Source: Clostridia bacterium (GTDB lineage Bacteria; Bacillota; Clostridia; Christensenellales; Aristaeellaceae). From it: 54,222 bases of DNA. Position numbers and translations under genes: made by a program. Of the stretch, positions 1 to 54,222 are shown piece after piece. The DNA lies in assembly GCA_017541205.1 (NCBI GenBank), contig JAFXZO010000100.1, positions 1 to 54,222 of the forward strand, read 5' to 3'. The notes under the pieces are model-generated. The model searched no databases. It worked only from the letters and a program-made list of their open reading frames with translations, and was not told where the DNA came from. Position 1 is the first letter of the stretch. Each line of letters starts with the position of its first letter.

Positions 1-219
1 CCCCGCCACCTGGATGCCGTGACGCTCAAACACCCTTCGGCACATTTCCACCTGTTCATGGGAAGCCATTTCTCCCCGAAAGGGCTCCAAATATACCTTG
101 TCCAGCCGCAGATGCTTGAGGAGAAAGCCCAGCTGCTCCTCTAACTGCGTTTCCGTCACGCGGGCGGCGGCGTGCGCGACAAAGTAGGTGGCCAGGGTAA
201 AGTTCCGGTAGTTCCCCAT
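1..219 (-). CDS. N-terminal fragment of an unrecognised protein
   Basis: Seventy-three codons read off the left edge of the window without a stop. The ATG at 219 follows an AGGAG box seven to eight bases upstream, so the start is good. The visible part begins MGNYRNFTLATYFVAHAAAR and has an alpha/beta pattern with short polar helices, followed by an LEPFRGE stretch that could be a strand-loop of a TIM-barrel enzyme. I have a weak impression of the glycoside-hydrolase-like TIM-barrel proteins found in gut Clostridia, but nothing catalytic lies in this fragment. No signal peptide is seen. It is transcribed divergently from nothing in the window and lies downstream of, and on the same strand as, the TauE/SafE gene, 82 bases away. 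Function is unassigned. Confidence 0.7.
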   Translation of the reverse strand, partial: MGNYRNFTLATYFVAHAAARVTETQLEEQLGFLLKHLRLDKVYLEPFRGEMASHEQVEMCRRVFERHGIQVAG

Positions 220-301
220 GTCTTTTCTCCTTTTCGTTCGTTTTCCCGTATTTCATGTGTGAACGCTGTCTGCGCGCAAAAGAACGGACGCTTCGCTTTC
301 A

Positions 302-1072
302 TCAAAAGCCGAACAGTATCTTCATCAGCAGCAGGAATAGCACCAGCAGGATCACGGGGCGGACGATCCTGGTTCCTTTTGAAATGGCAAGGCCGGAGCC
401 GACCCAGCTGCCCGCCATATTGCACACGGCGGCGGCCAGCCCCAACGGGATCAATACCTGTCCGTTCAAAAGAAAAACGGTCAGGGAGCAAATGTTTGAC
501 GTCAGGTTGATCACCTTCGCCTGGGCGTTTGCGGAATTGACGGTCATCCCCGCAAACACGGTAAACGAGATGATCAGAAACGTTCCGGTGCCCGGGCCGT
601 AGAACCCGTCGTACAAGCCGATGGCAAAAGCGGAAAGGATACAGACCGCCAGCGTTTTCCTGTCCGACGCGGGGGCGCGTTTTCCATCGTCCCGGAAAAG
701 GCGGCGGTTCAAAACGATGGCCGCAGCCAGCGGAAGGACCGCAAACAGGATATACTTCATCACCGTTTCGCTGACCGTTAGGGACAGCTTCGCCCCCAGG
801 GATGAACCGAGAACGGCGGCGGCCACGGACGGAACGGCCAGGCGCAGCCGGACGAAGCCCCGGCGGATAAACCGAGCGGCAGCCAGGGACGTTCCGCAGG
901 CAGAGGAGAGCTTATTCGTGGCGATCGCCATATGAACGGGCAATCCGGCGAAGAGATACGCCGGCAGAGAAATCAATCCTCCGCCTCCGCCGATGGAATC
1001 CACCAGTCCGGCCAGAAACAGCAGCGGACAGACAATGCAAAACATTTCAGGCGTCAAATTCATATCATTCAA
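302..1072 (-). CDS. TauE/SafE family sulfite/anion exporter-type permease
   Basis: A 256-residue integral membrane protein with about eight hydrophobic helices, the usual size for the TauE/SafE (old DUF81) family. The N-terminal hallmark is visible at residues 24-34 as GLVDSIGGGGGLISLP, followed by the ATNKLSSACGT segment (about residues 52-62), which matches the conserved first repeat; a second copy of the Gly-rich repeat is recognisable around residues 155-170 (YDGFYGPGTGTF). Family members move sulfite, sulfoacetate or other organosulfur anions out of, or into, the cell; the substrate cannot be told from sequence. The gene stands alone between the partial gene at the left edge and the SpoVM-like ORF. 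The start is plausible but no strong ribosome site is obvious. Confidence 0.9.
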   Translation of the reverse strand: MNDMNLTPEMFCIVCPLLFLAGLVDSIGGGGGLISLPAYLFAGLPVHMAIATNKLSSACGTSLAAARFIRRGFVRLRLAVPSVAAAVLGSSLGAKLSLTVSETVMKYILFAVLPLAAAIVLNRRLFRDDGKRAPASDRKTLAVCILSAFAIGLYDGFYGPGTGTFLIISFTVFAGMTVNSANAQAKVINLTSNICSLTVFLLNGQVLIPLGLAAAVCNMAGSWVGSGLAISKGTRIVRPVILLVLFLLLMKILFGF

Positions 1073-1324
1073 TCATGGGCGTATGTTCCGCCTTTTTTTC
1101 TTTCGTCAGCCTATCTATTCCGGCAGCTTTTCCTGCGATGCTTTTCGCTCGCCGCCGCCATATGACATTTCGCCGCCGTTTCGGAAAATCCTTCCTGCGC
1201 CGCAGGGAAAGCGAAGCCTTCGCAATATCTGTTCGTTTGCGGCTTGCCCCCTGGTAGTGTCAAGGATGAAGCGTCAATAAAGTCGGCAAGCCCTGCGACG
1301 TTCATTGCTCCCTGTGTTTTCCGC

Positions 1325-1414
1325 CTATTTTTGCGGTCTTTTTTCTCTTAGGAACAATTTCAGCAGTCCGCGAAGACCGCGCGGCGCTTTGATGCAGATT
1401 ACGCGCATCGCCAT
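1325..1414 (-). CDS. spoVM: SpoVM-like sporulation peptide (29 aa)
   Basis: A tiny ORF below normal gene-calling limits, preceded by AGGAGGG eight bases before its ATG. Read from the internal Met at codon 3 (1408), the peptide is MRVICIKAPRGLRGLLKLFL followed by a basic end. It aligns without gaps to B. subtilis SpoVM: Met1, basic residue 2, Ile6, Lys7, Pro9, basic residue 10, Leu12, Gly14 and Leu20 coincide, and total length from that Met is 27 against 26. SpoVM is an amphipathic peptide that recognises the convex forespore membrane and anchors the coat ATPase SpoIVA. The gene begins 12 bases after the stop of a 64-residue membrane protein whose stop codon overlaps this ribosome site, so they are probably translated together. 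The similarity is short, so identity rests on motif positions plus the presence of other sporulation genes in the window. Confidence 0.72.
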   Translation of the reverse strand: MAMRVICIKAPRGLRGLLKLFLREKRPQK

Positions 1415-1426
1415 CGATCATCCCTC

Positions 1427-1621
1427 CTAATTTTTCGCCAGCAGCACGCCGGCCAGAATCAGTGCTGCGCCCAATATGGACAGCCATGCCCAGCTTGGCA
1501 CGCATAGCAAGATCAGCGCCATGCCAAGCCCGATCAGGAAATACCCGGCGAAACGAAGGAGAATGCTTTTTCCGCCGGGGTAGCATTGAACGCGTACCTT
1601 CTCCTTCTTCCGCCATGGCAT
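1427..1621 (-). CDS. small two-helix membrane protein (64 aa)
   Basis: Starts at an ATG behind a clear GGGAGGTGG ribosome site and encodes a basic N-terminus (MPWRKKEKVRVQ) followed by two closely spaced hydrophobic segments at about residues 23-40 and 44-61, ending in LLAKN. It looks like a helical hairpin with both ends in the cytoplasm. I do not recognise a family. It lies 55 bases downstream of the PHP gene and its stop codon sits inside the ribosome site of the SpoVM-like ORF, which suggests a coupled pair. A sporulation or membrane-stress role would be a guess from position only. Confidence 0.7.
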   Translation of the reverse strand: MPWRKKEKVRVQCYPGGKSILLRFAGYFLIGLGMALILLCVPSWAWLSILGAALILAGVLLAKN

Positions 1622-1676
1622 AAAAAACCACCTCCCGCAACAGGATATGGCGGAAGGCGGGATGATATGATGCGCT

Positions 1677-2390
1677 TTACGCTTTTTCTCCCTGACGGCT
1701 GCGCATCCATTCCAGCACGGCGGACACGCTTTTTTCCTTCAAGTGCAGCTTGTTTTCAGGCTCCTGGATGTCGCCCAGATAATGGGCGTCGGAGGAGTGG
1801 AGCACATGCTTGTTTTCCAGCGGTTCCAGCGGGCAGGGGAGATGGCGCCATACCTCCACCGTGGTAAACGCGGGATCGGCGGGGAGAAAACCGAGGTTGA
1901 TGAGCACGCCGTTGCTGCCGCGGTTGATATGCGCGGGAACGGGCACGCCGCCAAAGGAGCGAACTTTTTCCGCACACTGCTCGAAGGGAAAATCCGTAGC
2001 GCCGATCAGGAGGGCGTCCTCCTGATCGATCACCTCATCGTCCTCGTTCATCACCAGCTGCTCGCCAAAGAAGGCGGGCTTGTTCTTTTTTTTCGGCAGG
2101 TGCTCCCTGAGCATCGCGCCAAACTCCACGGCGGTTTCCACATCCGGGAAATACCCCAGCATATGCACCTCTTCCATGGTGGTGATTTCGATCGCGGGTA
2201 CCAAAAGAAGGCCGTACGCATCGGCGATCTTCTGCGCGGCGGGCAGGTTTCGCGCCGCGTTGTGATCCGAGATCGTTACGACCTCCAGCCCCTTCACCAC
2301 CGCCATGCCCAGGATGTTGCCGGGCGTCATGTCGTTGTCTCCGCAGGGAGAGAGGCAGGAATGGATATGCAGATCGTAGCTGAGCTCCAT
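1677..2390 (-). CDS. PHP domain phosphoesterase-like protein
   Basis: A 237-residue PHP-fold protein. Metal-binding motifs are visible in order: YDLHIHSCLSPCG at residues 5-17 (the HxH pair), TISDHNAARN at about 39-48, a Glu in the PAIEITT strand near 65, and a late SSDAHYLGD with the DxH motif around 196-204. PHP proteins use two or three metal ions to hydrolyse phosphoesters. In Clostridia this short form commonly sits next to DRTGG-domain proteins in hydrogenase or redox gene groups; here it is two bases downstream of exactly such a protein and is probably translated together with it. The substrate is unknown. No signal peptide, so it is cytoplasmic. Confidence 0.9.
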   Translation of the reverse strand: MELSYDLHIHSCLSPCGDNDMTPGNILGMAVVKGLEVVTISDHNAARNLPAAQKIADAYGLLLVPAIEITTMEEVHMLGYFPDVETAVEFGAMLREHLPKKKNKPAFFGEQLVMNEDDEVIDQEDALLIGATDFPFEQCAEKVRSFGGVPVPAHINRGSNGVLINLGFLPADPAFTTVEVWRHLPCPLEPLENKHVLHSSDAHYLGDIQEPENKLHLKEKSVSAVLEWMRSRQGEKA

Positions 2391-2391
2391 T

Positions 2392-2739
2392 TTATTCCGC
2401 CTTTTCCGGCACGCCCTTTTCCATCATTCGGCCGCAGATCGTATATGCGGAAAGCGGGCTTTTAAGCACGCACAGGCCTTCATCCGCGGCTTTTTTCAGG
2501 ATCTCCGCGGGCATATCGATGTTTTCCGGCAGGATCACGCAGGCCATTTCCGCCAGGGCGGCGACGGCGATCACGTTCATATGGATCTGCACCGTCACCC
2601 AGGCCATCCCTTCGCAGCCGTGCGCCATGACCCAGGAAAGCAGATCGCAGGTATAGCCGCAGGAGATTTCCCGGTCTTCCTCAACATCGGGCGTCATGTT
2701 TTTGGCCTCGATCAATTCCGCCAATTCGGATACTTTCAC
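2392..2739 (-). CDS. DRTGG domain protein
   Basis: About 115 residues, cytoplasmic, with the fold and spacing of stand-alone DRTGG proteins: an N-terminal VSELAELIEAK helix, CDLLSWVMAHG near residue 35, and a C-terminal LSAYTICGRM helix. I place the start at GTG 2739 rather than the ATG at 2745, because GGAGG lies seven bases before the GTG but only one base before the ATG, and because family members begin with MKVSEL. DRTGG domains are thought to bind nucleotides and in anaerobes occur beside PHP proteins and iron hydrogenase subunits. It is the first gene of a tight minus-strand group with the PHP phosphoesterase. The molecular role is not established. Confidence 0.85.
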   Translation of the reverse strand: MKVSELAELIEAKNMTPDVEEDREISCGYTCDLLSWVMAHGCEGMAWVTVQIHMNVIAVAALAEMACVILPENIDMPAEILKKAADEGLCVLKSPLSAYTICGRMMEKGVPEKAE

Positions 2740-2836
2740 GTTCATTCCTCCATAACGTTTTTTTGGGCAGATGATAGCATAGGTCTTGGGAAAAATGCAG
2801 AACCTTTCCTTGGCTGATCCCTGCTCAGCAGCCGAT

Positions 2837-3544
2837 TTACAGCCTGCCGGAAACGACCCGGGAGAAGAACCCGTCGCTTTGGAAGATCGGGGCCAGGGTG
2901 CTTTGCTCCAGCAGCTCGCTGAAGTTGTCGATGGGGATGATGGTTTTCAGGATCGGCACCAGCAGGAAGATGGCGTACAGGATCAGCGCGCCGCGCACCA
3001 GCCCGAACGCGCCGCCGGCCAGCCAATCCAATTGCTTGAGCAGCGGCAGATCAAATACGTGCTGGATCAGCCCGAGCAATACGGACAAAACCATGTAGCT
3101 CAGCGCGAAAACCCCGATAAAGCACAGCACGTTCACCGCAACGGCCACCACGGTGTTGGACACATATTCGTTCACCGTGGTAAGGCCTGCGCTGGAAAAA
3201 ACCTGGTTTTTTATGTTTCCCTGCAAAATCGAAGCGATCGATTTGGGCAGATTGGTGCTGGCCAGGATCTGGTTGATGACGTTGTCGGATAGCTGGTTGA
3301 CAGGCGTGGAAGCCAAGCTGTAATCGCCCACGCGGGCCACGGCGTCGGTATATGTGGCGAGGGTGGAGGAAAGCCCCTTGTTCCCGCTGACCTCGGCGGA
3401 AAGCTGCGGCCCGAACGTGAACGCCAGGAAAAGGGAAATCAGGCAGCAGGCAACGGAAAGGACCGTTTCGATAAAGCCCTTGTACAGCCCGTAAACCACG
3501 CTTGCGCCAAGCACCACCAGGATCACGATATCAATGACGTTCAT
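2837..3544 (-). CDS. CvpA family membrane protein
   Basis: A 235-residue membrane protein starting with MNVIDIVILVVLGASVVYGL, the typical opening of CvpA proteins. The upstream in-frame ATG at 3592 is rejected because AAGGAGG lies directly before the ATG at 3544. Four hydrophobic helices are visible: about residues 3-20, 25-45, 120-145 and 160-185, with a longer polar, probably extracellular loop (residues 50-115) between helices two and three that is longer than in minimal family members. CvpA was first linked to colicin V export and purine biosynthesis regulation; its biochemical role is still open. The gene is 84 bases downstream of lepA on the same strand and probably shares its transcript. 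Confidence 0.85.
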   Translation of the reverse strand: MNVIDIVILVVLGASVVYGLYKGFIETVLSVACCLISLFLAFTFGPQLSAEVSGNKGLSSTLATYTDAVARVGDYSLASTPVNQLSDNVINQILASTNLPKSIASILQGNIKNQVFSSAGLTTVNEYVSNTVVAVAVNVLCFIGVFALSYMVLSVLLGLIQHVFDLPLLKQLDWLAGGAFGLVRGALILYAIFLLVPILKTIIPIDNFSELLEQSTLAPIFQSDGFFSRVVSGRL

Positions 3545-3628
3545 GAAGCCCTCCTTGAGCAAAACAGGATTGTTCCTCTGCGCGATACCCATAGAACGGG
3601 GAGCGATAGGGTTTTCTTCCCGGAATGA

Positions 3629-5437
3629 TTAATCGTCGCCCATTTTCAGCACGGCCATGAACGCTTCGCCGGGCAATTCCACGGTGCCGAACTGGCGCAT
3701 GCGCTTTTTGCCTTCCTTCTGCTTTTCCAGCAGCTTCTTTTTCCGCGTAATATCGCCGCCGTAGCATTTTGCCAGCACGTCCTTGCGTACGGCCTTGACG
3801 GTCTCCCGGGCGATGATTTTGCCGCCGATGGCCGCCTGAATGGGGATCTCAAATTGCTGGCGCGGGATGACGTCCTTCAGCTTTTCGGCGATCGCGCGGC
3901 CGCGGCCGTACGCCTTGTCCCTGTGCACGATCATGGTGAACGCGTCGCAGATATCGCCGTTGAGCAGGATATCCATTTTCACCAGATCGCTCTTTTGATA
4001 GCCGGTGATCTCATAATCGTAGGAGGCGTAGCCCTTGGAGCGGCTCTTGAGCTGATCGAAAAAGTCGAAGATCATTTCGTTGAGCGGCACGTCGTACAGG
4101 AGCTTAATGCGCTTTCCCTCGTACTGCATATCGATGAAGGTGCCCCGCTTATCCTGGCAAAGCTGCATCAGGGTGCCGGCGTAATCCTGGGGCGTATAGA
4201 TATTGGCGCGGCAGTAGGGCTCCCGCATTTCCAGGATCTCGTTGACGGGGGGCAGGCTGGTGGGGTTATCGATGCGCATCTGGGTGCCGTCGGTCTTGAC
4301 GATTTCATAGATGACGCTGGGCGCCGTCGTGACAAGATCAAGGTCAAATTCCCTCTCCAAACGCTCCTGAATGATTTCCATATGGAGCAGGCCCAGGAAT
4401 CCGCAGCGGAAGCCATAGCCGAGCGCCACGCTCGTTTCCGGCTCAAAGGACAGGGAAGCGTCGTTCATGCGCAGCTTATCCAGCGCGTCCCGGAGGTTAT
4501 CGTAATCCGCGCCGTCCGCGGGATATATGCCGCAGAAAACGACCGGCTGCACCTCCTTGTAGCCGGGAAGGGGCTGCTCGGCGGGGATCAGGGCGTCTGT
4601 GATGGTATCGCCGACGCGGGTATCGCGCACGTCCTTGATGGAGGCGGAAATGTACCCGACGTCGCCGGGCAGCAGCTCGTCGCAGGGCGTATAAGAAGGC
4701 GTAAAGGTGCCAACCTCCACGACGTCAAATTCCGCGCCTGTCTGCATCATGCGCATCCGCATGCCGGGATACGCGCGGCCATCCATCACGCGCACGAAGC
4801 AGATCGCCCCGCGGTAATTGTCATACACCGCGTCAAAAACGAGCGCGCGAAGGGGCTTTTTTTCATCGCCTTCGGGCGGCGGAATTTTATTGACCACGGC
4901 CTCCAATACATCCTCGATCCCGATGCCGAGCTTCGCGGAAATCAGCGGCGCGTCCTGGGCGTCCAGGCCGATGTCCTCTTCGATCTCGGCCTTGGTTTCG
5001 TCGGGCTGGGCGGAGGGCAGGTCGATCTTGTTGATGACCGGAACGGTTTCCAAATCGTGGTCCAGCGCCATATAAACGTTGGCGAGCGTCTGCGCTTCCA
5101 CGCCCTGGGTCGCGTCCACAACGAGCAGCGCGCCTTCGCACGCGGCCAGGGCGCGGCTGACTTCATAGGTAAAGTCCACGTGGCCCGGGGTGTCGATCAG
5201 GTTCAGGGTATAGGTTTGTCCGTTCCTGGCCTTGTAGCGCATGTGCACGGCTTTGGATTTAATGGTGATGCCGCGTTCGCGCTCCAATTCCATGGAGTCC
5301 AAAATTTGGTCCACCATCTGCCGCTGCTCAAACACCCCGGTTTTTTCCAAAATACGGTCCGCCAGGGTGGATTTGCCATGATCGATATGGGCGATAATGC
5401 AAAAATTGCGGATATGATTCAAGCGGTCGTTGGCCAC
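3629..5437 (-). CDS. lepA: elongation factor 4 (LepA)
   Basis: A 602-residue translational GTPase, the standard LepA length. G1 ([14 protein letters not shown], residues about 16-29), the switch [10 protein letters not shown] near residue 82 and the G4 NKIDLPSA near 136 are intact, followed by EF-G-like domains II, III and V and the LepA-specific C-terminal domain ending in [22 protein letters not shown]4 binds ribosomes and can back-translocate or help remobilise stalled ribosomes; in Clostridia it commonly stands alone or near hemN/hrcA. Here it is followed by cvpA. A strong promoter precedes it (5471-5499), and the ATG has a GGAGG box. Nothing unusual was seen. Confidence 0.98.
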
Positions 5438-5470
5438 GGGCGTTTCCTCCTACTCTTTATCAGCCTATTC

Positions 5471-5499
5471 ATTATATAAGAAAACCAGGGAAAACGCAA
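5471..5499 (-). promoter_or_regulatory. sigma-A-type promoter of lepA
   Basis: On the minus strand TTGCGT (5494-5499) is followed after 17 bases by TATAAT (5471-5476), about 30 bases before the lepA start. Both boxes and the spacing fit the housekeeping sigma consensus. Confidence 0.7.
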
Positions 5500-5573
5500 A
5501 TTGAATTTTTCTGATCGAACGCTTCAGGGGCGGCATTTGTACGCAAAAAAACGAAAAGAGAGCAGAAGAAGCA

Positions 5574-5603
5574 TTGACAAGGGAGGGATCAATATGTTAA
5601 TAT
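5574..5603 (+). promoter_or_regulatory. sigma-A-type promoter of the amino acid ABC transporter
   Basis: TTGACA at 5574-5579 and TAATAT at 5598-5603 are separated by 18 bases. It lies about 85 bases before the binding-protein start. The leader between them contains a short GC-rich inverted repeat (GGGGCGTATGCCCC, 5650-5663) that could form a small hairpin close to the ribosome site. Confidence 0.7.
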
Positions 5604-5687
5604 GCTAACGATTCATCTATGTAAAGCATTAAAGCGGATGAACGCAATTGGGGCGTATGCCCCGGGAAGAAAGAAGGAGAAATGAAC

Positions 5688-6467
5688 ATGAAGAAACTGA
5701 TGAAGGCGGTTTCCCTGCTGATGGCGGTCATGATGCTGCTTGGCAGCGTTGCTTTTGCGGAAACGGACATGGAATACGTGAAGAACAAGGGCAAGCTGAT
5801 CGTCGGCATCACGGACTTTGCGCCCATGGATTATAAAGACGAAAACGGCGAATGGGTCGGCTTTGACGCCGATATGGCCAAGGCCTTCGGCGCATATTTG
5901 GGCGTGGAAGTGGAATTGGTCGAGATCGATTGGGACAACAAGATCCTGGAGCTCGATGGCAAAACCATTGACTGCGTTTGGAACGGCATGACGCTGACCG
6001 ACGAAGTAAAATCCGCTATGGAAACCAGCAACGCCTACGCAAACAACGCGCAGGTGGTGGTGCTGCCCACTGCCAAGGCCAATGACTATGCGGACGCAGC
6101 CGCCCTGTCCGGCCTGACCTTCGCGGTGGAAGCCGGCAGCGCCGGCGAAGCCGAGGTCGCTGCGCTGGGCTACAATATGACCTCCGTGCATTCCCAGGCC
6201 GATACCCTGCTTGAAGTCAAGGCCGGCACCTCCGACGCCGCCGTGATCGACGCGCTGATGGCCGCCGCCATGGTCGGCGAGGGAACCGATTACGCGGACC
6301 TGACCTACACCCTGGCCCTCAACAGCGAAGAATACGGCGTCGGTTTCCGCAAGGGTTCCGATCTGGCCGCCGCGCTCAACGAATTCATGGCCGCCGCCTA
6401 CGCGGACGGCACCATGATGGCCATTGCCGAAACGTACGGCGTGCAGGCCGCCATCATTCCCCAGTAA
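5688..6467 (+). CDS. amino acid ABC transporter substrate-binding protein
   Basis: About 259 residues with a Sec signal peptide and a type II periplasmic-binding-protein fold (SBP_bac_3): KLIVGITDFAPMDY opens the domain, GFDADMAKAFGAYLGV follows, and ETSNAYANNAQVVV and GSAGEAEV are typical polar amino acid-binding segments. The ATG at 5688 has a GGAG box eight bases away, better than the in-frame ATG at 5682. Two genes downstream give a matching permease and ATPase, so this is the receptor of a polar amino acid importer; the exact ligand is not evident. Odd point: the leader ends SVAFAETD, a signal peptidase I site, and has no lipobox cysteine, although receptors of this type in one-membrane Firmicutes are normally lipoproteins. 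Confidence 0.93.
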   Translation: MKKLMKAVSLLMAVMMLLGSVAFAETDMEYVKNKGKLIVGITDFAPMDYKDENGEWVGFDADMAKAFGAYLGVEVELVEIDWDNKILELDGKTIDCVWNGMTLTDEVKSAMETSNAYANNAQVVVLPTAKANDYADAAALSGLTFAVEAGSAGEAEVAALGYNMTSVHSQADTLLEVKAGTSDAAVIDALMAAAMVGEGTDYADLTYTLALNSEEYGVGFRKGSDLAAALNEFMAAAYADGTMMAIAETYGVQAAIIPQ

Positions 6468-6576
6468 GCTTATCTGAAACCATCGGAACAGCCGGGTCCA
6501 TTCATCCGCCCGGCTGTTTCTTCTTTCATAGGTCCGTTTCCGTTGCCTTCTATCCAGAGAAACAGAGGATACATGT

Positions 6577-7263
6577 ATGGAATTGATCCAGCAGCAGCTG
6601 CCCATCGTTCTCCATTCGCTGAACATTGGCTTTTTACAGACGCTGAAACTGTTTATTGTGACGCTTCTTGGCGCGATGCCCTTGGGGCTGGTGATCGCCT
6701 TCGGTTCGATGAGCCGGTTCAAACCGCTTTCCGTTTTCACGCGCGTGATCGTGTGGATCGTCCGCGGGTCGCCGCTGATGATCCAGCTCCTCATCATCTA
6801 TTATTTTCCCGGCCTGGTTTTGCATAATCCGATCTGGGGCGGGGGAGAGAGCGGACGCTTCCTGGCGGCCGCGGTCGCGTTCATTTTCAACTATGCCTGC
6901 TATTTCTCGGAAATCTACCGCGGCGGCATCCAAAGCGTCCCGGTCGGGCAGATCGAGGCGGGCTATGTGCTGGGCATGACGAAAACGCAGATCTTTCTGC
7001 GCGTCAAGCTTTTGCAGGTCATCAAAGCGATCGTGCCGCCCATGTCCAACGAAATCATTACCCTGGTCAAGGATACGTCGCTTGCCCGCATCATTGCGCT
7101 GCAGGAAATCATCTGGGCCGGCCAGTCTTTCATGAAGGGCAGCCAGGGCATTTCCGGCGCGATCTGGCCTATGTTCTTTACCGCGGTCTATTATCTGGCC
7201 TTCAACGGCATTATGACGCTGCTGCTCGGATGGCTGGAAAAGAAGCTGAACTACTATCGCTGA
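6577..7263 (+). CDS. amino acid ABC transporter permease
   Basis: A 228-residue HisM/GlnP-type permease of the polar amino acid family. An N-terminal helix at about residues 18-40 is followed by the family segment RFKPLSVFTRVIVWIVRGSP, then further helices. The cytoplasmic coupling loop that docks onto the ATPase is visible as EAGYVLGMTKTQIFLRVKLL (about 130-149). It has the usual five-helix layout and length and would act as a homodimer because only one permease gene is present. It lies 109 bases after the receptor gene and 12 bases before the ATPase gene. The gap to the receptor holds a weak hairpin (near 6490-6520, CCGGGTCC...GCCCGGCTG) that may lower expression of the downstream pair. Confidence 0.95.
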   Translation: MELIQQQLPIVLHSLNIGFLQTLKLFIVTLLGAMPLGLVIAFGSMSRFKPLSVFTRVIVWIVRGSPLMIQLLIIYYFPGLVLHNPIWGGGESGRFLAAAVAFIFNYACYFSEIYRGGIQSVPVGQIEAGYVLGMTKTQIFLRVKLLQVIKAIVPPMSNEIITLVKDTSLARIIALQEIIWAGQSFMKGSQGISGAIWPMFFTAVYYLAFNGIMTLLLGWLEKKLNYYR

Positions 7264-7275
7264 GGAGGGAGCGCC

Positions 7276-8004
7276 ATGCTGAACGCCAGCAATCTGATGA
7301 AAAGCTTTGACGGCCTGGGCGTGCTCAGGGGCATATCCCTGCAGGTGAACGAAGGGGAAGTGGTGGCGATCATCGGGCGGAGCGGCTCGGGGAAAAGCAC
7401 GCTGCTCAGATGCCTGAACAACCTTGAAAAGGTCGACGGCGGCACCATTGAAATCGATAACCAGGCATTGGTGAAAAACGGGGTATACTGTCCGGCCGCG
7501 ATGCAGAGGAAGCTGTGCCTGAAAATGGGCTATGTGTTCCAGAATTTTAACCTCTTCCCGCACATGAACGTGCTCAGGAACCTGACGGAAGCGCAGTGCT
7601 GCGTGCTGGGCCGCGAAAAAGACCAGGCCCAAAAGTACGCGCGGGAGCTGCTGCAAAAGGTGGGCCTTGCGGATAAGGAAAAGGCGTATCCCTATCAGCT
7701 CTCCGGCGGCCAGCAGCAGCGCGTAGCGATTGCCCGCGCCCTGGCCATGGACCCGGAGATCCTGTGCTTTGACGAGCCGACCAGCGCCCTGGACCCGCTT
7801 TTGACCCAGGAGGTTTTGGGCGTGATCCGCAGCCTGAGCGCGGAGAAACGCACCATGGTGGTTGTGACGCATGAAATGATGTTCGCCCGCGAGGTGGCGG
7901 ATCGCGTCGTATACATGGAAGACGGCGTGATCGTCGCGGAAGGCAGGCCCGGCGAAGTGTTTGACAGCGACAAAGTACGCTCGTTCACGGGCTTGGGAGA
8001 TTGA
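7276..8004 (+). CDS. amino acid ABC transporter ATP-binding protein
   Basis: A 242-residue ABC ATPase of the GlnQ/HisP group. Walker A is GRSGSGKST (about residues 35-43), the Q-loop lies in YVFQNFNLFPHMNVL, the signature is LSGGQQQRVAIARAL (about 138-152), Walker B is ILCFDEPTSALDP (about 159-171) and the switch histidine is in VVVTHEMMFA. It powers the permease encoded 12 bases upstream. A GAGGAGGGAG ribosome site precedes the ATG. The transcript ends at the strong hairpin immediately downstream. Confidence 0.97.
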   Translation: MLNASNLMKSFDGLGVLRGISLQVNEGEVVAIIGRSGSGKSTLLRCLNNLEKVDGGTIEIDNQALVKNGVYCPAAMQRKLCLKMGYVFQNFNLFPHMNVLRNLTEAQCCVLGREKDQAQKYARELLQKVGLADKEKAYPYQLSGGQQQRVAIARALAMDPEILCFDEPTSALDPLLTQEVLGVIRSLSAEKRTMVVVTHEMMFAREVADRVVYMEDGVIVAEGRPGEVFDSDKVRSFTGLGD

Positions 8005-8012
8005 AAAAAAGC

Positions 8013-8067
8013 AAATCAAAAAGAGGGGGGAACCGCTCGGAAGAGCCGCTCCCTCCCCTTTTGATTT
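8013..8067. terminator. bidirectional rho-independent terminator
   Basis: AAATCAAAA at 8013-8021 pairs perfectly with TTTTGATTT at 8059-8067, with an inner G-rich/C-rich stem (AGGGGGG with CCCTCCCC). A-rich and T-rich flanks let it stop both the ABC transporter transcript and the convergent pilT operon. Confidence 0.85.
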
Positions 8068-8082
8068 ATGATCGTATGTTTA

Positions 8083-9129
8083 TTAAATGCGTTTTGCCAA
8101 GGTTTCGGGATTCGAGGCGAAAATCAGGGCGACTTCGCGGGTGATCCTGCGCTCGCGGACCAGCCGCTGCAATTCGGCGTCCATTGACAGCATGGATTTA
8201 TCGCTGCCGCCGTAGATCACGTTGTCGATCTGATGGGTGCGGCCGTCGCGGATCATGTTCTGGATGGCGGGATTCACGGTCATGACCTCGAAAACGGGAA
8301 TGCGCTTGCCGTCCACGGTGGGCACCAGGCGCTGGGATACGACGGCTTTGAGCACCATGGAGATCTGCACCCTGATTTGGGATTGCTGCTCGGCGGGGAA
8401 GGTATCGATGATACGGTCGACCGTCTTTGCCGCGCCGATGGTATGCAGGGAGGAAAGGAGCAAATGGCCCGTTTCCGCGGCGGTAATGGCGGTGCGGATG
8501 GTATCCAGATCGCGCATTTCGCCCAGCATAATAACGTCCGGCGCCTGGCGCAGGGCAGCGCGCAGGGCGCGGGAGAAGGTCGCCGCGTCGTTGGGCACTT
8601 CGCGCTGGCTCACCAGGCATTTGTTATGGCGATGCAGATACTCGATCGGGTCCTCGACCGTAACGATGTGGCCTTCGCGGGTAGCGTTGATCTTGTCCAC
8701 GATGCAGGCCAGGGTGGTGCTTTTGCCGCTGCCGGCAGGGCCTGTGACCAGGATCATGCCGCTGCGCTGGCTGGCCAGGCTGATCACGATATCCGGAATG
8801 TTCATGGAAGAGGGCTCGGGCAGCTCGAAATTCACGATACGGCAAATGGCTGCGATGGTGCCGCGCTGGCGGTACGCGTTGCAGCGAAAACGGCTCACGT
8901 TCGGGATGGCGAAGGAAAAGTCGTCGTCCCCGTTATTATCGAGCTTGGCCATGTCCCGGTGCGTCAATTCATACATATCCCGCACCAGTTTTTCCGTGTC
9001 CTTGGGCAGCATGATTTTTTCCGTCAGAGGCACAAGATCGTTATGGACCTTCACGGATACATGCGCGCCGGGAATAACGAACACGTCGGAACCATTCATG
9101 CTGACCGCTTTTTTCAACAGTTCGATCAT
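8083..9129 (-). CDS. pilT: PilT-type ATPase of a type IV pilus-like system
   Basis: A 348-residue secretion-superfamily ATPase matching PilT in length and layout: an N-terminal PAS-like domain (1-110), Walker A GPAGSGKSTT (about 130-139), an Asp box near VEDPIEYLH (158-166), Walker B DVIMLGEMRD (198-207), a His box in HLLLSSLHT, and the PilT hallmark AIQNMIRDGRTHQI (canonical AIRNLIREGK) near residue 288. PilT hexamers depolymerise pili in retraction. It is the last gene of the operon, four bases after the preceding gene. No PilB/GspE polymerisation ATPase is found in the window, so either PilB is elsewhere or this ATPase is the only motor of the system. Confidence 0.93.
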   Translation of the reverse strand: MIELLKKAVSMNGSDVFVIPGAHVSVKVHNDLVPLTEKIMLPKDTEKLVRDMYELTHRDMAKLDNNGDDDFSFAIPNVSRFRCNAYRQRGTIAAICRIVNFELPEPSSMNIPDIVISLASQRSGMILVTGPAGSGKSTTLACIVDKINATREGHIVTVEDPIEYLHRHNKCLVSQREVPNDAATFSRALRAALRQAPDVIMLGEMRDLDTIRTAITAAETGHLLLSSLHTIGAAKTVDRIIDTFPAEQQSQIRVQISMVLKAVVSQRLVPTVDGKRIPVFEVMTVNPAIQNMIRDGRTHQIDNVIYGGSDKSMLSMDAELQRLVRERRITREVALIFASNPETLAKRI

Positions 9130-9133
9130 ACGC

Positions 9134-9580
9134 TTACCACTCTTCTTCCCACTCGTCTTCAGTTTCCGCTACCAGCCGATACTTTACCCACCGGGTCCGC
9201 CCGCCTTCGCTGAGCGGATCGATCTTCAAAGCGCAGCTCAGGGTTCGGAAACCGTCGGATTCGGACCAGGAAAGAACGTCCCCTTCCATTGTTATTTCTT
9301 CCGGAAGCGCGTTGGCAACGTTTTCAAGATATGCTTCGTCCGTCTGCGCGCTTTCGCGCTTTTGGGAGAGCAGCGCTTCCAGTTCGGCGCGCTTTTCCTC
9401 CGCCTGTACGTTCAGGCCATAGATCGCTTCGGCCACCTGCACGCTGCGTTCGCTTAACCGAATATCGTTGCGGCTGTTCATCAACGAGAGCATGCCAAGC
9501 ACCGTCATGGCCAGCACGACGAAAATAAGGATCAGAGACGACGCGCCGGGGCCTAAGCTGATACTGCTTTTCTTTTTCAC
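9134..9580 (-). CDS. single-span membrane protein of the pilus-like operon (148 aa)
   Basis: A basic N-terminus (MKKKSSISLGPG) is followed by one hydrophobic segment at about residues 13-34, a long charged helix predicted to form a coiled coil (about 40-75, rich in Glu/Ala/Leu with heptad-like spacing), and an acidic end (DEWEEEW). The helix-then-globular layout is that of a pilin or pilus-assembly protein, and a GPG precedes the hydrophobic stretch, but the glutamate expected at position 5 of a mature type IV pilin is missing. It overlaps the upstream gene by four bases (ATGA) and sits next to pilT. I do not recognise a named family. Confidence 0.85.
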   Translation of the reverse strand: MKKKSSISLGPGASSLILIFVVLAMTVLGMLSLMNSRNDIRLSERSVQVAEAIYGLNVQAEEKRAELEALLSQKRESAQTDEAYLENVANALPEEITMEGDVLSWSESDGFRTLSCALKIDPLSEGGRTRWVKYRLVAETEDEWEEEW

Positions 9581-9972
9581 GGGCGCACCTCCTGAAACCG
9601 GGCAACGGGCAGGGTGACCAAAGGAGAACCGTCTTCCGTGGCCTGCACCTGAAAACGCAGGATCTCGCCCGGCGTGCCTTCGTTTTCAATGCCGGTCACC
9701 GTAACGGTGTATTCCGGGCTCTCCTTTATCCAGCCGTCTTCGTTTTTTTCAAAGCCCAAGGCTTCCAGCTCCGCTTTCAGATCCGCGGCCATATAGAGCC
9801 GATCCGCCAAGTTCTGCGTGCTCGAGAGCGCCTGGGTCATCAATTCAGCCCGCCTGCTCTGGCTGCGGGCCGTGGAAAACACCTGCAAAAGCACTGTGGA
9901 GGAAAGCATGAAAAACATCACCACGATCAGCAATTCCACCAACAGCGCGTTGCTGCGATTGCCTGATTTCAT
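9577..9972 (-). CDS. prepilin-like protein with a non-canonical leader
   Basis: 131 residues. The N-terminus MKSGNRSNALLVELLIVVMF strongly resembles the class of prepilins cut by PilD (canonical G/FTLVELLIVV): short basic leader, then Leu-Val-Glu-Leu-Leu with Glu at the position equal to +5. The residue before the predicted cut is Asn (or Ser-Asn) instead of Gly. A long helix follows (residues 14-60) and then a small beta-rich head (EYTVTVTGIE, ILRFQVQA). It would be a minor pseudopilin of the operon's type IV pilus or type II secretion-like machine. It overlaps the downstream gene by four bases and is nine bases after the upstream one. Confidence 0.85.
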   Translation of the reverse strand: MKSGNRSNALLVELLIVVMFFMLSSTVLLQVFSTARSQSRRAELMTQALSSTQNLADRLYMAADLKAELEALGFEKNEDGWIKESPEYTVTVTGIENEGTPGEILRFQVQATEDGSPLVTLPVARFQEVRP

Positions 9973-9981
9973 CTTATCACC

Positions 9982-10464
9982 TCAATGCGCGGCGCTGCGC
10001 AGCGCAATATCCGCGTCCGTCCAATCATCGCCGTTTTGAATCCGCATGTTCAAGATATTGCCCCTGAACTCCGCCGTCATCGATTCGGCGACGCAGACGG
10101 CTTCGCCGTTTTCCGGCTCAAATTCAAGATCCGCCTCGGTAAAAAGCTCCCTGAGCATGCCGTCATAGGTGTAAAGCCGGGTGTAATACACAGTATCGTC
10201 GTAGACGTTTACCAGCGTGACCGCGCGAATGCCGTCAATATCCTCGATCAGCACGGAATCCGCTTCATCGCCGGAGCGTACCATGCTGCGCAAGTATGCG
10301 CTGGCGATACGCGTATCGTTATGGTTTGTCGTCCTTTCCGAGGTGGCCTTGTAGGCCTTTGCGCCAAGCAGCACCATGACCGTGGAAAAGACCGCAAAAA
10401 TGCCCAGCAGCAGGAAAACGAACACGCCCGCTATGCTGTGGTTCGTCCCAGTTTTTCCGCTCAT
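9982..10464 (-). CDS. DUF4860-like pseudopilin-type protein (160 aa)
   Basis: A short polar start (MSGKTGTNHS) leads into one hydrophobic helix, IAGVFVFLLLGIFAVFSTVM at about residues 11-30, then a globular part with several short strands (IRAVTLVNVYDDTVYYTRL) and an acidic middle. Sequence and operon position recall the DUF4860 proteins found beside GspF- and PilT-like genes in Clostridia; I assign that from memory and not from a search. It would be an inner-membrane-anchored, outward-facing component. ATG overlaps the stop of the upstream gene by four bases. Confidence 0.82.
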   Translation of the reverse strand: MSGKTGTNHSIAGVFVFLLLGIFAVFSTVMVLLGAKAYKATSERTTNHNDTRIASAYLRSMVRSGDEADSVLIEDIDGIRAVTLVNVYDDTVYYTRLYTYDGMLRELFTEADLEFEPENGEAVCVAESMTAEFRGNILNMRIQNGDDWTDADIALRSAAH

Positions 10465-10766
10465 GGCATCCCGGCCCCCTTTTCAGTGACCCAGATATCC
10501 GGGATCATATTGGAAGCGAAGCAATCGTATGTTACCAGGTATCGTTCTTCATCGTAAGCCAGGCGGTAGTGCTCGCGCAGATATTCCACGTCGCTTGGAT
10601 ACGCCCCTTCCACGGCGTAACACGTCAGCGCAGCGTTTTTCACCGCGTCGCGGACGATTTCCGTTTCCGCTGTTCCCTGGGCCGTATCGATCCGGTTTGC
10701 CAGCACGAAGGCCAATACCAGCACTGCCAAGATGGCCAGCAGCTTGATTATATCCCTTCGGTTCAT
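10461..10766 (-). CDS. small pseudopilin-like protein (101 aa)
   Basis: After MNRRDIIKL there is one hydrophobic helix (about residues 10-24), then a helix with AALTCYAVEGAYPSDVEYL at about 45-63. The Tyr-x-x-x-Gly-x-Tyr-Pro-x-x-x-x-x-Leu pattern is the one seen after the long helix of GspG/PilA-type pseudopilins (G-x-YP-x5-L). No prepilin-peptidase leader with Gly at -1 is visible, so if it is a pseudopilin it would keep its N-terminus. It is 22 bases downstream of the GspF-like gene and overlaps the next gene. No named family recognised. Confidence 0.82.
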   Translation of the reverse strand: MNRRDIIKLLAILAVLVLAFVLANRIDTAQGTAETEIVRDAVKNAALTCYAVEGAYPSDVEYLREHYRLAYDEERYLVTYDCFASNMIPDIWVTEKGAGMP

Positions 10767-10788
10767 ATCCGTATCCTTTCCGGCAGGC

Positions 10789-11838
10789 TTACAGACTGCT
10801 CAAAATACCGGCCATCGGCAGCATGATGGAAAGCAGCACGGCGCCGATTACGACCGAGAGGAGGGCGACCAGGGTGGGCTCGATAATGGAGATCATGCGG
10901 GTGATGCCGCTTTCCACCTCTTCTTCATAGAGGGTGGAAAGGTTGCCGAGCACCTGATCCTCACGGCCCGTGGCGCTGCCCATGGTAATCATGCGGTTAT
11001 GCAGATCGTCGAAAATGCCGGTCTCGGTGATGGATTCTGCAAAGGTCTTTCCTTCCTCGAGCTTGGCGCGGATGCCGTCAACTTTTTCGGCGGCATTTTT
11101 ATCGTTGATGACGTGCGAGGTCATTTCAAGCGCTTCGCCGGTGGGGAAGCCGCCGGAGAGCATCATGGAAAGGACGCTCGCGACGCGGGAAGCGGTCAAT
11201 TGCCGGTTGAGCTTATTGATGGAAGGAAAGATTTTCTGGATCAGGCCCATGATCTTATCCCGGTGCTTGGTCCGAAGAAGCACCGCGCCCGTGACCACCA
11301 GAACCACCATCAGCCCCACCAGGGCCAGGATGATCCAGCCGACGTTTACGCCCAGGTTCATCATGGAACTGCCGGACTCCGTCATCGCCACGCCCATGGA
11401 GCTGAGCACCCGGCGGAAAACGGGCATGACCTTCCACAGCAGAATCAGCACGATCACGATCAGCAGCACGCCCAGCACCAAAGGATAGGTGACGGCGCCG
11501 ACCACGGAGGAACGGATGCGGTCTTCACGCGCATAATACTGCTCCAAGCCGCGCATCACGCGGTCCAATTGGCCGGAACGCTCGCCGATGCCGACCATTT
11601 CCACCAGATAGCTGGGCCAGCGGTCGTCCTCCTTGAGCGAATCGTACAGGGAGCCCGTTTCCGTAACGCCCTTGCTGGCGGATACGTAAATATCGGCGTT
11701 CTCGCTTTCTTTATCGGCGCCGGCAAGCGTCTCCATGCCGTCGTAAAGCGGAAGACCGGCTTCCAGAATCAGGGCGACCTGGCCGCAGAAGTTGCTCAAC
11801 TCAGCGGACGAGAGCCCTTGTTTATTTTTTTTGCTCAT
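10789..11838 (-). CDS. GspF/PilC family inner-membrane platform protein
   Basis: 349 residues with two GspF domains. Domain 1 (about 10-130) contains the VEMVGIGERSGQLDRVMRGL signature; domain 2 (about 215-340) repeats it as MITMGSATGREDQVLGNLST. Three membrane spans are placed at about 113-140, 166-188 and 318-345, as usual. GspF/PilC proteins form the membrane platform that couples the cytoplasmic ATPase to pseudopilin assembly. Here the partner would be the PilT-type ATPase five genes downstream. It follows the transglutaminase gene by 19 bases and is part of the same minus-strand operon. Confidence 0.95.
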   Translation of the reverse strand: MSKKNKQGLSSAELSNFCGQVALILEAGLPLYDGMETLAGADKESENADIYVSASKGVTETGSLYDSLKEDDRWPSYLVEMVGIGERSGQLDRVMRGLEQYYAREDRIRSSVVGAVTYPLVLGVLLIVIVLILLWKVMPVFRRVLSSMGVAMTESGSSMMNLGVNVGWIILALVGLMVVLVVTGAVLLRTKHRDKIMGLIQKIFPSINKLNRQLTASRVASVLSMMLSGGFPTGEALEMTSHVINDKNAAEKVDGIRAKLEEGKTFAESITETGIFDDLHNRMITMGSATGREDQVLGNLSTLYEEEVESGITRMISIIEPTLVALLSVVIGAVLLSIMLPMAGILSSL

Positions 11839-11857
11839 CTTTGTGATCCCCTTTCAA

Positions 11858-12673
11858 TCAATAATATCGTTCAACGGAATAGCTCTTGGGTTTGTTGATG
11901 GCGTTCAAGGCGGCTGTCGGGTCGAAGGAGATTTCCTTTCCGTCGAGAAAGACGGCGACCCAGGCATGGTAATTCTTATCCGCGTACCCGATCACCAGCT
12001 TGGCGGGGATCCCCTGGGTGCGCAGCATACAGACCATGATGGCCGCCAGATCCTGGCAAACGCCCATGTGCTTTTTATAACAGCCGTCGATATCCGGCAG
12101 GAGGCCGGGCTTGACCGACGCCGCTTTCATAAAGTCATAGACGAAAGAGGTCGTCATGAAATTCTTTATGGCGGAGTAGGCCTCTTTTTCCGTTTTTCCT
12201 TTGCATAGCTTATCAGCCATTTTCACGGCTTCGGATTTTTTGGTATAGTTTACGTATTGATTGGGGTAGAGGAAACAGACGTTCACATCGCTCATCTTTA
12301 CACTTAAGGAAATCTTTCCGGCGTTGGAATACTTTTTTCCGGAGACGTTTTCCCACAGGCTCACTTCATATTTCCCGTTGCCAAGCTGCAGGGGGAATAC
12401 TTCATAATCGCCGTCCGTGTTCAGGTCGTAGGTCAGCGTTTCTCCGTCCTTGACGACGCGGAGCTTGAGCTTGTTTTTGCTTTTTTTCGTGCACGCAGCC
12501 ATGAAGTATCCGTCTGATGAGTAGGAACTGTCCAGCTTGAGCTTTCCGTTGGTTTTTTCGCTGCCGCTGCTGCTTTTGGGCCATTTGGCATCCGCCATCG
12601 CGCCGGTGATCAGCGCGACGGTCAGCCCCAACAGCACGGCTGCAAGCGTGCAAAGAAGAATCTTTCGTTTCAT
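11858..12673 (-). CDS. exported transglutaminase-like protein
   Basis: 271 residues: signal peptide or anchor at about 4-27 (ending ITGAMADA), a central beta-sandwich-like region (45-130), then a transglutaminase-like (papain-fold) domain. The catalytic triad is visible: Cys206 in HMGVCQDLAAI, His236 in KNYHAWVAVF and Asp251 in ISFDPT. Such exported enzymes act as cysteine proteases or isopeptide-forming enzymes on envelope proteins. It is translationally coupled to the upstream regulator (four-base overlap) and precedes the pilus platform gene, so pilus-like subunits or their wall attachment are reasonable targets, though this is inference from position. Confidence 0.88.
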   Translation of the reverse strand: MKRKILLCTLAAVLLGLTVALITGAMADAKWPKSSSGSEKTNGKLKLDSSYSSDGYFMAACTKKSKNKLKLRVVKDGETLTYDLNTDGDYEVFPLQLGNGKYEVSLWENVSGKKYSNAGKISLSVKMSDVNVCFLYPNQYVNYTKKSEAVKMADKLCKGKTEKEAYSAIKNFMTTSFVYDFMKAASVKPGLLPDIDGCYKKHMGVCQDLAAIMVCMLRTQGIPAKLVIGYADKNYHAWVAVFLDGKEISFDPTAALNAINKPKSYSVERYY

Positions 12674-13905
12674 TCTGCCTCTCCTTTCTGCTTTATTTCA
12701 AGCTGCCCCGCATAGGTGGACAGATGCTCTCCAAGCGGGCAGATGCGATAGCTGATCGGGATGTTCTTGCTGGGGAAGAGTTGGTTGAACAGATATTCGA
12801 TACGCTCCATCACCGTGAAGCCCGTTTCGTAATTGACCGTCGGAAGCAGCATGGCGATGATGCAGGGGGAAAAGCGGGTAATGATGTCGCCGCGGCGAAG
12901 GCTCACGCGCAGGATCTCGATCAGCCCCGCCATGGCGCTTTCGCGCGAGACGGCGTCCAATACCTCATCCTCTTCGCCCACCATGATAATGCCAAGGAAT
13001 ATGGTCGAGCTGAAGCGCTCCAGATAGCGGATCTGAAGGTTATAGATGGTTTTGAAGGACGCGTAATCGCATAAGAAGGGGCCCTGATCGCTCAAATCGT
13101 TTTCCTGAAGCTCATTGCGGATGCTGTCCAGATTGAAATTCAGCCGCCGTCCCATTTTGACCTTTTGCACGTAGCTGGACTTCATTTCTTCGCTCATATC
13201 CGCGCCGAGCTGCGTTTTTCCAAGGAGCAGGATCTGCCTGTATTCGTCCGTCGCGTCCGGCAGGTGGTTGAGCTGCACCATGGCCCGCATCAATTCCAGG
13301 CGGAGCTGTTCATCCGCATGGTCGATTTGGATCGCTTTTCGGCAGACCTGAGAAATCTCATTATACGCTTCCCGCTCTTTGAGCATTTCGATATATGCGT
13401 ACACGGCGGACAGGTATTCCCGGTGCAGGACGCTTTCGTGCAGGGTGCTCACATAAAAATCGGAGATCCGGAACAGATCGCCCTGATAAAGCGAAAGGAT
13501 CTTTTTATACGCGGCTTCCTTTTCTTCGGCGGGGATCTCGTTTTTCGCCAGCTCGATCGTTTCGATCAATTCCAATACGTCGACCGTCACGTTGGACTGG
13601 CAGATCCATCGGTATGCGCCCGGCGTGGAAACGATGCATGCGCCGAGCCCCGGGGAAAAATTGTTCAGCAGCACGCGAAGACGGCTCACCAGCGTTTTCA
13701 GGGCGTTTTCCGGGTTGATTTTCCGGCTGTTCCCATTCAGATCGGCGATGATCCTGTGTATGGGTACGATCCTGCCGCGCTGAAGGATCAGGTATTCCAT
13801 CAGGGCTGCGCCTTTTTTGGTTTTTGTGATGATTGAATCAAACGTCTGTCCGTTGCACTGGATCGAGAACGAACCCAACAGATTGATCCTTACCTCCTGC
13901 TGCAT
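12670..13905 (-). CDS. BTAD regulator with a degenerate GGDEF-like domain
   Basis: 411 residues. An OmpR/SARP-type winged helix occupies about 5-100 (INLLGSFSIQCNGQ, then NALKTLVSRLRVLL), a BTAD helical repeat domain about 105-250 (Tyr-x-Gly-Asp-Leu-Phe-x-Ile-Ser-Asp-Phe, REAYNEISQVCRKAI), and the C-terminus (about 285-410) has the fold spacing of a GGDEF domain. In the place of R(Y)GGDEFAILLP the sequence reads RFSPCIIAMLLP (SPCII at residues 346-350), so no diguanylate cyclase activity is expected; it could serve as a nucleotide sensor or protein-interaction module. It is the first intact gene of the pilus-like operon, with an AAAGGAG ribosome site, and probably controls that operon. Confidence 0.85.
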   Translation of the reverse strand: MQQEVRINLLGSFSIQCNGQTFDSIITKTKKGAALMEYLILQRGRIVPIHRIIADLNGNSRKINPENALKTLVSRLRVLLNNFSPGLGACIVSTPGAYRWICQSNVTVDVLELIETIELAKNEIPAEEKEAAYKKILSLYQGDLFRISDFYVSTLHESVLHREYLSAVYAYIEMLKEREAYNEISQVCRKAIQIDHADEQLRLELMRAMVQLNHLPDATDEYRQILLLGKTQLGADMSEEMKSSYVQKVKMGRRLNFNLDSIRNELQENDLSDQGPFLCDYASFKTIYNLQIRYLERFSSTIFLGIIMVGEEDEVLDAVSRESAMAGLIEILRVSLRRGDIITRFSPCIIAMLLPTVNYETGFTVMERIEYLFNQLFPSKNIPISYRICPLGEHLSTYAGQLEIKQKGEAE

Positions 13906-13928
13906 AGCAGTTTCTCCTTTGGTGAATA

Positions 13929-14155
13929 CTATAAGGGGCTCAGGGCCAGGTTTCCGATGGCGCCCTTCAGGGCGTGCGCCGCTTCAAAGGCGGCCCTGAC
14001 TTCCCCGCGCGATACAGCGTCCGACAGCCGCTCAAAATGCTCGTCCTTCAATTTCATAGTCACCAGGCGGATATAAAATCGGTCATTCCCATGCAGCGGG
14101 ACAAGCCGGATTCAACATCGGCGCCGTAAGCTTTCAACGTCTCGATGGAAATCAT
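13929..14155 (-). pseudogene. HPt phosphotransfer domain gene, frameshifted and truncated
   Basis: Starting at ATG 14155 behind AGGAGGG, frame one encodes MISIETLKAYGADVESGLSR-C-M-G and then drifts to a stop. Shifting frame at the GGG run near 14088-14092 restores NDRFYIRLVTMKLKDEHFER and, further on, EAAHALKGAIGNLALSPL. The AHALKG motif contains the phosphorylatable histidine of HPt domains and NL the usual follow-on. One missing G would join the halves. A TAG at 13929-13931 then ends the domain before its last helix, and the ribosome site of the BTAD regulator follows at once. Thus the gene carries a -1 frameshift and a truncated 3' end. A sequencing error could explain the first lesion but not the second. 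It is the promoter-proximal gene of the pilus-like operon. Confidence 0.75.
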
Positions 14156-14267
14156 TTACACCCTCCTGACCTGGAGTGGAATCCAAAGACTATTCTGTGC
14201 TTCGCGCCGAAGCAGCGCCTGCCGGATGAAAATGCCTGGATTACATTATACGGTCTTTACAAATGAT

Positions 14268-14296
14268 ATTTTAAGAATATTTTCGTTTATTGTCAA
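14268..14296 (-). promoter_or_regulatory. sigma-A-type promoter of the pilus-like operon
   Basis: On the minus strand TTGACA (14291-14296) is followed after 17 bases by TAAAAT (14268-14273). A second TATAAT box lies further downstream at 14245-14250 without a matching -35. The AT-rich stretch 14240-14310 contrasts with its GC-rich surroundings. The first gene reached is the broken HPt gene. Confidence 0.7.
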
Positions 14297-14319
14297 GCGT
14301 TTCCAACAATAAATACAAC

Positions 14320-14342
14320 AAAAAAATCAGGCGCGAGGCGCC
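14320..14342 (-). terminator. probable terminator of the rhodanese/thioredoxin gene
   Basis: On the minus strand GGCGC-CTC-GCGCC forms a short, GC-only stem, followed within three bases by seven T. It lies seven bases after the stop at 14349 and directly before the promoter of the next operon. Confidence 0.6.
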
Positions 14343-14348
14343 GTATGA

Positions 14349-15227
14349 TTACATCCCGGCCTCTGCCTGGTTCGCGCCGCCGATCATATCCTCGATGATG
14401 GGGACCCATTCCTCGTACGTGCGGGAGCCGATCACCACCTGGCCGATCATCAAGCCCGTTTCATCCACGAAAAACGTGGTGGGCATCGCGTTCAATTGCC
14501 CGATCACTTTCCAAAACAAATCGCGCGAGGGAAGAAGATGCGGGTAATCCGCCTGGGTTTCGGCGGCGATTTTCCGGGCGGAAACCACTTTATCCTCAAC
14601 AAGGGAAAGGGACGCGTCCAGCACATCGCTGACCAGCCCGATCACCTGAAAATCCTCTCCGCCGTATTCTCTGTTCAGACGGCCCAGGGTCGTCAGCTCA
14701 TTCATGCAGGGATTCCAATAGGTGGCCCAAACGTTTATCATCGTCACCTTGTGGCCTTTGAGCACCGTTTGATCGATATTGTTTCCATAAATATCCAACG
14801 TATCGATGTAGCCCAGAATGCGCAGGTCGTCCTCCGCGGAGACCGTCCTGCCTCTCCAGGAGCTGAGCGTATCGAGCCGGTATACGTTGGTAAACCCCAA
14901 TTCCCGTAAGATCCTGACGCCTTCCCTTTCTTCCTCCGCGGTTTCGCCGCAGACCGTCACCTCGATCGCCATATAGGTAAAGCTGGTATAGAGCACGTCC
15001 AGCATCGTATCGTACAGCTTATCCAGCGGAATGGAATAGGCATAGGGAATATGGGCGTTTCTGTACTGCGTTACGCTCCTGATATCCAGAAGATAAATAT
15101 AATACGGGCAGTTTTCCAGTTTATCCTGAAGCCTGTCGGCCGGCATGATGGCGTCCGTTTCTTCCGCAAAGGCGCAGGATGATAGGCATAAGGCGATTAT
15201 CAGGCAGATCAGCGTTGCCTTTTTCAT
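14349..15227 (-). CDS. lipoprotein with rhodanese and one-cysteine TlpA-like domains
   Basis: About 292 residues from ATG 15227 (the upstream in-frame Met at 15338 would put the signal peptide inside the protein). The leader MKKATLICLIIALCLSSCAF has a fair lipobox (LSSC, Cys18). A rhodanese-like domain spans about 30-130 (YYIYLLDIRSVTQYRNAHIP; Cys93 in VTVCGETAEEE sits at the active-site position; a GFTNVYRLDT strand follows). A TlpA/thioredoxin domain spans about 150-285: INVWATYWNPCMNELTTL, where the usual WCxxC reads W-Y-W-N-P-C, that is Trp171 replaces the first, nucleophilic cysteine and only Cys174 remains; the cis-Pro segment AMPTTFFVD is intact. It would be an outward-facing thiol or persulfide-handling protein, but not an ordinary dithiol reductase. 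Confidence 0.85.
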   Translation of the reverse strand: MKKATLICLIIALCLSSCAFAEETDAIMPADRLQDKLENCPYYIYLLDIRSVTQYRNAHIPYAYSIPLDKLYDTMLDVLYTSFTYMAIEVTVCGETAEEEREGVRILRELGFTNVYRLDTLSSWRGRTVSAEDDLRILGYIDTLDIYGNNIDQTVLKGHKVTMINVWATYWNPCMNELTTLGRLNREYGGEDFQVIGLVSDVLDASLSLVEDKVVSARKIAAETQADYPHLLPSRDLFWKVIGQLNAMPTTFFVDETGLMIGQVVIGSRTYEEWVPIIEDMIGGANQAEAGM

Positions 15228-15297
15228 GGCTGTCTTTTGCTCCTCTTTCTTTACAAAGAGTGGGGGAAAAGCTCCACCCGCGTTTTCAATTCGATCT

Positions 15298-15326
15298 ATT
15301 ATACCAATGATTCGTCCCAAATGCAA
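15298..15326 (-). promoter_or_regulatory. sigma-A-type promoter of the rhodanese/thioredoxin lipoprotein
   Basis: On the minus strand TTGCAT (15321-15326), 17 bases, TATAAT (15298-15303). The inverted repeat at 15331-15358 abuts the -35 box. Confidence 0.7.
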
Positions 15327-15330
15327 AAGA

Positions 15331-15358
15331 TGTAACAAATGTTTACATTTTTGTTACA
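15331..15358. promoter_or_regulatory. WalR-box-like inverted repeat between divergent envelope genes
   Basis: TGTAACAAA at 15331-15339 is the exact inverse complement of TTTGTTACA at 15350-15358. Read on the minus strand the site contains TGTAAC, five A, TGTAAA, which fits the published WalR (YycF) box TGTWAH-N5-TGTWAH in every position. It lies between the promoters of the rhodanese lipoprotein and the L,D-transpeptidase, so it could control both. No walRK-type pair is proven in this window, although an OmpR-type system is encoded at 46008-47812. Confidence 0.5.
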
Positions 15359-15366
15359 ATTCGCCC

Positions 15367-15395
15367 TTGTTCACCGCCCTGAAAGATGGTAAGAT
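15367..15395 (+). promoter_or_regulatory. probable promoter of the L,D-transpeptidase
   Basis: TTGTTC (15367-15372), 17 bases, TAAGAT (15390-15395), 43 bases before the start codon and nine bases after the WalR-box-like repeat. Confidence 0.55.
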
Positions 15396-15438
15396 AGGCA
15401 CGTGAACTGAATTATGCAGTAAGGAGCTATCTGGCTTT

Positions 15439-17184
15439 ATGCGGAAACACTTTTTGCCCCTCGCAATCGCTTTGGCGCTTATTTTTTCTTTATCAGCCGC
15501 CTCAGCCCAGGAGCTGGGCTTTACGGTGACGCCCGAAAACATGCGCCCCGGGAAAATGGAAAGGATCAGTTTTTCTTCCTCCGCTGCGGGCCCGGTGAGC
15601 CTGGAGCTAAAGCGCCTGGACGGCGAAACCTTTTGCGTGATCCGCTCCCAGGTGGAAGCGGCCGCGGGCGAAAACCATTTGACCTGGGACGGCATGGATG
15701 AGATGGGCGTTCCGATCCCCGCCGGGGAATACCTGCTTTCTCTGACGTGTGGGGAAGTTAGCGTGACCCAGCCCGTTTCCATCGGCGATCCGAGCCCCAT
15801 GATCCTCTCCCTCTTGGCGGACAACGCTTTCATATTGGGCGAAAAATGGTCCTTTACCGTGGAAGTGAACCAGCCCGGCACGCTGACCGTGCGCGTCAAG
15901 AACGCCGAAGGCGCCTGGACGGAGATCATTTCCCAGGAAATTCCGGCCGGCGAAAGCTCTTTTTCCTGGGATGGAAAGCTGGACGGCAAGGAAATCGAAG
16001 AAGGCGCATATTCGGCCCAGTTTATCCTGTCCGACGCCGCCGGCTTTTCCGGCACGGCGCGGCAGGTATCCTTCAAAGCCCGGAGCCTGACTTCCTCCGC
16101 CGCTGTCAGCGTGGGCCAGCCTGCCGACGCGGCGGAGCGCATCGTGCTCCCCGGGCACCCGATTTCCGATACGGAAAACAATTATTGGACCCTGCCGATC
16201 GGAGAGATGGACGAAGAAGCGATTTGGAATGTGATGATGCAGCCCATGGTGGTGATCGACGGCAACCAGAAGGACGTGTACCGCCTGCGTAAAACGCCGG
16301 ACAATTCTTCCTCCGCCGATAACATCGTAGGCGAAATCACTTACGCTTCGCAGGGCCTGCATATCCTGGAAACCCGCGACGACGGATGGACGCTTGTGGA
16401 GGCGTATAATTCCTCCTACGGCCCGAACTGCGCCAGCCGCAGGGGCTACGGCGTTACGGATGATCTGATCCGGGGCTATGTGAAAACCTCCCTGCTCAAG
16501 ACCGTCACCCCGCGCACGGATTACGCCCTCCTGATCGATAAGCTGAACCAGACGATGTATATTTTCTCCGAAGGGAAATGCATCGGGACCCTGCTTGTAT
16601 CCACCGGCCTCAACAACGAAAAGCAATCCTGGAATGAAACGCCCGCCGGTGAATTCGTGATGATCAGCAAAATGGGCGGCTTTGCCGCGGGCAATCTCTG
16701 GTGCGCCTACGGCATGCGCGTCAACGGCGGCTGCGCGATCCATGAGGTCCCCTATATCGGCGATAACGATACCCCTGCGGACCGGCGCGATTATTCCTCC
16801 ACTGTCAAGCAGCTGGGCAAAAAGGCCAGCCACGGCTGCATCCGCGTTCAGAAAGCGGCCAATGAGCAGGGGCAGAACATCAAGTGGCTTTGGGAAAACC
16901 TGAAGGTGAACACCAAGGTCCTCATCTGGGACGACACCGGCCGCATCCGTCCCTATCCCGTCGCGGATGATTACGCTTTGTACTATAATCCGAACGGCGG
17001 AAAGTATTACCACGAAAACCAGTATTGCCCAAGCGTCCGCGATCGCTTCCTGCCCCTGACGGCTTTCACCTATGGCGAATTGGATACCGGATCGTTCGCG
17101 AAGCTGACGCCCTGCTCAAAGTGCACGACGCTCATGCGCAAAAGCGAGATCGACGCCATGAACAAGGCGCTCAACGGGCAGTGA
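15439..17184 (+). CDS. L,D-transpeptidase with FlgD-like Ig repeats
   Basis: 581 residues, exported (signal peptide about 1-23, ending SAASAQ). Two FlgD-like Ig domains follow (about 25-115 and 125-215); each ends with the Trp-Asp-Gly motif, as in HLTWDGMDEMGVPIPAGEY and SFSWDGKLDGKEIEEGAY. An SH3-like region with GEITYASQGLHILE follows at about 290-350, then the YkuD catalytic domain (about 365-495) with ASHGCIRVQKAAN, where Cys467 of H-G-C-I-R is the nucleophile and the upstream His is in GGCAIHEVPY. The C-terminus has a small four-cysteine segment (CPSV near residue 530, CSKC near 561) that may bind metal. L,D-transpeptidases make 3-3 peptidoglycan cross-links or attach proteins to the wall. 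Single gene with its own promoter. Confidence 0.92.
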   Translation: MRKHFLPLAIALALIFSLSAASAQELGFTVTPENMRPGKMERISFSSSAAGPVSLELKRLDGETFCVIRSQVEAAAGENHLTWDGMDEMGVPIPAGEYLLSLTCGEVSVTQPVSIGDPSPMILSLLADNAFILGEKWSFTVEVNQPGTLTVRVKNAEGAWTEIISQEIPAGESSFSWDGKLDGKEIEEGAYSAQFILSDAAGFSGTARQVSFKARSLTSSAAVSVGQPADAAERIVLPGHPISDTENNYWTLPIGEMDEEAIWNVMMQPMVVIDGNQKDVYRLRKTPDNSSSADNIVGEITYASQGLHILETRDDGWTLVEAYNSSYGPNCASRRGYGVTDDLIRGYVKTSLLKTVTPRTDYALLIDKLNQTMYIFSEGKCIGTLLVSTGLNNEKQSWNETPAGEFVMISKMGGFAAGNLWCAYGMRVNGGCAIHEVPYIGDNDTPADRRDYSSTVKQLGKKASHGCIRVQKAANEQGQNIKWLWENLKVNTKVLIWDDTGRIRPYPVADDYALYYNPNGGKYYHENQYCPSVRDRFLPLTAFTYGELDTGSFAKLTPCSKCTTLMRKSEIDAMNKALNGQ

Positions 17185-17347
17185 AACCGTCGCTTTTCCT
17201 GTGATTTATGCACAGAACGCCATAGGCTTTCATTGCTGCGCCGGGCCAAATCCTGCCAGATGGTCCATTCGATTTGTATAAAAATCATGCGCAGAATGCG
17301 ATATCTTCAATCCGCGTAAAGAAAATTGTATTTTTTCCATTCCCCCC

Positions 17348-17376
17348 TTGCCTTTTTCGCATGATGATGGTATCAT
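17348..17376 (+). promoter_or_regulatory. probable promoter of the ferredoxin gene
   Basis: TTGCCT (17348-17353), 17 bases, TATCAT (17371-17376), 44 bases before the ferredoxin start. The rest of the gap from 17185 shows no gene or obvious terminator for the L,D-transpeptidase. Confidence 0.6.
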
Positions 17377-17389
17377 AAACAAGACGTGA

Positions 17390-17590
<201 letters not shown>

Positions 17591-17607
17591 TTTACTGGGC
17601 TGATGCG

Positions 17608-17636
17608 AAACCGTCAGGCTTTCCTGGCGGTTTTTC
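17608..17636 (+). terminator. rho-independent terminator of the ferredoxin gene
   Basis: AAACCGTCAGG and CCTGGCGGTTT form an 11-base stem with one G-T pair and a four-base loop, followed by a T run. Confidence 0.85.
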
Positions 17637-17722
17637 ATTATGCTTTTTTCCATAACATGCCTGTTTTCGATCATTTTTGCAATCTTTTTTGTTCTTTTCA
17701 CGAACGGATTTTCATGGAACAC

Positions 17723-17751
17723 TTTCCATTTTTCCGGATCTATGTTATAAT
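17723..17751 (+). promoter_or_regulatory. probable promoter of yerC-pcrA
   Basis: TTTCCA (17723-17728), 17 bases, TATAAT (17746-17751), about 60 bases before the YerC-like gene. Confidence 0.55.
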
Positions 17752-17813
17752 TATACCCGGAAAATATGATGTGACGCTGATTTGCCCTTCGCGGATGGAA
17801 GAGAGGGATGCGT

Positions 17814-18107
17814 ATGACCCATGACGATATGACGCACCTGCTGGAAGCGATCCTGTCCCTGAAAAGCAAGGAAGAATTGGAGCGCTTTTTTACCGATCTG
17901 TGTACGATCCAGGAAATCAACAGCATGGTCCAGCGCTATGAAGTCGCCCTTCAGCTCGACCAGGGCCTGACTTATGCGCAAATCGCCGCTGTCACCCATG
18001 CCAGCACGGCCACCATCAGCCGCGTCAACCGCAGCCTCGTATACGGCGAGGAAGGATACCGTACAGCCATCGAGCGGATGCGGAAACAGGAAAACGAGGA
18101 TCTATGA
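17814..18107 (+). CDS. YerC/YecD TrpR-related protein
   Basis: About 97 residues, all helical, with a TrpR-type helix-turn-helix in the second half: QGLTYAQIAAVTHASTATIS followed by RVNRSLVYGEEGY. The N-terminal half (LLEAILSLKSKEELERFFTD) is the family's dimerisation region. I prefer ATG 17814 to 17808 because GAGAGGG lies six bases before it. YerC proteins are DNA-binding regulators of unknown ligand that in Firmicutes typically precede pcrA; here the stop overlaps the pcrA start (ATGA), so both are made from one message. Confidence 0.93.
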   Translation: MTHDDMTHLLEAILSLKSKEELERFFTDLCTIQEINSMVQRYEVALQLDQGLTYAQIAAVTHASTATISRVNRSLVYGEEGYRTAIERMRKQENEDL

Positions 18108-20380
18108 TTGACTTAAACGTACTCAACCCCATGCAGAGACGCGCAGCGGAAACGCTTGAGGGGCCCCTGCTTATTCTGGCCGGCGCGGGCAGCGGAAAAA
18201 CCCGTACGCTCACCTACCGCATCGCCAACCTGATCGACCATGGCGTTAAGCCATGGCATATTCTTGCGCTCACGTTCACCAATAAAGCCGCCCGCGAGAT
18301 GCGCGGCCGGGTGGTCCGCCTGGTTGGCGAGGAAGCGGAAGAGATGTGGATCGGCACGTTCCATTCCATGTGCGTGCGCATCCTGCGCCGCGATATCGAA
18401 AAGCTTGGATATCAGCGTTCCTTTACCATCTATGATGAGGACGATCAGCTGCGCGTGGTTAAGGAAGCCGTCAAGATCCTGGGCATGGATGAAAACCGCA
18501 TCCCGCCCAAGGAAATCAGGGCAAGAATCAGCGCGGCGAAAAACAAGATGCTCTCGCCTGACGAATGGTTTCAGGAATCCCTTAAGGATTATCAGGCGCA
18601 GCAGTTTTATGATCTCTATTCCTACTACGAAGAAAAACTGAAGCTCAGCAACGCCCTGGACTTTGACGATCTGCTGCTGCGCACGCTGCATTTGTTTTTG
18701 GATCATCCGCCGGTGCTTGATTACTACCGCCAGCGCTTTCAATACGTGCTGGTGGACGAGTACCAGGATACGAACCCCGCGCAGTACAGCTTTGTGGAGC
18801 TTTTGACCAAGGAAAGCCGCAATCTTTGCGTGGTCGGGGACGACGACCAGTCCATCTATGGCTGGCGCGGGGCGGATATCCGCAACATCCTGGATTTTGA
18901 AACGGATTATCCGGATACGAAGGTCATCAAGCTGGAACAGAACTACCGCTCCACCGCCAACATCCTGGACGCCGCCAATCAGGTGATCGCCCATAACGCG
19001 GGCAGAAAAGAAAAGACGCTGTGGACTCAGGAAGAACCCGGCGAAAAAATCCATCTGTACAGCGCCGGCGACGAACGGGAGGAAGCGGCATGGATCTGCG
19101 AGCGCGTGCGCAAGCTGCAGCGCGGCGGCGTGCCTTATTCCCAGATCGCCGTGCTCTACCGCATGCACGCCCAAAGCCGCGTGCTGGAAGAAATGTTCAC
19201 CCGTGCCGGGATCCCGTATAAGATTTTCGGCGGCACCCGGTTCTATGACCGCAAAGAGATCCGGGACGCGCTGGCTTATCTGCGCGTGATCGTGAACCCT
19301 GCGGACGATGTTTCGCTGCTTCGCATCATCAACACGCCCAAACGCTCTATCGGCGATTCCACCGTGGCCATACTGCAGGAGTATGCGAGGCAGGAGGAAC
19401 TTCCGCTCTTTTCCGCGCTCAACGAGCCGCCGGATACGCTGTCTTCCAGGCCGCTCAAATGCATATCGGAATTCGCCCTTCTTTTGATGCGGCTGACTGC
19501 GCTTAAGGATACCATGTCCCTGTGCCAATTCGTGGAAACGATGCTGGATGAAACGGGGCTCAAAGCGCAGTTTGAAATCGACGGGAGCGAGGAAGCGCTC
19601 ACGCGCCTTGAAAACCTGATGGAATTCGTTGGCGCGGCAAAGGAATTTGAGGCGCAGAGCCAGGATAAATCCCTGGAAGCGTTTTTGGAAAACGTGGCGC
19701 TGGTAACGGATCTGGATCAGCAGGAGGAAGCGCCGCAGTATGTCACGCTCATGACGCTGCACAGCGCAAAAGGCCTGGAATATGACGTCGTCTTCATTTC
19801 CGGCATGGAGGAGGGCATATTCCCCTCCATGCGCGCCGCTGCGGACGAGGGACGCATGGAAGAGGAGCGCCGTCTTTGCTACGTGGGCATTACCAGGGCG
19901 AAGAAACGGCTGTATCTCTCCTTTGCCCGCCGCCGCACCATCTTTAACCAGATAACGCACAATCCGCCTTCTTCGTTCTTAAAGGAGATCCCAAGCCGTC
20001 TTTTGATCGATGAATGGGCGGAAGCGAACCGCCGCAGCTTTACCCAGGATAAGCAGAGCGCCCCCGCCGCGCCCAGGCGGGAGAAGCCAAGGAACTTAAG
20101 CTTTGGCACGCCCGGCATGACGGCCGGCTCCCGGGGCCCGCTGAACATCCCCGGCGTTCAGAAGGGCTTTGTGCCTTCCGCCGCGCGCGAGGGAATGCCG
20201 AACGTGATGAACCAGATGTTCCGTCCGGGCGATCATGTGCTGCACAGGAAATTTGGCGAAGGCACGGTCCAGGAGGTGCGCGGGAGCGGGAGGGACGCCC
20301 GCATCCAAATCACGTTTACCGCCTACGGGACCAAGGAGTTTTCCCTGTCGATCGCGCCGATCGTGAAAATCGAAGAATAA
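18104..20380 (+). CDS. pcrA: UvrD/PcrA-type superfamily 1 DNA helicase
   Basis: 758 residues, a 3'-5' helicase of the PcrA group. Motif I GAGSGKTRTLTYRI (about 26-39), Ia ALTFTNKAAREMRGRV, II VDEYQDTNPAQY (about 218-229), III GDDDQSIYGWRGADI (about 245-259), IV LEQNYRS, V LMTLHSAKGLEYDVVF and VI CYVGITRAKKRLYLSF (about 590-605) are all present. The C-terminal extension ends in a PcrA-type Tudor-like domain (FRPGDHVLHRKFGEGTV). PcrA acts in nucleotide excision and mismatch repair and clears RecA and RNA polymerase conflicts. It is followed by a terminator and then ligA, the usual Firmicutes neighbour. Confidence 0.97.
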   Translation: MIDLNVLNPMQRRAAETLEGPLLILAGAGSGKTRTLTYRIANLIDHGVKPWHILALTFTNKAAREMRGRVVRLVGEEAEEMWIGTFHSMCVRILRRDIEKLGYQRSFTIYDEDDQLRVVKEAVKILGMDENRIPPKEIRARISAAKNKMLSPDEWFQESLKDYQAQQFYDLYSYYEEKLKLSNALDFDDLLLRTLHLFLDHPPVLDYYRQRFQYVLVDEYQDTNPAQYSFVELLTKESRNLCVVGDDDQSIYGWRGADIRNILDFETDYPDTKVIKLEQNYRSTANILDAANQVIAHNAGRKEKTLWTQEEPGEKIHLYSAGDEREEAAWICERVRKLQRGGVPYSQIAVLYRMHAQSRVLEEMFTRAGIPYKIFGGTRFYDRKEIRDALAYLRVIVNPADDVSLLRIINTPKRSIGDSTVAILQEYARQEELPLFSALNEPPDTLSSRPLKCISEFALLLMRLTALKDTMSLCQFVETMLDETGLKAQFEIDGSEEALTRLENLMEFVGAAKEFEAQSQDKSLEAFLENVALVTDLDQQEEAPQYVTLMTLHSAKGLEYDVVFISGMEEGIFPSMRAAADEGRMEEERRLCYVGITRAKKRLYLSFARRRTIFNQITHNPPSSFLKEIPSRLLIDEWAEANRRSFTQDKQSAPAAPRREKPRNLSFGTPGMTAGSRGPLNIPGVQKGFVPSAAREGMPNVMNQMFRPGDHVLHRKFGEGTVQEVRGSGRDARIQITFTAYGTKEFSLSIAPIVKIEE

Positions 20381-20394
20381 TCATTCAACCAGGC

Positions 20395-20437
20395 AGTGCG
20401 GGGGTTCTTTCCGGCATGAAAGGCTCCCGCGCTTTTT
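20395..20437 (+). terminator. terminator between pcrA and ligA
   Basis: AGTGCGGG and CCCGCGCT pair (one G-T pair) across a 23-base loop with further weak pairing, followed by five T. It may be partial, since no separate ligA promoter is evident. Confidence 0.55.
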
Positions 20438-20456
20438 GAAACAGGAGGGAAATAGG

Positions 20457-22430
20457 ATGGAGCACCCCACGGACATGCGGCAGCTGGTCGATTATCTGAA
20501 CAAAACGGCTCACGCTTATTATGTGCTGGATAACCCGCTGATTTCGGATAAGGAATGGGATCAGCTGTACAATCAACTGCTGGCCATGGAAAAGGAAACC
20601 GGCGTCGTCCTTCCCGATTCTCCCTCCCGCAGGGTTGGCGGCGAACCGCTCGCCGCGTTTCGCCAGCATCGGCACATCACCCGTTTATGGAGCATGGACA
20701 AGGCCCAGAGCGAGGACGAGCTCAACGCCTGGTTCGACCGGACGGAGAAGCTGTGGGCGCAGGGCGAAAACCTGCCGAGGCTTTCCTACGGCGTGGAATA
20801 CAAGTTTGACGGGCTGACGCTGAACCTGACCTACGATCAGGGCGTACTGGTGGAAGCCGCCACCCGCGGCAACGGCGAGGTTGGCGAAGCCATCCTGCCC
20901 CAGGCAAGGACGGTCAAAAATGTGCCCCTTTCCATTCCCTGGAAGGGCAAGATCGAGGTGCAGGGCGAATGCATCATGCGTTTGAGCGCGCTTGAAAAAT
21001 ACAATCAAACAGCGCAGGAACCGTTAAAGAACGCCCGGAACGCCGCCGCGGGCGCGCTGAGGAACCTGGACCCCGCCGTGACCGCCAGCCGCAACCTGAA
21101 CGCCTTTTTTTATCAGGTGGGCACCATCCAGGACGCGCCGTTTTCGGATCAGGTGGGCATGGTGAAATTCCTGAAAGACCAGGGCTTTCCGATCAGCCCC
21201 TATTTCCAGGTGGCGGACAGCCGCCAGGAAGCCATGGCCCTGATCCGGCAGATCGAGGAAGCGCGGCCCGGGCTGGATTTCCTGATCGACGGTGCGGTTG
21301 TGAAGGTGATGGACCAGCGCACGCGGGAATGGATGGGGTATACGGACAAATTCCCGCGCTGGGCCGTCGCGTATAAATTCGCGGCGGAGGAAAGCACGGC
21401 CACCCTGGAGAGCGTCACCTGGGAGCTTGGGCGCACCGGAAAGCTGACGCCGCTCGCCCACGTATCGCCGGTGGATTTTTCCGGGGTCACGGTGAAAAAG
21501 GCGACGCTCAATAACCTGGGCGATATTCAAAGAAAGCGCCTTACCCTGGGCTGCCGGGTCTGGATCCGGCGCTCCAACGACGTGATCCCGGAAATCATGG
21601 GATGCGTGGAGGAGGACCGGTTGGGCGAAGCGATCCTGCCGCCCGAACGCTGCCCCGCCTGCGGAGGAGAGCTCACCTGGCGCGGCGCGCATCTATACTG
21701 CCTGAACCGGGAGAGCTGCCGTCCGCAGGCTGTGGCGCGGCTTGCGCACTTTGCTTCCCGGGACGCGCTGGATATTACCGGCTTCTCCGAAAAAACGGCG
21801 GATCTGTTGTATGATAAGCTCTCTGTCCGCGACCCGGCCGACCTTTACCGGCTGACCGCCGCGCAATTGCAGAGCTTGGACGGATTCCAGGATAAACGCG
21901 CCCAGAACCTGCTGGACGCTCTGGAAGCAAGCAAGCATTGCCCGCTGTCCAAATTCCTGCTTGCGATCGGGATCCCCAACATTGGCCGCCGTACGGCGCG
22001 CGATCTTTCCTCCGTCTTTGGCAGCCTGGAAAAAGTGCGTTCCGCTTCCCTGGAAGAACTGACGGCCATCGATGAGATCGGCGAGATCGTGGCCCAAAGC
22101 GTAGTGGACTTCTTTTCCTTCCCTGAAAACCAGCGCATGATCGACCGTCTTCTTTCCGCGGGCGTCGCTCCGCAGCCGGAGGAAAACGCAAAGGGCGGCG
22201 CTTTCCAGGACATGACCCTTGTCGTGACCGGCACGCTTCCCACCTTTTCCCGCCAGCAGGCGGAAGAATTCATTCGCCAAAACGGCGGAACGGCGTCGGG
22301 ATCCGTCAGCAGGAAAACGAGCTTTGTGGTGGCGGGCGAAAACGCGGGCAGCAAGCTGACCAAGGCGCAGGCCTTGGGCATCCCCGTCATCAGCGAAGAA
22401 GAACTGAGGAAAATGGCCCAAAACGGTTGA
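20457..22430 (+). CDS. ligA: NAD-dependent DNA ligase
   Basis: 657 residues from ATG 20457, which has AGGAGG eight bases upstream (the in-frame Met at 20436 does not). Domain Ia with HAYYVLDNPLISDKEWDQLY (about 17-36), nucleotidyltransferase domain with the adenylated lysine in VEYKFDGLTLNLTY (about Lys115; the usual text is PKxDGLA, so this is a sequence variant), OB fold, four-cysteine zinc finger (CPACGGEL, then YCLNRESC), helix-hairpin-helix repeats (DEIGEIVAQSV) and a C-terminal BRCT domain beginning near DMTLVVTGTL. It seals nicks in replication and repair. It follows pcrA as in many Firmicutes. Confidence 0.97.
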   Translation: MEHPTDMRQLVDYLNKTAHAYYVLDNPLISDKEWDQLYNQLLAMEKETGVVLPDSPSRRVGGEPLAAFRQHRHITRLWSMDKAQSEDELNAWFDRTEKLWAQGENLPRLSYGVEYKFDGLTLNLTYDQGVLVEAATRGNGEVGEAILPQARTVKNVPLSIPWKGKIEVQGECIMRLSALEKYNQTAQEPLKNARNAAAGALRNLDPAVTASRNLNAFFYQVGTIQDAPFSDQVGMVKFLKDQGFPISPYFQVADSRQEAMALIRQIEEARPGLDFLIDGAVVKVMDQRTREWMGYTDKFPRWAVAYKFAAEESTATLESVTWELGRTGKLTPLAHVSPVDFSGVTVKKATLNNLGDIQRKRLTLGCRVWIRRSNDVIPEIMGCVEEDRLGEAILPPERCPACGGELTWRGAHLYCLNRESCRPQAVARLAHFASRDALDITGFSEKTADLLYDKLSVRDPADLYRLTAAQLQSLDGFQDKRAQNLLDALEASKHCPLSKFLLAIGIPNIGRRTARDLSSVFGSLEKVRSASLEELTAIDEIGEIVAQSVVDFFSFPENQRMIDRLLSAGVAPQPEENAKGGAFQDMTLVVTGTLPTFSRQQAEEFIRQNGGTASGSVSRKTSFVVAGENAGSKLTKAQALGIPVISEEELRKMAQNG

Positions 22431-22453
22431 ATTGGTATTCCTATCAAAAAAGC

Positions 22454-22481
22454 TTGACAGGGATATGAATGCCTGTATAAT
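22454..22481 (+). promoter_or_regulatory. strong sigma-A-type promoter after ligA
   Basis: TTGACA (22454-22459), 16 bases, TATAAT (22476-22481). It drives the unknown gene at 22590 and probably the coupled pseudouridine synthase and HAD genes. Confidence 0.75.
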
Positions 22482-22589
22482 TTGTAGAGAAAGGCTTGCC
22501 GGATCCTGCCGCGGATCTGGCGCATACGAAAGAAAAAGCCTTGGTGACCCCGGTAAAAAATTACCCAAATGAAAGGGGAGAGGCGGGAA

Positions 22590-23630
22590 TTGTTCAGGAT
22601 AAGCGCGTGCCGCGTGGAACGCTGGTGCGATAAAACGATGAGCGTGATGCGGGAAAGGCAATTGGAAGCGTGCCAGGATCGGCTGTACCGCTGCCCCGCT
22701 TCCAGCATATTCGGGGATTTATACGAGGATGAATTCCAGAATTTATTCCGCTTTTCCTTTTACGCGCATGAAATCAAGACCCATGTGCCGGACCAGAAGG
22801 AGCTTTGCCATCTGGTGAAAAAACGTATCGCCCGGGAGGCGTGCTTCCTATCGCCCCGGGAGGATGATTTAATCAAGCGCATCCTCATGGGCGGCGGCGA
22901 AGCGTACCTGAACGACTGGGACGAGATCAGCGCGGCGGAAGCCCTGATTTCCCGCCTGTGGTGCACCCTGCAGATCGTGGATGAGGATGACGCCCGGCTG
23001 TGCCTTGCCAAGGACCTGATACATCCGATCACGGACGCCATGCTGTCCGCGGATTATGTGAAGGCCCGGCAGCGTCTGTTTTCCTTTGACGCGACGCTTA
23101 ACAGCCTCTTGTACCTCTCCGGTTTCCTGCACGCCTCCGTGCCCATGACCCACTATTTCCGCATGGAGAGCGATCAGGCCGATACGGAAACGGCCATCAT
23201 GATTTCCCGATATCTGCGCGCGGCGTTTGATTATACGGAAACCGTGGAAGGGGAGATCCTGCTTCTGCATCCCGGTCTGGCTGACCCGGATCATCTGCTT
23301 TCCTCCCTGTCCGCCATGAAGCCGACCGAAGTACATCTGACCAGGGAAATGATGCTGGGCGGCATGAACGGCATTTTGCAGGAAGAGGTAGCCTCCTGCG
23401 AAGCGATGCGCGGCGCTTTATCCAACGCCGTGCGGCCCGAATACGGCGAAGAAGAAGCGCTGGAGGATCTGCGAATGATGGCCAAGCAGGGCGCGAGCCT
23501 TCGGGAAATGCGCGAGGTCATGGAATCCATGCTCTGCGTGCTTCCGACGCCCCGCATGCTGGACGCCCTGCGCCAATTGCATTTGCAGACGGTGAGATGG
23601 CTCGGCATGCCATCGGCGGTGCTGAACTGA
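22590..23630 (+). CDS. unrecognised cytoplasmic protein, about 346 aa
   Basis: I do not recognise a family. The likely start is TTG 22590, because AGGGGAG ends nine bases before it; an in-frame ATG at 22569 overlaps that ribosome site and has none of its own. The protein is mostly helical, has no signal peptide or membrane span, is acidic, and carries several cysteines near its N-terminus (CRVERWC, then ACQDRLYRC), which could bind metal but show no standard spacing. The middle reads like repeated helical pairs (LARKDLI, AEALISRLW). It has its own strong promoter and overlaps the pseudouridine synthase start by one base (TGATG), so the two are translationally coupled. Confidence 0.85.
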   Translation: MFRISACRVERWCDKTMSVMRERQLEACQDRLYRCPASSIFGDLYEDEFQNLFRFSFYAHEIKTHVPDQKELCHLVKKRIAREACFLSPREDDLIKRILMGGGEAYLNDWDEISAAEALISRLWCTLQIVDEDDARLCLAKDLIHPITDAMLSADYVKARQRLFSFDATLNSLLYLSGFLHASVPMTHYFRMESDQADTETAIMISRYLRAAFDYTETVEGEILLLHPGLADPDHLLSSLSAMKPTEVHLTREMMLGGMNGILQEEVASCEAMRGALSNAVRPEYGEEEALEDLRMMAKQGASLREMREVMESMLCVLPTPRMLDALRQLHLQTVRWLGMPSAVLN

Positions 23631-24481
23631 TGCGTATTTACGAAGCAAACGGAACGGAAAAATCGGAGGGCATGCGTCTGGGACAATATGTAGCCCAGGC
23701 CATGCCCCTTTTGCCTGTCCATGTGGTGAGAGACGCGTTTGACCGCCGCGATGTGAAGATCGATGGGAGGCGGGCGGGCCGCGACGAAATCGTGCATGCC
23801 GGATGCTCGGTGCGGCTTTATACCAATTTTGAGGCAGCGCTTCCCGTCGTCTTTGAGGACGAAAACATCCTTTTGGTCAACAAGCCCGCGGGCGTCACCT
23901 GCGATCAGGACGAATGGGGCGGCATGACGGTGCTTTCCCTGACGGCGGAACGGGCGAAAGGCGCGTATCAGCCCCGGCTGTGCCATCGGCTGGACAACCA
24001 AACCTGCGGCCTTCTGCTGCTTTGCAAAAACGATGAAAGCGAGCGGCTTTTGCTGGACGCTTTCCGCGACAGGAAAATGGAAAAGATTTACGAATGCCTG
24101 GCACGCGGGGAAATGCGGCCTCCGGCGGAAACCAAGACGGCCTTCCTCATCAAGGACGCAAAAAAGGCCGCGGTCAGGATCGTGACGCACGAAACGCCCG
24201 GCGCGCTGCCCATCGCCACAAAATATGAAACCATGGATTTTGACGGAACGCTCTCCCGCCTTCGGGTGACGCTGCTGACCGGACGCACGCACCAGATCCG
24301 CGCGCATCTGGCCTTCCTCTCCCACCCCATTTTAGGGGATGACAAATACGGCGACAGGGCCTTGAACCGACGCCTAAAAACGACCGGGCTGAAGCTGTGC
24401 GCAACGGAGCTGACCTTCTTTGCCGGCGGTGCGCTTTCCTATCTGGACGGCAGGACTTTCCGGATCACCGCCCCATTTTGA
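23630..24481 (+). CDS. RluA family pseudouridine synthase
   Basis: 283 residues from ATG 23630, whose A is shared with the stop of the preceding gene; the upstream Met at 23597 is inside that gene. An S4-like N-terminal domain (about 12-65) is followed by the RluA catalytic domain: FEDENILLVNKPAGVTCDQD, the active-site HRLDNQTCGLLLL (catalytic Asp near residue 122; the family usually has HRLDxxTSG) and the late RLRVTLLTGRTHQIRAHLAF. It converts uridine to pseudouridine in rRNA or tRNA; the target position cannot be read from sequence. It is followed after 17 bases by the HAD gene. Confidence 0.95.
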   Translation: MRIYEANGTEKSEGMRLGQYVAQAMPLLPVHVVRDAFDRRDVKIDGRRAGRDEIVHAGCSVRLYTNFEAALPVVFEDENILLVNKPAGVTCDQDEWGGMTVLSLTAERAKGAYQPRLCHRLDNQTCGLLLLCKNDESERLLLDAFRDRKMEKIYECLARGEMRPPAETKTAFLIKDAKKAAVRIVTHETPGALPIATKYETMDFDGTLSRLRVTLLTGRTHQIRAHLAFLSHPILGDDKYGDRALNRRLKTTGLKLCATELTFFAGGALSYLDGRTFRITAPF

Positions 24482-24498
24482 CGATAAGGAGCTTGAGC

Positions 24499-25311
24499 AT
24501 GCCCAATCAACCCATTCGATTGATCGCCACGGATATGGACGGAACACTGCTGGATGACAAAAACACGATCCCCGAAAGGAACCTGCGGGCGATTTACGCA
24601 GCGCGCGAAAAGGGCATCGTATTCGCGATCGCTTCCGGCAGATTTCCTGAAAACGCGTATTTGAAGCTGGCGGATTTCGGCCTTCGCTGCCCGATCATCG
24701 CCAGCAACGGCGCGCGGATCGTGGACGAAAACCTGCATACGCTCCGGGAAATCAGGATGGATCCCCAGGCTGCCAAGGAAACGGCGGAAAGCCTGCTGGC
24801 GCTTGGCAACGATTTTTTTATTTTTGCAAAACGCATGGTTTGCGTTTCCAACGAGCATCGTTTGCATCATTCCGAGGTATCGCACGGCGAAGAGATTCGG
24901 GCGCTGGGCGTGGTGTACTACCGGGGCAGGGAAGGCGTAAAGCGGGTGGTCGGCGACCATGTGCACAAATTTTTTGTGTGCGACAACCAGCCGCTTGAAC
25001 CGGTGCGCCAGGCGCTTTGCAGAATCCACGGCATCGATTTGACGCAGTCGAGTTTTAACAACATCGAAGTGATGCCCTCCGGCGTCGATAAAGGCAGAGG
25101 TGTTCGCGATCTGGCCAAGCTGCTCGGCATTCCCATGTCCCAGGTGATGGCCCTCGGCGACGAGGAAAACGACGTCCCCATGCTGAGCGCGGCGGGCTAT
25201 GGCGTCGCCATGAAAAACGCAAGCGACGCGGCCAAATCCGCAGCCCGATACATCACGGACAGCAACGGCGACTGCGGATTCGCCAAAGCCATCGAAGAAT
25301 ACGCGCTGTAA
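24499..25311 (+). CDS. Cof-type HAD phosphatase
   Basis: 270 residues from ATG 24499 with AAGGAG upstream; the longer reading frame from 24397 lies inside the rluA-type gene. HAD motif I is IATDMDGTLLDD (about 9-20, with the nucleophile Asp), motif II FAIASGRFPENAY, a C2B cap follows, then Lys/motif III in VDKGRGVRDLAKLLGI and motif IV ALGDEENDVPMLSAAGYGVA. Cof-type enzymes hydrolyse sugar phosphates, FMN or other small phosphates. It ends in a strong terminator shared with the convergent glyA. Confidence 0.95.
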   Translation: MPNQPIRLIATDMDGTLLDDKNTIPERNLRAIYAAREKGIVFAIASGRFPENAYLKLADFGLRCPIIASNGARIVDENLHTLREIRMDPQAAKETAESLLALGNDFFIFAKRMVCVSNEHRLHHSEVSHGEEIRALGVVYYRGREGVKRVVGDHVHKFFVCDNQPLEPVRQALCRIHGIDLTQSSFNNIEVMPSGVDKGRGVRDLAKLLGIPMSQVMALGDEENDVPMLSAAGYGVAMKNASDAAKSAARYITDSNGDCGFAKAIEEYAL

Positions 25312-25321
25312 ATCAATCATC

Positions 25322-25363
25322 AAAAACTCCCCTTTCACCGTCGCCGGCAAAAGGGGAGTTTTT
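25322..25363. terminator. bidirectional terminator between HAD gene and glyA
   Basis: AAAAACTCCCCTTT and AAAGGGGAGTTTTT are perfect complements around a 14-base loop, with A and T tracts on both flanks, between convergent genes. Confidence 0.92.
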
Positions 25364-25371
25364 TTTGAAAA

Positions 25372-26607
25372 TCAATAGAGCGGATATTTTTTGGTCAGTT
25401 CTTCCACGCCGGCTTTGACCGCGGGAATGGCGCTTTCGCCCTGATAGAGGATGAGGGCGATCCAGGAAGCGATCTGTTCCATTTCCGGCTCCTTGAAGCC
25501 GCGGGTGGTCACGGCGGGCGTACCGATGCGCACGCCGCTGGTTTCGGCGGGCTTGCGCTGGTCCCTGGGCACCATGTTCTTGTTGACGGTGATGTTCGCC
25601 ATGCCGAGCCAGGTTTCCAATTGCTTGCCGGTCACGGGCGTATCGCACAGGTCGAGCAGCAGCAGATGGTTGTCCGTACCGCCGGACACCATGCGCACGC
25701 CCTTTTCCCGCAGCGCGTTTTCCAGGGCCTTGGCGTTCTTCACGATCTGGCGCTGGTATTCGTTGAATTCGGGTTTCAGGGCTTCGCCGAAGCAAACGGC
25801 CTTGGCGGCGATCACGTGCTCCAGGGGCCCGCCCTGGATGCCGGGGAAGATGGCCTTGTCGATGGCCTTCTGGTACTGCTCCCGGCAGAGGATCAGCCCG
25901 CCGCGGGGCCCGCGCAGGGTCTTGTGGGTGGTGGTGGTGACGACGTCCGCATAGGGAATGGGGGAAGGATGGCACCCGGCGGCGACCAGGCCGGCGATAT
26001 GCGCCATGTCCACCATCAGATACGCGCCCACATCGTCCGCGATCTTGCGGAACGCGGCGAAATCGATGGTGCGGGGATAGGCGGAAGCGCCCGCCACGAT
26101 CATCTTCGGTTTGCAGGCGCGGGCGGCCCTGAGCAGCTCGTCGTAATCGATCTGCTCGGTTTCCGCGTTGATCCCATACGCGTCAAAATGAAAATACTTG
26201 CCCGAAATATTGACGGGACTGCCGTGGGTCAAATGCCCGCCGTTGTTCAGGCTCATGCCCAGCACGTTATCGCCGGGGCTGAGCAGCGCAAAATAAACAG
26301 CCATGTTGGCCTGGCTTCCGCTGTGCGGCTGAACATTGGCATGCTCCGCGCCGTAGAGCTGCTTTGCCCTGTCAATGGCAATGCGCTCCGCCTCATCCAC
26401 ATGTACGCAGCCGCCGTAATAGCGCTTGCCTGGATAACCTTCCGCATATTTGTTCGTCAGCGGACTGCCCATCGCGGCCATCACGGCGGGACTTACGAAG
26501 TTTTCAGACGCGATCAATTCGATGTGCGCTTCCTGACGGGCGCATTCGTCATAAATCGCTTTCGCGATTTCCGGGTCCTGGTTGAGACATGCAGGCAGAT
26601 TCCACAT
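25372..26607 (-). CDS. glyA: serine hydroxymethyltransferase
   Basis: 411 residues, the normal size. The N-terminal [20 protein letters not shown] (about 31-50), the PLP-lysine motif [15 protein letters not shown] (lysine near 226), and the C-terminal tetrahydrofolate region ([20 protein letters not shown]) are intact. The enzyme interconverts serine and glycine and feeds one-carbon units to folate. A GAGGAG box precedes the ATG. The SRP RNA gene lies only about 30 bases upstream on the same strand, without a clear terminator between, so glyA may be read from the SRP RNA promoter. Confidence 0.98.
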
Positions 26608-26639
26608 AAGGCTGTTCTCCTCGTTATAAAAATACCGCG

Positions 26640-26753
26640 TATAACTGACAGGCTTTACCGCAGCACACGTCTAAGATGCTTACTGCTGCTTCCTTCCGGA
26701 CCTGACAGGGTTCACACCGCAACATCGCACGGGGCCCACCAGCCATACACGGC
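26640..26753 (-). ncRNA. ffs: signal recognition particle RNA (small bacterial type)
   Basis: The minus strand contains the SRP RNA domain IV signature: GTCAGGTCCGGAAGGAAGCA (about 26688-26707), with the GGAA tetraloop and the conserved AGCAGC side that binds Ffh, framed by pairing GC-rich arms (TGCGGTGTGAACC upstream, GTGTGCTGCGG downstream). No Alu domain is seen, so this is the roughly 110-base form and not the long Bacillus type. The 5' end is set about seven bases after a clear -10 box; the 3' end is approximate. It acts with Ffh to target membrane proteins to the translocon. Confidence 0.92.
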
Positions 26754-26759
26754 TTCCTT

Positions 26760-26788
26760 ATCATATCGCATTTTGGCCTAAAACGCAA
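26760..26788 (-). promoter_or_regulatory. promoter of SRP RNA (and probably glyA)
   Basis: On the minus strand TTGCGT (26783-26788), 17 bases, TATGAT (26760-26765), placing the transcript start at the observed 5' arm of the SRP RNA. Confidence 0.75.
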
Positions 26789-26884
26789 GAGGCAAATAAA
26801 GATCAAAAACCAAGGGCATGTATATTTCCGAATAAATCTCTCCATTTCACGCAGGACAAGCATAAATGTATACAGAAAAACAAT

Positions 26885-26922
26885 GAAAAAACAGACGTCC
26901 GATCCGAAGATGCGGACGCCTG
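26885..26922 (-). terminator. terminator of the peptidoglycan-binding protein gene
   Basis: On the minus strand CAGGCGTCCG and CGGACGTCTG form a stem with one G-T pair, followed by TTTTTT. Confidence 0.85.
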
Positions 26923-26944
26923 AAACGGAGAGAAATGAGAAGGA

Positions 26945-28234
26945 TTACCAGGTGGCTTCCATGGCCCTGAGCACGCAGGCCTGATGGTCTTCATCCACGC
27001 GGTTCGTTTCATGGGTGCGGCTGTTGAAGAAGTGGATGCAGAAATGGCCGTCAAAATTGTTGTTGGTGATGGAGCAGGTGCCGTGCGGCATGCCGTTCAT
27101 CGAGGCGGCGTACACATGCCCGTTGTACAGCACCAGGATCGCCCGGCGGTTCCAGCTCCATTCCCCGCCGTAAATGGATTTCAAGGTGGCGGTATCAGCG
27201 GCGGTCAGCGGCTCGGAGTCCAGATGGTTGGAGCCGAAACGGCGCTGGGCCCGGAAGGTCTTTCCGGTGTTCACGTCCTTGATCGTGTAGGTGCAGGAGC
27301 CGGTGAACAGATGCACGCCGGTCTTGAACCAATCCAGCCGTTCGGTCACATAGGTATAGTTGGCGGCGTTTTTGCCAAAGAGCGCTTTGCTGGTCGCGTT
27401 TCCGGCGATGCCGTCCACGGCAAGGCCCTTGGCCTTCTGGAACGCCTTCACGGCCTCTTCGGTCTTGGCGCCGTACTTGCTGTCGATGGGCGCTTTATAG
27501 TATCCTTTGATTTTGAGCGCCTGCTGCAATGCCAACACGTTTTTGCCGCTGTCGCCTCTGCGGGAGGTGGCGGGCACGGCGATCTGGGAGATCTTGGTGA
27601 TGCCGTTCATTTTGGGGTCGTTGGACACGGTGGTATAAAGCACCTTGCCAAAAAGCTTCATGATCGTGGCATAGTCTGCCTTGCCGGTCTGCCTGATGCC
27701 CACGGATTTCTGATACGCCTTGACGGCGGCTTCCGTCGCGGGGCCGAACTTGCCGTCCACGACGCCGGTATAGAACTTCTTGATTTTGAGCGCCTGCTGG
27801 AGCTTTTCCACGCTGTCGCCGGAAGAGCCGCGGGAGGTATAATCCGGCGGATCGCCCAGCTTGGAAATGGAGGTGATGTTGGCGTATTTGCTGTTGGATT
27901 TCGCTGTGGTGGAGGTGTTTGTTTTGTTTGTTGTGGTGCCGTTCAGGGCTTTTTGGGCGGAGGAAGAAAGCGTGACGAACTTCTTCATGATGTAGCCCGT
28001 GTTATTATTGTGGGTTACTTTGTAGAAATCCCCGCTTGTGCCGATCACGGTTACCTTGGTTCCCTTGTTCAGCTGATAATAGTAGACGGAGCTGGTATTC
28101 GGCCGGAGCCTGAAAAAAACCTTATCCGCATTGACTGTGCCTGTATAGGAAGCGGCGGCCAACGCAACAGGGATCAGCGCGCTCACCAATACGACCGCAA
28201 GCAAGAAAGCGATTCCTCGCCGCATCGTTGTCAT
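26945..28234 (-). CDS. exported SH3/peptidoglycan-binding protein with an unknown C-terminal domain
   Basis: 429 residues. Signal peptide at about 1-27 (ending PVALAAAS), SH3b domain at about 30-92 (FFRLRPNTSSVYYYQLNKGT), a Ser/Thr/Asn-rich linker (95-125), then two PG_binding_1 domains (about 138-195 and 222-285; GKFGPATEAAVKAYQKSVGI and KYGAKTEEAVKAFQKAKGLA). The last 140 residues are a domain I cannot name, with KTFRAQRRFGSNHLDSEPL, an Arg-Arg-Ala-Ile-Leu-Val strand and a histidine-rich end (DGHFCIHFFNSRTHETNRVD). The Cys within G-H-F-C-I-H recalls the HGCIR centre of YkuD enzymes, so a distant wall-cutting or cross-linking fold is possible but unproven. Own promoter and terminator. Confidence 0.9.
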   Translation of the reverse strand: MTTMRRGIAFLLAVVLVSALIPVALAAASYTGTVNADKVFFRLRPNTSSVYYYQLNKGTKVTVIGTSGDFYKVTHNNNTGYIMKKFVTLSSSAQKALNGTTTNKTNTSTTAKSNSKYANITSISKLGDPPDYTSRGSSGDSVEKLQQALKIKKFYTGVVDGKFGPATEAAVKAYQKSVGIRQTGKADYATIMKLFGKVLYTTVSNDPKMNGITKISQIAVPATSRRGDSGKNVLALQQALKIKGYYKAPIDSKYGAKTEEAVKAFQKAKGLAVDGIAGNATSKALFGKNAANYTYVTERLDWFKTGVHLFTGSCTYTIKDVNTGKTFRAQRRFGSNHLDSEPLTAADTATLKSIYGGEWSWNRRAILVLYNGHVYAASMNGMPHGTCSITNNNFDGHFCIHFFNSRTHETNRVDEDHQACVLRAMEATW

Positions 28235-28278
28235 TTGAATTCACCTTCTCTTTCCGTGCCTTATATCAGCACAAGCAT

Positions 28279-28307
28279 ATTATAATGCTTTGTTAATGGA
28301 AAATCAA
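28279..28307 (-). promoter_or_regulatory. sigma-A-type promoter of the SH3/peptidoglycan-binding gene
   Basis: On the minus strand TTGATT (28302-28307), 17 bases, TATAAT (28279-28284), about 40 bases before the start codon. Confidence 0.7.
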
Positions 28308-28556
28308 TATCTTGCATAAATTGTTTACATTTATGGAGAATTGACACCAGATATAGTTGTTTGTTTCCATCAAATCATAAGAAATTGTGAAGAAATTGTT
28401 ACAAAATGAGGTTGGCTTGGATTCGCAGAGGAAAAATACAGCCAAACGGCGGGATCTCTTTTTTCTGCGTTTTTCAGCAGGAATTTGCAAATGCCTGTGG
28501 AAATAAACGGCTGGGATCCGGATGGTCCCGCATTCTGCACCAATCAAGGAAAGGTT
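28308..28556. other. intergenic region with a partial WalR-like site
   Basis: This AT-rich gap lies between divergent genes and, with the promoter and leader to 28235, makes about 320 bases without a gene. At 28386-28402 it contains TGTGAA, five bases, TGTTAC, one mismatch from the WalR box TGTWAH-N5-TGTWAH. I see no convincing promoter facing the PHP gene. Confidence 0.3.
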
Positions 28557-29273
28557 ATGGCGCTTATGTTTTTTTACGAGCTGCACCTGCATACCGCCGA
28601 AACCAGCCGCTGCGGCCATTCCACGGCGCGGGAAATGGTGGAAGCCTACGTTCGGAAGGGCTTTTCCGGCATCGTGGTCACCGATCATTTTGTCAACGGC
28701 AATTCGTATGCCCGCGACCCGGAAACCTGGAAAGAAAAAATGGACGTTTACCTGCGCGGGTACAACGCCGCGAAAGCGGCAGGGGATGAAATGGGCATCA
28801 AGGTTTTCTTCGGCGTGGAATACACGCATCTGGGCGGAAACGGCGAAGACTATCTGCTGCTGGGCTTAAAACCCGAGCATCTTTATCATGAGCTTGAAGC
28901 CTGCGATCGCTGGAGCATTGAATACCTTTGCGACGCTGTGCACGCCCTGGGCGGCATCGTGATCCGCGCGCATCCGTACCGGGAGGCGGGCTATATTGCC
29001 CGCGCTGGCATTGAGCGCCCCGGCCTGAATATCGACGCGATCGAAATTTTCAACGCGGGCAACAGCTCTGAACTGTTCAATGCCAAGGCGCTGGAGATGG
29101 CGCTCAGGGAAAACAAGCCCTGGACGGCAGGCTCCGACGCCCATCACGTGAATACGGCGGGCCTCGGCTTTGTGGGCTTTGAAACCGATCCAAGGGATTA
29201 CGCTGAGCTTTGCGAAATGATCAGGCAGGGAAAAGCCTGCGTGATGTACAGGCCCAAGCTGAACGCCGAATAA
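28557..29273 (+). CDS. PHP domain metal-dependent phosphoesterase
   Basis: 238 residues. The metal-binding motifs of the PHP fold are in order: ELHLHTAETSRCGHS at about 6-20, GIVVTDHFVNG at about 37-47, a Glu in FFGVEYTHLG, HPYREAGY near 140 and AGSDAHHVN near 192. It resembles the PHP family of small phosphoesterases (histidinol phosphatase or YciV-type) without extra domains. The substrate is unknown. AAGGAAAGG lies just before ATG 28557; a second ATG at 28566 is possible. It is followed by a terminator and is not close to the other PHP gene at 1677. Confidence 0.88.
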   Translation: MALMFFYELHLHTAETSRCGHSTAREMVEAYVRKGFSGIVVTDHFVNGNSYARDPETWKEKMDVYLRGYNAAKAAGDEMGIKVFFGVEYTHLGGNGEDYLLLGLKPEHLYHELEACDRWSIEYLCDAVHALGGIVIRAHPYREAGYIARAGIERPGLNIDAIEIFNAGNSSELFNAKALEMALRENKPWTAGSDAHHVNTAGLGFVGFETDPRDYAELCEMIRQGKACVMYRPKLNAE

Positions 29274-29292
29274 ATCGTCGCACATCTATTTG

Positions 29293-29319
29293 GGACGGAC
29301 GTATGCGCCGTCCTTTTTT
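29293..29319 (+). terminator. terminator of the PHP gene
   Basis: GGACGG and CCGTCC form a six-base stem with a nine-base loop, followed by six T. Confidence 0.8.
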
Positions 29320-29407
29320 CGTGTTCCTTCGGCAATGATTGCGCCTCCGTTCGACGTGAAAGCGCCCTGCGGGCGCCTATACTATACCGTGCTTGGAGGG
29401 CGGAGCC

Positions 29408-30196
29408 ATGCGGGTGAACGGGGAAATGTACCTTTTGATCAATGGATGGTTCAATTACCTGTGCCTTCGGGTGACGGCCCGGGCGCTCAGGATCCGGTTC
29501 AGCAGAGGCAGGGCGGCCGCCGCCTCGCTTTTCGGGGCAGGATATGCCGTCCTGGCATGGAAGGGGCCAAGCTGGCTGCGCGGTTTTTTCGCGGTACTTT
29601 TGATAGGCGCGCTGCTCAGCTGGCTTGCCCTTGGACGGCGCTGCATCGCCGGCTCTTTGCTGCTTGTGCTGGCCGGATGCTTGTTTTCCGGGCTCGTTCG
29701 CTATCTTTCCGGGCTCGGCGCGAAAACGTGGACCGTTTTGTTTGTCTGCGGAGGCGCCGTCCAGCTGACAGGCCTGATCCTAAAGACCAGAGAAATCGAA
29801 CCGGATGGGCCGTATCGGCTGCGGCTCCATGCCGCCGGGAGAGATGTGACCGTGCCCGCCATGCGGGACAGCGGGAACCTGCTGCGCGATCCCGTCACCG
29901 GGCTTCCGGTGATCGTCGCGGACGCGGAATGCGTGGAAAAACTGCTGCGCATGCCCGTCAAGGTTCACGATCTGTCCAGGACGCCGCAGGGGCTGCGCTT
30001 GCTCACGATCCGCACGGCGGCCGGCCGTCAGACGCTGATGTGCGTCGATCCGGACAAAGTTGAGATCCTGTCTTCAAAAAAGACAAGAACCGTGGACGCG
30101 GTGGTGGCGTTTGGGGATGTTCCGCTTGGAAAGGCGCTGCTTCCGGAGGCATTATTTGAAAACGCGATCGGGGAGGGATACCATGCAGGCGCTTGA
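29408..30196 (+). CDS. spoIIGA: sigma-E processing peptidase SpoIIGA
   Basis: 262 residues from ATG 29408 (GGAGGGCGGAG upstream). The N-terminal half is a bundle of about five membrane helices (residues 8-130), beginning [14 protein letters not shown] as in other SpoIIGA proteins. The C-terminal half is the aspartic protease domain with [20 protein letters not shown] (about 154-173), where the Asp of D-S-G is the catalytic residue. SpoIIGA sits in the septum and removes the pro-sequence of sigma-E once a signal arrives from the forespore. It overlaps sigE by 14 bases, the classic arrangement. The protein is shorter than B. subtilis SpoIIGA (309) but typical of Clostridia. Confidence 0.93.
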
Positions 30197-30893
30197 TATG
30201 CGGAAATGGATGATGCTGTTTTTTTCTAGGCTTCGGGGCGACGGGCTGTATTATATCGGCGGGGCCGAGCCGCTGCCGCAGCCTTTGACCCATGAGGAGG
30301 AGCTTGGGCTGATCGAGCGCCTTTCCGGGGATGACGGCACGGTGCGCTCCGTCCTGATCGAAAGGAACCTGCGCCTGGTCGTATTCATCGCCAAGAAGTT
30401 TGAAAACACGGCTGTCGGCATGGAGGACCTGATTTCCATCGGCACGATCGGCTTGATCAAGGCTGTGAACACCTTTAACCCGGAAAAGAAAATCAAGCTG
30501 GCAACGTATGCCAGCCGGTGCATCGAAAACGAGGTATTGATGTATCTTCGCCATACCAGCCGCCTCAAGCTCGAAGTATCCCTGGATGAACCGCTCCGTA
30601 CGGATTGGGACGGCAACGAGCTCTTGCTTTCGGACGTGCTTGGAACCGAGGGCGATCTGGTCTCCCGCGGCATGGAGGAGGACGCGGAAAAGCAGGTGCT
30701 TTCCAGCGCCTTATCCAGATTGGCGCCCCGGGAGCAGCGCATCATGAACATGCGCTTCGGCCTTGGCGGCGGCAAAGAAATGACGCAAAAGGAGGTGGCG
30801 GATCAATTGGGCATCTCCCAATCCTATATTTCCCGGCTGGAAAAGCGCATCTTAAACCGCCTGCAGCATGACATGCTGAAAGCGACATCGTAA
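30183..30893 (+). CDS. sigE: mother-cell sporulation sigma factor SigE (pro-form)
   Basis: 236 residues from ATG 30183, which has GGAGGG five bases upstream and lies inside the end of spoIIGA. The pro-sequence and processing area reads [12 protein letters not shown] (about 21-32), nearly the same as the cleaved region of B. subtilis pro-sigma-E. Region 2 contains [16 protein letters not shown] and [20 protein letters not shown] (about 85-105), region 4 has [20 protein letters not shown] (about 203-222). SigE drives mother-cell transcription after septation; spoIID- and spoVM-type genes are typical members of its regulon and both are in this window. Confidence 0.97.
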
Positions 30894-30948
30894 AAAGATT
30901 CCGTTTCCTTTTATCGGCAGGAGCCGCCCCGCAGCGGATCGCTTCGCG

Positions 30949-32388
30949 TCAGACGTCGATTTCCCGGGCCTGGACGTCCTCGCCCCGGTTGGCGTCCAGG
31001 AAAGGCGCAATGAAGCTCGTGATATACTTCCTGGTCTGCATAGCGGCGCAGCCGATGAAGTTTTCGGGAGACAGGGAGAGCAGCAGCGTTTCTTCATCCG
31101 TTTGGAAGACGGGGTCCGAGGCGATGCGGGAAAGCAGATCGCATTCCTTGCCTTCCATTTTGACGGCGTTGGCGGCGGCGACGGAATGCACGCGGATATG
31201 CTCGTGCAGCGTCTGCCGGTCTCCGCCGCGCTCGACGGCGTCCATCATGATGTTTTCCGTGGCCATGAAGGGAAGCTCTTCCCGCAGGTGCTTTTCGATC
31301 ACCTGATCGTACACCACCAGGCCGGAGGCAATATTCAGGTACAGGGACAGGATGGCGTCACAGCACAAAAACCCTTCCGCCAGCGAGAGCCTGCGGTTGG
31401 CGCTGTCGTCCAGCGTGCGCTCAAACCATTGCTCGGCGGCTGTCATGGCCCCGTTCTGCGCATTGACGATCAGGAAGCGGGAAAGGGCGGTCATCCTCTC
31501 GCAGCGCATGGGATTGCGCTTGTACGCCATGGCGGAGGAGCCGATCTGGTTCTTTTCAAACGGTTCTTCGATTTCTTTTTTGTGCGCAAGGAGCCGTATG
31601 TCGTTGGCAAATTTGTGCGCGCTCTGTCCGATCTGGGAAAGGGCGTTCAGCACCCGGCTGTCCGTTTTGCGCGAATAGGTCTGCCCGGAGACGGGCACGG
31701 ACGAGGAAAAGCCCATTTTTTCCGCGATCATTTGATCCAGCGCTTCCACCTTTTCGTAATCGCCGTGAAACAATTCCAGGAAACTGGCCTGCGTGCCGGT
31801 GGTGCCTTTGCAGCCCAGCGGTTTTAAGGTGGAAAGGCAGAAATCGATTTCCTGGATATCCAGCATCAGATCGTTCAGCCACAGGCATGCGCGTTTGCCG
31901 ACCGTGGTCGGCTGGGCGGATTGGAAATGCGTGAAGGCGAGGCACGGCTGCTGCGCGTGCTCCGTCGCGAATTTGGACAAAGCGCGGATCACGGCGATCA
32001 GGCGCTTGCGGATCAATTGCAGGCCGTCCCGCAGGATCAGGATATCCGTATTATCGCCAACATAGCAGCTGGTAGCGCCAAGATGGATGATGGGCCGGGC
32101 CAGCGGGCACTGATCGCCCCAGGCGTGGATATGCGCCATCACGTCGTGCCGTAATTTTTTCTCATACGCCGCCGCCGCGTCAAAATCGATATCGTCGATG
32201 TGCTCGCGCATCTGGGCGATCTGCTCATTCGTGATCGGCAGGCCGAGCGCCTGCTCCGATTCGGCCAGGATGATCCACAGCCGCCGCCACTGCGAAAACT
32301 TATGCTGCGCCGAAAAAAGGAACTGCATTTCCTGGCTGGCATAGCGGGTGGAGAAAGGGGAAAGGTATCCGGAAGTGTCCTGCGGCAT
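30949..32388 (-). CDS. purB: adenylosuccinate lyase
   Basis: 479 residues from ATG 32388 (AGGAGG upstream; a longer frame to 32514 has no ribosome site). A fumarase/aspartase-superfamily enzyme of the longer PurB type: HLGATSCYVGDNTDILILRD (about 88-107), the signature GSSAMAYKRNPMRCERMT (about 284-301) and the QWFERTLDDSANRRL catalytic helix are visible. It cleaves SAICAR and adenylosuccinate in purine synthesis. It is read downstream of glgA but a weak terminator lies between them. No other pur gene is in the window. Confidence 0.96.
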   Translation of the reverse strand: MPQDTSGYLSPFSTRYASQEMQFLFSAQHKFSQWRRLWIILAESEQALGLPITNEQIAQMREHIDDIDFDAAAAYEKKLRHDVMAHIHAWGDQCPLARPIIHLGATSCYVGDNTDILILRDGLQLIRKRLIAVIRALSKFATEHAQQPCLAFTHFQSAQPTTVGKRACLWLNDLMLDIQEIDFCLSTLKPLGCKGTTGTQASFLELFHGDYEKVEALDQMIAEKMGFSSSVPVSGQTYSRKTDSRVLNALSQIGQSAHKFANDIRLLAHKKEIEEPFEKNQIGSSAMAYKRNPMRCERMTALSRFLIVNAQNGAMTAAEQWFERTLDDSANRRLSLAEGFLCCDAILSLYLNIASGLVVYDQVIEKHLREELPFMATENIMMDAVERGGDRQTLHEHIRVHSVAAANAVKMEGKECDLLSRIASDPVFQTDEETLLLSLSPENFIGCAAMQTRKYITSFIAPFLDANRGEDVQAREIDV

Positions 32389-32467
32389 AAGGCTGATCCT
32401 CCTGACAAAGTATTTCAAAGGCGGATAATTGTGCTCAATTCCCAGATTTTTGGGCATTTCCTTCCTC

Positions 32468-32500
32468 GAAAAGCGGGAGCCCCGTCCAGAGCCCCCGCTT
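32468..32500 (-). terminator. possible terminator after glgA
   Basis: On the minus strand AAGCGGG and CCCGCTT pair around an imperfect G/C-rich loop, followed by only four T in total. Weak. Confidence 0.4.
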
Positions 32501-32519
32501 GAGGATCGATCCAAGTGCT

Positions 32520-34355
32520 TTACGGCTTCAGTTCCAAATAGAGCTCGCGATACTGGCGGGCGGATGCATCCCAGGATACGTTCTTGTCCATATCGCGCTG
32601 AACCATTTCATCCCAGCACCAGCGGTTGGTAAAGTAGAGGGTCTTGGCGCGGTTGATGGCGTCGAGCAGCAAGCCTGTCTCATAGCGGTCGAAGGTGAAG
32701 CCGTTGCCCTGGTTGGTGAACTGGTTATAGGGCTCCACCGTATCCTTGAGGCCGCCCGTTTCACGTACGATCGGGATGGTGCCGTACCGCATCGCGATCA
32801 GCTGCGTCAGGCCGCAGGGCTCAAAGAGCGAGGGCACCAGCAGCGCGTCCGCGCCGGCGTAGATGCGGTGCGCCCGGCCTTCGTCATACATGATGTTGGA
32901 GCAGACGCTGCCCTTGTACGCGTATTCAAAGTAGCGGAAGGAATCCTCATACTGCTTATCGCCCGTGCCGAGCACAACCACCTGCGTATGGCCATCCATG
33001 AGATCGGGCAGAATGGCGTTTACAAGATCGAGGCCTTTTTGATCGGTGAGCCTGGAAATCAGGCCGATCATGAAGACATGCCCATCCTGCGTAAGGCCGA
33101 GATCCTCCTGCAGCGCTTTTTTGTTCGCCTTTTTCTTTTCGATCACATTCGTGATATCGTAGGGCTCGGCGAGCTTATCATCCTTGGCGCTGTCCCACAA
33201 TTCGCAGTCGATGCCGTTTACGATGCCGCGGAGCTTGCCGGAATGATAGCGAAGGTGCGCGTCCAGCGTTTCGCCAAAGAACGGCGTTTGGATCTCGCCG
33301 GCGTAGGTATTGCTGACGGTCGTAATCATGTTGCAGTAGGTCAGGCCGCCTTTGAGCATGTTGGCGTCCTCATAGCCCTGCTTGAGCGCGTCCTTGTTGA
33401 ACACGTAATCCGGCAGGCCGGACCAGTATTTGATGGTGGGGATATTGTAGATCCCCTGGAAGCGCAGGTTATGGATGGTGAACATCACCTTCGCGCTGCC
33501 GACGGGCGTGTTGGTGAACAGCGTGCGCAGGTAGACGGGCACCAGGCCGGCCTGCCAGTCGTGGCAATGGATGATATCGGGCACCCAGTTCATGTAATTG
33601 AGCGCGGCCAGCGCGGCCTTGCCAAAGAAGCAGTATTTCGGGATATCGTCGATCAGATTGGTGTAGGGGTTGCCGATGGAGAAGAAATCCTCGTTGTCGA
33701 TGAAATCGTATACGACGCCGTCCCAAACGTATTCCATGATGCCCACGTAGAACGAGCGTCCGTCGGAGCACAGGTTCATCTGGAACGCGCCGCGGTAGAC
33801 CATCTTTTCCTGGTACTTCCAGGGAATGCACTTATACCGGGGCAGGATCACCTTGACATCGCAGTTTTGCTTGACGAGGGCTCTGGGCAAGGCGTACATG
33901 ACGTCGCCAAGGCCGCCGGTCTTGACGAACGGATAGCATTCAGAGCCGATGAAGGCAACGCTGCGGCGGGGCTGGGGGAGCTCGGGCTCAGCGGGCGCGG
34001 GCGCGGCTTCCTGGGGAATGGGTTCCGGCGCGGCTTCCTTCGGCGCTTCCTGGGGGATGGGTTCCGGCGCGGCAACAGGCTCTTCCGCCTTGATCTGCGT
34101 ATCTTTTGGCTCTTCTTTGACCGCGGGCGCTTCCTCCTGGACGGCGGGAGCGAATGCTTTTTCAGGCTTTTTTGCCTTCGGCGCGGCTTTCTTGGCGGGC
34201 TTGGCAGCGGGCTTTTTGGCTTCGGCTTTTTTTTCGGGAGCTTTCTTCGGGGCGGCTTTTTTCGGCTGCTCTTTCTTGGCGGGGACAGCCTTTTCCGTTT
34301 CCTTCACGGCCTCCTGTACAGGGGCTTCCTTTTTTTCTGCTTGCTTTTTCGGCAT
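32520..34355 (-). CDS. glgA: glycogen synthase with a Lys/Ala/Pro-rich N-terminal tail
   Basis: 611 residues from ATG 34355 (GAGGAG seven bases upstream). The GT5 enzyme begins near residue 131 (RRSVAFIGSECYPFVKTGGL, holding the ADP-glucose-binding KTGGL) and continues to the end with IIHCHDWQAGLVPVYL, VSNTYAGEIQTPFFGE and LVPSLFEPCGLTQLIAMRYG. The domain itself has the usual length of about 480. In front lies a tail of about 130 residues found in ordinary GlgA proteins not at all: first Lys/Ala/Pro repeats (KKAAPKKAPEKKAEAKKP), then an acidic Pro/Glu part with EPIPQEA repeats. It resembles histone-H1 or AlgP-like tails. The enzyme makes glycogen from ADP-glucose; an amylase gene follows upstream on the same strand. 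Confidence 0.95.
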   Translation of the reverse strand: MPKKQAEKKEAPVQEAVKETEKAVPAKKEQPKKAAPKKAPEKKAEAKKPAAKPAKKAAPKAKKPEKAFAPAVQEEAPAVKEEPKDTQIKAEEPVAAPEPIPQEAPKEAAPEPIPQEAAPAPAEPELPQPRRSVAFIGSECYPFVKTGGLGDVMYALPRALVKQNCDVKVILPRYKCIPWKYQEKMVYRGAFQMNLCSDGRSFYVGIMEYVWDGVVYDFIDNEDFFSIGNPYTNLIDDIPKYCFFGKAALAALNYMNWVPDIIHCHDWQAGLVPVYLRTLFTNTPVGSAKVMFTIHNLRFQGIYNIPTIKYWSGLPDYVFNKDALKQGYEDANMLKGGLTYCNMITTVSNTYAGEIQTPFFGETLDAHLRYHSGKLRGIVNGIDCELWDSAKDDKLAEPYDITNVIEKKKANKKALQEDLGLTQDGHVFMIGLISRLTDQKGLDLVNAILPDLMDGHTQVVVLGTGDKQYEDSFRYFEYAYKGSVCSNIMYDEGRAHRIYAGADALLVPSLFEPCGLTQLIAMRYGTIPIVRETGGLKDTVEPYNQFTNQGNGFTFDRYETGLLLDAINRAKTLYFTNRWCWDEMVQRDMDKNVSWDASARQYRELYLELKP

Positions 34356-34473
34356 CGTTATTCTCCTCATCATTTTGCTCGGTCATGATGGCTGGTCTTT
34401 CAGCAACAATGCAATATCGCCAGAAAAGAAACACGGGCTATGCGGTTTCCGTTCCACGGGATATTCTGGTTTC

Positions 34474-34503
34474 ATTATAACGGGAAATACGGAGGTATGT
34501 CAA
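34474..34503 (-). promoter_or_regulatory. sigma-A-type promoter of glgA
   Basis: On the minus strand TTGACA (34498-34503), 18 bases, TATAAT (34474-34479), about 120 bases before the start, leaving a long leader. Confidence 0.75.
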
Positions 34504-34581
34504 GCCTTTGCGGGTGTTTTCAAGCTTTCTTTGGCCTCGGGCTGCAATCAGCCAAGGTGCCTGCATGGCAATAGCGGATCG

Positions 34582-36180
34582 TCAGCGGAAGCTCTTGACC
34601 CAATTGAGCAAGGAATTGGGGTATACGTTTTCCAGCACATCCTGCTTCATGCGGTCGGTCACAGGACCGTTTGCGGCCATTTTCGCCAGGATCTCGGCCT
34701 GCAATTCGGATACGGTCATTTCTTCATAAGGCTTTGGGGTTTGCGCGCGCTTGGGCGTTTCGGGCTCGCGGGCTGCTTTTTCCCGCTGCGCCTCTTTCGC
34801 CTGTTCTTCTTTCCGCGCCGCCATGATCCTGCGCTCGATCGCCTTGTAGTCTTGCTTGTTCCTTTCCGCAGGGATCCAGATTTCGCCGCTGTTTCCACCG
34901 ATTTCAAGATGAAGGCAGCCATCGCTGGATACGGCTTTTTTCCCGCTCAGCGCGCCCATAAACGCGCCGTCCCGGCGCAGATCGAAGGACGCGGGATTTC
35001 CGTCGTTGTTCACCGTAACGATCAGGCTGCCGCGGGCATAAGCGTATTTGGTGGTGGTCAATTGCAATTCGCGGTAATCCCCCCACCGGAGGTCCGGCTC
35101 GTTTTTGTGCACGCGTCCGAGCGCTGTCACGATATCAAGGCAGGCGTTCGGGCTCGCTTTCAATTCTTCCAGGTTCAGGCAGGGCCGCAGCGACGCGTCC
35201 GACGAACGCTCCTTCCGGCCTTCGACGCCGAATTCCGATCCGTAATACAGCGAAGGAATGCCGGGCAGGGTATACAAAAGCACGTGCGCGGGCAGAAAAT
35301 GCTCCTTGCAGCGCAGCTTGGTATAAATGCGCTCCACATCGTGGTTATCCACAAAATTGTACAAACGGAACTCCCTGCCCGCGTTCATATCCATCTGCCG
35401 CTTCACCGTGTGGGCGATCTCAAAATAATTGTGATCGTTGTGCGCGCTGAACAGGGCTTTATGCAGATGATAATTGGTAACGGAATGCAGGGTTTGGTCG
35501 TTCACCCAGCGGGTGTATTCGCCGTGGATCACTTCCCCCATCAGCCAGAAATCCGGCTTGATTTCATCGGCGGTCTGCCGGAGCCTTCGCATAAAATCAA
35601 AATCCAGCACATCGGCGGCGTCCAGGCGCAGGCCGTCGATATCGAAGGTATCGCGCCAGAAACGCACCGTGTCCATCAGATAATCCTGAACCTGAGGATT
35701 GCGCTGGTTGAGCTTGGCCAGCAGATTGTACCCGCCCCAGTTATCATAGGAAAAACCGTCGTTGTATTCATTGTTGGCGTAAAAATTGACGTTGCAGTAC
35801 CAGGAAAGGTAGCGGCTGTTCTGCCGGTTCGCCTGGATATCGCGGAAGGCAAAAAAATCCCTGCCCGTGTGGTTGAACACGCCGTCCAGGATCACGCGGA
35901 TGCCCGCTTCATGGCACAGGGAAACAAAACGCGTCAAATCCTCGTTGGTGCCGAGGCGGGAATCCACCTTCCTGTAATCCGTGGTTTCGTACCCATGGCC
36001 GACGGATTCAAAGAGCGGGCCGATGTATAAGCCGGTGCAGCCGATTTGCTTTATGTGCTCGATCCAGGGGATCAGGGCATTCAGCCGGTGCACCGGCGCC
36101 CCGTAAGGATTCTTTGCCGGAGCGCCTGTCAGGCCAAGCGGATAGATATGGTAGAATACGGCTTCGTTATACCAGGCCAT
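34582..36180 (-). CDS. cytoplasmic GH13 alpha-amylase-type enzyme
   Basis: 532 residues without a signal peptide. The four GH13 regions are present: I DGVFNHTG (about 98-105), II GLRLDAADVLD (nucleophile Asp near 180), III GEVIHGEY (acid/base Glu near 216) and IV FVDNHDVERI (transition-state Asp near 278). The start region YHIYPLGLTG and the enclosed barrel fit the cyclomaltodextrinase/maltogenic or alpha-glucosidase-like subfamilies, so glycogen-derived oligosaccharides are the likely substrate. After the C-terminal beta domain comes a charged helical stretch (about 430-480, KEEQAKEAQREKAA) and a small helical end (MTVSELQAEILAKMA) with no known function. It sits upstream of glgA in the same orientation but each has its own promoter. 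Confidence 0.92.
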   Translation of the reverse strand: MAWYNEAVFYHIYPLGLTGAPAKNPYGAPVHRLNALIPWIEHIKQIGCTGLYIGPLFESVGHGYETTDYRKVDSRLGTNEDLTRFVSLCHEAGIRVILDGVFNHTGRDFFAFRDIQANRQNSRYLSWYCNVNFYANNEYNDGFSYDNWGGYNLLAKLNQRNPQVQDYLMDTVRFWRDTFDIDGLRLDAADVLDFDFMRRLRQTADEIKPDFWLMGEVIHGEYTRWVNDQTLHSVTNYHLHKALFSAHNDHNYFEIAHTVKRQMDMNAGREFRLYNFVDNHDVERIYTKLRCKEHFLPAHVLLYTLPGIPSLYYGSEFGVEGRKERSSDASLRPCLNLEELKASPNACLDIVTALGRVHKNEPDLRWGDYRELQLTTTKYAYARGSLIVTVNNDGNPASFDLRRDGAFMGALSGKKAVSSDGCLHLEIGGNSGEIWIPAERNKQDYKAIERRIMAARKEEQAKEAQREKAAREPETPKRAQTPKPYEEMTVSELQAEILAKMAANGPVTDRMKQDVLENVYPNSLLNWVKSFR

Positions 36181-36262
36181 GCTTTTTTCATCTCCTCAAA
36201 AATCCGTAACAATACAGATCATTGCTTCGCGCGTCCGCGAAAAAACGGCATCGCGCGCCCTT

Positions 36263-36291
36263 ATCTTATCAGAAAACGGCGTTCTCATCAA
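36263..36291 (-). promoter_or_regulatory. probable promoter of the GH13 gene
   Basis: On the minus strand TTGATG (36286-36291), 17 bases, TAAGAT (36263-36268). It lies in the 323-base divergent gap to dxs, which otherwise contains no gene. Confidence 0.6.
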
Positions 36292-36343
36292 TCTTTTTTG
36301 GTCACAATGCTGTATTTGTTGTGCACTGCGGCGGGAAAAGCAG

Positions 36344-36372
36344 TTGAAGAGCGGGCGGAAACGTGATAAAAT
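36344..36372 (+). promoter_or_regulatory. probable promoter of dxs-tlyA
   Basis: TTGAAG (36344-36349), 17 bases, TAAAAT (36367-36372), about 130 bases before the dxs start. Confidence 0.55.
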
Positions 36373-36503
36373 ACCCAGAAGGGAGAAAGGAATGCGCGGG
36401 CGTATGGCCGTCTCCCTGCCGTGTGTTTGATCGCAAAATTGCTGCTGCGATCAGGCGGCGCTATGATACGGCAGTTATTCTATCTTAAGAATGGAGTCCA
36501 TTC

Positions 36504-38360
36504 ATGAATCTCTCCGAAATCAAGTCTCCCGCGTCGATCAAATCGCTGTCCCAGGAAGAGCTGCAAGCCCTGGCAAAAGAGATCCGCGAAAAGATCATCC
36601 GTACCGTCGCTGTAAACGGCGGGCATCTGGCCTCCAATCTCGGGGCCGTAGAGCTGACCATCGCGCTGCACAGGGCTTTTGACTGCCCGCAGGATAAAAT
36701 CATTTTCGACGTAGGACATCAGTGCTACACGCACAAAATATTGACCGGGCGCTATGACCGCTTTGAAACGCTGCGAAAAACCGACGGCATTTGCGGCTTT
36801 CCAAGGCGAGAGGAAAGCCCCTGCGACGCGTTTGACACCGGCCACGCCTCCACCGCCCTTTCCGCGGCGCTCGGCATGATCCGGGCACGGGATCTGAAGC
36901 ACGAGAACTATCGTGTTGTGGCCGTCGTGGGCGACGGCGCCATGACCGGCGGCATGGTGTATGAGGCGCTCAACGACGCCGGCAGCGGAAAAACGCCGTT
37001 CATGCTCGTGCTGAACGATAACGGCATGTCCATTTCCAGAAATGTGGGCGCTCTGTCCAGGCAATTGACCCGCCTGCGCATCAGCCGCGGGTGGCTCAGC
37101 ATGAAAAAGCGCATCAGCGATGCGCTCAGAAAAATCCCGGTCTGCGGGGAAAGGCTGCACGACGTATTCGAGAATATCAAAAACAGGATCCGCAACATCC
37201 TGGTTAAAGACAAGTTTTTCAGCTCCTTGGGCTTTTCCTATTTCGGGCCTATCGACGGCCACGACATTGCCGGGATGGAACGGGTATTCCGCCAGCTGAA
37301 GGACCTGGATCGTCCGGTGGTCGTTCACGTCGCGACGCAGAAGGGCTGCGGCTTTTCGCAAGCGGAGGAAAAACCGGAAAAGTATCATGGCGTCGCGCCC
37401 TTCCGCCTGGATAACGGCGAATTGCGAGGCGGCGTTAAGCAGCCGTCGCTGGGCCAGATCGCGGGCGAATATATCACGCAGCTCGCAAAGACGGACAGCC
37501 GGATCTGCGCCGTGACCGCCGCCATGACGGACAGCGCCGGGTTTGGCGGCTTTGCCAAGCAGTTCCCGGACCGCACATTTGACGTTGGCATCGCCGAGGA
37601 GCACGCCGTTACCATGGCCGCCGGCATGGCGGCGGCAGGCATGCGGCCGTTCGTCGCGATTTATGAAACCTTTTTCCAGCGGGCGTTTGACCAGATCACG
37701 GAGGACGTTTGCCTGCAAAATCTGCCCGTCTGCCTGCTGATGGACCGCGCCGGACTCAACGGCGACGACGGCGCAACGCACCACGGCATCTATGGCCTTG
37801 CCATGCTGCGCGCCATTCCGAACCTCAAGGTATTCGCGCCGCGGAATCCGGGCGAAATGAAAGCCATGATCGATTGGGCCATGAAAAACCCCGGTCCGTG
37901 CGCGATCCTGTATCCCCGCACGGTGCCGGTCATGGACGCGCCGGAAGGAGACTATCATCCCGGCAAATGGGAAACCCTCAGAGAAGGAAAGGACGCCGTC
38001 GCGCTTTCCTGGTCCTCCATGCTGACAGAATGCCTGGAGGCCGCAAAGCTCCTGGAAAAAGACGGGATCAGCATGGGCGTCGTGAACGCTTCCGCCCTCT
38101 ACCCGCTTGATGAAACCTGCCTTCTGGACCTCATGAAATCCGGCGTGCCCGTCTTTACGGCGGAAGAGCACAGCCTGTCCGGCGGCTTCGGCAGCGCCGT
38201 CGCGGAATGCTGCGCCAGGGCGCAGTGCGCTTTCCCCAAGGATATGCTGGGCCTTCCAAACGCCTTTATCGAGCATGGAAACAGGAAGGAGCTGCTGCAC
38301 CGCTACGGCTTGGACGCGGAAGGCATCGCGCGGCGCGTGAAAGAGGCGGTGAAGCCATGA
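36504..38360 (+). CDS. dxs: 1-deoxy-D-xylulose-5-phosphate synthase
   Basis: 618 residues. The thiamine-diphosphate motif GDGAMTGGMVYEALNDAG (about 141-158, ending in LVLNDNGMSIS), the N-terminal DVGHQCYTHKILTGR (the family usually has HQSYPHK), the catalytic Glu in IAEEHAVTMAAGMA (about 362-375) and the C-terminal transketolase region ETCLLDLMKSGVPVFTAEEH are visible. It condenses pyruvate and glyceraldehyde 3-phosphate in the first step of the MEP isoprenoid pathway. A GGAG box lies seven bases before the ATG. Its stop overlaps the tlyA start (ATGA), a pairing common in Firmicutes. Confidence 0.97.
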   Translation: MNLSEIKSPASIKSLSQEELQALAKEIREKIIRTVAVNGGHLASNLGAVELTIALHRAFDCPQDKIIFDVGHQCYTHKILTGRYDRFETLRKTDGICGFPRREESPCDAFDTGHASTALSAALGMIRARDLKHENYRVVAVVGDGAMTGGMVYEALNDAGSGKTPFMLVLNDNGMSISRNVGALSRQLTRLRISRGWLSMKKRISDALRKIPVCGERLHDVFENIKNRIRNILVKDKFFSSLGFSYFGPIDGHDIAGMERVFRQLKDLDRPVVVHVATQKGCGFSQAEEKPEKYHGVAPFRLDNGELRGGVKQPSLGQIAGEYITQLAKTDSRICAVTAAMTDSAGFGGFAKQFPDRTFDVGIAEEHAVTMAAGMAAAGMRPFVAIYETFFQRAFDQITEDVCLQNLPVCLLMDRAGLNGDDGATHHGIYGLAMLRAIPNLKVFAPRNPGEMKAMIDWAMKNPGPCAILYPRTVPVMDAPEGDYHPGKWETLREGKDAVALSWSSMLTECLEAAKLLEKDGISMGVVNASALYPLDETCLLDLMKSGVPVFTAEEHSLSGGFGSAVAECCARAQCAFPKDMLGLPNAFIEHGNRKELLHRYGLDAEGIARRVKEAVKP

Positions 38361-39154
38361 AGCAGCGGGCGGACGTTTGGCTTGTGACCCGCGGCCTGGC
38401 CGAAAGCCGCGAAAAGGCGCAGGCGATGATCATGGCGGGCCAGGTGTATGTCGGGGAGAAAAAAGTGCTCAAATCCTCCGAGCAGCTGCCTCAGGACGCC
38501 CCGCTTCAGCTTCGGGGCGTTCAGGACCATTTTGCCAGCCGCGGCGGGCACAAACTCGAAAAAGCGATCACCGCGTTTCAGGCGAATGTTGAAAACGCCG
38601 TAGCGATGGATATTGGCGCGGCCACCGGCGGGTTTACGGACGTGCTGCTCCGCCATGGCGCGGCCCATGTATACGCGATCGACGTTGGATACGGTCAGTT
38701 GGATTGGAAGCTGAGGAACGATGCAAGGGTCACGGTCATGGAAAGGACGAACGCCCGTACGCTGACGGCGGAACAGTTTCCCATCCGCCCCAACCTCACC
38801 GTGATGGACGTTTCTTTTATTTCGATCCGCCTGATCCTGCCGACCGCCGCGCAGATCATGGGTGAAAACGGGCGTTTCCTGACCTTGATAAAGCCGCAGT
38901 TTGAGGCGGGAAAAGGCCAGGTCGGCAAAAACGGCGTGGTGCGCGAAAAGGAGACCCATGTGCGCGTATTGCGGGAAATATGCCTGTTTACGCCGTCCTT
39001 TGGCTGGCATGTCCGGGCGCTTACGTTTTCCCCCATCAAAGGCCCGGCGGGCAATATCGAATTCCTGGCCGATATCCGGCCGGGCGAAGGAAACATGATT
39101 GCAGAGGAACAGATCCAAGCCCTCGTGCAGGAAGCGCATCGGGAATTGGATTGA
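38357..39154 (+). CDS. tlyA: TlyA family rRNA 2'-O-methyltransferase
   Basis: 265 residues from ATG 38357, overlapping the dxs stop. An S4 RNA-binding domain (about 3-60: RADVWLVTRGLAESREKAQA, GQVYVGEKKV) precedes an FtsJ/RrmJ methyltransferase domain: SAM motif AMDIGAATGGFTDVLLRHGA (about 83-102), YAIDVGYGQLDWKL, and LTLIKPQFEAGKGQVGKNGV. TlyA modifies cytidines in 16S and 23S rRNA. In most Clostridia the operon continues with nadK, argR and recN; here a strong terminator follows at once. Confidence 0.95.
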   Translation: MKQRADVWLVTRGLAESREKAQAMIMAGQVYVGEKKVLKSSEQLPQDAPLQLRGVQDHFASRGGHKLEKAITAFQANVENAVAMDIGAATGGFTDVLLRHGAAHVYAIDVGYGQLDWKLRNDARVTVMERTNARTLTAEQFPIRPNLTVMDVSFISIRLILPTAAQIMGENGRFLTLIKPQFEAGKGQVGKNGVVREKETHVRVLREICLFTPSFGWHVRALTFSPIKGPAGNIEFLADIRPGEGNMIAEEQIQALVQEAHRELD

Positions 39155-39166
39155 TGAAATAAAAAC

Positions 39167-39210
39167 AGCGTGGAAAACCGGATGGATCCGGTCGTCCGCG
39201 CTCATTTTTT
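39167..39210 (+). terminator. terminator after tlyA
   Basis: Outer AGCG/CGCT pairing encloses a perfect inner stem ACCGGAT-GG-ATCCGGT, followed by CATTTTTT. It separates tlyA from the convergent flavoprotein gene. Confidence 0.85.
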
Positions 39211-39286
39211 GAGAAACCTAAATCTTTTCGCAGAAAGCTGCGATTTCCTGCTTTCTTTCGGCGGCGTCCTGCCTGTTTTCCACGGA

Positions 39287-39757
39287 TCAGAGGCCGAGGC
39301 TCGCGCAGGTTTCTATTTCCAGATGCCCAAAGAAATGCTGAATGGTTTGGATGATGCGTTCGCATTCGCGCATACTGGGGCCTGTTCTCAGCGCGACGGC
39401 GTACCCGCGCTTGCCGGGGCGCAGGGACGCGTGCGGCTCGTGGGTGTTGCACCAGGGGGTGCACCGATCGATAAACGCCTTGAATTGCCCGGGCACATCC
39501 GCCCAATAGGAGGGGGATACGGCGACGATGATATCCGAATCGTCCATTTCCGCCATGATTTTATCTACGTCGTCGTGCTGGACGCATTGCGCGGTGCTAT
39601 GGCAGGAACGGCACCCGCGGCAGAACTGGAAAGCATAATCGGCGATGCAGATCGCGCGGGTTTCATATTTCTGTTTAAGGCATGCTGAAATGACGCTGAC
39701 GATGAGCGCGGTCGCCCCTGTTTTTACCGGGCTGCAATTGATGATAAGCGCTTGCAT
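39287..39757 (-). CDS. flavodoxin-fold NAD(P)H-dependent FMN reductase
   Basis: 156 residues. The N-terminal ALIINCSPVKTGATALIVSV contains the phosphate-binding loop of the NADPH-dependent FMN reductase fold, and YWADVPGQFKAFIDRC is the second conserved block. Between them is a cysteine cluster, CRGCRSCHSTAQC (about residues 45-57), as found in iron-sulfur flavoproteins of anaerobes. It may transfer electrons from ferredoxin or NAD(P)H to an unknown acceptor. It is the last gene of the spoIID-trmN6 group, starting two bases after the trmN6-type gene. Confidence 0.9.
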   Translation of the reverse strand: MQALIINCSPVKTGATALIVSVISACLKQKYETRAICIADYAFQFCRGCRSCHSTAQCVQHDDVDKIMAEMDDSDIIVAVSPSYWADVPGQFKAFIDRCTPWCNTHEPHASLRPGKRGYAVALRTGPSMRECERIIQTIQHFFGHLEIETCASLGL

Positions 39758-39759
39758 AT

Positions 39760-40524
39760 TTATACTCCCTGTTCAGCGTTCAAATGATAAATGCGGCGGA
39801 TTTCTTCGGTATCGGTCCCATCGGCGTTTTTGACGATCAGCGGCGCTTCTACGATCAGGCCGGGATTCACATCCAGCATGGCTTCGATCAGGGCGAGCCT
39901 TGCGGGCCGCTCGGCATTCGCGTGCACAAGACGCAGCCTTTTGGGCTCCAGCCGATACCGGCGCATGGTTTCAAACGCGGAGGCCATCCGGGCGGCGGGC
40001 AGCATCAGGGAGAGCCTGGCCCGGCTTTTGAGCAGCCAGGACGCGGCGGCGGCGACGTCCGGGAGCGTGCAGTCCTTATCCTGCCGCGCAATGCGCAAGG
40101 AAGGCTTTGGGCTTGGTATGGACGCGCTTTCCGGGCTGTACGGCGGATTGCAGATCACCAGATCGTAAGCGCCATACGGAAGGAAATCCCTGATTTCCCT
40201 CAGGTCTCGGGGGAATACCCTGATTTTCTCTTCGAGCCCATTGAGGCGCATGCTGCGCGCCGCGCGGTCAGCCGCGTCCTGCTGGATCTCCACCGCGTCG
40301 CAGGACAGCTCCCCGGCCCTTCCGTATAAGAGCAGCGGCAGGATCCCCGTCCCCGTGCCCAGATCGCAGACGCGGCTGCCCCTGCGGACCCGCGCGAAAT
40401 CGGCAAGCAGCACGGAATCCATGCCAAAGCGGAACGCGTCCTTGGATTGGATCACCCGGAGCCCCATCAATTGCAGATCATCGATCCTCTCGCCCTCGAA
40501 AAGCAGCGGTTCATGCTCATTCAT
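39760..40524 (-). CDS. TrmN6-type tRNA/DNA adenine N6-methyltransferase
   Basis: 254 residues of a class I SAM-dependent methyltransferase. Motif I is VCDLGTGTGILPLLLYGRAG (about 51-70) and the adenine-N6 catalytic motif is VICNPPYSPESAS (about 122-134). The layout corresponds to tRNA1(Val) A37 N6-methyltransferase (YfiC/TrmN6) proteins, which are common in Clostridia. It overlaps the end of the SpoIID-type gene by eight bases, so it is translated after it, and is followed directly by the flavoprotein gene. Confidence 0.93.
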   Translation of the reverse strand: MNEHEPLLFEGERIDDLQLMGLRVIQSKDAFRFGMDSVLLADFARVRRGSRVCDLGTGTGILPLLLYGRAGELSCDAVEIQQDAADRAARSMRLNGLEEKIRVFPRDLREIRDFLPYGAYDLVICNPPYSPESASIPSPKPSLRIARQDKDCTLPDVAAAASWLLKSRARLSLMLPAARMASAFETMRRYRLEPKRLRLVHANAERPARLALIEAMLDVNPGLIVEAPLIVKNADGTDTEEIRRIYHLNAEQGV

Positions 40525-42892
40525 AAAGCGTATACTCCAAATACTGTCTCATGCAGTAGCCATGCATATCCTCATATTCCACTTCGCACCAGGTATCGCC
40601 CACGGCGAGAATGACCAGATAATCGCCCCGGGGCATTTCGGTGATGATCGGCGCGTCCAAAGAACAGAAGGAGCGAAGATTCAGGCTGCTTGCCTCGGAC
40701 GCGATCAGCCCGAGTACGGGATTGGCAAGGGTGCGCAGTTCCCCGGGAGACGGGACTTGCCCTTCGGATTCCCGGACCAAAGCGGAAGCGGATTTATCCG
40801 CCGGATCAAATAACAGGAATTCCGTTTTGACATACCCGGTCTTTTCCTGATACGTGACAAAGCACCAGGTATCGCCTTTTTCCAGCACGGTCACGAGCGC
40901 GTTTTCCGGGATGGTCAGGAGGACCCGGGCGTTCGCCTTTTTCTTTTCGCGCAGGTTGAGCGAGCCGCCCGGCGTTGAGACCCGGGCGCTCGTTTGTACG
41001 GTATCCGGGGTTTCTTCGGCTGGCGCTTCTTCATCCAGGAAGGCCAGGAAAGAACGCATCACGTATCCCGTAACGTTTTCATAGACCGTCTTGCAGAAGA
41101 TCCCGTTCGTTTCTTCCAGCACCGGGATCACCGCGTCTTGCGGAATGGTGCGCAAAATCTGGGCGTTCGCGTTCGGCTCGGCGCGCAGGTTCAGCGACCC
41201 CTGATCAGTGGCCACGCGGGCGGAGCGGTACGATCCCATGGAAGGCACCTGGGTTTCCTGCGGCGAAGCGTTCACGTCGTCATCAAACAGCAAATAAGCC
41301 GCGCTCACATACCCCGTTCTGCCCTGATACGTCGTTTTGCACCAGCCGCCCGTTATTTCCCAAACGGGGATCTGGGCGTTGCGTGGGATCACACCCAGGA
41401 TGGAGGAAGAGGCGGAGGCCGCGGCGCGCAGGTTGAGCCCGCTTTCCGAGGTATTGACGCGGGCGGTCAGGGCGCTTGCCGATTCAGGCGCGGGGACATC
41501 CTCGATCGCTGCCGGCGCTTCGGCGATCCATTGCTCGCTGCTTGCCTGGCCAGGAGCGACAGGGCTGAGGATCGAGCGGGTGAGGGTATATTGTACGCGG
41601 GAGCAGCCTTCATAGTAAAACGCCAGGATCTGGTCATAGGAAAAGCCAAGCTTCGCCATGTACATCGCCCCGCGCTGGCTCATGCCGATCCCGTGCCCGT
41701 AGCGCCGCGCGACGACGAGAAAGCCGCCGTCCGTTTCCGAGACCGACCAAAGCTCGCAGGCGGTGGAAGAGATATTCATGCCCAGCGCGTTTTCCAATTC
41801 CTTGAAGATATCGAAGGTGAGCACGCCCGTGTGCGTTTCTCCGTTCAAAGAATACCGCACCGAGAAATCCAATTTTGTGTACAGCCTGCTGGGGGCGGGA
41901 TACTTGGGCGAATGCGCCGTCACATCCAGCACGGCGGTGATGGAAGCGCCTGCCCCGAACTGCTGCGCGGCTTTGTTCCTCAATAAATTGTTGAGCGCTG
42001 CGCTGGACTGGGTCCCGTAAGCGCTGACAGTGAAGGAAGCCGTTCTGGAATCGGGATTGGCGAGATCGTAAGGGTCATCCTTTACCCCAAGGTAAGAATA
42101 GCCCTTGGTGCCCCAGGCGTTTTCGATGGATTCGGTCTGCCCGCCATTGGAGGCGGTATAATAGGTGCCCGTAAAGGTTGGGCCGTTCTGCGCAACGATG
42201 CCCTTGGTTGCGTTGACGGCGGCGACGCAGTTCGCGTTCCCCTGGGGCGTGCCGGAATAAACCTGATCGGCGGTGGTATCCACGACGTCGTAGAGACTGG
42301 ACAGATGATTCGCCATGGCGCGCATGGTATAGGTGCGGGCGGCGACAGCCTGCGCTTTGAGCGCTTCCAGGCCGGAGGAATCGCCCATTTCATAGGGCAG
42401 GACGCCGTAAAGGTAATCTTCCATATAAATATGGGCGATCACATAAGGCTGGTAAGCGCCGCCGGACTGTTGGGCGACGAACTGGAAATCGCCCGGATAC
42501 AGGTTGCCCGGCTCCCTGCCCTGCGCGATGCGGATGCCGTTCTGCCCGCTCGTTTCATGGCGGCAAAGGCGGAAGGAAGCGCCCATTGCGGTGGAGACTC
42601 CGCCGTGGGTGAAAGTCCATTGTCCGCTGGAAGCATTGAATTTGACGGTAACAGCCGCGCCGGAAGAGAGCGTCCTGTCGCTCATCCCGTTGACGGAATA
42701 GCTGCCAAGAATGGTCAGATTGAATGTGGAGATATTGCCAAGGGAGCTCAGGCGGACCCGCACCATGCCGTTTTGGGTGGCGCCGGGGGTCAGGGGCGCG
42801 CTGACCAGGCTCGTATCCGCGCCCGCGATATTCGGGCACAGCAAAAAGATCATACAGATTCCGGCCAGGATGGCAATCAAGCGTTTGTGCAT
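40517..42892 (-). CDS. SpoIID/LytB domain protein with four to five SH3b repeats
   Basis: 791 residues, exported (signal peptide about 1-25, ending NIAGAD). The SpoIID lytic transglycosylase domain occupies about 30-430: YMEDYLYGVLPYEMGDSSGL (about 156-175) with the catalytic Glu, LKAQAVAARTYTMRAM, and RRYGHGIGMSQRGAMYMAKL near 395-414. From 475 to the end come SH3b domains (starts near 478, 555, 635 and 710) whose repeat unit reads LNLR(A/E)xxxxxxxILxxIPxxAxIPVxE. SpoIID dissolves septal peptidoglycan in engulfment, but the added SH3 repeats make this a longer, probably vegetative or general remodelling relative. First gene of an operon with trmN6 and the flavoprotein gene. Confidence 0.93.
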   Translation of the reverse strand: MHKRLIAILAGICMIFLLCPNIAGADTSLVSAPLTPGATQNGMVRVRLSSLGNISTFNLTILGSYSVNGMSDRTLSSGAAVTVKFNASSGQWTFTHGGVSTAMGASFRLCRHETSGQNGIRIAQGREPGNLYPGDFQFVAQQSGGAYQPYVIAHIYMEDYLYGVLPYEMGDSSGLEALKAQAVAARTYTMRAMANHLSSLYDVVDTTADQVYSGTPQGNANCVAAVNATKGIVAQNGPTFTGTYYTASNGGQTESIENAWGTKGYSYLGVKDDPYDLANPDSRTASFTVSAYGTQSSAALNNLLRNKAAQQFGAGASITAVLDVTAHSPKYPAPSRLYTKLDFSVRYSLNGETHTGVLTFDIFKELENALGMNISSTACELWSVSETDGGFLVVARRYGHGIGMSQRGAMYMAKLGFSYDQILAFYYEGCSRVQYTLTRSILSPVAPGQASSEQWIAEAPAAIEDVPAPESASALTARVNTSESGLNLRAAASASSSILGVIPRNAQIPVWEITGGWCKTTYQGRTGYVSAAYLLFDDDVNASPQETQVPSMGSYRSARVATDQGSLNLRAEPNANAQILRTIPQDAVIPVLEETNGIFCKTVYENVTGYVMRSFLAFLDEEAPAEETPDTVQTSARVSTPGGSLNLREKKKANARVLLTIPENALVTVLEKGDTWCFVTYQEKTGYVKTEFLLFDPADKSASALVRESEGQVPSPGELRTLANPVLGLIASEASSLNLRSFCSLDAPIITEMPRGDYLVILAVGDTWCEVEYEDMHGYCMRQYLEYTLYE

Positions 42893-42918
42893 TGCAGATT
42901 TCCTCCGTCGTGAATTTG

Positions 42919-42932
42919 TACAATCGATTGTA
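42919..42932. promoter_or_regulatory. 14-base palindrome in the leader of the SpoIID-type gene
   Basis: TACAATCGATTGTA is perfectly self-complementary and lies between the probable promoter and the ribosome site of the SpoIID-type gene, about 30 bases before its ATG. An operator is possible; no known regulator fits. Confidence 0.35.
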
Positions 42933-42952
42933 ACAGTTTCGTAATCATTTGC

Positions 42953-42981
42953 AGTTTACCACAAAGAAAGCGATTTGTCTA
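42953..42981 (-). promoter_or_regulatory. possible promoter of the SpoIID-type operon
   Basis: On the minus strand TAGACA (42976-42981), 17 bases, TAAACT (42953-42958). Boxes are imperfect but spacing is right. Confidence 0.4.
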
Positions 42982-43093
42982 TGCCGATAAGCATAGAAAT
43001 GATTGGCTGCGCTGGAAAACGTACTTTTTCACCACTGCTTTTCTTTTTTGCCAAACTGTGGTAAGATAGCGCTGTTGAAAGCGAGGGAGGGGC

Positions 43094-45241
43094 ATGATCG
43101 TAGTTGTTGCGGAAAAGCCCAGCGTCGGGCGCGACATTGCCCGGGTGCTCAAATGCCGGGAAAAGGGCGAAGGGTATTTGAAAGGGGAGAATTACCTGGT
43201 CACCTGGGCGATGGGGCACCTCGTTACGCTGTGCGAGCCGGATGAAATTGACGAAAAATACAAAAAATGGCGCATGGAGGATCTGCCCCTGCTACCGGAG
43301 CATATCCCCACCAAAGTGATCTCGAAAACCAAAGCGCAGTATGCGGTCATCAAGAAAATCATCAACGCGCCGGATACGGAAAAACTGATCTGCGCGACGG
43401 ATGCGGGACGCGAGGGAGAATTGATCTTCCGCCTGATCTATGCCCAGGCCAAGTGCAAAAAGCCCGTGGACAGGCTGTGGATCTCCTCTATGACGGACCA
43501 GGCGATTTTAGAAGGCTTCGCGAATCTGAAGCCCGCCCGGGAATACGACGGGCTGTACCGCAGCGCGGCATGCCGGAGCGAAGCGGATTGGCTGGTCGGC
43601 ATGAACGCGAGCCGCGCATTCACGCTGCGTTTCAACGCGCTTTTGTCCATCGGCCGGGTGCAGACGCCGACGCTTGCGATCCTGGTCAAGCGCCATCATG
43701 AAATCAAGGATTTTAAGCCCGAGGAATACTATACCGTCACCGCGGATTTCGGCGATTATTCGGGCCAATGGTTTTCGCAATCAGATACGGATGAGAAAAA
43801 ATCGGTCCGCATCCCCACCAAGGAAAAAGCGGACGGGATCGCAAAGCTCGTTCAAGGCAAGCCCAGCCGTGTTTTATCCGCCGCGGCGGAGCAGAAAACG
43901 GAATACCCCCCGCAGCTGTACGATTTGACTTCTTTGCAGCGCGAAGCGAACAAAAAGCTCGGCTTCACCGCGGATAAAACGCTCAAGACCGCACAGGAGC
44001 TTTACGAAAAATGGAAAGCCGTCACTTATCCCCGAACGGACAGCCGGTATCTTCCAACGGACATGATCGGAAGGGCAAAGCTGACGCTGGAAAAGCTTCC
44101 GTCCGATTATCAAAGCTTTGTTACGCACATTCCCTGGAAGGACGGCGAAAAGCTGCCCGTTCATAAACGCGTCTTTGATAACGCCAAGATTTCCGATCAC
44201 CACGCCATCATCCCGACGCCCGAGACGGCGCCCGTGGAAAAACTGCCGCCGGACGCCGCAAAGCTCTATGATATGATTGCCCGCCGCTTCATCGCCGTTT
44301 TTTATCCGCCGCACGAATATGACGCCATTCGCGTGATTACGGAAAGCGAGAAGCAGACGTTCAAAACGACGGGGCGCACCGTGCGTGTCAACGGCTGGAA
44401 GGACGTATACCCCTTTGAAAAGGAAGAAGACGAAAAACTGCCCGCCCTTCAGCCCGGCGATGAACGGACGGTGCTAAAAGCGGCCGTCAGGAAGGAAACG
44501 ACCAAGCCGCCCGCCCCGCATACCGACGCGTCCCTGCTTGCCGCGATGGAAAACGCAGGCAAAGAATTGGACGATGAAAAGCTGCGCGAGCAGATGAAGG
44601 GCTCCGGCCTTGGCACGCCGGCGACCCGCGCTTCGATCATCGAGAGGCTGCTCCAGGTCGGCTACGCGTCCCGGCGAGGCCGCGCCATCCAGGCTACCGA
44701 AAAAGGCGTATCCCTGATCGCCATCGCGCCGCCGGAAATCGCGTCCCCGGAAACGACCGGCAAATGGGAGCTGGCCCTCGATGAAATCGCCAGGGATCAG
44801 CGCGATACCCAGCGCTTTATGGACGGCATCAAACGGCTGAGCACCTTTCTGGTGGAATACGCGCGGGACACCAAAACGGAAGCCGATTTCCCGGAGGAAA
44901 TGCGAAGAGGAAAAAAAGGCGCAGGGGCCAGGAAAACTTCTTCGATCAAAGCGGTGGAGGGGATCGCATGCCCCTTATGCGGAAAGCCCGTGCAGGAAAA
45001 CAGCAAGGCGTTCGGCTGCTCCGAGTGGCGTAACGGGTGCCATTTCACGCTGTGGAAGGATGGACTCAAACGCGGCGGCGGGCCGCTCCTCAATGAAAAG
45101 CTCGTCAAGCTTTTATTGGAAAACGGCGCCGTGCAGGGCTCGACCGGCCAAATCGCCCTGAAAAACGGACAGGTTTCCTTTACGCCCAAGGATCAGGACG
45201 CACCGACAGCCTCTTTCGCCATCGAATACCGGAAAAATTAG
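43094..45241 (+). CDS. topB: DNA topoisomerase III
   Basis: 715 residues of a type IA topoisomerase. TOPRIM domain VVVAEKPSVGRDIARVLKCR (about 3-22) and TDAGREGELIFRL (about 101-113), the active-site segment TYPRTDSRYLPTDM (catalytic Tyr near 314), and the late GLGTPATRASIIERLLQVGY. The C-terminus carries one four-cysteine zinc-finger-like repeat (CPLCGKPVQ, CSEWRNGCHF) typical of TopB and not of TopA. It decatenates or relaxes single-strand-containing DNA. A GGGAGGGG box precedes the ATG. It is divergent from the SpoIID-type gene and stands alone; no conjugative genes are nearby, so it looks chromosomal. Confidence 0.96.
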   Translation: MIVVVAEKPSVGRDIARVLKCREKGEGYLKGENYLVTWAMGHLVTLCEPDEIDEKYKKWRMEDLPLLPEHIPTKVISKTKAQYAVIKKIINAPDTEKLICATDAGREGELIFRLIYAQAKCKKPVDRLWISSMTDQAILEGFANLKPAREYDGLYRSAACRSEADWLVGMNASRAFTLRFNALLSIGRVQTPTLAILVKRHHEIKDFKPEEYYTVTADFGDYSGQWFSQSDTDEKKSVRIPTKEKADGIAKLVQGKPSRVLSAAAEQKTEYPPQLYDLTSLQREANKKLGFTADKTLKTAQELYEKWKAVTYPRTDSRYLPTDMIGRAKLTLEKLPSDYQSFVTHIPWKDGEKLPVHKRVFDNAKISDHHAIIPTPETAPVEKLPPDAAKLYDMIARRFIAVFYPPHEYDAIRVITESEKQTFKTTGRTVRVNGWKDVYPFEKEEDEKLPALQPGDERTVLKAAVRKETTKPPAPHTDASLLAAMENAGKELDDEKLREQMKGSGLGTPATRASIIERLLQVGYASRRGRAIQATEKGVSLIAIAPPEIASPETTGKWELALDEIARDQRDTQRFMDGIKRLSTFLVEYARDTKTEADFPEEMRRGKKGAGARKTSSIKAVEGIACPLCGKPVQENSKAFGCSEWRNGCHFTLWKDGLKRGGGPLLNEKLVKLLLENGAVQGSTGQIALKNGQVSFTPKDQDAPTASFAIEYRKN

Positions 45242-45397
45242 AACCATGATGGGCAAATAAGGAAACTGACATCATCTTCTCATGATTTTCTAATCCTTTT
45301 CCTCCTTTTGTTCTCATTTTCTTTCGGTATGATATAACCGTTCCAAGGGGAACAGAACAAATCACAAAACAGGCGATACGCCAAGGAGGAAATAAAA

Positions 45398-45934
45398 ATG
45401 GATCATTTTGAAATGGTAGAAAAGCTGCGGGCGAAGGCGAATGTGAGCTATGAAGAAGCGAAGGCTGCGCTGGAAGCGAGCGATTGGGATATCCTGGACG
45501 CGCTGGTTCTGCTGGAAAGCGAAGGCAAGGTCAAGGACAGTGAGCCCGCCAAGGAATACACCACCCAGGAAAAGAACGAGGAAACCTGGACCAGGAGCAC
45601 CGCGTCCACCAAGAGCTCCTTCGCAGACGGGATGGAAAAAATGTGGGCCTGGCTCAAGCAGGCGTTCCAGAAAGGCAATCACAACCAATTCGTTATCAAC
45701 CGCAGAGGCGATGAACTGATCTCCATGCCCATTACCGTGATGGCTCTGCTGATGATCTGCTTCTGGCCCTTCTCCATGATCGTGCTGTTCGTGGGCCTCT
45801 TCCTGGGCTGCCGGTATTCCTTCCGGGGCCCGGACGTGGGCAACAAGGTGAACGACATGATGGGCAGAGCCCAGGAAAAAGCGGCGAGCGCCGTGGAGAT
45901 CCACCTGAACGACAGTGAAAAGAAAGTGGATTAA
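45398..45934 (+). CDS. UBA/TS-N and DUF4342 membrane protein
   Basis: 178 residues. The N-terminus (about 1-45, EKLRAKANVSYEEAKAALEA, then WDILDALVLLE) is a UBA-like three-helix domain as in EF-Ts and related proteins. A polar linker follows, then a DUF4342-type part from about 98 (NQFVINRRGDELISMPITVM) that leads into one or two hydrophobic segments (about 110-142), and an amphipathic charged end. DUF4342 is of unknown function; UBA plus DUF4342 is a common Clostridia arrangement. An AAGGAGG box precedes the ATG. A TATGATATAAC stretch at 45329-45339 may be the -10 region. It precedes the two-component genes by 73 bases and might be controlled by them. Confidence 0.9.
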   Translation: MDHFEMVEKLRAKANVSYEEAKAALEASDWDILDALVLLESEGKVKDSEPAKEYTTQEKNEETWTRSTASTKSSFADGMEKMWAWLKQAFQKGNHNQFVINRRGDELISMPITVMALLMICFWPFSMIVLFVGLFLGCRYSFRGPDVGNKVNDMMGRAQEKAASAVEIHLNDSEKKVD

Positions 45935-46007
45935 TCCAAAATAAACGGGATCAGGGAGGGGCCGAAAAGCGGCTTCTCCCCATTCTCGACTTAAAGGAAG
46001 GGTGCGC

Positions 46008-46688
46008 ATGACCAGGATATTGTTGGTAGAGGATGAAGAAAAGCTGGCCCGGTTTGTGGAATTGGAGCTGACGCATGAAGGGTACCAGGTGGATAAGGCC
46101 TTTGACGGAAGGAACGGCCTGGATATGGCGGAGCAGGGGAATTACGATATGCTCCTGCTGGATATCATGCTGCCGGGCTTGAATGGCTTGGAGGTGCTGC
46201 GCCGCCTGCGCCGTTCTTCCCAGGTGCCGGTCATTATGCTGACCGCCCGCGACGCGGTCATGGATAAGGTGACCGGCCTGGATATGGGCGCGGACGACTA
46301 TGTGACCAAGCCTTTTTCCATCGAAGAGCTGCTTGCCCGCATCCGCGCCGCCCTCCGCAAGCAGGGCGCCCAGAAAAAGGAAGACGGGCTGCTCAGCTGC
46401 GCCGATCTTTCGGTGGACGTATCCCGCCACCGGGTCACCCGCGGCGGAAAGGAAATCGAACTGACGGGGCGGGAATTCGCTCTGCTGCAATATTTTATAG
46501 AAAACAAGACCCTGGTCCTGACGCGCGATCAATTGCTGGAAAAAGTATGGGGATACGAATATTTGGGGGAAACCAACGTAGTGGATGTGTATGTCAGGTA
46601 TCTTCGCGGCAAAATTGACGACGGCTTTGAACAAAAACTGCTGCATACCGTCCGCGGCGTCGGCTATGTATTGAGGGATGACGCATGA
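46008..46688 (+). CDS. OmpR-family response regulator
   Basis: 226 residues from ATG 46008 (AAAGGAAGG upstream; GTG 46002 is less likely). Receiver domain with acidic pair VEDEEK (8-11), phosphoacceptor Asp52 in MLLLDIMLPGLNG and Lys in DDYVTKPFSIEELLARI (about 102), then the winged-helix domain (about 128-225) with LTGREFALLQYFIENKTLVL and VDVYVRYLRGKIDD. It overlaps the kinase gene by four bases. The pair resembles CssRS/ArlRS-like systems with a short sensor. Its targets are unknown; WalR-like boxes at 15331 and 28386 are two candidates, although WalR itself usually has a different neighbourhood. Confidence 0.96.
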   Translation: MTRILLVEDEEKLARFVELELTHEGYQVDKAFDGRNGLDMAEQGNYDMLLLDIMLPGLNGLEVLRRLRRSSQVPVIMLTARDAVMDKVTGLDMGADDYVTKPFSIEELLARIRAALRKQGAQKKEDGLLSCADLSVDVSRHRVTRGGKEIELTGREFALLQYFIENKTLVLTRDQLLEKVWGYEYLGETNVVDVYVRYLRGKIDDGFEQKLLHTVRGVGYVLRDDA

Positions 46689-47812
46689 AGGATGAAAAAA
46701 AGGCGACTTCCATCGCAAAGCGTATCAACCGTTATTGGCTGTGGAGGCTGATTCTGCTGCTTGCCTTGATCGACGGGATCCTGTCGGCCATGTTTGTGAA
46801 CGGATGGCTGAGCATTTCGTTTCCCTATTTTTGGGAAGCCCTCGCCGGATCGGAAGCGCTGCTGGTTCTGCTGCAATACCGGGTAGGGAAGGAAAAGGCC
46901 AGGCGGCTTTTGGAGCCGCTTGAAAGGATCGCCCTGACCACGCAGGAATTGAGCCGGACGCGTTTTGACGCGGAAAAGCTGCATCATCTGGAGGACGCGA
47001 TCGGCACCGTCAGCCCGACCGCGCCGGGCGCGCGGGTATTAACGGGCGAAAAGGAGCTGCAGGGTCTGGAAAGCGCGATCAACGATCTATTGTCCCGCAT
47101 GAGGGAATCGTATAAGGAGCAGAGCCGCTTCGTTTCCGACGCGAGCCATGAACTGCGTACGCCGATCGCCGTGATCCAGGGTTACGCGGATATGCTCTCC
47201 CGCTGGGGCAAGGATGATGAAAAGGTGCTGGAGGAAGGCATCACAGCCATTCAGCAGGAATCCGGCCATATGAAAAAACTGATCGAGCAGCTTTTGTTCC
47301 TCGCCCGCGGCGACAGCGGACGGAACAAGCTGGTGATCGAGGATTTGGATTTGAGCCAGATGCTGCGCGAGGTGTATGAGGAATCCATGATGATCCACCC
47401 GAACCGGCAATGGCGCCTGGATGCGGAGGAACCGGTGATGGTGAAAGGCGACGCCACCATGCTCAAGCAGACTGCCCGCATCCTGGTGGATAACGCGGTC
47501 AAATATACCGCGGACGGCGATAAAATCTCGCTCCGCGCCCGCTTCAAAGAAGGCATTCCCTGCTTTGAGGTGCAGGACAACGGCATCGGTATCAAGCAAG
47601 AGGATTTGGCGCATATTTTCGACCGGTTTTTCCGTTCCGATCCGGCGCGCACCCGCGCGAGCGGCGGAACAGGACTGGGCCTGAGTATCGCCAAATGGAT
47701 CGTGGAACGCCACGGCGGCTATTTCGACGTATTTTCCCGCCAGGAAATCGGCACCCGCATCGGCGTGCTGCTGCCCCAGACGGAGGCGCAGCTGACAGAC
47801 GAAGTACAATAA
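46685..47812 (+). CDS. sensor histidine kinase
   Basis: 375 residues. Two hydrophobic segments near the N-terminus (about 18-38 and 42-66) enclose almost no outside loop, so it probably senses within the membrane. A HAMP-like linker and coiled part follow (about 68-145), then the dimerisation box FVSDASHELRTPIAVIQGY with His155, and the ATPase boxes N (RILVDNAVKYT), G1 (VQDNGIGI), F (FDRFFRSD) and G2 (GGTGLGLSIAKWI). It is the partner of the response regulator encoded four bases upstream. The short loop is typical of intramembrane-sensing kinases that respond to envelope stress or antibiotics. Confidence 0.96.
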   Translation: MKDEKKATSIAKRINRYWLWRLILLLALIDGILSAMFVNGWLSISFPYFWEALAGSEALLVLLQYRVGKEKARRLLEPLERIALTTQELSRTRFDAEKLHHLEDAIGTVSPTAPGARVLTGEKELQGLESAINDLLSRMRESYKEQSRFVSDASHELRTPIAVIQGYADMLSRWGKDDEKVLEEGITAIQQESGHMKKLIEQLLFLARGDSGRNKLVIEDLDLSQMLREVYEESMMIHPNRQWRLDAEEPVMVKGDATMLKQTARILVDNAVKYTADGDKISLRARFKEGIPCFEVQDNGIGIKQEDLAHIFDRFFRSDPARTRASGGTGLGLSIAKWIVERHGGYFDVFSRQEIGTRIGVLLPQTEAQLTDEVQ

Positions 47813-47821
47813 AAAACGTGC

Positions 47822-47863
47822 AAAAAAAGATTGCCCGATTTTTCGGATCGGACAATCTTTTTT
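47822..47863. terminator. bidirectional terminator between the kinase gene and rnfB
   Basis: AAAGATTG and CAATCTTT pair, with CCGAT/ATCGG inside and A and T runs on the flanks, between convergent operons. Confidence 0.9.
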
Positions 47864-47874
47864 CATGGCCGAAT

Positions 47875-48660
47875 TTATTCGATGGTGATGCACTTGCAGG
47901 GGCAGACCGCGGCGCAGGAGCCGCAGCGCGTGCACTTATCGGGATCGATGCGCGCAAAACCGTTTTCAACCGTGATCGCGTCGTACTGGCATTCTTTTTT
48001 GCAGCGGCCGCAGCCGATGCAGGCGTCCATGCACACGGTGCGGGCCACGCGGGCTACGTCGCTGTTGCGGCAGCGGACGATCACCTTGGCGGATACGGGC
48101 AGCAGCTTGATCGCGCTGCGCGGGCAGGCCTTGACGCACTGGCCGCAGGCGGTGCATTTGTCAGGATCGATGTTGGCGATGCCGTCCTTCATGCTGATCG
48201 CGCCGAACGCGCATTTATCCATGCAGTCGCCCAGGCCGAGGCACGCAAAGCGGCAGTCCTTGGGGCCGCCGGCAAGACCCGCGGCGGTGGCGCAGCTTTG
48301 ATACCCGTCGTATTGATAGCGTTCCTTGGCGATACCGTTTTCGCCCTGGCAGAGCACCCTGGCAACCAGCCGTTCGCCCGCCGTGGCTTCCTGGCCCATG
48401 ATTTTGCCGATGGCTTTCACGCCTTTTTCACCGGCAGGGGCGCAGCCGTTGATAGGCGCTTCGCCCTTGACCACCGCTTCCGCGAAGGCGTCGCATCCGG
48501 CATAGCCGCACGCGCCGCAGTTCGCGCCGCCCAGGCATTCGCGGACCTGGGCCACGCGCTCATCCACTTCCACGTGGAATTTTTTGCTTGCAAAGCTCAG
48601 CACACCGCCGAAAATGAGGCCCAGCGCACCCAGCAGGATACCGGCATACAGAATCGTCAT
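47875..48660 (-). CDS. rnfB: Rnf complex subunit B
   Basis: 261 residues from ATG 48660 with AAGGAGGG upstream (an upstream in-frame Met is not supported). One N-terminal membrane helix (about 3-24), then the Fe-S cluster motif with GGANCGACGYAGCDAFAEAV (about 45-64), and further C-terminal ferredoxin domains: CTACGQCVKACPRSAI, CIGCGRCKKECQYDAI and CTRCGSCAAVCPCKCI, plus two cysteines around CRFACLGLGDCMDKC. RnfB is the first electron acceptor from reduced ferredoxin. It is the last gene of the operon and carries more clusters than minimal forms, as in acetogens. Confidence 0.97.
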   Translation of the reverse strand: MTILYAGILLGALGLIFGGVLSFASKKFHVEVDERVAQVRECLGGANCGACGYAGCDAFAEAVVKGEAPINGCAPAGEKGVKAIGKIMGQEATAGERLVARVLCQGENGIAKERYQYDGYQSCATAAGLAGGPKDCRFACLGLGDCMDKCAFGAISMKDGIANIDPDKCTACGQCVKACPRSAIKLLPVSAKVIVRCRNSDVARVARTVCMDACIGCGRCKKECQYDAITVENGFARIDPDKCTRCGSCAAVCPCKCITIE

Positions 48661-48673
48661 CTCGATACCCTCC

Positions 48674-49255
48674 TTACACCAAGCCGTTGAAGCCCATGAA
48701 GGCAACGGCCATCAGCCCGGCGGAAACCAGCGTAATGGGGAAGCCTTTCATGCAGGCGGGGATCTTGCTGCTTTCCAGACGTTCCCGGACGCCCGCCATC
48801 AGCACGATCGCCAGCAGGAACCCCAGCGCGGAGAACGTACCGTTCAGCACGGACTGGAGCAGGCCGTAACTGTTGTTCATGTTCAGGGTGGCGACGCCCA
48901 GCACCGCGCAGTTGGTGGTGATCAGAGGCAGGTAGATGCCCAGGGCGCTGTACAGGGTAGGGCTGCTCTTTTTGAGGAACATTTCCACGAACTGAACCAG
49001 CGCGGCGATCACCAGGATAAAGGAAATGGTGTTCATGTAGGTCAGCTCCAGGGGGACCAGGAGCAGATGATAGATCAGCCAGCAGAAAAGGCTCGCGATG
49101 GTCATCACGAAGGTCACGGCCAAGCCCATGCTGACGGAGGTTTCCACCTTGCTGCTTACGCCCAGGAAGGGGCAGCAGCCCAGGAAACGATTAAAGATGA
49201 AGTTATGGGTCAGGATGCAGCTGACCATAAACAGCAGGATCTCTACAACGCTCAT
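48674..49255 (-). CDS. rnfA: Rnf complex subunit A
   Basis: 193 residues, integral membrane protein with six helices. The opening LTHNFIFNRFLGCCPFLGVS (about 15-34) and the middle YLPLITTNCAVLGVATLNM (about 107-125) are family signatures; the paired cysteines in these segments hold the intramembrane [2Fe-2S] cluster shared with RnfE. The start overlaps the rnfE stop (ATGA). It ends 13 bases before rnfB. Confidence 0.98.
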   Translation of the reverse strand: MSVVEILLFMVSCILTHNFIFNRFLGCCPFLGVSSKVETSVSMGLAVTFVMTIASLFCWLIYHLLLVPLELTYMNTISFILVIAALVQFVEMFLKKSSPTLYSALGIYLPLITTNCAVLGVATLNMNNSYGLLQSVLNGTFSALGFLLAIVLMAGVRERLESSKIPACMKGFPITLVSAGLMAVAFMGFNGLV

Positions 49256-49890
49256 GCGGTCTTCGCCTCCTTTGCCACGCGGCTGCGCTCGATTTTCTTG
49301 ACGATCAGGTTGAATACGCCAAGCAGCAGGCCGAAGGTCAGGAAGCCGCCGGACGCAAGCACGATCAAAAGCATCGGTTCATACGACGAACCAAGGATGT
49401 TCAGGCCGAACACGGACCCGTTGCCGATCAATTCCCGGATGGCGCCCATCAGGGTCAGGGCCAGGGTGAAGCCGATCCCCATACCCAGGCCGTCACATGC
49501 GGATGCGATGGGGGGATTCTTGCTGGCGAACGCTTCAGCGCGGGCCAGGATGATGCAGTTGACCACGATCAGGGGAATGAAAATGCCAAGCGATTCATCC
49601 AAGGAGGGCAGGAACGCCTTCATCAGCAGCTGCACCATGGTAACGAACGTGCAGATCACCACGATAAACGCGGGGATGCGCACCTGATCCGGAATGAATT
49701 TACGCAGGAGGGAAATTGCAAAGTTGGAGCAGACCAGCACGAAGGTGGCCGCCGCGCCCATGCCAAGGCCGTTTAAGGCGCTGGTCGTCACGGCCAGGGT
49801 GGGGCAGGTGCCCAGCACCAGGCGGAAGGTGGGGTTTTCGGGGATGATACCGTTAAACAGTACCTTCCCCAGACTCTTTTTTTCGCTCAT
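49252..49890 (-). CDS. rnfE: Rnf complex subunit E
   Basis: 212 residues with six membrane helices, homologous to RnfA in inverted orientation. LVLGTCPTLAVTTSALNGLG (about 24-43) and IPLIVVNCIILARAEAFASK (about 104-123) contain the cysteines that bind the membrane [2Fe-2S] cluster. It overlaps rnfD upstream and rnfA downstream by four bases each. In the usual operon rnfG would lie between rnfD and rnfE; it is absent here. Confidence 0.98.
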   Translation of the reverse strand: MSEKKSLGKVLFNGIIPENPTFRLVLGTCPTLAVTTSALNGLGMGAAATFVLVCSNFAISLLRKFIPDQVRIPAFIVVICTFVTMVQLLMKAFLPSLDESLGIFIPLIVVNCIILARAEAFASKNPPIASACDGLGMGIGFTLALTLMGAIRELIGNGSVFGLNILGSSYEPMLLIVLASGGFLTFGLLLGVFNLIVKKIERSRVAKEAKTA

Positions 49891-50831
49891 GCTTTCTTAG
49901 CCTCCTTTTGATGTCCGTAAATCTTCCGGGGCAGGAAGCGATCGATCAGGGGAGTGGCGATGTTCATCAGCAGGATACCGTAGGTGACGCCTTCGGGATA
50001 GCTGCCGAAGGTGCGGATCAAAACGATGATGAGACCGATCATGCAGGCGTAGAAGACCTGCGCGAGCGGCGTGATGGGGGAGGTCACATAGTCGGTCGCC
50101 ATGAAGACTGCGCCAAACAGCACACCGCCGGACAAGGTGGCCATGAGGGCGGCTTCCGGCGTCATACCGCCAATCAGCAGGCTGAAAAGGAAGACGCTGC
50201 CGGTCATGACCACGGGAATGCGCCAGGAAATGGTGCCCGTGATCAGCAGGAACAGGAATCCCAGCAGGATCGCGGCTTTGCTTACTTCGCCGATGGTGCC
50301 GGGAATCTGGCCAAGGAACAGTTCCATCAGCGTCGCGCTTTTGGCGGAGAGCGGCGTCGCGGCGGAAACGGCGTCCACACCGGCCTTGAAGAAGGTGGGG
50401 CTTACGAAAGCAGAGGAGGTCATGTGCACGGGCCAGGAGGCCAACAGCACGGCGCGCGCGGCCATCGCCGGATTGAGGAAGTTATCGCCAAGGCCGCCGA
50501 AGAGCTGCTTGACGACGATGACGGCGAACACGCTGCCCACGACGACCATCCACCAGGGCGCGGTCGCAGGCAGGTTCAGGCCCAGGATCAGGCCGGTCAC
50601 GAGAGCGGAAAAATCCTTGATGCGCACGGGCTGCTTGGCGATCAGCTGCCACAGGTATTCTGCCAGGACCGCGCTTGCCATGGAAAGGATGAGCACCAGC
50701 AGCGCTTTGAGGCCGAACGCGTATACGCCCCAGGCCGCGGTGGGCAAAAGCGCGATGAACACATACTGCATAAGCCTTTGTGTTGTCAGCGGATTATGCA
50801 TGTGCGGCGCGGTGGAAATTCTCAGGCTCAT
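49887..50831 (-). CDS. rnfD: Rnf complex subunit D
   Basis: 314 residues from ATG 50831, whose A is shared with the rnfC stop; AAAGGAGG precedes it. The earlier in-frame Met at 50966 lies inside rnfC. A ten-helix membrane protein related to NqrB. The covalent FMN site is visible as VDAVSAATPLSAKSAT, with the Thr of S-A-A-T (family SGAT/SAAT) near residue 166; GLGDNFLNPAMAARA (about 128-142) is another conserved block. RnfD couples electron flow to sodium or proton movement together with RnfA and RnfE. It needs the ApbE flavin transferase, which is not in this window. Confidence 0.96.
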   Translation of the reverse strand: MSLRISTAPHMHNPLTTQRLMQYVFIALLPTAAWGVYAFGLKALLVLILSMASAVLAEYLWQLIAKQPVRIKDFSALVTGLILGLNLPATAPWWMVVVGSVFAVIVVKQLFGGLGDNFLNPAMAARAVLLASWPVHMTSSAFVSPTFFKAGVDAVSAATPLSAKSATLMELFLGQIPGTIGEVSKAAILLGFLFLLITGTISWRIPVVMTGSVFLFSLLIGGMTPEAALMATLSGGVLFGAVFMATDYVTSPITPLAQVFYACMIGLIIVLIRTFGSYPEGVTYGILLMNIATPLIDRFLPRKIYGHQKEAKKA

Positions 50832-52192
50832 TATTTGTTGCCTCCTTTCGCAGCGGCAGCGGCGGCGGCTTTTGCCTTGGCTTCGGCGGTGATATGATCC
50901 TTGCAGTATTTGAAGGACGGCGTCAGCCACCGGCGGGAAGGACATTGATAAGCGCAGGAGCCGCACAGGATGCAGTCCATCACGTGCAGTTTTTCCGCCG
51001 CGGCGAAATCGCTTTTATCCGCGGCAACTTTGATTTGGTAGGGGTTCAGGCCGATGGGGCAGGCAGCGACGCAGCGGCCGCAGTGGATGCAGGGGCTTTC
51101 GTCCTTGCTGCGGGATTGCTGCTCGTTCAGAACCACGATGCCGTTTGTGGATTTGAAAATGGGCATTTGGTCGTTGGGAATGCAGATGCCGGTCATCATG
51201 CCGCCGAATACAACCTTGCCCGGCGTTTCGGAATAGCCGCCGCATTCGCCGATCACGTCCTCCGTGATCGTGCCGATGCGAAGAAGCAGATTGGCGGGCT
51301 TTCGCACGCAGCCGGTCACCGTGCAGATCCGGCTGATCAGGGGCTTGCCGTCGATGATCGCGTCGGCGATCGCGGCGCAGGTGCCAACGTTCAGCACCAC
51401 CACGTGCGCGGCGATCGGCAGCCCGCCCGAGGGCACCTGACGGCCGGTGATCGCTTCGATCAACTGCTTTTCACCGCCCTGCGGGTACTTGGTTTTCAGG
51501 GGCCGGATGGAAACGCCCTCGCGGCCCTTGGAAGCGTTTATCATCGCTGTGATGGCTTCGGGCTTGTTGTCCTCGATGCCGATGACGCCCTTTTTCACGT
51601 TCAGCGCGCGCATCACGGCGCGCAGGCCGTCCACGATGCGGGTGCTGTTTTCAAGCATCAGGCGGTAGTCGGCCGTCAAATGCGTTTCGCATTCCGCGCC
51701 GTTGACGATGATCGTATCGCAGGTCGCGCCGGCTTGGAAGGTGAGCTTCACGTGGGTTGGGAAGCTGGCCCCGCCCATGCCGGTGATGCCGGCAGCCTGA
51801 ATAGCGGGAACGACGAGGCTCGGGTCAACCTTTTCAACGCTGCCCAGGGGCTTGAGCTCTACCCAGGTATCCGCGAAATCGTTTTTGATGGTGACCGCCT
51901 GCACGTTGCCCGCGCCCAGGGACGGGATGGAATCCACCGCGACCACTTCCCCGGAAACGCTGGCGTGAACGGGAACGCTCATGAAGCCCTGGGCTTCGCC
52001 GATCACCTGGCCGATGTCCACGTGATCGCCCTTTTTCACGCAGGGCTTGGCGGGCGCGCCGATATTCATCGCCATGGAGATGACCACGGTATCCGATACA
52101 TATTCGCGGGTTTTCAGATCCCGGGTCTGGCCTTTGCCCTCGTGCATGTTATGCAGGGGATGGATGCCCCGCTTAAATGTTTTTGTAAGCAA
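50831..52192 (-). CDS. rnfC: Rnf complex subunit C (TTG start)
   Basis: 453 residues. The start is TTG 52192: AAGGAGG lies eight bases before it and the typical N-terminus (FKRGIHPLHNMHEGKGQTRD) follows at once. The NADH/FMN-binding part has ITGMGGASFPTHVKL (about 136-150), and the two [4Fe-4S] motifs are CIHCGRCVAACP (about 373-384) and CILCGSCAYQCP (about 413-424). RnfC carries the NAD+-reducing site. The C-terminus is an Ala/Lys-rich tail (KAKAAAAAAAKGGNK). It follows the enlarged RnfG-like gene by 32 bases. Confidence 0.97.
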   Translation of the reverse strand: MLTKTFKRGIHPLHNMHEGKGQTRDLKTREYVSDTVVISMAMNIGAPAKPCVKKGDHVDIGQVIGEAQGFMSVPVHASVSGEVVAVDSIPSLGAGNVQAVTIKNDFADTWVELKPLGSVEKVDPSLVVPAIQAAGITGMGGASFPTHVKLTFQAGATCDTIIVNGAECETHLTADYRLMLENSTRIVDGLRAVMRALNVKKGVIGIEDNKPEAITAMINASKGREGVSIRPLKTKYPQGGEKQLIEAITGRQVPSGGLPIAAHVVVLNVGTCAAIADAIIDGKPLISRICTVTGCVRKPANLLLRIGTITEDVIGECGGYSETPGKVVFGGMMTGICIPNDQMPIFKSTNGIVVLNEQQSRSKDESPCIHCGRCVAACPIGLNPYQIKVAADKSDFAAAEKLHVMDCILCGSCAYQCPSRRWLTPSFKYCKDHITAEAKAKAAAAAAAKGGNK

Positions 52193-52224
52193 TGTCCGTG
52201 CCTCCTTCTTTTCTGTTTACCCGG

Positions 52225-54222
52225 TCACTGCTGCCCGGAGAGGGAATGCTCATAAGCCTGGTTCAAGGCGATAACAACCGCCTGCGCAGCGTAGGGCGCC
52301 ACACCTATGGAGGAATAATCCCCGGCGTCAAGCGGCATCGTCTGCCCGGTCAGGGCTGCGTAAAGCGGGCTGTCCTCGACAGGAATCAATTGCTCTTCGC
52401 CCACGGGGGTTTCAAAGAGGGAGAAGCTTTGCAGGGTGTTCCCGGCAAAATTAGCCGAAACGGAATAGTTGGTGAAGAAGCAAATGCAGGAACCGGTATC
52501 GGAGGAAACGCCGCTGTCCTGGCCGGCGATTGCGCTTCCCTGAGACGCATAGACCTGATTGACAGCCGCCGCGACCGCGGAAGCGTAGGCCGATTGCTGG
52601 GCCGTGCTGAGCGGAACCTCCTGGCCGAGGAAGAGGGAACGCATTTCTTCTTCCCGGGCGCTTTGCCGGTAGGCATCGCCGCCCACCGGCATATCGAATA
52701 CGCGCAGATCGGATAATACGTTTCCGTCAAAGGAAGCTTTTACCTGAATGGCGGTAAAGAAGGAAATCACTTCGCCGGAGGCTTCTTCGTTTTCCTCAGG
52801 CAGGGCTTCCGGCTCCTGTGTTTCGGGCACGGCGGGCGCGTCGGCTTCCTTGATGAACGCCTTGTTGATCGCGATGGCTACCAGGGATTCATACAGGGAA
52901 TCCTGCCTGTATTCAAGCGGCAGCTGCTTTCCGACGAATTTCTCCTTCAGCGCCTGTTCCTGATCGCTTGAAACGATATTGCCCTGCGCGTTTTTTTCCT
53001 TTACGGACAGCGTCTTGAGCGTATCGCCTTCAAAAGTCGCCGCGATATAGACGACCGGGACGGAGGAAACGTCGATTTGAACGGGCTCGTCGGCTGTATT
53101 TTCACCTGCGAACACCTTGTAGGCCTGGTTGACGGCGCTCGCGAGGGCGACGGCGTAGGGCGTTTTCTGGCCTGCCACATCCAGCGGCAGGGAGGCGTTA
53201 TGGAGCGCTTCTTTGATCTCTTTTTCCTGTGCGCTGGGCGCAAAGGCCTGATCGCCCGCGGCTTTATCCGCTACGGACAGCACCAGGACCTTGCCGCCGA
53301 CGAAGAGGACCTTCGCTTCGATCTGGGTGAAGAAGCTGACGGCCTCCACGGTCACGACGCCTTCCTCCGTTTGGCTGATGCTGTATTCGCCGATCCCGAT
53401 GGGCTTCGCGGCGGTTTCGATACTGCCGCAGACCGCGTAAGCGCGGTTGATCGCGCTCGCGAGAGCGGTCGCGTAGGGCGTTTTCTGGCTTGCTGTGTCA
53501 AGAGGCAAAGGCGCATTGAAGAACAGCTTTTTCAGCTCGCGCTCCTGAGCGCTCGCGGCATAGGGCTGGTCGCTGCCGGCAGGCTTATCCGCAATGGAGA
53601 GGACGACGACGCTGCCTTCCACAAAGCTGATCTTGGCCTCGATCTGGGTAAAGAAGCTGATGGCTTCCACGGTCACCATGCCATCCTCGGCTTTGCGGAC
53701 GCTGATCAAATGCGTATCCTCGGCTTTCTGATCCGTCGCTTCAGGCGCGGGCGTAGGCTCGGCGGCGGGCGCCTCGGTCGCTTCGGGGACGGGGGTGGGT
53801 TCCTCGGCGGGCGCTTCGGTCGCTTCGGGGACGGGGGTGGGTTCCTCGGCGGGCGCTTCGGTCGCTTCAGGCATGGGGGTGGGTTCATCCGCCGCCGCTT
53901 CGGTTTCCGCGGGCTGCGTCTTCGTCTCTCCCTGAGACTGCGCCTGATACGCTTCGTTCACGGCTGCCACCACAGCCTTGGAAGAAACCGTCGCGCCGGC
54001 GACCAGATCCACGTTTTCTTCGCTCAAAGGACCATCGACGCCGATAAACTGCGCCAGGAAAGCGTTGCTATCTTTTACTTTCCCCAGGAAGGATGCGTCC
54101 ATTTCGGAATCGGAATCGCCGAGCTCGATGCCGTTCACCGCGCCGTTCTCGTCCACGCCGATGGTCACGTCAAAGGTGCCGGTTACGCCGCCGGCCTTTG
54201 CGGTAAACACGGCCGCGCCTTC
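52225..54222 (-). CDS. rnfG: enlarged RnfG-like protein with degenerate FMN-bind repeats (5' end outside window)
   Basis: The frame is open to the right edge, so the true start lies outside; 665 residues are visible. Counting from GTG 54210: a canonical FMN-bind domain (1-89) ends in VDLVAGATVSSKAVVAAVNE, with the flavinylation motif A-G-A-T at 71-74 as in RnfG. Next is a Glu/Pro/Ala linker (98-165) with a 14-residue tandem repeat. Then come five degenerate copies of the FMN-bind fold (about 181-260, 288-366, 381-454, 480-555, 574-654), each starting like VEAISFFTQIEAKISF and ending with a helix like YATALASAINRAY that matches the end of the real domain but lacks the GAT threonine. Copies 1 and 2 are closest to each other. 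Ordinary RnfG has about 200 residues. Position before rnfC and absence of rnfG between rnfD and rnfE indicate that it serves as the G subunit. Confidence 0.85.
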   Translation of the reverse strand, partial: EGAAVFTAKAGGVTGTFDVTIGVDENGAVNGIELGDSDSEMDASFLGKVKDSNAFLAQFIGVDGPLSEENVDLVAGATVSSKAVVAAVNEAYQAQSQGETKTQPAETEAAADEPTPMPEATEAPAEEPTPVPEATEAPAEEPTPVPEATEAPAAEPTPAPEATDQKAEDTHLISVRKAEDGMVTVEAISFFTQIEAKISFVEGSVVVLSIADKPAGSDQPYAASAQERELKKLFFNAPLPLDTASQKTPYATALASAINRAYAVCGSIETAAKPIGIGEYSISQTEEGVVTVEAVSFFTQIEAKVLFVGGKVLVLSVADKAAGDQAFAPSAQEKEIKEALHNASLPLDVAGQKTPYAVALASAVNQAYKVFAGENTADEPVQIDVSSVPVVYIAATFEGDTLKTLSVKEKNAQGNIVSSDQEQALKEKFVGKQLPLEYRQDSLYESLVAIAINKAFIKEADAPAVPETQEPEALPEENEEASGEVISFFTAIQVKASFDGNVLSDLRVFDMPVGGDAYRQSAREEEMRSLFLGQEVPLSTAQQSAYASAVAAAVNQVYASQGSAIAGQDSGVSSDTGSCICFFTNYSVSANFAGNTLQSFSLFETPVGEEQLIPVEDSPLYAALTGQTMPLDAGDYSSIGVAPYAAQAVVIALNQAYEHSLSGQQ
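52249..52491 (-). repeat. degenerate FMN-bind repeat copy 5
   Basis: C-terminal copy: CFFTNYSVSANFAGNTLQSF and TMPLDAGDYSSIGVAPYAAQ, close to the protein end. Confidence 0.6.
52546..52773 (-). repeat. degenerate FMN-bind repeat copy 4
   Basis: Opening SFFTAIQVKASFDGNVL and closing EVPLSTAQQSAYASAVAAAV. Preceded by an acidic Pro/Glu linker (residues 456-479). Confidence 0.65.
52849..53070 (-). repeat. degenerate FMN-bind repeat copy 3
   Basis: Most divergent copy: VYIAATFEGDTLKTLSV, then QLPLEYRQDSLYESLVAIAI. The SFFT opening is lost. Confidence 0.6.
53113..53349 (-). repeat. degenerate FMN-bind repeat copy 2
   Basis: Second GAT-less copy (SFFTQIEAKVLF ... SLPLDVAGQKTPYAVALASA). The near identity of this stretch to copy 1 points to a recent duplication of about 320 bases, counting the linker. 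Confidence 0.75.
53431..53670 (-). repeat. degenerate FMN-bind repeat copy 1
   Basis: Codes for the first GAT-less copy in the RnfG-like protein (SFFTQIEAKISF ... PLPLDTASQKTPYATALASA). It is about 80 residues long and most similar to copy 2 at 53113-53349. Confidence 0.75.
53746..53871 (-). repeat. three tandem 42-base units coding a Pro/Glu linker
   Basis: Three units code for PEATEAPAEEPTPV, PEATEAPAEEPTPV and PEATEAPAAEPTPA, with partial units on both sides. The DNA of the first two is nearly identical, so the copy number may vary by slippage. The linker separates the real FMN-bind domain from the degenerate copies. Confidence 0.85.

Follow-up and report, generated by a model that had tools for sequence, protein, structure and literature searches.

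A flavin-free tail, probably descended from FMN_bind domains, on the long RnfG of a Christensenellales genus

The long RnfG protein of a Christensenellales genome ends in five repeats that have lost the flavin site and that, judged from profile comparisons, descend from FMN_bind domains. We followed this tail through related genomes. By profile score it was confined to one genus in our sample, the tail-bearing genomes forming a single clade on an RnfC tree, and its dN/dS values indicate purifying selection that is relaxed relative to the flavin domains of the same proteins. The window, by which we mean the whole stretch of DNA analysed (54,222 nucleotides), is an entire contig (G000:C32) of a genome of 3.0 Mb in 121 contigs that is 84.86% complete.

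The gene was found as an ORF of 665 codons on the reverse strand (52225-54222), open on its 5′ side at the contig edge. PF04205 gave a single canonical match in this ORF (38.7 bits with a cut-off of 22, residues 12-93). In the open frame, AGAT occupies residues 75-78; these become residues 71-74 when counting starts at GTG, in agreement with the earlier note. Residues 173-665 consist of five repeats of about 90 residues, R1 to R5, without the flavinylation threonine. The motif [STA]GA[ST]x[ST] is absent from all five; that note had described them as lacking the threonine that carries FMN. A common start SFFTxIxxKxxF had been claimed as well. The SFFTxI start is present in R1, R2 and R4, but R5 reads CFFTNY and R3 has none. 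The closing helices of R1 to R5 end in NRAY, NQAY, NKAF, NQVY and NQAY, respectively. No CxxCH was found in the window part of the protein, and the absence of this motif rules out a multi-heme tail for this part. The features are listed in Table 1.

Table 1. Features of the rnf region in the window. Residue numbers refer to the open frame of the rnfG ORF; positions are those of the window.
Feature	Residues	Position	Strand	Remarks
Canonical FMN_bind domain, AGATVSS	1-100	53923..54222	-	5′ side cut by contig edge
P/E/A-rich linker (72 residues)	101-172	53707..53922	-	68% P+E+A, net charge -17
Flavin-free repeat R1	173-271	53410..53706	-	canonical HMM E 2e-5; no flavinylation motif
Flavin-free repeat R2	281-377	53092..53382	-	canonical HMM E 4e-3; no flavinylation motif
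Flavin-free repeat R3	379-462	52837..53088	-	canonical HMM E 2e-4; no flavinylation motif
Flavin-free repeat R4	479-566	52525..52788	-	canonical HMM E 9e-5; no flavinylation motif
Flavin-free repeat R5, C-terminal	573-665	52228..52506	-	canonical HMM E 6e-7; no flavinylation motif
rnfC		50831..52192	-	TIGR01945 482 bits, cut-off 246
rnfD, ORF as listed		49887..50966	-	TIGR01946 303 bits, cut-off 207; match from residue 53, true start probably further in
rnfE		49252..49890	-	TIGR01948 244 bits, cut-off 213
rnfA		48674..49255	-	TIGR01943 254 bits, cut-off 229
rnfB		47875..48705	-	TIGR01944 100 bits, cut-off 69

We collected 32 repeats, five from the window and 27 from seven relatives, and searched them singly. 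PF04205 matched none of the 32 at E values up to 10, and Pfam as a whole returned only seven unrelated names, the best at E 0.011. A profile search on each repeat alone, which the earlier note had suggested, failed with PF04205, whereas the comparison of profile with profile succeeded. With hhalign, the 32 repeats were aligned to 63 canonical domains at 97.1% (E 7.7e-11), over 83 of 87 columns and in register. Controls, eight of them column-shuffled and one reversed, reached at most 2.5%. The 63 canonical domains were taken from eleven loci without a visible tail, one of which is cut at its 3′ end.

Searches with HMMs gave matches in both directions. An HMM of 72 canonical domains matched R1 to R5 with E values from 4e-3 to 6e-7 in a database of 16 proteins. 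An HMM of R1 to R5, used to search 16 proteins, recovered canonical domains from related RnfGs, the lowest E value being 2e-11. Against the flavin domain of the window itself the E value was 9e-3, and some canonical domains were hardly or not matched. BLASTP of R1 against the flavin domain of the window aligned 30 residues at E 0.018, which is too weak on its own. The tail profile had no match among PDB sequences up to E 10. When genome contigs were scanned with the window protein, 76 stretches fitted a pattern and not one of them was confirmed.

The alignment also indicates which parts of the flavin site are gone. In one relative (G028), what reads GATVTSTAVV in a flavin domain has its counterpart in GAAEYIKTAVV of a repeat; the threonine is gone and the length is kept. 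In R1 to R4 of the window, residues are additionally deleted and the GLGA loop is replaced by a YAPSAQE-like stretch. The flavinylation motif is absent in 15 of 15 tail blocks, the starts of which were chosen after the HMM search; among the relatives, its absence was also used to pick single repeats and is no independent finding there. On the strength of the two-way HMM matches and the hhalign result with its controls, we conclude that the tail repeats descend from FMN_bind domains, as the earlier note had supposed. Counts of FMN_bind domains that are based on PF04205 miss such descendants.

The gene is followed by a complete set of rnfC, rnfD, rnfE, rnfA and rnfB (Table 1). Since the rnfD and rnfE ORFs as listed overlap by four bases, there is no rnfG in the usual place between them. 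In the window (47875-54222), as in those relatives whose RnfG is long, rnfG stands before rnfC, giving the order G-C-D-E-A-B. The rnfG model TIGR01947 (cut-off 102) scored 25 bits on the window fragment alone, below the cut-off, the N-terminus of the protein being on another contig, C101. The part on C101 scored 141 bits, and the proteins of two relatives, L058 and L054, scored 187 and 236 bits. From operon order and from these scores we identify the window gene as rnfG, in agreement with the earlier note.

In relatives whose contigs are long enough, apbE, nusG_II, the long rnfG and rnfC, D, E, A and B are on single contigs. The complete genes, of 870-1581 codons, encode 4-8 domains that are flavinylatable by motif and 2-6 flavin-free repeats, and rnfC-D-E-A-B come next. 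By eye, a hydrophobic stretch is visible near the N-terminus in C101 and in the relatives, which is outside the window sequence. RnfA of the tail-bearing relatives, where retrieved, is 92-97% identical to that of the window.

Apart from itself, the window protein has its best match in the genome at the very end of C101 (82 residues, 90% identity), and the first 98 bases at the window edge are identical to C101. On this contig, two Proton_antipo_M genes, apbE, a NusG_II gene and the first part of an RnfG all point the same way. This part of RnfG begins, as judged by eye, with a hydrophobic stretch and contains three stretches of FMN_bind, the last of them truncated where the contig stops. Where C101 and the window overlap, their domains differ in clustered positions. 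If these are tandem copies, the protein has four or more flavin domains; if they are variants of a single domain, it has three. Tandem copies would also account for the break in the assembly. We infer that C101 and the window adjoin within one rnfG.

It is quite improbable that the two do not adjoin, the window gene having another, unassembled N-terminus and C101 carrying a paralogue. A genome in 121 contigs and about 85% complete could conceal such a case, and the overlapping copies are 90%, not 100%, identical. However, both contigs end in the same type of domain, the gene order on C101 matches that of relatives with everything on one contig, and no other RnfG N-terminus was found among the FMN_bind genes of the genome.

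An RnfG with one real flavin domain, as the earlier note had described it, was rejected as an artefact of the contig end. The window is the whole contig, its gene is cut at the edge, and a near copy of its domain and further FMN_bind stretches are on C101, which brings the number to three or more. We also rejected C101 as a cluster without rnf genes. In L077 and L078, the N-terminus of which is 68% identical, about 1.5 kb separates rnfG from the complete set of five rnf genes behind it.

The number of FMN_bind stretches per protein is 6 in L054, 8 in L056, 4 in L058, 5 in L057 and 3 in C101. These proteins thus have the two or more FMN_bind domains by which a protein is called multi-flavinylated; for the gene of the window itself, the count is made up of C101 (3) and the window (1). 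The flavinylation motif is present in the flavin domains, and covalent FMN is predicted there from the motif.

Several features of these loci were observed in passing. The RnfG N-termini of L057, L062, L063, L069 and L072 have extra FMN-domain sequence between the hydrophobic stretch and the usual first domain. L077 (9892-13165) and L078 (3476-7367) encode tail-less RnfG-like proteins in which 9 and 11 FMN domains, respectively, were matched. In both, the 1.5 kb or so between this gene and rnfC contains the NusG_II gene, which is not before rnfG. On C101 (L017:3-3313), the two Proton_antipo_M genes, of the Nuo/Mrp antiporter type, run directly into apbE. Their best matches in relatives such as L076 are 63-78% identical and are found several kb upstream on the opposite strand. 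One of the two proteins, of 768 residues, appears by eye to have near-identical helical repeats at its C-terminus.

We searched the whole genome for FMN_bind domains and obtained 12 matches: one in the window, three on C101 and eight elsewhere. A normal rnfG elsewhere in the genome had been named in the earlier note as evidence against its reading. No ordinary RnfG was found among the 12 matches, which is not proof of absence in a genome about 85% complete. The other eight matches are in FAD_binding_2/FMN_bind proteins on C53 (three matches in a protein that runs off the contig) and C70, a Peripla_BP_4/FMN_bind protein on C16, a MacB-like permease on C80, a rhodanese-like protein on C1 and a protein of 583 residues on C90, where the match is marginal. 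By eye, the FAD_binding_2/FMN_bind proteins start with a signal-peptide-like sequence. The C53 protein (L019:3-3740; 1246 residues up to the contig end) contains three FMN_bind and several FAD_binding_2 stretches and is a possible extracellular acceptor. In the C16 protein (L021:1529-3421) the FMN_bind domain is in front of the Peripla_BP_4 domain, and in the C80 permease subunit (L020:1937-3049), also cut by a contig end, it is behind MacB_PCD.

The profile of the 32 repeats was used to survey the distribution of the tail. Of the 29 genomes of the genus, 18 had a best score of at least 63.2 bits; in the other 11, some of which may have an RnfG cut by a contig end, the best score was at most 44.3 bits. 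By this score, the tail was present in no sampled genome outside the genus. Among 300 genomes sampled from the family, genus members included, the best score outside the genus was 48.5 bits. Among 200 genomes sampled from the order it was 43.8 bits outside the genus, among the matches listed (E up to 1e-8). In 398 genomes of the phylum, the only match at E up to 1e-8 was that of the window itself. Candidate flavin-free domains in other loci outside the genus were rejected as motif variants that keep the threonine or as cuts at contig ends. That check covered ORFs of at least 400 residues and, within them, matches at or beyond residue 150; residues 472-542 of L138 are a partial domain.

On a tree of RnfC, the tail-bearing genomes (15 of 15) form one clade, and none of the five genomes with a complete tail-less RnfG is inside it; the tree has 28 sequences from 20 distinct genomes and was rooted at the midpoint, with branch support not considered. 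RnfC sequences were kept if longer than 380 residues and more than 70% identical to that of the window, and G026 dropped out. The relatives are metagenome genomes, mostly from gut and rumen. The length of the tail ranges from 2 to 6 repeats around the five of the window, and in G013 one flavin-free repeat is located between flavin domains.

To compare selection on the two parts of the protein, we calculated pooled dN/dS (Nei-Gojobori) for three pairs of relatives, two of which share L091. The flavin domains gave 0.14, 0.08 and 0.17, and the tails gave 0.42, 0.22 and 0.36. Among single domains, one flavin domain reached 0.41, one last repeat reached 0.83 at 50% identity, and a piece of 12 codons of another reached 1.29. 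By these ratios, the tail is under purifying selection, relaxed compared with the flavin domains. A constraint that is relaxed two- to threefold relative to the flavin domains, the two high values and the variable repeat number (2 to 6) would all be expected if the repeats were relics, i.e. leftover duplicates of FMN domains that drift under weak constraint with no function of their own. We consider this unlikely. The pooled ratios of 0.22-0.42 are well below 1, the frames are open in relatives with a complete gene, and the tail is retained in every one of the 15 genomes of its clade.

We propose the following organization and role. The protein would be the RnfG of an operon in which apbE and a NusG_II gene precede the rnf genes, themselves arranged G-C-D-E-A-B. 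One hydrophobic stretch at its N-terminus would anchor it in the membrane, and ApbE could load three or more FMN domains arranged in a row. The tail would consist of what were once FMN domains, now without the threonine that bears the flavin and without its loop, but with the remaining domain pattern retained. This anatomy we regard as very probable. Electrons brought out by RnfA/E would pass from the ordinary RnfG flavin to the further flavins and on to extracellular acceptors, for which the FAD_binding_2 and FMN_bind proteins of the same genome are candidates. The tail itself would be a docking or anchoring tip, outside the electron path, that contacts a cell-wall polymer or a secreted flavin reductase; this function falls somewhat short of probable. 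Taken as a whole, with anatomy, electron export and docking or anchoring together, the proposal is put forward tentatively.

The flavin-free block is located beyond the last flavin domain. It should carry no electrons further and so add no reach, and contact or anchoring is the more economical reading. For the same reason, the idea in the earlier note of an extension toward the wall is weak. A related explanation is that the bulk of the tail sets the distance of the protein from the membrane or through the wall, with no specific partner. The beads are joined by P/E/A-rich linkers, and with one FMN domain reported to measure 26 x 26 x 44 A (PMC10339131), eight or more beads could reach some tens of nanometres. 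We think it rather unlikely, because the tail of the window protein and those of most relatives come after the last flavin, so the flavins are not carried outward. Even less likely is that the repeats bind free flavin, quinone or another aromatic shuttle non-covalently in what is left of the flavin pocket: an FF pair, aligned on the aromatic of the canonical GF and mapped by eye near a tyrosine that stacks on the flavin in a domain described as solved in PMC10339131, is present in 19 of 32 repeats, but it is absent in 13, and both places that hold the FMN, a loop by the first helix and the beginning of the second, are changed or deleted.

Some findings also speak against the docking or anchoring tip. 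The repeat between flavin domains in G013 means that the flavin-free part is not always a pure tip, and the last repeat of one pair, with its dN/dS of 0.83 and 50% identity, also fits weak constraint. No partner or wall-binding domain was found for the tail. In its widest form, our suggestion is that the tail is a new flavin-free class of FMN_bind that arose once, in one gut Christensenellales genus, and serves as the variable point of contact at the end of a flavin wire on the Rnf pump, docking the pump to secreted flavin reductases, the wall or outside matter. In this full form it is speculative and probably not correct in all its parts. If true, this would let a fermenting bacterium discharge electrons from ferredoxin to the exterior. 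Multi-flavin proteins have been compared to multiheme wires, as their flavin counterpart, and here the conducting and the merely binding parts could be told apart by comparing tail-bearing with tail-less relatives. That test is possible because the flavin site was lost at one point of the tree and intermediates are still visible.

Parts of this system are known. Outside the membrane, RnfG is reported to accept electrons from the cluster of RnfA/E and to pass them to RnfD (PMC12174285). Multi-flavinylated RnfG in RNF clusters, also in Christensenellales, was described by Meheust et al. 2021 (PMC8238504), who proposed the extra flavins as a second exit to extracellular acceptors and reported a multi-heme domain in some of these proteins. 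Beads-on-a-string models of multi-FMN proteins have been published (PMC11334425), and single FMN domains have been solved (PMC10339131). The claim in the earlier note that no Rnf complex of this form is described does not stand for the several flavin domains but holds so far for the tail. In the literature searches made, and in PMC8238504 and PMC11334425 as searched by words, no description was found of FMN_bind-derived repeats without a flavin site in RnfG; the word "degenerate" is absent from both papers. Multi-flavin RnfG is thus known, and the flavin-free tail looks new.

The RnfG of Meheust et al. likewise has several FMN_bind domains, an RNF cluster and ApbE, but the accessible text of PMC8238504 mentions a multi-heme domain in some proteins and no FMN_bind-derived block free of the flavin site. 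SaFMN3 and CbFMN4 (PMC10339131) are secreted proteins that likewise carry ApbE-loaded FMN domains on flexible linkers. They have three and four domains, respectively, and the text available to us describes them neither as RnfG nor as carrying flavin-free domains. PplA, a flavoprotein of extracellular electron transfer (NF041941), likewise has FMN_bind domains outside the membrane, but its model scored only 15.6 bits on L054 with a cut-off of 325. With ordinary RnfG/NqrC (TIGR01947), the protein shares the first FMN domain, a place in the operon and, as read by eye, the N-terminal hydrophobic stretch. Ordinary RnfG/NqrC has about 190 residues and one FMN, compared with the 870-1581 codons of the complete relatives, and ordinary rnfG is located between rnfD and rnfE, whereas here it precedes rnfC.
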